Shown: positions 1 through 37,028 of the stretch, piece by piece
Layout of the letters: every line of letters starts with the position of its first letter
Position numbering within the stretch: position 1 is the stretch's first letter
From: an uncultured Saprospiraceae bacterium
GTDB taxonomy: Bacteria > Bacteroidota > Bacteroidia > Chitinophagales > Saprospiraceae
Direction: 5' to 3'
DNA: 37,028 nt
Assembly (NCBI GenBank): GCA_937921825.1
Contig: CAKZVK010000131.1
Coordinates: forward strand, 1-37,028
Notes under the pieces: generated by a model
Database searches by the model: none
What the model saw: only the letters and a program-made list of their open reading frames with translations
What the model was told of the DNA's origin: nothing
Made by a program: the position numbers and the translations under genes

Positions 1-224
1 TCTATAAGTACACATTCACAATCTGGCTCCTCGAGTTCGAAGGTACATAAGTAGCCTTCACTTAGATCGCCAAAATTTGCAGTCCAATCTTTTCTATCAA
101 AACCAATAAATACCTCGGGGTCTCCTTCGTTTATACAGATGGTTTCTGTAGGACATTGTGCATTTGATAATGATCCAATAAATAGGAAGGCAAATGCTGC
201 TAAAAGTGTAGTGTATTTCTTCAT
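1..224 (-). CDS. Secreted protein of unknown function, N-terminal part only
   Basis: The reading frame opens with ATG at 222-224 and runs off the left edge of the window, so only about 74 residues are visible. The N-terminus is a clear signal peptide: MKKY, then a hydrophobic stretch (LLAAFAFLFIGSL), then a SNA-Q cleavage-like site. The mature start is cysteine-rich (about six Cys in 50 residues: CPTETIC, YLC, DCEC), which suggests a disulfide-containing extracellular or periplasmic domain. I recognise no family. No gene lies between it and the divergent ligD gene, so the 225-507 gap must hold both promoters; no exact TAnnTTTG element was found there. Confidence 0.75.
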   Translation of the reverse strand, partial: MKKYTTLLAAFAFLFIGSLSNAQCPTETICINEGDPEVFIGFDRKDWTANFGDLSEGYLCTFELEEPDCECVLI

Positions 225-507
225 AACCTAGGGTAGTAAAGCTAACTGTTAACATATTGAGCAACTGAAAATAATCCTACATCAACATTACATCAAAAAA
301 TGCTTTAGCTGACACAAAACCTGTGTAAATCAAGCACTTAGGAGAAAAAGTGGGCTACATCAGCTGTGAGTGGTGTCTTTTTATGTTGTATTCTGGAGAT
401 TCGTATAACAGCTTTGCGAATAATATAAAATTCACATTAGTATAGCCTTTACTATAGTCTTGAAGCTTTAAAACTTAGGTCTTGTAGATTATTTACTTTT
501 AGGGTTC

Positions 508-2814
508 ATGCCGCCGAAATACATATATACCGAAGTAGAAGGAAGAAAACTGAAACTCAGCAATCTGGATAAGCTTATCTATCCTACTGCAGAGGTCGCT
601 AAGGCAGAAGTGATACAGTATTTCCTTACAATTGCTCCGTATCTGCTGAAATACATCAAAGGACGACCGCTCACTTTGATACGATTTCCAGACGGCATAG
701 AAAAACAGCAATTCTATGCAAAATCAAAACCTAAGTGGACGCCAGAGTGGATAGATAGCTATGGTATCCAACATAGTGAAGAAAAGATTCAGTACCTCGT
801 AGCGCAAGATATCCCGACTATAGTATGGCTGGCTAACTTAGCGGCACTTGAGTTGCATCCAATGCAGATGACTACTCAGATGATAGAATCTCCAGATCAT
901 TTCATCTTTGATCTGGATCCACCTGAAAATGGGGATTTTGAGGTCGTCAAAGACATTGCACTTAAACTAAAAGTATTTCTAGAATCATATGATTACGTCC
1001 CTTTTGTAAAGACCTCCGGTTCCAAGGGCTTACATATCTTCGTGCCTATAGAGAAAATCTATACTCATGAAGAGATGGTCGAGTCAGTAAAAAAGCTAGC
1101 AAAGGTATTCGTCAGTCAAAATACAGAGCAGACAACTCTAGCGATGAATAAGGAGAAAAGAGGAGGCCGTACTCTGATAGATGTCTTTAGAAATCATATG
1201 GCACATACGACTGTAGCGCCATATAGCCTCCGAGGGAAAGCAGGGGCACCAGTTTCCTTTCCCATTAAATGGGATCAAGTGCCTACTCTGAAACATTCTA
1301 AAGAAATCACGATAAGAAATTATCAGAGCTATCTAGATGAGAACGGGGATGCCTGGGAAGACTTCTATTCTAGTGCTCGCCCCTTACACAATAAAAAACC
1401 CGAGGTAGTAGAGGCCTCTCCTGAAGTAAAACTCAAGCTCAAGGATTATATTGCCAAGAGAGATTTTGATACCACTCCAGAACCTGGTTTGGAGGCAGTA
1501 GCGACAGAAGGCAATCAATTTTGTATCCAACTCCATGATGCACAGAATCTACATTACGACTTAAGGTTAGAGAAAGACGGCGTACTGCTGAGCTGGGCTA
1601 TACCTAAGGGCTTGCCTTACAAGAAAGGTGTCAAGCGCATGGCCATTCAGACTGAGCCACATCCTATGAAGTATCTCAGTTTTGAAGGGGTAATTCCCAA
1701 AGGGGAATATGGCGCAGGAAGTATGTGGGTTTGGGTGACTGGGACTTTTGAATGGATAGAGGAGCAGGAGAAGAAAATAAAGTTTGCTCTAAAGGCCAAA
1801 GGCTTCAATCGGTCTTACTATATGTATAGGACGAGAGATAATCAGTGGTTAGTAGAGTTGCAAGAAGATAAAGACAAAGACACTTCACTAAGTTTGCCTT
1901 TGGAGCCAATGCTCGCTGGGGTCAGAAAGACTTTGCCCCAAAGTGCAGATTATATCTACGAGATAAAGTGGGATGGAATCAGAACCATAATCCATCTCGA
2001 AGATGACGTGGTGAAAATTTATTCTCGGAGTGGAAGAGATATTACTACCCAGTTTCCAGAGCTACAGAATGCAGATAACTTTGAAGTCGAATCAGGAATA
2101 TTCGATGGTGAGATCGTGAATCTAGATGAGCAGGGGAGACCTGTCTTCAGTAATGTCATATCTAGAATGCATACACAGGGGGCGACGGGAATTAATCGGG
2201 TCATGAAAAAGTATCCTGCGGTCTGTTACCTTTTCGATTGCTTGAGTCTGGACGGACGAAATATCACGAAGGAGCCTCTCCATCGGAGACAGGCCTGGCT
2301 GGATGTCATAGTGAAGAAAGGAAAAGCCTACAAAGTCAGTGAGGCGATCAAAGATGGTAAAGGCCTATTAGCAGCCACCAAAGCTATGGAGCTCGAAGGC
2401 ATCATGGCCAAAGACAAGAATGCTGTATACTTTTTAGGTCAGCGATCTGATGCCTGGCTAAAGATAAAGCATAGAACGACAGAGGAATGCTTCATAGCAG
2501 GATATACCAAAGGGGAGGGGGACAGGTCTGCTCTATTTGGTGCCCTACATTTACTGAAGGCAGAAGAAGATGGTAATATGAAGTATATGGGTAAGGTGGG
2601 AACTGGGTTTGATGCGGATAAGATGAATCGACTATTAGGACTATTTCAGCCACTTATAATCGATGCTAAACCCTTTCAAGATAGAACAGATGATGATAGA
2701 AATTCGACTTGGCTCCAACCTATTTTGAGATGTGAGATACAGTATGCATCTTTGGCCTCGACAGGTGTCTATCGAGAGCCAGTTTTTCAGAGACTGCTGG
2801 AAGAGGAGATCTAA
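508..2814 (+). CDS. ligD: ATP-dependent DNA ligase D, POL-PE-LIG architecture
   Basis: Multifunctional end-processing and sealing enzyme of bacterial non-homologous end joining. Three modules are visible in order. A primase-polymerase domain (about residues 1-290) carries the DLDP metal motif (D135, D137) and a later Asp in IDVFRN (D225). A 3'-phosphoesterase domain (about 330-450) has H343, H349, D351, R377 and H385; their spacing equals that of H42, H48, D50, R76 and H84 in Pseudomonas aeruginosa LigD. The C-terminal ATP-dependent ligase domain (about 465-768) has the nucleotidyl-transfer motif EIKWDGIR with Lys487. POL-PE-LIG is the mycobacterial order (that protein is about 760 residues), not the PE-LIG-POL order of Pseudomonas. 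Ku starts 42 bases downstream, so the two almost certainly form an operon. The ATG at 508 gives a normal POL N-terminus. Confidence 0.97.
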   Translation: MPPKYIYTEVEGRKLKLSNLDKLIYPTAEVAKAEVIQYFLTIAPYLLKYIKGRPLTLIRFPDGIEKQQFYAKSKPKWTPEWIDSYGIQHSEEKIQYLVAQDIPTIVWLANLAALELHPMQMTTQMIESPDHFIFDLDPPENGDFEVVKDIALKLKVFLESYDYVPFVKTSGSKGLHIFVPIEKIYTHEEMVESVKKLAKVFVSQNTEQTTLAMNKEKRGGRTLIDVFRNHMAHTTVAPYSLRGKAGAPVSFPIKWDQVPTLKHSKEITIRNYQSYLDENGDAWEDFYSSARPLHNKKPEVVEASPEVKLKLKDYIAKRDFDTTPEPGLEAVATEGNQFCIQLHDAQNLHYDLRLEKDGVLLSWAIPKGLPYKKGVKRMAIQTEPHPMKYLSFEGVIPKGEYGAGSMWVWVTGTFEWIEEQEKKIKFALKAKGFNRSYYMYRTRDNQWLVELQEDKDKDTSLSLPLEPMLAGVRKTLPQSADYIYEIKWDGIRTIIHLEDDVVKIYSRSGRDITTQFPELQNADNFEVESGIFDGEIVNLDEQGRPVFSNVISRMHTQGATGINRVMKKYPAVCYLFDCLSLDGRNITKEPLHRRQAWLDVIVKKGKAYKVSEAIKDGKGLLAATKAMELEGIMAKDKNAVYFLGQRSDAWLKIKHRTTEECFIAGYTKGEGDRSALFGALHLLKAEEDGNMKYMGKVGTGFDADKMNRLLGLFQPLIIDAKPFQDRTDDDRNSTWLQPILRCEIQYASLASTGVYREPVFQRLLEEEI

Positions 2815-2856
2815 GAGAAGAGTAATTAAAAAAGTTAAACTAACAAAAAGACAACT

Positions 2857-3642
2857 ATGAGGTCTACATGGAAAGGTCATATAAGATTTTCATTGGTTAC
2901 TATACCAATCCAAATATTTAGTGCCATTAATACGAAAGGCGCTATTAAATTCAGACAGTTACATAAAGAGGACAATGGAGCTATCGGCTATTCTAAGGTC
3001 TGCAAGTCCTGTGACAAAGTAGTGCCCTATGGAGATATCGTCAAAGGCTATGAATATGAACCTGATAGTTTTGTAGTATTAGAAAAATCTGATTTTGATA
3101 ACATAAAGTTGAAAAGTACCAAGGCCATAGATATAGAAGCCTTTGTAGATATCAGTGAAGTACATCCTACTCGATTCGAAACTTTTTATTTCGTAGGACC
3201 TAATGGAGAGGTAGCTACGAAGACTTTCAATCTCTTTACTAAGACCTTAAAAGATTCTGGGAAGGCAGGAGTCGGTAGAATTATCTTGAGAGATAAGGAA
3301 GATGTCGTCTTACTCAAAGAACACAAAGGAGGCTTAATTATGTACAAGCTTAGATATCCATACGAGCTCAGAAAAATGGAAGACGTGCCTGACCTCAAAG
3401 AAGTAGAGGTGGATCAGACTCAATTGGATTTAGCTCAGACCCTAGTAGCTTCACTTTCTAAGCCTTTCTCTGAAGTCTCCTTTGAAGACAGATACAAGGA
3501 AGCGTTACTGGAATTGGTCCAGTCCAAGGTGGATGGTAAGCAAGTCGTCTCAGTCTCAGAAGAAGAGGATGATACCCCTGTAGTAGATATCATGGCAGCG
3601 CTGAAGAAGAGCATAGAAGAAGCTAAGGCTAAAGGTGCTTAG
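2857..3642 (+). CDS. ku: Non-homologous end-joining protein Ku
   Basis: Bacterial Ku homodimer subunit that encircles double-strand break ends and recruits LigD. The 261-residue length and the N-terminus (MRSTWKGHIRFSLVTIPI) are diagnostic, followed by the Ku core with FRQLHKEDNG and a CKSC pair near residues 48-51. The C-terminus is short and lysine/glutamate-rich (KKSIEEAKAKGA), like the minimal C-terminal extension of other bacterial Kus. The gene follows ligD by 42 bases with no terminator, so co-expression is likely. Its stop codon (3640-3642) overlaps the stop of the convergent barrel gene (3639-3641), leaving no space for a conventional terminator between the two transcription units. 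Confidence 0.97.
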   Translation: MRSTWKGHIRFSLVTIPIQIFSAINTKGAIKFRQLHKEDNGAIGYSKVCKSCDKVVPYGDIVKGYEYEPDSFVVLEKSDFDNIKLKSTKAIDIEAFVDISEVHPTRFETFYFVGPNGEVATKTFNLFTKTLKDSGKAGVGRIILRDKEDVVLLKEHKGGLIMYKLRYPYELRKMEDVPDLKEVEVDQTQLDLAQTLVASLSKPFSEVSFEDRYKEALLELVQSKVDGKQVVSVSEEEDDTPVVDIMAALKKSIEEAKAKGA

Positions 3643-4976
3643 AAATTATGTCTCAATCCTAACTGACCACCATACATGCTGTAGTACTGATTGTATCCTG
3701 TGATACTCTGCGTAAAGGAGCTTGTGTATTTCTGGAATATTGGGCTCATATATACTGTACATTTTGGACTTAATTGTCGAGCTACTATTAGTCCAGCGCG
3801 ATAGCCTAGCTTAGCAGAGTCAGATTGTATTATCGAGACGTCTACGACTTCATTAAATATGTTCAGCTGTTTACCATTAAACTCACTGCTGAAATTAAAG
3901 AGGAAGGCACCTTCTATGCCGATACTCCACTTGCGTAAGTTATAGCTATAACCAAGAGAGAGAGGAATCGTGTAGAGTTTGTGACTATTGTAGTTTTTCC
4001 ATTCTTCGATTATTTCCTTTTCACTGAAAGTGGAGATAAATTCATTAGTAGATATGTTAGTTTCCGAAGAGGTCTGTTGGTGTTGAAAGAGTTCGTTTAG
4101 TGCTTGGTATTCTAGTCCTAGTTTAGAATAGAAGCCTGACCTAAGGTGGTAACTTAGTTCTATGCCTGCTGAGAACATTTCTAATTGTGTCTCAGAAGAA
4201 TTTCTTAGTTCTATGTGACTATCTAGCTCATCAAAGATTGGATCTAGTTGTCTGGAAAGAAAGAAAATGCCACTATATACACTAGCGGAATAACTTTGAT
4301 TAGCCTTTTCAGGGGAAGGTAGTATAAGGTCAATTGCTGAGAGTTCAAGTGTAATAGTTGGTCTGATTGATTTGGACAAAGTATTGGGTGCTTGAGTTTC
4401 TATTTTTTCAATAGCCATTAGTTTATTCGGTGTACTGAGTTGCTCTTTATTCTTATTCGGTACTTTGGCACCTAGCGTCATTAAAGGACTGACCAAATTA
4501 TTATTTAAAAGTTTCTCATTATGCTTGGTTTGGTGAAGTTTTTTTGATTTTACACTAATGAGGTTATTGGTTTTTCTAACTGCCTTTTCAGCAGCAAGAA
4601 AAGTTATTTCTGGTTGTGATGCAGGTTTAGCTTTAGTGTTTTGATTTTCAAGAAATGTTTTTGTCTCTTGTGCTTTTTTGGTGCCTTGGTTTCTTGAGTT
4701 TGAAACAGGGTGAGTATTACTAGTTTTCTCACTCATTCTATTGAGTGAGTATTCTGTCTTTTCTATTGTTTCATTAGCGGAGTATGTGTCAAGTAATAAG
4801 TTAGCTCCCACGAACATTAATACAAGGGATAAGCCTCCAAGTAGAAAGTAGAAGAAGCCTTTCTTTTTTCTCTCTTCACCTAGATTAAGTTGATCCCAGA
4901 CTTCATCAGTATTTATTTCTTCGCTATAGCCAGAGACTCTTTTTTGGAAATAATCTCCTATATCGTGTTGACCCAT
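3639..4976 (-). CDS. Trans-envelope protein with anti-sigma-like tail, one membrane helix and C-terminal outer-membrane barrel-like domain
   Basis: 445 residues. The first 40 are polar and charged with a DIGDYFQKRV...EVWDQL motif, resembling the short acidic/tryptophan tail of Bacteroidota proteins encoded beside ECF sigma factors. A single hydrophobic segment follows (about 41-62), then a low-complexity Lys/Thr/Asn-rich linker (65-225). From about residue 229 to the final Phe there are alternating amphipathic strands with aromatic ends (for example YSGIFFL, GLRHNF), as in small outer-membrane beta-barrel families. It overlaps the upstream sigma gene by 19 bases, so the two are translationally linked. 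Inference: the tail sequesters the sigma factor and the periplasmic or outer-membrane part senses. Alternatively the barrel domain is only periplasmic. The function is not established from sequence. Confidence 0.8.
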   Translation of the reverse strand: MGQHDIGDYFQKRVSGYSEEINTDEVWDQLNLGEERKKKGFFYFLLGGLSLVLMFVGANLLLDTYSANETIEKTEYSLNRMSEKTSNTHPVSNSRNQGTKKAQETKTFLENQNTKAKPASQPEITFLAAEKAVRKTNNLISVKSKKLHQTKHNEKLLNNNLVSPLMTLGAKVPNKNKEQLSTPNKLMAIEKIETQAPNTLSKSIRPTITLELSAIDLILPSPEKANQSYSASVYSGIFFLSRQLDPIFDELDSHIELRNSSETQLEMFSAGIELSYHLRSGFYSKLGLEYQALNELFQHQQTSSETNISTNEFISTFSEKEIIEEWKNYNSHKLYTIPLSLGYSYNLRKWSIGIEGAFLFNFSSEFNGKQLNIFNEVVDVSIIQSDSAKLGYRAGLIVARQLSPKCTVYMSPIFQKYTSSFTQSITGYNQYYSMYGGQLGLRHNF

Positions 4977-5530
4977 GATTCATTGTTTTGTAGAGTAAGA
5001 ACTCTTTGCTTTAGTATGTTTTTTGCTCTATTGAGCCTTGATCTGGAAGCACTGATGTTTATATTCAAAGTATCAGCTATTTCTTTATGTGAGTAGCCAT
5101 CTATAGCAGCCATGTTAAATACAAGTCTGTATCCGTCGGGCAATTCTCCAATCAGCCTTAGCAAAATTTTTGTATCGTGATTATCTAGTAGCTCTGTGTC
5201 CATGCCTACACTAGCCTCAGAAGATTGAAAGGAGTCTATGTCTAATACCGCAAGTTTCCTTTTATTGAGCTTAGTTAGGCATTGTCGTATTGTAATGGTC
5301 GTTATCCAAGATTCAAAACTTCCAAGTTCAGCATTGTATTTATCAAGATTTTTAAAAATTCTCATAAGTGATTCTTGCAAGAGGTCTTTAGCATATTCTG
5401 TCTCTCTCATATATCTTTTGCAGATAGCATAAAGTAATCCTGAGAACTTGTTTACCAAAGCTCTTTCATATCTGGACTGCTTTTTTAGGCAGCCTTGGAT
5501 TATCTCTTGTATGTTGTCTATCGATTGCAA
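4958..5530 (-). CDS. ECF (sigma-70 family) RNA polymerase sigma factor
   Basis: 190-residue extracytoplasmic-function sigma factor. Region 2 is seen in ETEYAKDLLQESLMRIFKNL (-10 recognition and core binding). Region 4 helix-turn-helix is seen near the C-terminus in GYSHKEIADTLNINISASRS, followed by LNRAKNILKQ. Start choice: the frame has a TAA at 5537-5539 (the stop of the upstream lipoprotein gene) and no ATG before region 2, so translation must begin at the TTG at 5528-5530, six bases after that stop. It sits between a surface lipoprotein gene and a membrane/barrel gene that it overlaps by 19 bases. This order suggests a sigma/anti-sigma pair responding to an envelope cue. Its target promoter is not identifiable here. 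Confidence 0.93.
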   Translation of the reverse strand: MQSIDNIQEIIQGCLKKQSRYERALVNKFSGLLYAICKRYMRETEYAKDLLQESLMRIFKNLDKYNAELGSFESWITTITIRQCLTKLNKRKLAVLDIDSFQSSEASVGMDTELLDNHDTKILLRLIGELPDGYRLVFNMAAIDGYSHKEIADTLNINISASRSRLNRAKNILKQRVLTLQNNESWVNTI

Positions 5531-5536
5531 GTAGCT

Positions 5537-8218
5537 TTATTGTTTAAGTCCTGCATTGATTATATGTGGTATGTTAAGATCGTATCTTCCTACCATTTCT
5601 TCATGAGAAAATCCTGTGTTGGGATCAATATGGCTTTTAGTAGGGTCTTCTGAATCTCCTTGAGTAAGGAATTCATAATTGTTTGGCGGCACTACTTTTA
5701 TCCTATAGCTGTCTTCTGGCATGTTGTTGAAAACATACTCTCCATTAGCGTCTGTTCTGGTAGTTCTGATTTCTTCATTTTGCGAATTGACTAGAATTAC
5801 CTCGACACTTACCAAGATGATATCACCTTGGTCGTTTTCGTCAGGAATCCCACTAGGGTTATCCAGCCATAGTTTGCCTGATATATTATTTGCATAATCT
5901 CCTACTTCAAAATTTCTAACTTTACATTCTATGCCATCGACATCTATTATAGTAATAGTGTATATGCCTTGATCTGCGATCACATGAGAAAAAGTGTTTG
6001 ATGTATAGGATTCTTGATTATATATCTGACCATTAGTGTAGGTGGTTACCTCAAATGGAGGAGACCCTCCTATAATGCTGGCTGTAAACCCTTGAGGAGG
6101 ACAGCAGATATAATCTATATCACATCTAAGCTCAGATAAGCTTGTAAAGCCTAAGCCAATGTTTGTAACCTCTTCTCCGGCAGTAAGAAAAAATGATTCA
6201 GTAGCATAGGTGCTTATATCTTGAAGCAGGAAGTCTGAGTCATTTTCGTCATCTGACTGGTTTGCTGTAGTTAGCTCTTCATCTCCTATTAGCTCATAAG
6301 AGAGGTAATATTCATGGTCTGGCCTCATAAGAGGAAATGAAAATTTACCTTCCGCATCAGTTTTTGTTTCTACAATAGGGTTGTCAAAAGGCCCATTGAG
6401 TCTCACGGTTTTGCCGGATATCAGCGCCTCGCCTGATTCACGTATTCCATTTTCGTTGAGGTCTTGCCAGGCAACTCCACTTATGGCAGGGGAGCTTATT
6501 TTTTCATCCACTTTTAGTTTGAAGAAGAATTCTCGGACACTATTTGAAGTTTCTCCTTCTATGAAGTCTCCTACACTAAGTTGACCTTCTGGGGTAAAAC
6601 TTAAAGGAAATGAAAAGTTTGTAGTACCATATTGGCCTTGGTTACCTATGGACCCTATATTAACAAGGGTAGCAAATGAAATTAGGTTCTGATCCGTACT
6701 ATTAAAGATGTCTATAAAATTCAGCTCGGGTTGTACGCCTTGTTCACTATTGATGTACACATAATTATCATTGATTATGCTTACCCGAGCCGAGTTTATT
6801 CGGACTTCCGGCCCAGTACCTCTTCTGAATATTATAAATTCTTCACTATTAAAGTCATCACAGACATTGATTTCTCCTAAGGCTATCTGATTTTCTGAAG
6901 TGGAAAAAAATTGAGCATCTGAAGCTTGTCCTGTGTCTAGGTTGTACACCTTGAGTGAACCGCTAAGATTTTCGCAAGTCAATATCTGTATATTGAAAGG
7001 CCCTTCAGCCGAATGAATATAGACATCCTCAATTCCTTCTACGTTGATGATAAAATAGGAATTAGTTAGGGCTCCTCCTTGGCAATCTGTAAGAAAGCCA
7101 GTAAGATTTGTGAGGTTAGAAATGTTATCGGTCAAGATTATATCACCCAGGTTAGTGTCTTCTGTCAAAGCACCAAGATTGATTTCTAGCTTCTCATCTC
7201 CACATATCTTCATGCTTAGAGTCAAGTCAATATCCTTGGGTACCTTACCCTTGAAAATTCCTCTTTCGTTTGTGTAGCCGTGGGTGGTGATTCCAGAATT
7301 GTTATCCCTAATATAAACTGACTTGTTTGCAAGTGGGGTAAGACTTTTATTGACTACTTTTCCATAGATGCTTACGCAAGGAAAAGGAATATCACAATTC
7401 CAAAAGGAAAAATGAGACACCTCGCCTACATAACTGTTTTCTACAAGAGTGGCAGTCCCTTCTTCTACCCAAATTCCGCTTTCTTCATCCAAATGCCACA
7501 TCGGTATTGTATTAGGGGTATTATTACCAGTAGCCTGAGGAAAGATGAGAGTGGCTTTCATGCCTTCTTTTAAGGACAGCTTTTGTCCTTGCTCTCCTTC
7601 AAGTTCTACGGCCATCATTCCATAAGTTGCTAATTGGACCTCTTCAGCATCTTCATTGATGCCTCTAAGATCTCCTGGCATTTCTGTCCCTAAGTCCTCC
7701 GAATTTGGGTCAAACCAATACCCAGAAATAGACACTTTACCTTCATAGGGAGTGCCATCTGATAGAGTAGTAATATTAGCAGGAAGACTGACACGGGCAT
7801 TACCATTCAGCTTTACTTCTGCCGGCACATCACTATTAAAAGTTCCTAACACGTTATTAGGAATGAGTTTTATTTCTAGATAAGAATTTTCGGCTCTTAC
7901 TATCTGAGTAAATTTAAATGCATCAAAGTATCCATCCTTTTGTACTTTAATGAGACTGCCGGAGTTGGAGATGTTGATGTCCTTGAATCTAAAGAATCCG
8001 TTTTCGTCAGTTTGAGTTGTTTTCCCATTAAGAGAAGTTAAGGCTGAACTTATGGGTTGGTTGTTCTCCCCAAGTATTCTTCCATTGACACTTCCTTGGA
8101 TGTAAAAGTCGCCCTCTATAGTTTTAGTAGTTTCACTTCTGTTGAATTCGTTATCTCTATTGCATGCTATAAAACAGAAGAGAATAATAGAGATCGCAAA
8201 GAATTTAATCCTATTCAT
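5537..8218 (-). CDS. Large surface lipoprotein with carboxypeptidase-regulatory-like and SdrD B-like repeats
   Basis: 893 residues with a lipoprotein signal peptide (MNRIKFFAISIILFCFIAC, lipidated Cys19 followed by NRDNE). Two carboxypeptidase-regulatory-like beta-sandwich segments are visible near residues 45-110 (GRILGENNQPISSALTSLNG) and 283-330 (IYGKVVNKSLTPLANKSVYI). Two SdrD B-type, calcium-binding-like modules occur near 583 (GVAWQDLNENGIRESGEAL) and 775 (GKLWLDNPSGIPDENDQGD). Between them are Cys-containing sandwich-like stretches (CDIDYICCPP). There is no T9SS tail; the protein ends INAGLKQ. It is first in a minus-strand run with the sigma factor (6-base gap) and the barrel gene. Likely role: a surface-exposed stalk or adhesin whose status could be read by the downstream sigma system. 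This is inference. Confidence 0.85.
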   Translation of the reverse strand: MNRIKFFAISIILFCFIACNRDNEFNRSETTKTIEGDFYIQGSVNGRILGENNQPISSALTSLNGKTTQTDENGFFRFKDINISNSGSLIKVQKDGYFDAFKFTQIVRAENSYLEIKLIPNNVLGTFNSDVPAEVKLNGNARVSLPANITTLSDGTPYEGKVSISGYWFDPNSEDLGTEMPGDLRGINEDAEEVQLATYGMMAVELEGEQGQKLSLKEGMKATLIFPQATGNNTPNTIPMWHLDEESGIWVEEGTATLVENSYVGEVSHFSFWNCDIPFPCVSIYGKVVNKSLTPLANKSVYIRDNNSGITTHGYTNERGIFKGKVPKDIDLTLSMKICGDEKLEINLGALTEDTNLGDIILTDNISNLTNLTGFLTDCQGGALTNSYFIINVEGIEDVYIHSAEGPFNIQILTCENLSGSLKVYNLDTGQASDAQFFSTSENQIALGEINVCDDFNSEEFIIFRRGTGPEVRINSARVSIINDNYVYINSEQGVQPELNFIDIFNSTDQNLISFATLVNIGSIGNQGQYGTTNFSFPLSFTPEGQLSVGDFIEGETSNSVREFFFKLKVDEKISSPAISGVAWQDLNENGIRESGEALISGKTVRLNGPFDNPIVETKTDAEGKFSFPLMRPDHEYYLSYELIGDEELTTANQSDDENDSDFLLQDISTYATESFFLTAGEEVTNIGLGFTSLSELRCDIDYICCPPQGFTASIIGGSPPFEVTTYTNGQIYNQESYTSNTFSHVIADQGIYTITIIDVDGIECKVRNFEVGDYANNISGKLWLDNPSGIPDENDQGDIILVSVEVILVNSQNEEIRTTRTDANGEYVFNNMPEDSYRIKVVPPNNYEFLTQGDSEDPTKSHIDPNTGFSHEEMVGRYDLNIPHIINAGLKQ

Positions 8219-8389
8219 TTTGTTGGATTTGGTGGATTGTACAATGATTGACTAATGTTATATAGCTTACTCCTTGTATTTCAATAGCGTCACAGGAAAA
8301 GTTAAGTTTTTTCAATTGGAATATAAAACCTTGTTTGAGTGGGAATACAAAAGGGAGGTATTATGTCTCCCATAGCTCTAAATGTATAT

Positions 8390-8419
8390 AAAAAAAGGTG
8401 GCCGGCTACGCCGACCACC
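8390..8419 (-). terminator. Intrinsic terminator, minus strand
   Basis: Read on the minus strand, GGTGGTCGGC - GTA - GCCGGCCACC forms a 10-bp stem with one mismatch and a 3-base loop, followed directly by a T7 run. The plus strand lacks a T-run after the stem, so it acts in one direction. It lies about 220 bases past the stop of the small secreted-protein gene at 8641. Confidence 0.85.
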
Positions 8420-8556
8420 TCCAAATCAGATATTGATCACTTATTCTAGGTCTAGGATTTCCTGATCAATATAAATTGCACATTCCTCATTCACTCTAAA
8501 GTGAGGCCTATGCTAACCAACTAATACAACTTTAACATCCTTGTTTTTCTGTAAGT
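8390..8556 (-). ncRNA. Candidate small RNA or structured 3' UTR
   Basis: The minus-strand tract before the 8390 terminator contains successive hairpins and no ORF longer than about 12 codons. A possible promoter sits at 8562-8594 on the minus strand: TTG, 22 bases, then TATGCTTG, one base off TAnnTTTG. That would start a transcript of about 165 nt near 8556. Alternatively the tract is just the long 3' UTR of the 8641-8982 gene. The sequence cannot decide between them. Confidence 0.35.
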
Positions 8557-8640
8557 CCAAGCAAGCATATTGTCTTATCATTCATGTAGATCAATAACCG
8601 GACTATTGTTCCTGTAAGTGATCCTCACATCCTGTTTATT

Positions 8641-8982
8641 CTATTTTCTAAATTTTATAGGCAGAGTATAGGTCGAGTTTAGATTGAGGTTATGGTTTTC
8701 TACAGTTTTATAGTTTAGGCTAGACTTAATCGTCTTATCCATAGTCTTATCACTGGTACTCAAGATTAATATTTCGCCTCTATCATTGAGCATAAAGTCG
8801 ACCAGTACAGTTTTTTCTTCGTCAAGATTTTTTAAATCGATTTTTTGTAGGTATTTCTGCACCTGTTCTGAAATAGATGAAGGATTGCCATTCTCTGGTG
8901 TGCCTACCGAACTAGCAGAAAGATTAAGTGAGCAAAGTAGGGCAAGGCTTAATAATGAGAACCAAGATTTGGTATTTTTCAT
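8641..8982 (-). CDS. Small secreted protein with TonB-C-terminus-like fold, hypothetical
   Basis: 113 residues. The N-terminus is a signal peptide (MKNTKSWFSLLSLALLCSLNLSAS). The mature part reads as an alpha segment (SEQVQKYLQKIDL), then beta-type sequence VLVDFMLNDRGEILILST, a short helix (DKTIKSSLNYK) and a final strand (TYTLPIKFRK). That pattern recalls the small TonB-C-terminal-like secreted proteins common in Bacteroidota, but I would not assign a function. It is monocistronic. A -7-like element TATGTTTG lies on the minus strand at 9096-9103, about 115 bases upstream of the ATG; no TTG at the proper -33 distance was seen. A structured tract and terminator follow. Confidence 0.75.
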   Translation of the reverse strand: MKNTKSWFSLLSLALLCSLNLSASSVGTPENGNPSSISEQVQKYLQKIDLKNLDEEKTVLVDFMLNDRGEILILSTSDKTMDKTIKSSLNYKTVENHNLNLNSTYTLPIKFRK

Positions 8983-9146
8983 GTAGCAATAATTTTTGGA
9001 TTAATAAATAGTTCGAATGTATATGCCTCTTGAACGGATGAACTCTAGTTCTAGTTACATCGATAGGATGAACTGCCTTTTCTTTCCGTCCAATGCAAAC
9101 ATATTCTCTACTAAAGTTTTTATAACGTTAATCAGATATCAATGAG

Positions 9147-9836
9147 ATGTTAAGAATCTTATCATGGAATATTAGGCAGGGAGGAGGAAGCCGATTATTA
9201 AAGATCACTTCCCGCCTGACCACCCTAGCTGCAGAAGTTGTTGTCCTTTCTGAGTACAGGAATAATGAATCAGGTAGAAAGATAAGGGCTAACCTGCTGG
9301 CTAGCGGATATAGATTTCAGTTGGTTTCTAATGCCAAGACTGCTGATAATAGTGTCGCTATTTTCTCTAAGCTTCCCTTTAATGGGAGACTCCATCCAGA
9401 CAGTGATGAAAATTACTCTGCTAATGTGCTGTCTGCTGAGTTTGAAGCATTTACAGTAATTGGAATGTACTTGCCACACAAGAAGAAGCATAAGTTATTT
9501 GATTTCTTGTTGGACTGCGCAGCATCAGAAGTGCCTCATATAATGGTAGGTGATTTTAATTCAGGAAAGAATTATATCGATCAGGTTGGTAATTCATTCT
9601 GGTACGAAGACAAGCTACTTGCTCTGGAAGCAGATGGGTATCAGGATGCCTTCAGATATAAGCATGGTCAGGTGAAAGAGTACTCTTGGTATAGTCATCA
9701 AGGGAATGGTTATAGATATGACCATACTTATGTGCACAAAAATCTCCTCGCGATCTCCAGTGACTGCTATTATCTCCACGAATGGCGGGAAGAAGGGCTT
9801 TCAGATCATAGCCCCATGGTCTTAGAATTAGGGTAG
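9147..9836 (+). CDS. Endonuclease/exonuclease/phosphatase-family protein (EEP superfamily)
   Basis: 229 residues spanning a full EEP fold. Visible motifs: SWNIRQGG with the metal-network Asn8; the glutamate of VVLSEYRN (E36); the central GDFNSG; YRYDHTYV; and the terminal SDHSPM with the catalytic histidine. These are the signature residues of the Mg-dependent phosphodiesterase superfamily that includes ExoIII, DNase I and sphingomyelinases. No signal peptide is present, so a cytoplasmic nuclease or DNA-repair role is more likely than a secreted phosphodiesterase, but the substrate cannot be read from the sequence. ATG at 9147 places the first strand directly at the N-terminus, as expected. 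It stands alone on the plus strand, divergent from the small secreted-protein gene. Confidence 0.88.
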   Translation: MLRILSWNIRQGGGSRLLKITSRLTTLAAEVVVLSEYRNNESGRKIRANLLASGYRFQLVSNAKTADNSVAIFSKLPFNGRLHPDSDENYSANVLSAEFEAFTVIGMYLPHKKKHKLFDFLLDCAASEVPHIMVGDFNSGKNYIDQVGNSFWYEDKLLALEADGYQDAFRYKHGQVKEYSWYSHQGNGYRYDHTYVHKNLLAISSDCYYLHEWREEGLSDHSPMVLELG

Positions 9837-9966
9837 AGTAGCTTATATCGGTACCTCATAGGGTATGTTAGTTATGTTTTAATTGTCTTAAGGGTGATTT
9901 GTTAATAGATACTTTATGTAATCAAAGAAATTTTCATCATCTTCAGTTACACCTAAATATAGAACG

Positions 9967-12900
9967 ATGAAATATTACCTACTACTTCCATTTATTTTTC
10001 TATGCTTGTCTCTCTTTTCCCAAGATTCTTCTAAGGATGCTGCTGTAGACCGTTTTGCTGTTTTTAGACCCTCAGAGCAAGATTTGAAAGTTGAAGAATT
10101 CTTTGATAGATACTCTACGGAGATGGGTCTAACTCCGAGAGATGAATTTGTAGTCATAAAAGAACAGAGGGGCCTCAATAATTTTAGTCATGTGAGATAT
10201 CAGCAAGTACATGAAGGAATTCCTGTATTTGGGGCTAGCTACATTCTACATGCTAAGGATAAATATGTAACAGCTGCCAATGGAAATTTTCTTCCTGCTA
10301 TTGATGTGGAATTGACTCCAATCTTGAGTGCTGAGCAGGCCTTATCCATAGCCATGTCTGATATGGCTGCCGAGGAATATGAGTGGCAAGCACATACTAA
10401 GTCAGCGGCGCCAGTTCCAGAGTTGAATATTATTAATCAACAGTTGATAAAGTATAATGGTAATTACAACCTAGTATACAGATTTGAATTAAGGAGTCAT
10501 ACTCCTATAGAAGCCTATGAGTATTATGTAGATGCACATTCAGGAATTATTTTACATAAGTTAGACCTACATGAGGGTCACGGAGTTCCTGGTTCTGGAA
10601 AGACAAGGTACTATGGAGAGCAGACTTTTATAGTAGATTCTATAGCACCAGATGAGTTCATACTGAGGGATCCTACCAGATGTGCTAATGGTATAAATAT
10701 TCTAAATGATGGTTCGGGGAACTTTACCAGTACTACTTCTCATTTTGATCTTGAAAATGAGGAGCAGAATGAAGTAGCAGTCGATGCGCATTATCTTACC
10801 TCTAGGTATTATGATCTGCTGCGAGACAACTTTGACTGGTTAGGTCTAGATGATGAGGATCGCTCTATGAATGTATCTGTGCATGCTAGAGGTGGCACTA
10901 ATTTCGTCAATGCATATTGGGATGGCACTTACGCTTGGTTTGGAAATGGAGATTGTAATCATGGACCGTTGGTAACTGCAGAGGTTTTGGCACATGAGTT
11001 TATGCATGGAATTATAGACCATACATCTAGGCTTATCTATTCTAATGAGTCTGGGGCAATCAATGAAAGTCTCGCAGATGTAATGGGACACTATCTAGAG
11101 TATATGGTCGATGAAGAAAACTTTTCGTGGACTCTAGGAAATTCATTTGCACTGTCGGAAGATAATGAACCATTTAGGGTGATGGATGATCCTACGTCTG
11201 TAGGAGACCCTGAGTACTACGGTGGACCTAACTGGCAAGATGGTGCAGATGTACATATCAATAGTTCTATAGGTAATCTCTTTTATGTCATGCTTTCCGA
11301 TGGGCGATCAGGCACTAATCTGGATGGCGACGAGTATAACGTTACAGGCGTAGGTGTAGTAGAAGCTGCACAATTTATATTTCATACCAATAGGCACTAC
11401 CTCATGGAGTCTTCTGATTATAATGCCTACTATGAAGCTTGTCTATTAGCGGCAGAAGAGTTTTATGCAGGTGATCCTGAAATGTTACATAATATCCAAG
11501 AAGCATGGAAGGCTGTAGGCTTGCCAGGAGAAAGCATTGCCACAGATGGCCTTGATCTGGCTATCAATGGTTCGGGTACTACTATCAGGACCTGTGACTG
11601 GGGTGGATATCTTCCACTCACTTTTACAGTGACTAATAGAGGTACGGTTCTGTATTCTGGTCTAGATAGTCTTGAAGCGGTAGTGGGTAATAACTTCAAT
11701 GAAGCCCGAATTCCACTGACCACAGATATTTTACCAGGGGAGTCAATGACCTTCAATGTGGATTCCTTTCTGCTTATAGATAACAGTTTCATTTTTGTGG
11801 ATTATGTTTTAGATTTTGATGATGCAGTTTTTGAGAACAATAGTGCATTTGATCTAATACGAGCTGCAGAGTATACCGAGAATAATATATCAGTAATAGC
11901 ACGTTCGCCAGCTGCAGAGTGCTTTGCTGAGACATTTGATATTGATGTATCAGTTGCTAATGAATCTTGTACTGCTCTTCCGATGGGTACTTTTATGAAT
12001 CTGATTATAACGGATGAAAATAATTCGGTTATTCTTTTAGATTCCATTGTGTTGCTGGCTGATCTACCTCCTGGTGCATCACAGGTCTATACAAAAGAAA
12101 TTGCTGTAGATGCCTCTGAAGAATTATTATATAGTGTCAATGTGAATCTTGATGGTGATAATGATACCTCAGACAATGAAGGTGCATTTGGCTTAGAGTA
12201 TCTAGAAACTATAACTGGAGAGTACTTCAATGGCCTTGGTTCTGAAGCTGATCTAAATGCAGAACTTTTTATACAAACCAATAGGTCTTTGTTTAATTTG
12301 GGAATGGTCACTTCGCAAAATTTGAGCAACTCCGCATTCTATACAACAGGAGTCACAGAATCAGCAAATGGTCCTCTCTGTCCTGACAGTGAAAAGAATT
12401 GGGACTTTGACTTAGATTTTTTCAGCCCCATATCTGCAACTCTTAGGACCTGCTTGGATTTAGAATCTATGGAAACACCGTTGCTGACATTTGATCTAAC
12501 GCAATATCGTAACGATGTAATGGAATTCGCTTCAGAAGAAAGCAGTTCCACCCAATTAATATTGACAGGAGAGAATACAAAGGAAAGTTATATTTATATC
12601 CAGCCTGAAGCTGAAAAAGTAAATCAAAGAATACAATTGCCTGCTAATTTTAAAGGCGTCCTCGATATGAAGTTTTTGACTCAGACAGGACCTGATTTTG
12701 GAAATTCTTTAACCTTCGATGCAGTCCTAATGGATAATTTTATAATTACAGGAAGTGTCAGTGCAGACGATCTAACCGAAGAGGAGGTCGCTTTAGAAGT
12801 CTACCCTAATCCAGCAGGTGACGTACTTTTTATTAGCTGTACAGAAGAGATTCAGAGCTATCATATTATTGATATTACTGGAAAATTAATGACATCAATG

Positions 12901-13017
12901 AAAGGGAATAATAATCTCAGAACCGTTGATCTTGGAAGTATAGAGAGTGGATATTATCTATTGAAAGTACAGACTAAATCAAATAAGCAATTAGTAGAAA
13001 AGTTCATCAGGTTATAA
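9967..13017 (+). CDS. Secreted thermolysin-like (M4) metalloprotease with T9SS sorting domain
   Basis: 1016 residues. A signal peptide (about 1-18, ending LFSQ) is followed by an FTP/PepSY-type propeptide (about 35-200). The M4 catalytic domain carries HEFMH (H343, E344, H347), the third zinc ligand E367 in NESLAD, with D371, and the transition-state histidine H430 in DVHINS. The 24-residue step from H343 to E367 equals that of thermolysin H142-E166. From about 520 to 930 there are CARDB/Ig-like beta domains (DLAINGSGTTIR...). The last 75 residues (VYPNPAGDVLFIS ... LVEKFIRL) form a type A T9SS sorting signal, so the enzyme is expected to be exported and attached to the cell surface or released after CTD cleavage. 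Monocistronic, closed by a bidirectional terminator. Confidence 0.96.
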   Translation: MKYYLLLPFIFLCLSLFSQDSSKDAAVDRFAVFRPSEQDLKVEEFFDRYSTEMGLTPRDEFVVIKEQRGLNNFSHVRYQQVHEGIPVFGASYILHAKDKYVTAANGNFLPAIDVELTPILSAEQALSIAMSDMAAEEYEWQAHTKSAAPVPELNIINQQLIKYNGNYNLVYRFELRSHTPIEAYEYYVDAHSGIILHKLDLHEGHGVPGSGKTRYYGEQTFIVDSIAPDEFILRDPTRCANGINILNDGSGNFTSTTSHFDLENEEQNEVAVDAHYLTSRYYDLLRDNFDWLGLDDEDRSMNVSVHARGGTNFVNAYWDGTYAWFGNGDCNHGPLVTAEVLAHEFMHGIIDHTSRLIYSNESGAINESLADVMGHYLEYMVDEENFSWTLGNSFALSEDNEPFRVMDDPTSVGDPEYYGGPNWQDGADVHINSSIGNLFYVMLSDGRSGTNLDGDEYNVTGVGVVEAAQFIFHTNRHYLMESSDYNAYYEACLLAAEEFYAGDPEMLHNIQEAWKAVGLPGESIATDGLDLAINGSGTTIRTCDWGGYLPLTFTVTNRGTVLYSGLDSLEAVVGNNFNEARIPLTTDILPGESMTFNVDSFLLIDNSFIFVDYVLDFDDAVFENNSAFDLIRAAEYTENNISVIARSPAAECFAETFDIDVSVANESCTALPMGTFMNLIITDENNSVILLDSIVLLADLPPGASQVYTKEIAVDASEELLYSVNVNLDGDNDTSDNEGAFGLEYLETITGEYFNGLGSEADLNAELFIQTNRSLFNLGMVTSQNLSNSAFYTTGVTESANGPLCPDSEKNWDFDLDFFSPISATLRTCLDLESMETPLLTFDLTQYRNDVMEFASEESSSTQLILTGENTKESYIYIQPEAEKVNQRIQLPANFKGVLDMKFLTQTGPDFGNSLTFDAVLMDNFIITGSVSADDLTEEEVALEVYPNPAGDVLFISCTEEIQSYHIIDITGKLMTSMKGNNNLRTVDLGSIESGYYLLKVQTKSNKQLVEKFIRL

Positions 13018-13038
13018 CTGAGTCCGATATTGTCGATA

Positions 13039-13083
13039 TAAAAAAAAAGAGCAGATTGAAATTCTCAGTCTGCTCTTTTTTAT
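13039..13083. terminator. Bidirectional intrinsic terminator between convergent genes
   Basis: A-run, then AGAGCAGA and, after a short U.G pair and TGA/TCA extension, TCTGCTCT followed by T6. The symmetric A- and T-runs give a hairpin with a U-tail on both strands, suiting the convergent protease (plus) and YceI (minus) genes. Confidence 0.93.
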
Positions 13084-13100
13084 TTAGAGTGGATTATGGT

Positions 13101-13745
13101 TTATACTGCCTTGAAACGTAGTTGTAAAGTGATCTCATCATTGATAGCTTTATCTTTAAGACCATCAAAGAAAGAAGCTGAACCATACTTTAGCCCCCAA
13201 TCAGTTCTGTTTATATTGAATGCTTTGGTCTGAATTGTTGACCCTTCAGGTTGGATGTCCATATTTGCTGGAAAAGTTACAGGCTTAGTCTGACCGATCA
13301 TCGTAAGATTACCCGTTACATTATTTCCATCTACAGAAGTAATTGTAAATGTAGATGTAGGATGTTTTGCTACATTAAAGAAATCTTCACTTTTTAGATG
13401 ACCTTCTAGATCTTCTTTTCCTTCGCCAGCTTTTAAATCTGTGCAAGTAAGTGAGTTCATGTCTATGGTGAAAGTACCACCTGTCACTGCTCCGTTAGTT
13501 ACATTTAGCGTTCCTTCAGAAATAGCTAAAGAACCGGTGTGCTCACCTGCTATCTTCCGACCACTCCAGCCTACTAATCCACCAGGGATAACTTTGTAGT
13601 CTTTAGTGATGCCACTAGTAGCAGCTGTTGTCATTTTCTTTGCGGTATCTTTTACTGCAGCAGTTGCAGCACCTGCATCTTTAGAGGCATTTTGACATGC
13701 TGCGAATAGGCATGTAGCCAAGGCTATAAATAGAATATTCTTCAT
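13101..13745 (-). CDS. YceI-family lipoprotein
   Basis: 214 residues from the ATG at 13743-13745. A TTG start eight codons upstream is open but would spoil the signal peptide. The N-terminus is a lipoprotein signal ([17 protein letters not shown]), then an Ala/Lys/Thr-rich linker. The YceI lipocalin-like beta-barrel covers about residues 55-214, with [18 protein letters not shown], the SLTCTDL and GHLKSEDFF segments, and the closing [19 protein letters not shown]. Family members bind isoprenoid lipids such as polyprenyl chains in the periplasm; the ligand here is unknown. It lies just downstream of a second YceI gene (29-base gap) and a MarR regulator, so all three are probably one operon. 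Confidence 0.93.
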
Positions 13746-13774
13746 TTGTTTTATATAAGTTAAATTCAAAAAAA

Positions 13775-14362
13775 TTATTTAAGTACTAAATTAGCTTTTA
13801 ATTGGAACTCATTATCAATGGCTTTATCACCGAGATCATCAAAAAATGACCCAGAGCCATATTTAATATCATATGCTGTTCTGTCTATGGTTATGTCCGC
13901 ACTGACTGAGTTATCTTCTTTTAAGGTCATGAATTGAATCGGCTTCGTGATGCCTTTTATAGTCAGGTCACCTTTTACAGTATAATATGTTCCTCTAAGC
14001 CTTTCTACTGACCGAATGATAAATTTTGCTTCTCCGTGGTTTTCGACATCAAAGAAATCTGGACTCTTGAGATGTGAGACTAGACTATTGGCTTTCTTGC
14101 CTTGAAGGTCTGTGCACAAGATAGATTGCATATCCATGACGAATTCACCTCCTGACCAACTGGTCCTTTCATAGGATAGCTTACCTGATTTGAGGTTAAT
14201 GGTTCCCTCGTGACTGCCTGTAACTTTCTTGCCAGTCCAGCTTACTGTGCTCTTTTCTAGGTCTATTTCTTCATGATGTAATTCATTATAGCTCGTAAAA
14301 GAGAATAATACAGAAGAGATGCAAGTAATAGCACAGAGTAAATAGAGGTAGTTTCTGATCAT
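13775..14362 (-). CDS. YceI-family periplasmic protein
   Basis: 195 residues. The N-terminal hydrophobic segment ([18 protein letters not shown]) is a signal peptide or anchor without a good lipobox. The YceI barrel follows from about residue 35: [56 protein letters not shown] and [17 protein letters not shown]. It is paralogous to the adjacent lipoprotein, sharing the same motif order, which suggests tandem duplication with one copy anchored by lipid and the other soluble or anchored differently. It begins 6 bases after the MarR gene ends, so co-transcription under MarR control is expected. Confidence 0.93.
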
Positions 14363-14368
14363 GTTTGT

Positions 14369-14824
14369 TTAATTTTTATTTCTGAGCTTATCCAGTAGCA
14401 GGTTTAGTTTCTTGACATCGGCAACAGATAAGTTGTTTAGAACTTTATTACGCTTGCCTTTCATGCTCTCAGCTTCTTCTAGAATTTCTAGTCCTTTAGG
14501 AGTTAGTGAAAGCTCCACTAATCGTCTGTCTGATTTTGAAGCCGCCTTGTGCACAAGCTTCTTCTTTTCCATTCTTTCTATTATTCTGGATACATCAGAA
14601 AGCTTGTCTAGTAGCCTTTCTCTGATGTAAGCATTGCTGACTGGTGCATCAGCCCCCTTCAGTATTCTGAGAATGTTGTACTGCTTACCTGTGACCTCTA
14701 TGCTTTTAAAGAACTGACCCATTTCCTGATCTATCCAACTCTTGGTATATATCAGATTGACTAAGGCCTTCTCGTAAGGACACTTAAAGGGTTTGCCTTG
14801 TTTTATTGCTGCTTCAAGTTTCAC
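14369..14824 (-). CDS. MarR-family transcriptional regulator
   Basis: 151 residues with the MarR winged-helix layout: N-terminal dimerisation helices (YEKALVNLIYTKSWIDQEM), HTH region (VTGKQYNILRILKG ... VSNAYIRERLLDKLSDVSRI), the wing carrying the family DR motif (SKSDRRLVELSLTPKG) and a C-terminal helix (LNLLLDKLRN). The predicted start is GTG at 14822-14824; no ATG occurs in frame before the core. It is first gene of a MarR-YceI-YceI operon. An 18-bp perfect palindrome plus a second 10-bp palindrome lie 15-42 bases upstream of the start codon, so autorepression is likely. The inducer is unknown; with YceI partners a lipid or quinone-like ligand is possible. Confidence 0.93.
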   Translation of the reverse strand: MKLEAAIKQGKPFKCPYEKALVNLIYTKSWIDQEMGQFFKSIEVTGKQYNILRILKGADAPVSNAYIRERLLDKLSDVSRIIERMEKKKLVHKAASKSDRRLVELSLTPKGLEILEEAESMKGKRNKVLNNLSVADVKKLNLLLDKLRNKN

Positions 14825-14838
14825 AGTGCAAATAACGT

Positions 14839-14866
14839 TGTTTAAACATCAATGTTTAAACATTGA
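14839..14866. promoter_or_regulatory. Palindromic MarR operator (predicted)
   Basis: TCAATGTTTAAACATTGA at 14849-14866 is an 18-bp perfect palindrome. A second core, TGTTTAAACA (14839-14848), repeats its centre 14 bases away. The pair sits 15-42 bases upstream of the GTG start of the MarR gene, the usual place for a MarR autoregulatory site. Binding by this protein is inference. Confidence 0.75.
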
Positions 14867-14911
14867 GCATGTTTTTTGCTCCAAAATGCAGAAAAGTTGT
14901 AAATAGAGGAA

Positions 14912-14944
14912 TTGGGCGAATATGTACTTGCTTTATTACCTTTG
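14912..14944 (+). promoter_or_regulatory. Bacteroidota-type promoter of the cyclophilin gene
   Basis: TTG (14912-14914), 22-base spacer, then TACCTTTG (14937-14944), an exact match to TAnnTTTG. It lies 34 bases before the ATG at 14979, which gives a short 5' UTR. Confidence 0.65.
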
Positions 14945-14978
14945 GCCTTTTTTCAACGAATCACGATAAAAATTTAAT

Positions 14979-15482
14979 ATGTCAGCTTTAGATAAAATAG
15001 ATCCGGCTCTGATAAATATGGCGATGGAATCTGCCAGTTATGATAAAGATATCGATGTTATACTGCATACACGTAAAGGAGATATCAACCTTACCTTATT
15101 TGCGACTAAGACGCCTAAGACAGTCTGTAACTTTGTGGAGCTTGCTAAGGCAGGTTACTATGATGGTCTTCTTTTTCATAGAGTCATTCCCGAATTTATG
15201 GTCCAAGGTGGCTGTCCACTAGGTAGAGGTACAGGAGGACCGGGCTATAAGTTTGGTGATGAGTTCCATCCTGACCTCAAGCATGATAGCCCTGGTATAC
15301 TCTCTATGGCCAATGCTGGACCGGGGACTAATGGAAGTCAGTTTTTTATTACACATGTAGCCACACCTTGGTTAGATGGGAATCATTCTGTATTCGGTAA
15401 GGTGAAATCTGATGCTGATCAGGAAGTCGTCAATGATATCAGAATGGGCGACGATATAACCTCTGTGGAGATCGTAGAATAA
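14979..15482 (+). CDS. Cyclophilin-type peptidyl-prolyl cis-trans isomerase
   Basis: 167 residues. The cyclophilin core is unmistakable: [13 protein letters not shown] with the catalytic Arg, [29 protein letters not shown] and [12 protein letters not shown]. No signal peptide is present, so it is a cytoplasmic proline isomerase and folding helper. The N-terminal extension of about 25 residues before the first strand ([17 protein letters not shown]) is a little longer than in minimal bacterial cyclophilins. It has its own TAnnTTTG promoter, and the HAD phosphatase gene begins 8 bases after its stop, implying a two-gene operon. Confidence 0.96.
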
Positions 15483-15490
15483 TTATTCCG

Positions 15491-16111
15491 TTGGAAAATT
15501 ATAGCAACATAAGAAACATTGTCTTTGATCTAGGAGGAGTACTCATAGATTGGAATCCCCGCTATGTCTACCGTACTATTTTTGATACCGAAGCGGAGGT
15601 GGAGTCTTTCCTGTCTACTGTCACCAAGATGGAGTGGAATATTCAGCAGGATGCTGGACGATCCTTGCAGGAAGCGACAGAGAGTTTGGTGCAAGCACAT
15701 CCAGAGTGGAAAACTCAAATAGAAGCTTACTACGGAAGGTGGGAGGAAATGCTGGGAGGTCCTATAGCTGGGACTGTAGAAATTCTCAAGCAGTTCGTCA
15801 GCTCTCAGGATTACAAAGTCTATGCGCTTACTAATTGGTCCGCAGAAACATTTCCTATTGCACAATCGCGCTATGAATTTCTATCGTGGTTTGAAGGTAT
15901 TGTGGTGTCTGGAACAGAAAAGTGCATCAAGCCTCACCCTGAAATCTATCAGATCTTATTCGAAAGATATAGGCTAGATCCAGCAGAAAGCATATTTATT
16001 GATGACAATGCAGATAATGTGGCTGGTTCTGAGGCACTAGGTATGAAAGCCATAAAATTTTCAAATCCAGAACAATTAGAAAAAGACCTTCAGGCCCGGG
16101 GCTTACTGTAA
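15491..16111 (+). CDS. HAD-superfamily hydrolase (subfamily IA phosphatase)
   Basis: 206 residues. Motif I is FDLGGVLIDWNP, with the nucleophilic Asp but Gly where classic HADs have the second Asp of DxD; this DxGG form is typical of the YihX-like phosphatase branch. Motif II ALTNWS, motif III lysine in KCIKPHPEIY and motif IV FIDDNADN are all present. The cap domain (about 20-95) is helical. Small sugar-phosphate or related substrates are likely but undetermined. Start: an in-frame TGA at 15434-15436 and absence of ATG/GTG afterwards leave TTG at 15491 as the only conventional start that keeps motif I. It follows the cyclophilin gene by 8 bases and is closed by a strong hairpin terminator. 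Confidence 0.92.
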   Translation: MENYSNIRNIVFDLGGVLIDWNPRYVYRTIFDTEAEVESFLSTVTKMEWNIQQDAGRSLQEATESLVQAHPEWKTQIEAYYGRWEEMLGGPIAGTVEILKQFVSSQDYKVYALTNWSAETFPIAQSRYEFLSWFEGIVVSGTEKCIKPHPEIYQILFERYRLDPAESIFIDDNADNVAGSEALGMKAIKFSNPEQLEKDLQARGLL

Positions 16112-16130
16112 GGGTAGTTAGGGTGGTTTT

Positions 16131-16178
16131 AAAAACAGAAAAGGGAGTCCAAATTTTGAACTCCCTTTTCTGCTTTTA
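16131..16178. terminator. Bidirectional intrinsic terminator
   Basis: Perfect 13-bp inverted repeat CAGAAAAGGGAGT (16136-16148) / ACTCCCTTTTCTG (16160-16172) with U-rich tails on both sides. It separates the convergent HAD (plus) and DUF1761 (minus) genes. Confidence 0.93.
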
Positions 16179-16189
16179 TGTGTGAGTAT

Positions 16190-16633
16190 CTATACCCAAG
16201 CATCCAAGATGCCACCCATGATTGCCATGGCTAACAGCCAAAAGACAACATTGAGAAGTATGTTTTTCCCTGACATTTTATGGAAAAGGCTCAATGAAAC
16301 TACAACAGGGATGACTCCCATTAATCCAGCCATTGCACCATGCAGAGCGCCATGCTTAAAGGTGTGAAAGCTTCCAAAAAATAGTTCTCCAGCATCATTA
16401 ACATCTTTATGTGTCAGTTCGATATTAGTCTTGATAGAGAAAGCTAGAATGAAAGCGACTAGAAGTGCAAGACCATAAGTGAGCGCCATATTATTGGGCT
16501 CTAATTCTTTCATTGTTTTACCTTGCGAAGCTGCCCAGGCTTTTCCAAATATTGGGCCATAGTATAGAGCTCCAAGAATCATAGGTACAAGTGCTGCGAC
16601 TGCAATTGCTAAAAAGTTGTATTCTGGCATCAT
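16190..16633 (-). CDS. DUF1761 integral membrane protein
   Basis: 147 residues from the ATG at 16631-16633. An upstream ATG at 16687 would add 18 polar residues that break the usual family start, which here is MMPEYNFLAIAVAALVP. Four hydrophobic segments are visible: 7-28, a central one (MALTYGLALLVAFILAFSI), a Gly/Ala-rich one (ALHGAMAGLMGVIPVVVSL), and a last one (LLNVVFWLLAMAIMGGIL). The conserved early GALYYGPIFGKAWA and the HGALHGAMAG region match DUF1761. Function is unknown for the family. It follows the DUF4846 gene on the same strand after about 100 bases, so operon membership is possible but not certain. Confidence 0.88.
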   Translation of the reverse strand: MMPEYNFLAIAVAALVPMILGALYYGPIFGKAWAASQGKTMKELEPNNMALTYGLALLVAFILAFSIKTNIELTHKDVNDAGELFFGSFHTFKHGALHGAMAGLMGVIPVVVSLSLFHKMSGKNILLNVVFWLLAMAIMGGILDAWV

Positions 16634-16733
16634 GGTAGTAAGTGGTTTAAATTTAGAAGTTATGTTTTGTTTATTAATAATAACCATTTTGTATGGAATA
16701 TCAATAAGTAACTGTACTTAAAATTGGCTACTC

Positions 16734-17606
16734 TTATTTTCTAAATCTCTTCAGGTCGCTCTTTTTAAAAGTCCATTCTGGTGTCAGCAGTTCATTGGAT
16801 TCAGGTATAGAATACCAGGGACTTATTTCGCTTCCTTGGTTCTTTAGTATGTGAATCTCTTGCGCAGGCATGTAGCTTTGTGCAAGCATAAAGATTTTTT
16901 CGCCTTCTTCGTTTTCTGCTAGGTCTACAACTAGGACAGCATGCCCAGGAGAGCCCCCTTGTACAAAAATATCTCCAATCTGTATATCATCTAATGAGGT
17001 TTTGTCAAGGCTAACGGATAAGGACATAGTACCTGCGTAGGTAAAGATGAGTTCCATGTATTCCCAGAAGCTGCTGTAGCTCTCGGTATATTCTCGTTTT
17101 CTTCTGTCCCAGTAAGTTCTATTGCCATTGACGATCATCTTCTTGCCTTTACGCCATTCATTATATTCTACTCGGAATCCATTGGTGAAGTGAAAGTATA
17201 TTTTTTCATATTCCTTCTGTAGCCAATGGTGTTCCGCTTTGAGGCGCATAATGGCATCAGCACATTGGTGCAAGTCTTTGTCTCCGATTGGAAGATCTAT
17301 AACTGCTTCATGGACTTCATTCTGTTTAGTTGTCCCGTCGAAGAGCAGTACCTTAGACCCTGGAGTTTTTAAAGGTAGTTTTCTGAGGTAGGAGGCAAAA
17401 GAATTTTCTTTGGCTGGCACTCTGGTATAGCCTTCTGGAGGAAGGAACCTACTGTCTATCGTCATTCCCTTAAATTCAGTCATGGGATGACTGACTGCCG
17501 CCTCATACGGGGTCAGTTTATTAGATTGGACAGTAAAGTCTGAATTGTCACTTTTGCAAGAAAGAAAGAGTGCTAGGCTCAGTATGGCTAGTTGGATGAT
17601 CTTCAT
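16734..17606 (-). CDS. DUF4846 lipoprotein
   Basis: 290 residues. Signal peptide with lipobox (LALFLSC, Cys17). The body fits DUF4846: FASYLRKLPLKTPGSKVLLFDG, AAVIDLP-like segment with DLHQCADAIMRLKAEH, HFTNGFRVEYNEW, YAGTMSLSVSL, GDIFVQGGSPGHAVLVVD, and FMLAQSYMPAQEIHILKN...SPWY near the end. The GGSPGHA(V)xVVD and LAQSYMP segments resemble an NlpC/P60-like Cys/His arrangement without a clear catalytic Cys, so enzymatic activity is uncertain. Its ATG (17606) overlaps the TGA of peptidase T in ATGA, pointing to translational coupling. Expected location: the periplasmic face of the inner or outer membrane. Confidence 0.9.
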   Translation of the reverse strand: MKIIQLAILSLALFLSCKSDNSDFTVQSNKLTPYEAAVSHPMTEFKGMTIDSRFLPPEGYTRVPAKENSFASYLRKLPLKTPGSKVLLFDGTTKQNEVHEAVIDLPIGDKDLHQCADAIMRLKAEHHWLQKEYEKIYFHFTNGFRVEYNEWRKGKKMIVNGNRTYWDRRKREYTESYSSFWEYMELIFTYAGTMSLSVSLDKTSLDDIQIGDIFVQGGSPGHAVLVVDLAENEEGEKIFMLAQSYMPAQEIHILKNQGSEISPWYSIPESNELLTPEWTFKKSDLKRFRK

Positions 17607-18841
17607 GCCTTCTGTTCAGTTATTTTACATATCTCTATAATAGTGTCTACTGCTGACTGCATCTCTTGCACAGAAGTCCATTCTAGTTTTGAATGGATGC
17701 CATGTTGGCCTGAAAATAAATTGGGACAAGGTAGGCCCTTATGTGATAATACTGCACCATCCGTACCACCTCTGATAGGTCCTAGATTGTAAGGGATACC
17801 TAGATTTTTCATAGCTAGTTCAGCGTACTCTACGATGTGCATATGGTTGTCTATGACGTCTCTCATGTTTCGATACTGTTCTGTAGAGATTAGTTCATAT
17901 CTAGAACGTGGATAGTTTTTTAGGACCTCCTTTGTGATGTCTTCTAGCAGTCCTTCATGTTTTGCAAGATTTTCTGTTTTGAAATCTCTGATGATGAAAG
18001 AGATCGTTGCTTCTTCTAGCTGGCCTTGCACATTAGTCGGATGAACAAATCCTTGCATGTCAGAAGTAGATTCAGGACTGAGTTTATCTTTAGGTAAGGC
18101 AGCAACTATTTCTCCTGCTATCTTGATGGCATTTTCCATCTTGCCTTTGGCATAACCAGGATGGGCACTTGCTCCAGTGATTTTTATCTTGAAGCTGTTG
18201 GCAGAAAAATTTTCATACTCAAAGTTGCCGATGTTCCCACTATCTAAAGTGTAACCAAAGTCAGCTCCTATCTTGTCTAGGTCCGCATGTGCGACGCCTC
18301 TTCCGATTTCTTCATCAGTTGTAAAAAATAATTTAACTTCTCCGTGTATGATGCTAGGGTCATTGACCAATTGATAGGCAGCATCCATTATACTTGCCAC
18401 ACCGGATTTGTCATCTGCGCCTAATAGAGTCAGTCCACTAGCAGTGATCAGGTCATGCCCGATTTTATCTTTTAGTTCCGGAAATTTCTCTTCTGTAATT
18501 ACTTGCTCAGGATCATCCGGTAGAGTGATGCTTCCACCTTGGTAATTCTCATGCACTATCGGCTGTACATTAGTGCCGCTGCAATCAGGAGCCGTATCTA
18601 CATGACTACAAAAGAATATTTTGGGCACCTTGGTCTTAGTCGTATTAGCAGGAATAGAAGCGTAGATGTAGCCTTCCTTAGAAAGTTCGTGTTCTATGCC
18701 CATGGCCTCTAATTCTTTACTGAGCTCCCGAGATAGATTTAATTGCTTAGCTGTAGAGGGTACAGAATTCGAAAACGGATCCGCTTGCGTATCTATCTGT
18801 ACATATTTTAAAAACCTGTCTTTAACTGTATAATTTCTCAT
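17603..18841 (-). CDS. pepT: Peptidase T (M20B tripeptide aminopeptidase)
   Basis: 412 residues, normal length for PepT. Dinuclear zinc ligands and catalytic residues are visible in order: FCSHVDTAPD (His/Asp), LLGADDKSGVAS (bridging Asp), FTTDEEIGRG (catalytic Glu and ligand), YTLDSGN (ligand Asp region) and the late PIRGGTDGAVLSHKG. The dimerisation domain (about 205-320) includes ASAHPGYAKGKMENAIK. No signal peptide is present, so it is cytoplasmic and releases the N-terminal residue of tripeptides. It is preceded on the same strand by the DUF1704 metallopeptidase gene across an 80-base gap of heptamer repeats, and coupled to DUF4846 downstream, which suggests a peptide-processing operon. 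Confidence 0.97.
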   Translation of the reverse strand: MRNYTVKDRFLKYVQIDTQADPFSNSVPSTAKQLNLSRELSKELEAMGIEHELSKEGYIYASIPANTTKTKVPKIFFCSHVDTAPDCSGTNVQPIVHENYQGGSITLPDDPEQVITEEKFPELKDKIGHDLITASGLTLLGADDKSGVASIMDAAYQLVNDPSIIHGEVKLFFTTDEEIGRGVAHADLDKIGADFGYTLDSGNIGNFEYENFSANSFKIKITGASAHPGYAKGKMENAIKIAGEIVAALPKDKLSPESTSDMQGFVHPTNVQGQLEEATISFIIRDFKTENLAKHEGLLEDITKEVLKNYPRSRYELISTEQYRNMRDVIDNHMHIVEYAELAMKNLGIPYNLGPIRGGTDGAVLSHKGLPCPNLFSGQHGIHSKLEWTSVQEMQSAVDTIIEICKITEQKA

Positions 18842-18864
18842 TGTCTTTTTTGCTATTTCCTAAA

Positions 18865-18927
18865 ATTATCAATTATCAATTATCAATTATCCATTATCCA
18901 TTATCAATTATCAATTGTCAATTATAA
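18865..18927. repeat. Tandem heptamer repeat, nine units
   Basis: Nine contiguous 7-bp units of ATTATCA, with units 4 and 5 ending CC-type (ATTATCC), unit 8 ATTGTCA and unit 9 ATTATAA. They fill the spacer between the DUF1704 and pepT genes and run into the DUF1704 stop codon (18922-18924). Copy number is likely variable through replication slippage. Confidence 0.9.
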
Positions 18928-20175
18928 AACATCCACCATACGTCTATAATGCGGTTTCATATCATTGAGCTCTACATTATTAAGAAAGGAAGAATAGGCC
19001 AGGTAGGTCAGTAAGAACCTGACATCTTTTATCCAAGGGGGTAGATATTTGGGAGCATTAAGTAAACCAAGTTTTTTGAACTGTACCATCTCTGCCATAT
19101 CTTCGAGATCTAACTTTCCGACGAAGAGGAGTGGCAGTACATCTGCTCGTCCATCACTGACTACCGTTCTGAGAAAGTTATGCACATTCAGAAGGCCATC
19201 AAGATAGACGATATCTTTAGTGAAAGGAGCGCCTCCAGTCATGACGCCACCTCTGAATACCCGTCTAGAGTTCTCAAAGGCTATTTCTTTATTCCCAGTA
19301 TGCTCAAGATAAAAGCGATAGACTTCTATAAAGTCTGCACCATCTATGGCCATCTGTATAGCCAGTATTCTGTCGGATAATCTTCTGAGTCTATCTAAGT
19401 CTAGATGTCCTGTAATATATTCTGCAAAAACGGCTAGGCCTTCTTGAGTCTTCGTTGTGCCAGGATGACTGGCAGAGAGTATTTTTAATTTATCTTGATT
19501 GTGACCATTGATGGAAGTGGCGACATGTATAAAAGCTTCATGGTGGATGAGCTGATCGATATCCATGTCTGAAAAGAGCGCATCTTCACGTATACGGATA
19601 CGTCGTCTTCCGGCGATAGCTTTTGATGAGACATCTGCATCTATAATTACTTCTGGAGCATCTGGGCCGAACATCCTATCTACCTCTTCCTTCATCCTCG
19701 CTTGTACGACTTCAGCACCTAGGTCAGAAGTGCTGTGAGAGTCAATGCCGAGCTTATTTATATTGAAATACATTTTCTCAAAATGATTGGCAAGATCGAG
19801 GGAGTTGTTCTTTTGATCAGGCAACATCTGTCTCGGTGAGCCATAGAGCTTTTGCGAATAAGTATAGAATTCTGCCTGCCCAAGCTTAGAGATCATGAGA
19901 GCACTATTGTGCAAGGTGTCGGCAATGCCATGTGCCCAATTTTTCACTAGGCTGCTTTCTGGAATAAGTTTACGGGCTTTATCTATTTCTAGTATAATTG
20001 GTTTTGGGTCTATTGAAGGATAAGTAACCTGTGGTAACTTAGTGCCGCCGCTAGCCAAAAATTCTTTGCGAACTGTCGCAGGCCAGTTTATATTCCTTAG
20101 TATCCTTATAGATTTGGACGCAGTATAGAGTTGGTCGCTGATTTTTATTATGTGCTCTGAATCTGACTTGTTCAC
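18922..20175 (-). CDS. DUF1704 (MATCAP-like) HExxxH metallopeptidase, QEGLA-motif protein
   Basis: 417 residues matching the family often named flavohemoglobin expression-modulating QEGLA motif protein (DUF1704). The zinc-site signature is intact: HHEAFIH, where H212-E213-A-F-I-H217 is an HExxxH motif, and TKTQEGLAVFAEY, where E245 is the expected third ligand. Family knowledge: the eukaryotic relatives MATCAP1/2 are metallocarboxypeptidases that detyrosinate alpha-tubulin, and they share this HExxxH/E site. Inference: a bacterial C-terminal residue-trimming peptidase of unknown substrate. No signal peptide is present, so it is cytoplasmic. It heads a run with pepT, which supports a peptide-processing role. 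The start is ATG at 20175. Confidence 0.9.
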   Translation of the reverse strand: MNKSDSEHIIKISDQLYTASKSIRILRNINWPATVRKEFLASGGTKLPQVTYPSIDPKPIILEIDKARKLIPESSLVKNWAHGIADTLHNSALMISKLGQAEFYTYSQKLYGSPRQMLPDQKNNSLDLANHFEKMYFNINKLGIDSHSTSDLGAEVVQARMKEEVDRMFGPDAPEVIIDADVSSKAIAGRRRIRIREDALFSDMDIDQLIHHEAFIHVATSINGHNQDKLKILSASHPGTTKTQEGLAVFAEYITGHLDLDRLRRLSDRILAIQMAIDGADFIEVYRFYLEHTGNKEIAFENSRRVFRGGVMTGGAPFTKDIVYLDGLLNVHNFLRTVVSDGRADVLPLLFVGKLDLEDMAEMVQFKKLGLLNAPKYLPPWIKDVRFLLTYLAYSSFLNNVELNDMKPHYRRMVDVL

Positions 20176-20384
20176 GGTTGCCTAGTGTGGAAGTAAAGAT
20201 GCAAATAGTTTGGTTTATTCATAGCTATTTCATGAGTTCTTGGTTGTTCTTTATTCTTAGAAATATTTTGTCAGCTTTATAGAAAGGTGCTAATAGTAAG
20301 TTGCTGTCTCAGGTAGAATCTTTTTATTCTGATTTTATTCACTATGAGGAAAAAGAATTATCTTACTTGAAATCATTATTCTAC

Positions 20385-23168
20385 ATGAAACAACTTACCA
20401 TATTTGCTCTGTTGCTTTTTAATTCTTTTCTAATTGCTCAAGATGTTAATATCCCCGATTCGGCCTTTCTAAGTGCTTTAATATCTGAGGGGGTTGATAT
20501 TAACGGAGATAATGTCATCCAAATATCTGAAGCTGAAATTAAAGATAGTTTGTGGATAGACCGTAAAGGCATATCAGACCTCACAGGCATACAAGCATTC
20601 ACTAATTTAGTCTACATGCATGTGGATAATAATTTGCTTACTGAAGTAGATCTTTCACAAAATACAGAACTAAGAATATTAGACATCTCTGGTAATAGTT
20701 TGAAACAGTTAGATCTTTCCCAGAACACCAAGATTTACCTATTGTATTGTTTTGATAATGAGTTGACCAGTTTGGATCTTTCTAATAATGCACTCAATCA
20801 GGTAAAGTGTTACAGAAATAACTTAACCAGTATAGATCTAAGAAATAATTTCGATCTATTTGTCCTAGAATGTTATGAAAATGAGTTGCTCTCCTTAGAG
20901 CTCTCTCAGAATACAAAGATTTCAAGACTAATCTGTGATCATAATAAATTCGAGACACTTGACTTAGCAAGACTCCATAGATTGACGACTTTAAGTTGTA
21001 GTAACAATGAACTGTCTGCCTTAGATGTTACCAAGAATGAAGATTTAAGATTCTTAGATTGTGAACAAAATAATTTGGAGCAAATTGATCTTTCTCAAAA
21101 CTCCGAGCTTGAAGACCTAAGGGTGAATACAAATCAGCTGACCTCTCTTGATCTTTCCAATAATCCTGTGCTTGAGACTATTCAATGTGATAAGAATAAC
21201 ATCGAAGAATTGAATGTTGATAACTGCCGGAATCTATCTAGCCTTAGTTTTGCCGACAACAAAGTGGAACGTATTGATTTGTCCAGTTGCGAAAGGCTGT
21301 TTCTTCTAAATGCCTTTGGTAACCAGCTAAGAAATATAGATTTATCCGTCTGTTCTTTGCTTTCGAATATTAATGTTGGTGCGAATCAATTAACAGAACT
21401 AAACCTAACATCCAACGAAGCTTTATTTAGACTTTCATGTCACGATAATCCTATAGAGATTCTAGATCTTTCACAGGCTAGTGGTGGAATATTTATTGAG
21501 GAAGTTGGACCTGGTCTCAAATACCTCAATCTATCTAATGGCAATATCGATCTAATTGATTTTCTGTATTTGGATGATGATGACCAGGTTGCTATCTGTG
21601 TGGATGGAGTGGAGGAAATTTCAAACTTGCAACAATCACCCTCTTTAGAAGATGAGAAAGTTGCCTTTTCGGAAGCATGCAATTTTCCGCCCTATTTTTG
21701 GTTGAGTACAAATACAATGGAGGGCAGCATTCGATTTGACGCAAGTGGAGACTGTGATGATAACTCGACTTTAGTGTCCAATTTCCTTGATTTGCAATTT
21801 GACTTAGATACGGCAGTCTACTCTGTAAGAAATGTAGGTACTAGTGGCAGCTACGGTTTTCCAGTTCCGCATGGATCGTATACAGTTCTAAGTAGTCTGT
21901 CAAACAATGCTTTTCAAGTCACTCCTCAATTAGTCGATGTAGACTTGACGATGCAGGAAAAAATCAGTCAAGATTTCTGTATCTCTCCTACGGCCAACCT
22001 CACGGAGAATGTATCTATTAAAATTATACCTCTTGATACGCCAAGGCCGGGGTTTGAATCCAGCTACAAAATTGTAATCCGCAACATAGGTAATACGGCG
22101 GCGACTGGTGAATTCTATTTTTATTATGACAGTGAGCATCTCGAGTACTTGTCTTCAGATCCTGAAATGATGCTTTCTGAAGATTATCTCTTATATAGTT
22201 TTGAAGAACTATTACCTTTTGAAGAAGAGGAGATTCATGTTACTTTTCGTCTGAATTCTCCTATGGATACCCCTCCCTTGAATAATGGTGATGTTATTAA
22301 CTTTAAGGGCTATGTGGATTTGTATCAAGGTACAAGAGATATAGGCATTCAAGCCTGTCTAGATCAAGAAGTTGTCAATTCCTATGATCCCAATGATAAA
22401 CGCTGTCTCCAAGGAGAGTACTTGTTAGACACCTTGGTAGGTGGATATGTTGATTACATGATACGATTTGAGAATACGGGTACAGCCTCAGCAGTCAATG
22501 TATTGATAGAAGATGAAATAGATCAAGAAGTTTTTAATATTTCCGCACTTCGATTAGTTGATGCTACTCATGAGGTGCAAGTAATCGTTGAGGAAGATAA
22601 GGCCTCTTTTGTGTTTGCAGATATTGATTTGCCTTTTGAGGATGACTTTAATGATGGCTATGTTGTTTTTGAGATACAAACTTTAGATAATTTGGAAAAG
22701 GATAGAGTGCTCTCTAACAATGCAGAGATTTTCTTTGACTTCAATTTTCCTATTATAACTAACACTTTTGTTACCACAGTAGTATCGGATGCTGACCTAG
22801 ATGGCTTTCATCATCTAGAGGACTGTGATGATAATAATGCTATGGTGTACCCAGGTGCACCAGAGATAGCAGGGAATGATATAGATGAAGATTGTGATGG
22901 AGAATTTCTTTCTACAGTATCTGATGTCGATTCCACTTTGCCATTTGCTATTTACCCTAATCCAGCTCAGCATGCAATTTATATTGAGTCCTTAGGATTG
23001 ACAGACTATCTAGTGGAGTTATATTCTATGGAAGGTCAGTTGCTGATCAGTGGAATTAATGAAAGGAGGCTAGGAGTAGAAGATTATGATTCTGGACTTT
23101 ATTTATTAGGACTTAGCCTAAAGGAGACAGGAGAGAAATACTACCTAAGAATCATCATACAGAAATAG
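20385..23168 (+). CDS. Secreted leucine-rich-repeat protein with MopE-like calcium motif and T9SS sorting domain
   Basis: 927 residues from the ATG at 20385; a TTG 28 codons upstream is open but the signal peptide (MKQLTIFALLLFNSFLIAQ) begins here. From about residue 60 to 400 run roughly 15-16 repeats of about 21 residues (pattern LTSLDLSNNxxLxxLxCxxN), a bacterial LRR solenoid. A DUF11/DUF7619-type sandwich follows, including NSYDPNDKRC and LENEY-like ENTGTASAVNVLIEDEID. A MopE-type putative Ca/metal motif (DADLDGFHHLEDCDDNN...DIDEDCDG) precedes the C-terminal T9SS type A domain (IYPNPAQHAIYIES ... YYLRIIIQK). Expected to be cell-surface; LRRs imply binding to protein or glycan partners. 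Confidence 0.93.
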   Translation: MKQLTIFALLLFNSFLIAQDVNIPDSAFLSALISEGVDINGDNVIQISEAEIKDSLWIDRKGISDLTGIQAFTNLVYMHVDNNLLTEVDLSQNTELRILDISGNSLKQLDLSQNTKIYLLYCFDNELTSLDLSNNALNQVKCYRNNLTSIDLRNNFDLFVLECYENELLSLELSQNTKISRLICDHNKFETLDLARLHRLTTLSCSNNELSALDVTKNEDLRFLDCEQNNLEQIDLSQNSELEDLRVNTNQLTSLDLSNNPVLETIQCDKNNIEELNVDNCRNLSSLSFADNKVERIDLSSCERLFLLNAFGNQLRNIDLSVCSLLSNINVGANQLTELNLTSNEALFRLSCHDNPIEILDLSQASGGIFIEEVGPGLKYLNLSNGNIDLIDFLYLDDDDQVAICVDGVEEISNLQQSPSLEDEKVAFSEACNFPPYFWLSTNTMEGSIRFDASGDCDDNSTLVSNFLDLQFDLDTAVYSVRNVGTSGSYGFPVPHGSYTVLSSLSNNAFQVTPQLVDVDLTMQEKISQDFCISPTANLTENVSIKIIPLDTPRPGFESSYKIVIRNIGNTAATGEFYFYYDSEHLEYLSSDPEMMLSEDYLLYSFEELLPFEEEEIHVTFRLNSPMDTPPLNNGDVINFKGYVDLYQGTRDIGIQACLDQEVVNSYDPNDKRCLQGEYLLDTLVGGYVDYMIRFENTGTASAVNVLIEDEIDQEVFNISALRLVDATHEVQVIVEEDKASFVFADIDLPFEDDFNDGYVVFEIQTLDNLEKDRVLSNNAEIFFDFNFPIITNTFVTTVVSDADLDGFHHLEDCDDNNAMVYPGAPEIAGNDIDEDCDGEFLSTVSDVDSTLPFAIYPNPAQHAIYIESLGLTDYLVELYSMEGQLLISGINERRLGVEDYDSGLYLLGLSLKETGEKYYLRIIIQK

Positions 23169-23201
23169 GTTTAAACTCAGTAAACTTAATCGTGCTTCAG
23201 C

Positions 23202-23579
23202 TTAGGTAAAGAATCGTCCTACTAATAAGCCAAGTGCCAATATTGTAAGCACTATATAGATTGTCTTGTTCAGACTGGAAGATCTATTTTCAAAACGTTC
23301 TTCCCATGAGCTATGAGTAGCTATCCATTTGGAGGCAAGGCCTGTCCATAGACTGAGACCACCAATTACAATGTAGCCTAATGAGTAAAGTAGTTCATAG
23401 GAGTAGGATTTATTAAAAGCAAAGTTATAGACTGATTCTGCTACTCCAGCCACAAGTAATATCCACCCTAGTACTATTGGAAATTTGTAAACTCTAGAAC
23501 TAAAAAAGTTCTTACTCGAGAGTGCAGTTGCAACCTTTACATAGGGTGGCCATTGGTTGTATTGGATTCCTTGATTCAT
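23202..23579 (-). CDS. Small membrane protein, three predicted helices, unknown
   Basis: 125 residues. Hydrophobic segments at about 33-50 (FPIVLGWILLVAGVAES), 62-81 (LLYSLGYIVIGGLSLWTGLA) and 104-122 (TIYIVLTILALGLLVGRFF) predict three membrane helices. The N-terminal 30 residues are polar (QYNQWPPYVKVATALSSK). I do not recognise a family. It is convergent with the LRR gene (33 bases apart) with no evident terminator. ATG at 23577-23579 is the only sensible start. Confidence 0.75.
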   Translation of the reverse strand: MNQGIQYNQWPPYVKVATALSSKNFFSSRVYKFPIVLGWILLVAGVAESVYNFAFNKSYSYELLYSLGYIVIGGLSLWTGLASKWIATHSSWEERFENRSSSLNKTIYIVLTILALGLLVGRFFT

Positions 23580-23770
23580 TAATTATGTCTTGTTTCTATT
23601 CTGAAAATAGTGAATAGATTATTCGAATTAATCTTTTTATCGAATGAATAGATGAATTCGTAGAGTAAAAGAGCGGTTTCTTAAGCTTTCTGTAACACTA
23701 TCGGAGGATCTTCGTCACCCCTCTGTAAAGTGCACTATTCTATTTTACTAAATTTAAAAAAGCATAAAAA

Positions 23771-24541
23771 ATGAAATACATATTAGTCTTAGTTATAAGT
23801 TTTGTTGGTCTCAGTTCTTTGAGCTCACAGAATGTAATTGATAGACATTTTGATTATCTCGCAGAAGCAGAAGATGCTACTAATGTGAGTATCACGGGTA
23901 AGATGTTCGAGATGATTAATAGCATCAATGTAGAAGTGGAATCGGATGATGCTGAAGACCTTCAGGAGATGCAAGACTTTCTAGGTAGTATAAGATCTTT
24001 CCAGCTGGTTGCCGCTAAGCCTGACGGAGCTAGAAAGAAGTTTGATGTAGGTAATAACAAATTGATTAACGACTATGAAGAACTTATTACTGTCAAAGAC
24101 AAGGAAGGTAGCTTCATGCTGTATGTAGATGAGCAAAATGGTACGGTACATGAGGTAGTGGGCATAGGCACTGATAATGAACAACTAATGGTCTTCTCCT
24201 TATTAGGCAGGATGAAGCTAGAGCATGTAGGAAAAGTAGCAGAGCACATCCAGAATGCAGGAATAGACCAACTTTCTAAGGTCAAAGACTTCCAAGTGGA
24301 TGAGGTAAAAGTCTATCCTAATCCTGCTACTAGTGGCAGTGCCTTCAGTCTGGAGACTCCTGAAGCATTTGATGGAGGTATAGCGACCTTATATGATAAC
24401 AATGGCTCACTCGTAAAAACCTATAAAATCAATAACACGAGTGAGAGATATACTATCGAAAATATCCCTGTGGGCAATTACATATTGAAAGTCGAAAAAG
24501 ACGCTGTAAGCATCAAAAAGAAGATGTTGATCGTCCAGTAG
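23771..24541 (+). CDS. DUF4252 protein fused to a T9SS type A sorting domain
   Basis: 256 residues. Signal peptide about 1-19 (MKYILVLVISFVGLSSLSS). Residues 22-170 resemble DUF4252: FDYLAEAEDATNVSITGKMFEMINSI, a middle strand-rich part with LMVFSLLGRMKLEHVGKV, ending near IDQLSKVKDF. The last 75 residues (VYPNPATSGSAFSLETPE ... IKKKMLIVQ) are a typical T9SS type A C-terminal domain. DUF4252 proteins are commonly small lipoproteins or periplasmic proteins, so routing one through T9SS is notable. The gene is monocistronic and ends in a good hairpin terminator. A GTAAC / GTCACC pair lies 55-80 bases upstream (see finding). Confidence 0.87.
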   Translation: MKYILVLVISFVGLSSLSSQNVIDRHFDYLAEAEDATNVSITGKMFEMINSINVEVESDDAEDLQEMQDFLGSIRSFQLVAAKPDGARKKFDVGNNKLINDYEELITVKDKEGSFMLYVDEQNGTVHEVVGIGTDNEQLMVFSLLGRMKLEHVGKVAEHIQNAGIDQLSKVKDFQVDEVKVYPNPATSGSAFSLETPEAFDGGIATLYDNNGSLVKTYKINNTSERYTIENIPVGNYILKVEKDAVSIKKKMLIVQ

Positions 24542-24567
24542 AGGAGAAGAAATCATGTATATTATTA

Positions 24568-24597
24568 AGAGCCGTCTCGTGAGATGGCTCTTTTTTT
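24568..24597 (+). terminator. Intrinsic terminator of the DUF4252 gene
   Basis: AGAGCCGTCTC (24568-24578) pairs with GAGATGGCTCT (24581-24591), an 11-bp stem with one G.U pair, followed by T7. It ends 27 bases after the stop codon of the DUF4252 gene. Confidence 0.9.
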
Positions 24598-24673
24598 ATG
24601 TAGGTCTAAGGAAGCAGCATTTATTTTTGAATCATTCAGATCATGAACAAGACTTCCATTCCTATTTATGATT

Positions 24674-24695
24674 CCCACATCATGTGGGTTTTTTT
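24674..24695 (+). terminator. Second intrinsic terminator hairpin, plus strand
   Basis: CCCACA - TCA - TGTGGG followed by T7. It lies about 80 bases after the first terminator with no gene between, so it is either a back-up terminator or the end of a very short RNA. A TATTTTTG (TAnnTTTG match) at 24622-24629 would start a transcript of roughly 60 nt, but it lacks a -33 partner. Confidence 0.75.
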
Positions 24696-24757
24696 ATGTC
24701 CTAAATTATTGATATACAATTATATACGCATATAATTTTAATAATTGTTAATCGTTG

Positions 24758-24790
24758 TTTGGAAATAAGGACAAATGTATTATAACTTTG
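24758..24790 (+). promoter_or_regulatory. Bacteroidota-type promoter of the ABC/YtrA operon
   Basis: TTTG (24758-24761), 21-base spacer, TAACTTTG (24783-24790), an exact match to the TTTG / TAnnTTTG consensus. The predicted transcription start falls within the downstream inverted repeat. Confidence 0.8.
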
Positions 24791-24818
24791 GTGTACTAAT
24801 ATACTAATACAGTACACC
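24790..24818. promoter_or_regulatory. Inverted-repeat operator for the GntR/YtrA regulator (predicted)
   Basis: GGTGTACT (24790-24797) and AGTACACC (24811-24818) form a perfect 8-bp inverted repeat with a 13-base spacer. It overlaps the last base of the -7 element and stops one base before the ATG at 24820. Any protein bound here would block initiation. The last regulatory gene in the operon, 1.6 kb downstream, is a YtrA-type GntR, so autoregulation is the natural reading. Confidence 0.75.
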
Positions 24819-24819
24819 A

Positions 24820-25653
24820 ATGATACAAATCCAAAATCTCCAATTTGGCTATACAAAGAAGAAGACTTTGTTTGCCGATCTCAACTTAGAACTCAAGCCA
24901 GGAAAGATATATGGCTTACTAGGTAAAAATGGCACCGGAAAATCTACACTATTGAAATTAATGATGGGGGGGCTATATCCTCATAAGGGTAGTGTCATGA
25001 TTGAGGACCATGCCGCAGATGATAGGAAGCCGGCAATGCTCCAAGATATTTATTACCTATCTGAGGACTTTGATCATGCTGCTATCTCCATTGCTGCTTT
25101 CCAATCAGCTTATGGACCTTTCTACCCAAAATTTGACAGTAAGAAGTTCGATGAACTTTTAAGCCTATTTGAGATAGAAAAAGGAAGTTCACTTGCTGAT
25201 CTTTCCTATGGGCAACGAAAGAAGGTTTATATATCTTTTGGTATAGCTACCCAGACAACGTACTTGCTTATGGACGAACCTACTAACGGGTTGGATATAC
25301 CTTCTAAGAGTCAATTCAGGAAGGCATTGCTGAGAGGATTTAAGGAGGATCAAATTATAATTATCTCTACACATCAGGTCAGAGATCTTAATCAACTTAT
25401 AGAATCAGTCATCATCCTAGAGGAAGGCCAGATTGTATTCAGTAAAGATGTCTTTGATCTGGAGGAGAAGCTAGATTTCAATAGAGAGATTTCAGAAGAG
25501 AATCTATCGAACTTAATTTTTAGGCAAGCTGTCCCAGGAGGCTATATTAATATCCAACCAAATACGACAGGCAAAGCCTCAGAAGTAGAGCTAGAAGTAT
25601 TGTTCAATGCCGTAATGCAGGATGCAAAAAACCTAAACCAATATTTAAATTAG
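24820..25653 (+). CDS. ABC transporter ATP-binding protein
   Basis: 277 residues. Walker A GLLGKNGTGKST (about 33-44), signature motif LSYGQRKK, Walker B YLLMDEPTNGLD and the H-loop STHQ are all intact, so it should hydrolyse ATP. The C-terminal 60 residues past the nucleotide-binding domain (EEGQIVFSKDVFDLEEK...) are extra compared with the minimal domain. It is the first gene of a five-gene run with permease, GntR regulator, GIN-domain protein and a small protein. The arrangement matches YtrA-regulated exporter operons found in Firmicutes and Bacteroidota, often linked to cell-envelope stress or antimicrobial efflux; the substrate is unknown. Confidence 0.95.
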   Translation: MIQIQNLQFGYTKKKTLFADLNLELKPGKIYGLLGKNGTGKSTLLKLMMGGLYPHKGSVMIEDHAADDRKPAMLQDIYYLSEDFDHAAISIAAFQSAYGPFYPKFDSKKFDELLSLFEIEKGSSLADLSYGQRKKVYISFGIATQTTYLLMDEPTNGLDIPSKSQFRKALLRGFKEDQIIIISTHQVRDLNQLIESVIILEEGQIVFSKDVFDLEEKLDFNREISEENLSNLIFRQAVPGGYINIQPNTTGKASEVELEVLFNAVMQDAKNLNQYLN

Positions 25654-25659
25654 ACAGCT

Positions 25660-26421
25660 ATGGAACTTGAAATTAATAGATTAGTGAATCTCATTAGGAG
25701 GGATTTTATTGTCCATAAAAAGTCCATCAATTATGGATTTATTGGTCTCTCTATTCTCCTAGTAGGATTGGTCTTCTTGAAGATCATCAGTAATGATTTT
25801 GGAGAGACGAGTTTGAGAAGTTCTTTTTGGTTTAGGACCTTTACCTTTTTCTTAATCGGGGGAGGGCTGATGTGGACCAGCATCATTTACTGGGAATTTA
25901 AACAGCCACAGAGTCGACTGACTTACTTGACTCTACCTGCGAGCCATCTTGAGAAAATGCTGAGTCGTATGTTCTATTCCTTGATTTTATATCCTGTAGT
26001 CTTAGGCCTACTATTTTTTTTGGTTTTCCATTTGGTGCAATTATTAAATGGATCAGTCCTCTGGGATACACCTATGGGTGGAAGGTTTTCTACACTTGCA
26101 AGAGTATATGTTGGGCTGCATTCTGTAGTCTTTCTATTTGCTATCTGGATAAATAAATATGTAGCACCTAAGGCGGCCATCATCTCCTTGGTCACAGCCC
26201 TACTTGTGGCTTTTGTAAGTGCATTGTTGTTCAGAATTGTCTTTAGTGATTTATTCACTGGTCTAGAGATGAATGGTAATTTTTCTATAGAACCAAAGCA
26301 GGAGTTCAAGGATAAAGCAGAGAATGGTTATCTGCCATTTGCAGCTTCTTATCTGCCCTATGTTGGAGCCGTCTTTCTCTGGGTAGTCAGTTATTTTAAG
26401 TTGAAGGAAAAAGAAGCATAA
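25660..26421 (+). CDS. ABC transporter membrane subunit (predicted permease)
   Basis: 253 residues with about six hydrophobic segments (for example IGLSILLVGLVFLKII, TFFLIGGGLMWTSIIYW, YSLILYPVVLGLLFFLVF, VGLHSVVFLFAIWI, AAIISLVTALLVAFVSALLF, YVGAVFLWVVSYF). The segment QSRLTYLTLPASHLEKMLSRM between helices 2 and 3 recurs in Bacteroidota ABC-2-like permeases of GntR/YtrA operons. No domain name can be given with certainty. The start lies 6 bases after the ATPase stop, and the GntR gene begins on the base after its own stop, so translation is tightly linked. Confidence 0.85.
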   Translation: MELEINRLVNLIRRDFIVHKKSINYGFIGLSILLVGLVFLKIISNDFGETSLRSSFWFRTFTFFLIGGGLMWTSIIYWEFKQPQSRLTYLTLPASHLEKMLSRMFYSLILYPVVLGLLFFLVFHLVQLLNGSVLWDTPMGGRFSTLARVYVGLHSVVFLFAIWINKYVAPKAAIISLVTALLVAFVSALLFRIVFSDLFTGLEMNGNFSIEPKQEFKDKAENGYLPFAASYLPYVGAVFLWVVSYFKLKEKEA

Positions 26422-26787
26422 ATGGAATTCAAAAAACATCAGTCCATCTATCTCCAGATTGCAGATCTTATCTGTGAGAATATTCTCACCTTGAAGTGGC
26501 CAGTAGGAGAGAAGATACAATCTGTAAGAGAAATGGCAGCTAATATAGAAGTGAACCCTAATACGGTGATGCGTAGTTATGCACATCTACAGGATGCTGG
26601 AATAATAAAGAATAAGAGAGGTATTGGCTTTTTTGTATCTGAAGGAGCCCCAGACAAAATCTTAGAATTGCAACGTCAGGAATTTGTGCAAGAGGAATTA
26701 CCGGAAGTCGTGAGGAAAATGAAATTATTAGGCGTAGGTATAGAGGATTTTGTCCAACTCTTTGATCAGTTCAATTTCAAATCTTAA
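26422..26787 (+). CDS. GntR-family regulator, YtrA subfamily
   Basis: 121 residues: N-terminal GntR winged helix (SIYLQIADLICENILTLKWPVGEKIQSVREMAANIEVNPNTVMRSYAHLQDAGIIKNKRGIGFFV) and a short C-terminal all-helical tail (about 45 residues). That short tail is the hallmark of the YtrA subfamily, which lacks a large effector-binding domain. It starts on the base following the permease stop. YtrA-type regulators repress their own ABC operon; the inverted repeat at 24790-24818 is the candidate operator. Confidence 0.95.
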   Translation: MEFKKHQSIYLQIADLICENILTLKWPVGEKIQSVREMAANIEVNPNTVMRSYAHLQDAGIIKNKRGIGFFVSEGAPDKILELQRQEFVQEELPEVVRKMKLLGVGIEDFVQLFDQFNFKS

Positions 26788-26797
26788 AAACAAAACT

Positions 26798-27586
26798 ATG
26801 AAAACATCAAACAAGTTACTCTGTCTAGGAGCAGGAATATTTTTGCTGATGAACATATCTGTACTGTTATATACTAAGAGCAATATGATAGTGAAAAGAG
26901 TAGATGCAGGAGCAAGGGGGAATGGAGTTATGGTTACTACTACTTTGAAGTCTTCTTACAAGACGCAGATTCTGAAGCTGGATGCTAATTATGTCTATAC
27001 CTTAGATCCTAACTCGACAGCTATCACTGTCACCATGGACGAGAACCTTACTAATAATGTAAAATGTTCTCATAATGGTCCATTGGTTTTTTACCGTGAA
27101 GGGAATATAAATTTTAGTCCAAGCCAGCCACTCCAAGTTAGTATAGGCGTGAAGGAAAAGAATCAACTCAAAATAGAAGTCGGAGACCAAGCGCAACTTA
27201 AGAATATAGGACTGCTCACAATTGACCTGAATCTAGAGGCAGAAAACCAAGCAAGAGTAGATCTCAATATTGAATCAGAAGCACTTTCACTTAATGTAGA
27301 AAACCAAGCCACAGTATTTCTGAAGGGCAAGGCGCCGCAATTGAAAATCGAATTAGAAAATCAAGCGAAAGCAGATGTCAAAGATCTCCTAGTAGATTCT
27401 ATACATGTTGAGCTTTCCGATCAAGCCAGTTTTAAAGCGCGAAGTGCTAAAAATGTAAATCTTGATATGGAAGATGTTGCTAGAGCAGAATTTGATACCA
27501 AATGGGATCAGGGAGATATAACAATTCATGATAATGCTTCAGTTAGAGTTGCTGGAAAAAAATACAAGGATAGAGATGAAGAATAA
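26798..27586 (+). CDS. Head-GIN domain (DUF2807-like) membrane-anchored protein
   Basis: 262 residues from the ATG at 26798 (10 bases after the GntR stop); an in-frame ATG 16 codons earlier lies inside the GntR gene and would break the hydrophobic N-terminus. One N-terminal membrane segment (about 6-25: LLCLGAGIFLLMNISVLLY) is followed by repetitive beta-helix-like sequence with VEVGDQAQLKNI, LNLEAENQARVDL, LNVENQATVFL, IELENQAKADV, VELSDQASFKA, VNLDMEDVARAEF and ITIHDNASVRV: each turn carries a (E/D)xQA-type signature, as in head-GIN/DUF2807 proteins. Function is unknown. Its presence beside an ABC exporter and YtrA regulator is recurrent in Bacteroidota and suggests an envelope role. Confidence 0.88.
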   Translation: MKTSNKLLCLGAGIFLLMNISVLLYTKSNMIVKRVDAGARGNGVMVTTTLKSSYKTQILKLDANYVYTLDPNSTAITVTMDENLTNNVKCSHNGPLVFYREGNINFSPSQPLQVSIGVKEKNQLKIEVGDQAQLKNIGLLTIDLNLEAENQARVDLNIESEALSLNVENQATVFLKGKAPQLKIELENQAKADVKDLLVDSIHVELSDQASFKARSAKNVNLDMEDVARAEFDTKWDQGDITIHDNASVRVAGKKYKDRDEE

Positions 27587-27800
27587 TAAGCCGTTTGAAC
27601 TTGTACTAGCGATATTTATCTGTTCTATTTGCTGTCTTGAGAATCTTGCTCTCTCTGATTCATTGCCATCCAAAGATATTCCTGTAGAACAGTTCAGCAT
27701 TAGGGCTATAGATTCTATTCCTAAAATAGCCTTGTGCATAGAGTCAGAATCAAGCTATAAATGCGGAGTTAGACTTGAGTATAAACTAATCGAGACCTAG
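27576..27800 (+). CDS. Small secreted or membrane protein, hypothetical
   Basis: 74 residues from ATG at 27576, overlapping the GIN gene stop (27584-27586) by 11 bases; a longer frame upstream is only the shadow of that gene. The N-terminus has a hydrophobic stretch (FELVLAIFICSICCLENLAL) that could be a signal peptide or anchor, then a polar C-terminus with two cysteines (ALCIESESSYKCGVRLEYK). No family recognised. It is plausible as last gene of the operon, but with no homology I can see it may be a chance ORF. Confidence 0.5.
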   Translation: MKNNKPFELVLAIFICSICCLENLALSDSLPSKDIPVEQFSIRAIDSIPKIALCIESESSYKCGVRLEYKLIET

Positions 27801-27876
27801 ATAATACACTGTAGGGGGATTAGACTGCGTAGTAATTTAATTTGCTCAGGGCTTTTATTTTCGTTCACATATGGGC

Positions 27877-27906
27877 AAAAAAAAATGGTCGCTCCCCAGC
27901 GACCAT
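27877..27906 (-). terminator. Intrinsic terminator, minus strand
   Basis: On the minus strand, ATGGTCGCT - GGGG - AGCGACCAT is a perfect 9-bp stem with a 4-base loop, followed by T8-T9. There is no minus-strand protein gene upstream of it for more than 3 kb, so it must end a non-coding transcript. Confidence 0.88.
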
Positions 27907-28115
27907 CTGCAAATTATAATCCCATGAACATATCCTTAGACAAGCTAAAGACACTGTTATAAATTCGATATTTTTTTAGAAAACCAACTTAAAAAAAATA
28001 ACAAAACTCAATCTCGTTGTAGATAATCGCCTAGGATTCAGTGTAACAATTATCTCTCTTTTTTTTATAACATTCTTGCTCTCCAGCAAGAATCACAGTG
28101 CTTTCACTTGATTAC
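27877..28115 (-). ncRNA. Candidate small structured RNA of about 240 nt
   Basis: The minus strand here has a promoter (28120-28151), no ORF, and a terminator (27877-27906). Predicted pairs: ends UAAUC (28110-28114) with GAUUA (27917-27921); inner CACUGU (28095-28100) with ACAGUG (27952-27957); hairpin AUUCUUGCU/AGCAAGAAU (28072-28093, loop 4); hairpin AGAUAAU/AUUAUCU (28021-28055); a short CUUUAG/CUAAGG hairpin near 27932-27948. The remaining 27801-27876 and 28152-28285 of this gene-free stretch show nothing else except the htrA promoter region. Identity with a known RNA family (for example 6S) is not claimed. Confidence 0.6.
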
Positions 28116-28119
28116 ACTT

Positions 28120-28151
28120 CAAAGATAAGTCTGAAGAAGAGTTTTGACAAA
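28120..28151 (-). promoter_or_regulatory. Bacteroidota-type promoter reading leftward into the candidate small RNA
   Basis: On the minus strand TTTG (28151-28148), 20-base spacer, then TATCTTTG (28127-28120), both exact consensus matches. Transcription would start near 28114 and run away from htrA. Confidence 0.7.
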
Positions 28152-28285
28152 GACAAAATAGACTCATTGTTATATATTTATTTTATTAATATGTATTGTC
28201 TTAGTCTCTAGGCGTATAATATTGGTCTATCAAGATCAGTTTCTAAGGTGTACTTAATAAATTTATGTTTTGAACTTAAGTTATT

Positions 28286-29443
28286 ATGAAAATTACACAA
28301 CTACTTTTAGCGGGGTTACTCTTAATCTGTGGATTTTTACTTGGTAATACCTTTTCTGATAAAGAGGACTTTGCGGCTACTGCGGCTGAAAATACCACTG
28401 ACAATCAGGATTTTAGCTCTTCAGAACCTACTAATGAGGAGTATAATCAATCTACTAAGCGAACCATAGGTGCCACTAAAGGCTTCGGACCTCATGAGCA
28501 ATCTGTCATTGATTTATTTGAAAATGCTGCACCTTCTGTGGTCTTTATTACTACGACTAGTCTGAGTCAATCTAGGTGGTCTATGGACATTACTGAGATA
28601 CCTAAAGGTACGGGGACTGGTTTTATGTGGGATAATGAGGGGCATATTGTCACAAATTTTCATGTCTTAGAAGGTGGTAATAAGTTCACTGTGACTCTAT
28701 CAGATCAGACCAGTTATGATGCAGAAGTAGTAGGATATGAGGCAAGCAAGGATCTGGCAGTATTGAAGATCCAGGCTCCAGACAAGGTCAGTGCTTTGCC
28801 TTTGGGCCAGTCTGGAAATCTTAGGGTTGGGCAGTTTGCCTACGCAATAGGGAATCCTTTTGGGTTCGATCAGACCCTGACTACAGGAGTCGTGAGTGCC
28901 CTAGGTAGAGAGATTACTTCCATTATGGGGACAAAGATCTATGATGTAATCCAGACAGATGCCGCTATTAATCCAGGGAACTCTGGCGGTCCGTTGTTGG
29001 ACTCCTCAGGCCGACTGATAGGAGTGAATACAGCAATATATTCTCCATCTGGAGCTTATTCAGGCATTGGGTTTTCTATCCCTGTAGATGTCGTCAATCT
29101 AGTAGTCCCTGATCTGATCAGATATGGAGAGGTTAGAAGGCCGTACATGGGTATAGAGTTGGTAAACCAATCTAGGGTCAGACAGCGTGGTGCTATGATC
29201 TCTAAGGTTAGAAAAGGTAGTCCCGCCATGAGAGCAGGATTAAAAGGCTTGTCCAGAGATAGTAATGGCAGAGTACTGCCTGGAGATCTCATAATCGCTT
29301 TAGATAGTCAGGAGGTCACCTCTAATATAGGTCTGATAGAGGGCTTAGAAAAATATAAAGTAGGGGATGAGGTCATAGTTTCCTTCTATAGAGGAGGAAA
29401 ATTATATGATATCAGCCTAAAGCTAGCCAGTTCCATTGAGTAG
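28286..29443 (+). CDS. HtrA/Deg-family serine protease with one PDZ domain
   Basis: 385 residues. An N-terminal hydrophobic segment (ITQLLLAGLLLICGFLLG) is a signal anchor or signal peptide. The trypsin-like domain carries the triad H126 (VTNFHVLEGG), D156 (ASKDLAVLKI) and S233 (NPGNSGGPLL). A single PDZ domain (about 285-380: PYMGIELVNQ ... LPGDLIIALDSQEV) follows, fewer than the two of DegP/DegQ and the same number as DegS/HtrA1. Periplasmic quality control of misfolded envelope proteins is expected. It precedes the lgt-like gene by about 70 bases on the same strand, so the two may share a transcript. Confidence 0.95.
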   Translation: MKITQLLLAGLLLICGFLLGNTFSDKEDFAATAAENTTDNQDFSSSEPTNEEYNQSTKRTIGATKGFGPHEQSVIDLFENAAPSVVFITTTSLSQSRWSMDITEIPKGTGTGFMWDNEGHIVTNFHVLEGGNKFTVTLSDQTSYDAEVVGYEASKDLAVLKIQAPDKVSALPLGQSGNLRVGQFAYAIGNPFGFDQTLTTGVVSALGREITSIMGTKIYDVIQTDAAINPGNSGGPLLDSSGRLIGVNTAIYSPSGAYSGIGFSIPVDVVNLVVPDLIRYGEVRRPYMGIELVNQSRVRQRGAMISKVRKGSPAMRAGLKGLSRDSNGRVLPGDLIIALDSQEVTSNIGLIEGLEKYKVGDEVIVSFYRGGKLYDISLKLASSIE

Positions 29444-29515
29444 GCAGTTTCTGCATGTTGTTCCTTACCTTTATTCTTTGTCTTTTCATTTTGAAGCCAA
29501 CTTATAAGTTCAGTT

Positions 29516-30736
29516 ATGTACCCAGATCTTTCCTATTTTTTTCATGATCTATTAGGCACCCCCGTAGATAACTGGCTGAGTATGTTCAAGACCTTTGGAC
29601 TATTCTTAGGATTGACCTTTGTTTTTGCTTTTATAGTAGTGCGGTCAGAACTGAGACGAAGACATAGAGCCGGTACTATTCCTCCTCTTAAAGTGAAGGT
29701 AGCATCATCATCTCCGATAAAGGAAGCGATTTTCAATGCATTATATGGCTTTGTCCTAGGATATAAGTTACCTGTAATCTATGCACAGTTTGCTCAGTTC
29801 AAAGAAGACCCCACCAGCGTCCTCTTTACTATGGAGGGCCATACGTTCATAGGTATTGCTGCAGGCGTTTTGTTTGGTCTATATGCCTACTTTATGGCGG
29901 CTAATCGAGCACCTGTCAAGCCAGGCACTATAGGTATCAATCCTGCGGATAAGACAGGCGATATCATCTTGATAGCGGCTATCACGGGAGTTATTGGTTC
30001 CAGGCTCTTTTCTATTCTAGAAAATCTAGATACTTTCTGGGAGGACCCTATTGGCCAATTAGTTTCTGGCAGTGGTCTGACTATCTATGGAGGCTTGATC
30101 TTGGCAACCTTTTGTGTCTATCAGTATATAAAGAGGCTAGGCATACCACCAAGAGAAATGATGGATACTGCAGCCTTAGCTGTCGCAGGAGGCTATGGAG
30201 TAGGCCGTATGGGTTGTCAGCTTTCTGGAGATGGTGATTGGGGTATAGCCAATGAAGCAGCTAAGCCAGACTGGTTTTTTCTACCTGATTGGGTATGGGC
30301 TTATGACTACCCGCGAAATGTTGCAGACTTCTATCAGAAAGGAATCAAGATTAAAGACTGTGTGGGTAGGTTCTGTACACATCTAGATCCTCCAGTCTTC
30401 CCGACACCTATCTATGAAATTACTATCGCAGCGATCTTGTTTCTTATATTGTGGTCACTCCGAACTAAGATCAAGACCCCTGGCAAGATATTTTTTCTGT
30501 ATCTCATGTTGAGTTCTTTTGCGAGGTTCTTTGTGGAATCGATTAGAGTCAATCCCCGCTACGATTACTTCGGTCTTGATTGGTCTCAGGCGCAATGGAT
30601 CTCTGCTATACTGGTTCTAGTAGGAATAGTTGGGTATATCATGTTGGGTAAAAATAGTACCCCTACTGACAGAGGTTCTAAACCCGATTACACAATACCT
30701 GACCTGCTAGATAGTCCTGACCAGAAGACGGCTTAG
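29516..30736 (+). CDS. lgt: Prolipoprotein diacylglyceryl transferase, divergent Bacteroidota type
   Basis: 406 residues, polytopic (about seven hydrophobic segments). The Lgt region includes GGYGVGRMGCQLSGDGDWG with the essential-type Arg (R231), PTPIYEITIAAILF and the late RFFVESIRVNPRYDYFG. In E. coli Lgt the matching block reads GRIGNFINGELWG, so here the conserved Asn is replaced by Cys and a two-residue stretch differs. Length is greater than the usual 260-300 residues because of N-terminal and loop insertions. It is expected to transfer diacylglycerol to lipobox cysteines in the inner membrane; two or more lipoproteins are encoded in this window. Whether it is the only Lgt of the genome cannot be told from here. 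Confidence 0.88.
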   Translation: MYPDLSYFFHDLLGTPVDNWLSMFKTFGLFLGLTFVFAFIVVRSELRRRHRAGTIPPLKVKVASSSPIKEAIFNALYGFVLGYKLPVIYAQFAQFKEDPTSVLFTMEGHTFIGIAAGVLFGLYAYFMAANRAPVKPGTIGINPADKTGDIILIAAITGVIGSRLFSILENLDTFWEDPIGQLVSGSGLTIYGGLILATFCVYQYIKRLGIPPREMMDTAALAVAGGYGVGRMGCQLSGDGDWGIANEAAKPDWFFLPDWVWAYDYPRNVADFYQKGIKIKDCVGRFCTHLDPPVFPTPIYEITIAAILFLILWSLRTKIKTPGKIFFLYLMLSSFARFFVESIRVNPRYDYFGLDWSQAQWISAILVLVGIVGYIMLGKNSTPTDRGSKPDYTIPDLLDSPDQKTA

Positions 30737-30839
30737 TAGTTCTGTGCGCGAAATGCCATAATCGCATAGTATTAATACGTTCTTTCTCATTTCTTATTTC
30801 GGACTATTTTTCTTAAATTCATAAAATTAGTCTCTTTTG

Positions 30840-30870
30840 GTAACTAATAATTTATGATTTGTCACCATAG
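30840..30870 (+). promoter_or_regulatory. Bipartite element GTAAC-N16-GTCACCATAG (predicted LytTR site)
   Basis: GTAAC (30840-30844) and GTCAC (30861-30865, continuing CATAG) begin 21 bp apart, two helical turns, the geometry of known LytTR-domain direct-repeat sites. The right half overlaps the -33 TTTG of the LytTR gene promoter. The same element at the same spacing occurs at 34936-34966. Confidence 0.65.
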
Positions 30871-30888
30871 TTGACGGCTTTAATTTTG
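30858..30888 (+). promoter_or_regulatory. Promoter of the first LytTR regulator gene
   Basis: TTTG (30858-30861), 19-base spacer, TAATTTTG (30881-30888), exact consensus. The leader to the TTG start at 30940 is about 45 bases. Confidence 0.75.
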
Positions 30889-30939
30889 CATATTCAATTA
30901 ATGCTTAACTAGCGCAGATTTTAGAAAAAATACTAACTA

Positions 30940-31635
30940 TTGAAGGCCCTTATTTTAGAAGATAACATTTCTTACGTCTGGGATTATGAGATGATCTTAG
31001 AGAAGCTAGATGTAGAAGTCGTGGCGGTATATAAGTCGTGGAGAGAGTTCTTGGCAGAAATTAAGAAAGAAACTCCTGACTTTGTAATCGTGGATCTTCT
31101 ACTCGAGAACAATGAAAAAGGCCTTGAATTCATAAAGGAGATAAAATCCTCTTATATCCCTATCATAGTATGTACAGGCTATCCTGAGCCAGAATTCATG
31201 GAAGACGCCTTAGATTATGGAGTCAGAGCTTTCTTCACTAAGCCTATAGATAAGGCTGCTATGACTTATGAGATCAAAAAACTTGTCAACGAAATTAAAA
31301 GTGAAAATCAAGGGAAGTGCATTATCACTAAAGATAAGGGCATATTAGTAAAGGTGCCTTTCACTGAAATATACAAGATAGAGATAGAGGGTAATTACTC
31401 AATGCTGTTTACTAATTCTGGCAAAAAATTTATCCTAAAAAAATCTCTGCGAAAACTATTAGATGAACTGGACGCCTCACTCTTCATGCGCTGCCATAGA
31501 TCTACCGTTGTCAATATTAGTTACATCAAGACCCTAGATGTCCAAAATAATATGTTAGGTCTTAATAATGGACAGAATGTAGAACTGGGCAACAAATTTA
31601 AGAGTACAGTAAAGAGCATGTTCAAGGTAGGTTAA
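30940..31635 (+). CDS. LytTR-family response regulator (paralogue 1)
   Basis: 231 residues. Receiver domain (1-120) with acidic pocket E7/D8, phospho-acceptor D52 in VIVDLLLENN, T79 in CTGYP and K101 in FTKPID. A LytTR DNA-binding domain (about 125-231) carries KVPFTEIYKIEIEGNYSMLF, FMRCHRSTVVNISYI and the terminal KFKSTVKSMF. Start: an in-frame TAA at 30934-30936 leaves only the TTG at 30940. It converges with the giant histidine kinase (4-base gap). A second, strongly related regulator is encoded 3.4 kb downstream. Likely cognate kinases are the propeller kinase or the TPR sensor at the window end. Confidence 0.96.
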   Translation: MKALILEDNISYVWDYEMILEKLDVEVVAVYKSWREFLAEIKKETPDFVIVDLLLENNEKGLEFIKEIKSSYIPIIVCTGYPEPEFMEDALDYGVRAFFTKPIDKAAMTYEIKKLVNEIKSENQGKCIITKDKGILVKVPFTEIYKIEIEGNYSMLFTNSGKKFILKKSLRKLLDELDASLFMRCHRSTVVNISYIKTLDVQNNMLGLNNGQNVELGNKFKSTVKSMFKVG

Positions 31636-31639
31636 CTAT

Positions 31640-34600
31640 CTACCTTCTGGGCATGTCTAACATAAAGTCTGTGCCACCAGTGTGATTAGATCTGACTGTA
31701 ATATCTACTCCAGATATTTCTGCAAGTTCATAGATGATTTTGAGTCCTATCCCTGAGCCCTTTCCTTCATTATGTAATTCTGTTTTTTGTATTTCATCTA
31801 GGTGCGGAGAATCATTCTGCATACCTATCCCTTCATCACTGATAGTGAGCTGTATTCTGTCTGCATCTTCATAGGATTTTAGACAACTTATTTTTCCATC
31901 AGGTGGAGAAAACTTCAGAGCATTACTAATCACATTTCTAAGTATAGTCTGTAGAATATTAACATCCAGATAGACTTGGTCTACGACATCTAAATTGTCG
32001 CAGGTAGCTAAATTCTTTTTACTAATCTGGGTAGAGTAGAGATTTAGAATTTTGTTTATTTCTAATTTGAGTGAAAGTTTCTCAGGCCTCTGTACCAGCT
32101 TTTTATTCTCAGACAGAGCCCATATCAGAATGTTGTTAAGGCTTTCATCTAGAGCACTGATTTTATCCTTAGTTTGTTCGGCTAGAATGTCTATCTCAGC
32201 TAGGCGATTATGTCGCGAAAGGAATTTAATTTTCTCTGTAATATCATTAAGGCTACCTATGGGGTTTCGTAAGTCATGTGCTAGGATCGCAAAGAGCTTG
32301 CTTTTTGTCTGGTTAAGTTCTCTCAGTTCTTGAGTTCTCTCTGATACCACTTTTTCTAATTTGGCATTTCTTTCTTTGATGCCTCTTAGATACCATTGGA
32401 CTGCTAACCACGTAAGTAAAAGAAATAAAAGGAGCTTTAGAATAAATGCCAACCATGTTTTGCTAAAAGGTTTCTTTACCAAAATGTCTAGTGCAAGAGT
32501 ATTGGAGGTATAGGAAGGCTTGTTAAGATCAGATACTAGTTCTATGGTGTACTCTCCATATGGAATCCGGTTTATATTAAGGATATTAGTGGGTTGTGTA
32601 ATCCAATCATCATATAGGCCTGGTATCCTGTAGGAGTAGTTGGTCTTAGAAGTATGATATAAGTGATTAGTAGCAAGAAGTAACTGAAGTGAAATATCTT
32701 CTTCGTAAAAGTCAATGCTGCCTGTGGTGTTGACTTCAATGTTTATGTTCTGGACCGTTAGATCTTCTTTGATTTTATTAGCATCGACTATTCTGATTTC
32801 TATATTGTTATCTAACTCATCGGTTTTGATATTGTCTGGATTGAAGTAGGTGTAGCCATTTAGACCGCCGAAATAAATCAGATTGTTGGTCCGATCAAAA
32901 AAGTAACCGTACTTATTGAACTCAGAATCGGTAATCCCATCCTGCTCGGTAAAAATCGAAATGTGTCCAGTCTTCTTGTCTAGACAATTAAGGTTCTTGT
33001 TAGTAGGTATCCATAACCGTTCATTCGAATCTTCTATTATTGCATGCGCATCATTATTGGATAAGCCGCTTTCTTTATTGTAAGTTTCATAGGTGTTTTT
33101 ATTCGTGTCCCATTTTATTATTCCACCTTGTCTGGTTCCAAGCCAGACGATATTGTTATCCGTTAGATCTTGGTGTATAAATTGGATAGTATAATCTATA
33201 GAATCAAAGATTGGGTCTATGTAGTGGTTGTTGGAGCTTTCGTCATAGATGATGACCCCAGTTGTGCTAGCAATCCATAGCTTTTCATCTCTTTCTACTA
33301 TATGTGTTGCTTCTATACCTTCGGTGTTAGGAATAGTAAGAAATGTCTCATTCGTATTATTGTGCTCATCTAGGTATAAAAGACCATCATTGGTAGCAAG
33401 ATAGAGTTTTTGGGACTTTGATGATCTATGGATATGGTTCATATTAATTGCACGAGCAATCGGATCAATAAAACTTTGAATTTTTTGATTTTCAAAATTT
33501 ATTTTTCTTAACTGCACCCGGCTAAGGTAGCCACATGACCATATAACATTAGAGTCTAATGGGTCTTGGTAATGCATACTCGCCATGTATCCTAAAAAGT
33601 TATTCTCGATAAAAGTTAGATCATATCTTGAAGAATTTTGCTCTATAACTTCGGATGTAACTTCCTTGTACAAGCGAAGATCACTATTGGAAAAAAATGC
33701 TCTTACACTGTTCTTTTCTGGGGACGTAGCTAAGCTTTTGAATTCTGTTTGTTTGTCCTTTAATACATAGACTCCAAGGTTAGTAGCAATGAAATCCAAA
33801 CCACTTTTACTTCTGGCATAATCGTAAATAGGTAGTTCGCTTATAGAATTCTTTAGGGTCAAGGCAGAACTGTCAGGAGAAGCATAGTAACTCTCGTTAA
33901 TCAATAATTTATCACCTGGTAATTTAGTGATGACAGAATGTTTGAGGTTAGTTAGTATCAGAAATTTAAAGAATTCATCAGGCTCTATAGAAATGAGTTT
34001 TGCGATTTCGTCACCTGTGTGCTCAAGGATATTAATTTTGTCAGCTCTTCTTTCTACAAAAAAAATGTTTCCATTTTCCGAGATATAATAGGCGGGATAC
34101 TTTGCTATATAACTTGAATCTATCGAAAATAGGACCTTACCCGTGCGGTCAGTATTGGTTATTCTGTTTTCAGAATACCTAACAATATTGCCTTCTCTAT
34201 TAACTCGAATGTGCTCACTAAAATCTAGATTGTCAGAATGCTTTTCCAGTTGGGTAGTGAATGTATAGATCGATTTTTGCTCCGTTATGAGATATATTTT
34301 ATCCCCTATGCTCTGGATTAATCTGACCTTGTTTTCAGAGAAAGCACTTGCGTCTACATATTCACTAAAGGGCATGATTTCATCAGTAAGCGGGTTGATT
34401 ATAGAGATTTTGTAAGAGAAATCTGTATGAATGTGATTAGAATAATGGCTATTTGTATTTTCTCCTTGTAATATCCATACCATCCCATTCTGATCTGCTA
34501 TAAGATCAACGATATGCAGTTCCTTATCACTAAGGTCATGAAGTGGAAAAGATGTGGCCTTGTGACCATCATATTTTTGAACACCTACAAATGAACTTAT

Positions 34601-34756
34601 CCAGAGGTTACCATATTTGTCCTCTACTAAGTTCTGACATAATTGACTGATCAATCCATCCTCTGAGCCTATATGATCTGAATAGGTTGAGGACTGGCAT
34701 GATGCTTTAGAGCATACGTATATAAAGGTGAAGAGCAATAATATTCTAAGGAGCAT
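31640..34756 (-). CDS. Hybrid-free sensor histidine kinase with beta-propeller sensor
   Basis: 1038 residues from the ATG at 34754-34756 (a TTG and a GTG up to three codons upstream are alternatives). Signal peptide, then about 14 two-component-propeller repeats (GNLWISSFVGVQKYDG, GLDFIATNLGVYVL, EKLWIASTTGVIIYD and so on), a Y_Y_Y Ig-like module (about 690-755), one membrane helix (about 765-790), HisKA with H827 in LAHDLRNPIG, and HATPase_c with NVISNALKFSPPDG and DEGIGMQ. It lacks the receiver and AraC domains of hybrid HTCS regulators, so it needs a separate regulator. Flanked by two LytTR regulators. Because LytTR regulators usually pair with LytS-like kinases, a HisKA kinase partner is unusual. 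Confidence 0.93.
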   Translation of the reverse strand: MLLRILLLFTFIYVCSKASCQSSTYSDHIGSEDGLISQLCQNLVEDKYGNLWISSFVGVQKYDGHKATSFPLHDLSDKELHIVDLIADQNGMVWILQGENTNSHYSNHIHTDFSYKISIINPLTDEIMPFSEYVDASAFSENKVRLIQSIGDKIYLITEQKSIYTFTTQLEKHSDNLDFSEHIRVNREGNIVRYSENRITNTDRTGKVLFSIDSSYIAKYPAYYISENGNIFFVERRADKINILEHTGDEIAKLISIEPDEFFKFLILTNLKHSVITKLPGDKLLINESYYASPDSSALTLKNSISELPIYDYARSKSGLDFIATNLGVYVLKDKQTEFKSLATSPEKNSVRAFFSNSDLRLYKEVTSEVIEQNSSRYDLTFIENNFLGYMASMHYQDPLDSNVIWSCGYLSRVQLRKINFENQKIQSFIDPIARAINMNHIHRSSKSQKLYLATNDGLLYLDEHNNTNETFLTIPNTEGIEATHIVERDEKLWIASTTGVIIYDESSNNHYIDPIFDSIDYTIQFIHQDLTDNNIVWLGTRQGGIIKWDTNKNTYETYNKESGLSNNDAHAIIEDSNERLWIPTNKNLNCLDKKTGHISIFTEQDGITDSEFNKYGYFFDRTNNLIYFGGLNGYTYFNPDNIKTDELDNNIEIRIVDANKIKEDLTVQNINIEVNTTGSIDFYEEDISLQLLLATNHLYHTSKTNYSYRIPGLYDDWITQPTNILNINRIPYGEYTIELVSDLNKPSYTSNTLALDILVKKPFSKTWLAFILKLLLFLLLTWLAVQWYLRGIKERNAKLEKVVSERTQELRELNQTKSKLFAILAHDLRNPIGSLNDITEKIKFLSRHNRLAEIDILAEQTKDKISALDESLNNILIWALSENKKLVQRPEKLSLKLEINKILNLYSTQISKKNLATCDNLDVVDQVYLDVNILQTILRNVISNALKFSPPDGKISCLKSYEDADRIQLTISDEGIGMQNDSPHLDEIQKTELHNEGKGSGIGLKIIYELAEISGVDITVRSNHTGGTDFMLDMPRR

Positions 34757-34935
34757 TCGCACCAAGGCAAGTTACAAAATACCGCTATGACTTAGTGAGC
34801 TTCTTTGTTCTAGAACTTAGGCAGTAGACTCTTAATGAAAATGCCGCACTGACCTTCGACTCATTAGTATAGTGCTCAATGACAGAAAACTCTTACATTT
34901 TGTGAGTGGCAAACCAAGACTTCGACAAATCATTA

Positions 34936-34966
34936 GTAACCCAAATATCTTCACTTGTCACCATAG
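34936..34966 (+). promoter_or_regulatory. Bipartite element GTAAC-N16-GTCACCATAG, second copy
   Basis: GTAAC at 34936-34940 and GTCACCATAG at 34957-34966; half-site starts are 21 bp apart as in the first copy, and 12 consecutive bases (TTGTCACCATAG) are identical. It lies between the divergent kinase and second LytTR gene, so it could govern both. Confidence 0.65.
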
Positions 34967-34984
34967 GGTCAAGTGATTTTCTTT

Positions 34985-34992
34985 TAATTTTG
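34985..34992 (+). promoter_or_regulatory. -7 promoter element of the second LytTR regulator gene
   Basis: TAATTTTG matches TAnnTTTG and resembles the first paralogue's promoter for about 24 bases. No TTG lies at the ideal -33 distance (nearest TTG is 27 bases upstream), suggesting activator dependence. Confidence 0.6.
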
Positions 34993-35044
34993 AATGTTAA
35001 ACTAATTATGCGTCTTTTTGTCTTACCCCTTTAAAAGACATTCT

Positions 35045-35746
35045 TTGTATACAGCTGTAATTCTTGAAGATGATATCTCCATTGCGTGGGATTATGAGAT
35101 AATTCTGAAGGAATTAGACGTAAAAGTCGTCTCCGTTGTAAAGACTTGGTCTGAGGCTCTGCCCACAATCAGAAAAACTAAACCAGATCTGGTTATAGTA
35201 GATTTAATTTTGAATAACGATCAGAAAGGCTTTGGTTTCATAGAAGGAATAAAAAACCTCTATATCCCTATGATTGTATGTACGGGTTTTCCCGAGCAAA
35301 GAAATATAGATAGAGCTCTAAATCTTGGAGTGCAAGCCTGGCTAACAAAGCCAGTAGATAAATCTGCTTTTATTTTTCATGTAAAAAAAGCGCTTTCCCT
35401 AAATAGAGTAGGTGATGATTCAAAGCAGCATATGATTATCACAGAAAGAGGTGGTCTAGTCAAAGTGCCTTATGATAAAATTGTCAAGATAATCGTAGAA
35501 GGTAATTATTCTTTTATCGTGATGGAGAATAACAAGCGCTTTGTATTAAAGCAATCTTTAAGCAAGACCTTAGATGGGTTAGATCCTAATAGATTTGTAA
35601 GGTGTCATAGATCTAGTATTGTAAATCTAGATTTTGTATCAGGTATTGATTCCAAGAATCATAAGATACTTCTACTAGATGGCGAGGCCCTAGATATAGG
35701 AAACAGATTTAGAAAAGAGGTCAGAAGTATCTTTAAGAATAGCTAG
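35045..35746 (+). CDS. LytTR-family response regulator (paralogue 2)
   Basis: 233 residues from the TTG at 35045; an in-frame TAA at 35003-35005 excludes ATG, and an alternative TTG at 35018 would add nine residues not matched by the paralogue. The receiver domain has E8/D9/D10, phospho-acceptor Asp in VIVDLILNND, CTGFP and the Lys of LTKPVD. The LytTR domain shows KVPYDKIVKIIVEGNYSFIV, FVRCHRSSIVNLDFV and terminal RKEVRSIF. It aligns end to end with the regulator at 30940 and shares its upstream element, so the pair arose by duplication including the promoter. Divergent from the propeller kinase and upstream of a TPR sensor-like gene. Confidence 0.95.
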   Translation: MYTAVILEDDISIAWDYEIILKELDVKVVSVVKTWSEALPTIRKTKPDLVIVDLILNNDQKGFGFIEGIKNLYIPMIVCTGFPEQRNIDRALNLGVQAWLTKPVDKSAFIFHVKKALSLNRVGDDSKQHMIITERGGLVKVPYDKIVKIIVEGNYSFIVMENNKRFVLKQSLSKTLDGLDPNRFVRCHRSSIVNLDFVSGIDSKNHKILLLDGEALDIGNRFRKEVRSIFKNS

Positions 35747-35924
35747 CGCTTGCAGTCACGGAAGGACATCAACGGTCAGCTAATCAGATTCCGAGAAAAA
35801 CTCCTATCGTCTATTGTACAGAATTAGCTTGCTGCCACTCCGTATTGATATAGAATACTAACTTTAGGTTGCAGATTTTACAGATTCAGTTGTTGAATTT
35901 TTCTTTACAATTCAATTATTCTCA

Positions 35925-37028
35925 GTGATTAAGAACATCTTTTTACTTATTTCTTTTCTTTTTTTTTCTACAAATGGACATGCACAGCGGTGTATGAGTA
36001 ATGAAGAACGAGCAGAAAAGAGAGCTATTGTAGATGCAGGTACTGACGGTGCCGCAGAGGCAGCTGACAAGCTCTTCGTATGTTATCGCTTAGATGGCAA
36101 GCTTGATAGTGCTATAATATATGCAAGAAAAGGTGTAGAAATTGGTCTCAGGAAGCAGGACTCAAAAATATGGCTTGAAGCTTATCATCAATTAGCTGTA
36201 TCACATTTAGATACACCGAATTTAGACTCGGCAAGGTTTTATTTTAATTTATTATTGGATAAAACAGTACAGGCAGAAGAAGATCATGAAGTTAAGATTC
36301 GTGCGATTGCTTACATGTATTTTGGGGCTATGTACCTGGAGCACAGTTTAGGCTATGAAGAAGCATTTTCATATTTTAATAGAGCCAAAGAAACGAGTAA
36401 GAAAATTAATTTGACCTTTGTGTACGTGCGGTCTACTATCGCTCAAACTCAGATTTTGATACCACGAAAAAGATACGATGAAATAGATGAACTTCTCACT
36501 GAGGCGTATGAGTATGTGGAACAAAATGATCCAAAAAATGTATTGTCGCTCATTAATCTACAGAAAGAGAAAGCCCTTTGTCTAGCCGCCTCAACTGATA
36601 CAAAGAAACGCGAGGAAGGTATGGATCTAATGTTGGAGGTCTATGAACTATCAGAAAAGCATAAGAAATACAAAACAAGAGGTTTTATTTTTATAGATAT
36701 CGCATTAAATTATGCAGCCAACATACCTGAGAAGGAATTGTTGCGGATGGCTGAAGACAATCTTAGCTTTGCTAAAGATAAGATGTCTGGATTAGCGAAA
36801 GGTGGTCTATATCAAGCCTATGGACATGTCTTGTTACATACTAGACAATACAGAAAAGCAATCCCATATCTTGTAGAGTCCAAAGAAAACCTTTCTGGTG
36901 CCCAGCATATGACCAACTATTTATCAGTCTGTGAAGACCTGATAAGATGTTATGAGAGAACTAATCAATTGGATAAGATTATTCCAGAGTTTCAGGATTA
37001 TAAAGTTTTTAGAGATTCACTAGAAGCC
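35925..37028 (+). CDS. TPR-repeat secreted protein, probably a sensor kinase; 3' end beyond window
   Basis: Open for 368 codons to the window end. The start is GTG at 35925: an in-frame TAG at 35865-35867 and no ATG/GTG/TTG before it. The N-terminus is a signal peptide (MIKNIFLLISFLFFSTNGHAQ). The mature part is alpha-helical with tetratricopeptide-like pairs (KLDSAIIYARKGVEIG, EEAFSYFNRAKETS, YDEIDELLTEAYEYV, YRKAIPYLVESKENL), and the last visible residues (YKVFRDSLEA) are the usual lead-in to a membrane helix and kinase of TPR-type sensor histidine kinases. It lies right after the second LytTR regulator and is a candidate partner. Kinase identity is inferred because the C-terminus is not in view. 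Confidence 0.8.
   Translation, partial: MIKNIFLLISFLFFSTNGHAQRCMSNEERAEKRAIVDAGTDGAAEAADKLFVCYRLDGKLDSAIIYARKGVEIGLRKQDSKIWLEAYHQLAVSHLDTPNLDSARFYFNLLLDKTVQAEEDHEVKIRAIAYMYFGAMYLEHSLGYEEAFSYFNRAKETSKKINLTFVYVRSTIAQTQILIPRKRYDEIDELLTEAYEYVEQNDPKNVLSLINLQKEKALCLAASTDTKKREEGMDLMLEVYELSEKHKKYKTRGFIFIDIALNYAANIPEKELLRMAEDNLSFAKDKMSGLAKGGLYQAYGHVLLHTRQYRKAIPYLVESKENLSGAQHMTNYLSVCEDLIRCYERTNQLDKIIPEFQDYKVFRDSLEA

Follow-up and report, generated by a model that had tools for sequence, protein, structure and literature searches.

In a 37,028-nucleotide stretch of DNA from an uncultured Saprospiraceae bacterium (hereafter the window), two response-regulator genes are each preceded by an imperfect 9-bp direct repeat that, by comparison with relatives, approximates YTTRTCACC and has a period of 21 bp. 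From the sequence and by analogy with published sites, we judge both elements likely to be LytTR operators through which the regulators control their own genes. Both regulators combine a receiver with a LytTR domain: RR1 (30940–31635, plus strand) matches Pfam Response_reg at 8.7e-17 and LytTR (PF04397) at 8e-18, and RR2 (35045–35746, plus strand) matches LytTR at 4.8e-16 and Response_reg at 1.4e-12, these values being for the longer ORF. Each has a TTG start, that of RR2 having been picked by likeness to RR1 in place of position 35018 in the ORF list. Sequence searches of the PDB return receiver-domain and LytTR relatives, with AgrA appearing only at E values of 0.17–0.18.

The pattern GTAAC-N16-GTCACCATAG, which a sequence-only reading had placed at 30840–30870 and 34936–34966, matches exactly at both positions, and the 21 bp that this reading gave as the offset between half-sites is the distance from the start of GTAAC to the start of GTCAC in either copy. 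The 12 identical bases it described are likewise present (TTGTCACCATAG, at 30859–30870 and 34955–34966), and over the full 31 bp the two copies agree at 22 positions. Comparison with other loci widened the limits of the half-sites, placing the predicted RR1 operator at 30837–30866 on the plus strand (half-sites TTGGTAACT, 30837–30845, and TTTGTCACC, 30858–30866) and the predicted RR2 operator at 34933–34962 on the same strand (half-sites TTAGTAACC, 34933–34941, and CTTGTCACC, 34954–34962). Each has a period of 21 bp and a 9-12-9 arrangement of repeat, spacer and repeat. Scored with a motif derived from other loci only, the RR2 element is the top 21-bp pair in the window at 20.2 and the RR1 element the second at 16.4, with the next pair at 13.6. 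A perfect 7-bp inverted repeat, TCACTTG-N12-CAAGTGA (34951–34976), overlaps the RR2 element; we dropped it as a candidate because it is absent from RR1.

Taken by itself, the pair of elements in the window is suggestive and not decisive. When the regions upstream of RR1 (30737–30939) and RR2 (34766–35044) are dinucleotide-shuffled, a common word of 12 bases or more turns up in 0.88% of 20,000 pairs, and ungapped comparison over 31 bases yields 22 or more matches in 19 of 1,500 shuffled pairs. The degenerate form GTMAC-N16-GTCACC occurs twice in the window, against a mean of 0.00 in 100 shuffles.

We therefore rely on the regions upstream of related regulators, namely those of RR1, RR2 and a third paralogue, RR3, found on contig C92 of the same genome; of G003, G011 and G005, all listed in the genus of the window; and of G032 (two regions), G337 (three), G271, G232 and G030. 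G001, which is nearly identical to G011, was omitted from the counts. Orthologous upstream regions were also where the sequence-only reading had exposed itself to refutation. At 10 test loci (RR3, G003, G011, G005, G032a, G032b, G337a–c and G271), with RR1 and RR2 left out as the discovery pair, the downstream half TTRTCACC is present exactly at five and with at most one mismatch at nine, compared with 0.002 and 0.10, respectively, in resampled sequence. The exception is G271, whose regulator lies 4 bp behind a same-strand ORF and may be without a promoter of its own. The opposite strand of the test loci holds no exact copy and three within one mismatch, and 60 more distant regions hold two exact copies and 13 within one mismatch. 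Over 10 aligned rows, mean information reaches 1.67 bits in the downstream half and 0.75 bits in the upstream half, with 0.29 bits in the spacer and 0.27 and 0.32 bits in the flanks.

The half-sites themselves are TTAGTCACT/CTTGTCACC at G337a, TTGGTCCCC/TTTATCCCC at G337b, CTTAACACC/CTTAACACC at G337c and TTAGTAATC/TTGGTCACC at G005, while in G003 and G011, each with a single match to such a regulator at 1e-20, the gene is preceded by TTTATCACC and CTTATCACC. RR1 is closest by identity to the regulator of G003 (60%), and the LGT gene preceding RR1 shares 79% identity with its positional counterpart in G003, so these two loci are syntenic. In the tree, RR2 joins its G011 counterpart with support of 100/100, and the split between RR1 and RR2, as judged from these sequences, predates that between RR2 and G011. 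A more distant Saprospiraceae regulator (L088, G340:C375) is preceded by a strong pair at the 21-bp period, TTTATCACC-N12-TTTAACACC. In G001, the RR2 orthologue (L075:5987-6418) stops after 143 residues, without a LytTR domain, and the upstream element is kept; the kinase gene that lies downstream of the regulator in G011 was not seen in G001, as if one deletion had taken both the LytTR domain and the kinase, or through a fault of the assembly.

The 21-bp period recurs among these relatives. When a downstream half chosen by eye serves as the anchor in 10 regions (G032b, G271, G232 and G030 not being included), the upstream half peaks at −21 of 93 offsets with a z of 5.1. The z is 4.55 with RR1 and RR2 removed from the rows but kept in the motif, and 4.0 with G337c removed as well. 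Anchoring of G337b and G337c followed the recognition of their repeat and was thus circular; with both removed, −21 ranks first over eight loci (z 4.29). In the strictest version, from which RR1 and RR2 are also taken out of both rows and motif, −21 again ranks first over the remaining six loci (z 3.15), with offset −41 close behind. A spacing scan of 12 regions, with G030 included and G271 and G232 excluded, gives 21 bp as the best of 35 spacings in five and among the top three in nine. The best spacing is 22 in RR3 (9-13-9) and 23 in G032a (9-14-9, beyond the published spacer range of 11–13 nt); in the same scan, a 21-bp pair is weak in G032b and not clearly present in G030. Self-similarity computed with no motif over the 12 core regions, RR1 and RR2 included, also peaks at a period of 21 (z 6.55).

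A family-wide search matched 139 of 398 genomes at E 1e-30, and the next 60 upstream stretches among the matches listed were fetched. Together with G232, 58 of these form a distant set of 59 regions, L086 (G030) having been moved to the core and L108 (one base) dropped. Scored with a motif that included both window sites, a spacing of 21 is the best in seven of the 59, where about 1.1 would be expected over 52 spacings, and it has the highest mean excess of all 52. Reversed sequence favors 21 as well (best in four regions, mean excess 1.18 vs 2.12), and it is not a clean control because a true repeat survives reversal. Motif-free self-similarity over the 59 regions ranks 21 second (z 3.31), behind 8. 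These results suggest, with moderate confidence, that a 21-bp repeat extends across the wider regulator set.

The genome search proposed in the sequence-only reading, with GTMAC-N16-GTCACC, fared no better than background, giving five matches and five in the reversed control; this pattern therefore defines no regulon. For TTGTCACCATA there are six matches genome-wide and one in the reversed control, and all four matches outside the window fall within ORFs. The broader pattern YTTRTMACY-N12-YTTRTCACC, allowing up to three mismatches, has 213 matches compared with 144 in the reversed control, and at the one-mismatch level it recovers the two window sites only. We inspected 18 of the 19 two-mismatch matches, omitting L164, which overlaps L163: 11 lie within ORFs and seven between ORFs, three of the latter with an ORF start at most 450 bp downstream (encoding 406, 236 and 140 aa). 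Among the inspected matches, we found no clear target beyond RR1, RR2 and the related RR3. Scans with a motif that included both window sites found no strong pair at six further loci of the genome that encode LytTR-type regulators (best 4.6; for three of them the scan began within the gene). A search for a perfect repeat across 148 relatives matched 28 genomes; we rejected it as a screen, since no core regulator locus is among the matches listed and 27 of the 30 inspected matches lie within ORFs.

The neighboring genes suggest a sensor for each regulator. HK1 (31640–34765, minus strand), a sensor kinase with Pfam Reg_prop and HATPase_c matches and Y_Y_Y slightly below cut-off, lies tail-to-tail with RR1 and head-to-head with RR2 and is the likely partner of RR1. 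Behind RR2, an ORF truncated by the contig end (35925–37028, plus strand; TPR matches below cut-off) encodes the N-terminal part of a protein that, across 329 residues, shares 44% identity with the corresponding part of a HATPase_c protein encoded downstream of, and on the same strand as, the RR2 orthologue of G011; it is likely the partner kinase of RR2. With HK1 beside RR1 and this likely kinase behind RR2, the two regulators probably serve different sensors. With the motif that included both window sites, a paired site was found neither before HK1 on the minus strand (best pair 1.9, with one lone half, TTTGTAACT, at 7.7) nor before the ORF at 35925.

RR1-type regulators stand tail-to-tail with a kinase in which HATPase_c was found in the genome of the window, G003, G032a, G337b and G271, and with a kinase assigned by position only in G337a and G232; in G005 the kinase is divergent from the regulator. 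The gap between the facing genes is 4 bp in the window and 1 bp in G003; in G032a, G271 and G337a the two overlap by 9–11 bp. This pairing of a regulator with a Reg_prop-type kinase occurs repeatedly, with gaps of 1–41 bp or overlaps of 9–11 bp (window 31635-31640; L070:3645-3655; L068:4610-4620; L067:2704-2712; L071:7017-7019). Two-component pairs do not seem to be arranged this way as a rule, and antisense read-through could give the layout a regulatory role. A TTG start is apparent in eight of the 15 regulators compared, with no in-frame ATG shortly upstream when starts are set by alignment (30940 and 35045 in the window; L071:6322; L072:6643; L075:5987; L070:4334; L067:3399; L066:2180), and TTG is possibly a conserved weak start codon of these regulators.

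Downstream of the repeats lie candidate Bacteroidota −7 elements with the sequence TAATTTTG, located by sequence and scan: one at 30881–30888 for RR1 and one at 34985–34992 for RR2, both on the plus strand. The distance from repeat to box is 14 bp for RR1 and 22 bp for RR2, a difference of 8 bp, and a perfect box after the repeat is absent from the other eight anchored loci. The promoter assignment for RR1 and RR2 is accordingly a weak one, in which the elements would stand just upstream of a putative promoter. A search for an RNA leader gave no Rfam match at gathering score within the window.

According to PMC4847170, sites of LytTR response regulators consist of two repeats of 9–11 nt with spacers of 11–13 nt and no common consensus, and PMC4227749 places the direct repeats bound by AgrA immediately before the promoters that this regulator activates. 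The operators of YpdB (PMC4847170) and AgrA (PMC4227749), as presented there, resemble ours in having two direct repeats, in format and in what would here be a placement upstream of the controlled promoter; they differ in that YpdB has the motif GGCATTTCAT in contrast to a half-site of about YTTRTCACC here, that the sensors differ and that the sites here are predicted. A second comparison is with the LRS, described in PMC6193735 as a two-protein system of a LytTR regulator and a transmembrane protein that inhibits it, in which the regulator activates its own operon from repeats of 9 bp, separated for the most part by 12 bp and lying directly before the −35. The HdrRM and BrsRM systems of Streptococcus mutans (PMC6193735) share with our elements the 9-bp repeats, the 12-bp spacer and, as predicted here, both autoregulation and the position at the regulator's own promoter, but their operon partner is a membrane inhibitor, whereas here we find receiver domains and nearby kinases, and their −35 lies 4–11 bp from the repeats, whereas the candidate −33 here touches or overlaps them. 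RR1 and RR2 fall outside the LRS, having receiver domains, a HATPase_c kinase beside RR1 and a likely kinase behind RR2. Bacteroides thetaiotaomicron and B. ovatus belong to the same phylum as the source of the window. Their LRS-like operons, as listed in Table 3 of PMC6193735, likewise have direct repeats before a TATCTTTG-type promoter, a candidate one in our case, but with 11-bp repeats, an 11-bp spacer, a TCCGG-type sequence and regulators with transmembrane segments.

What stands of the original assignment to LytTR is the direct repeat, its two-turn spacing, its place before the regulators' own genes and its recurrence in other genomes; binding by the regulators, the dimer mode, the promoter position and the sign of regulation we infer. 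With a LytTR domain in the adjacent gene, the 9-12-9 format and recurrence upstream of related regulators, the elements fit published LytTR sites and by analogy would therefore be autoregulatory operators, most likely activating. On this model, the partner kinase would phosphorylate the regulator, which would then bind its own promoter, the two LytTR domains of a dimer contacting the two imperfect repeats (about YTTRTCACC) on the same DNA face at a distance of two helical turns (21 bp), with the downstream half the stronger. The operator would lie just upstream of, or overlap, the −33 region, and the bound regulator would most likely activate its own promoter in a positive feedback.

The sequence-only reading had further proposed a cross-regulated pair. 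On a rival account of this kind, RR1 and RR2 would bind and control each other's promoters and join two sensors in one switch. The 12 identical bases include most of the strong half, the two genes are neighbors, and HdrRM and BrsRM are reported in PMC6193735 to be both autoregulatory and coregulatory; with matching downstream halves, cross-action may occur. The regulators are, however, 47% identical, with RR2 grouping with G011 and apart from RR1. The sole regulators found in G003 and G011 have similar halves, so the likeness needs no cross-action, and with different sensor modules and a RR1/RR2 split older than that of RR2 and G011, the shared site may only mirror a similar binding preference. 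We hold cross-regulation to be possible but doubtful. A fuller version, in which two modules with different sensors (the Reg_prop propeller kinase of RR1 and the second kinase behind RR2) would use one operator code, either signal would turn both regulators on by interlocked positive feedback and this LytTR clade of the Saprospiraceae would be chiefly self-acting, is speculative and rather unlikely.

Alternatively, the protein that binds the element might be an unrelated regulator with control over the LytTR genes. We consider this improbable: a 21-bp direct repeat is a known LytTR format in the sites described in PMC4847170, the element tracks LytTR genes across tail-to-tail, divergent and co-directional kinase neighborhoods, and the inspected genome matches offer no clear second target. 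Very improbable, in our estimate, is that the likeness is left over from the duplication that would relate these paralogues, or is a core promoter element, with no operator function. Within the downstream half of RR1, TTTG lies 19 bp before TAATTTTG, which fits the −33/−7 spacing of the consensus, but the same half of RR2 is 8 bp further from its box, and across genomes the halves are conserved while spacer and flanks are near background.

As autoregulatory LytTR operators, the elements would be a new example of an already known type of switch, with a specific operator sequence, about YTTRTCACC at a 21-bp period, for LytTR response regulators of a little-studied bacterial family. Such a sequence would help in working out their partner kinases, their targets and the sign of the feedback, and cross-regulation, if true, would join two sensors.
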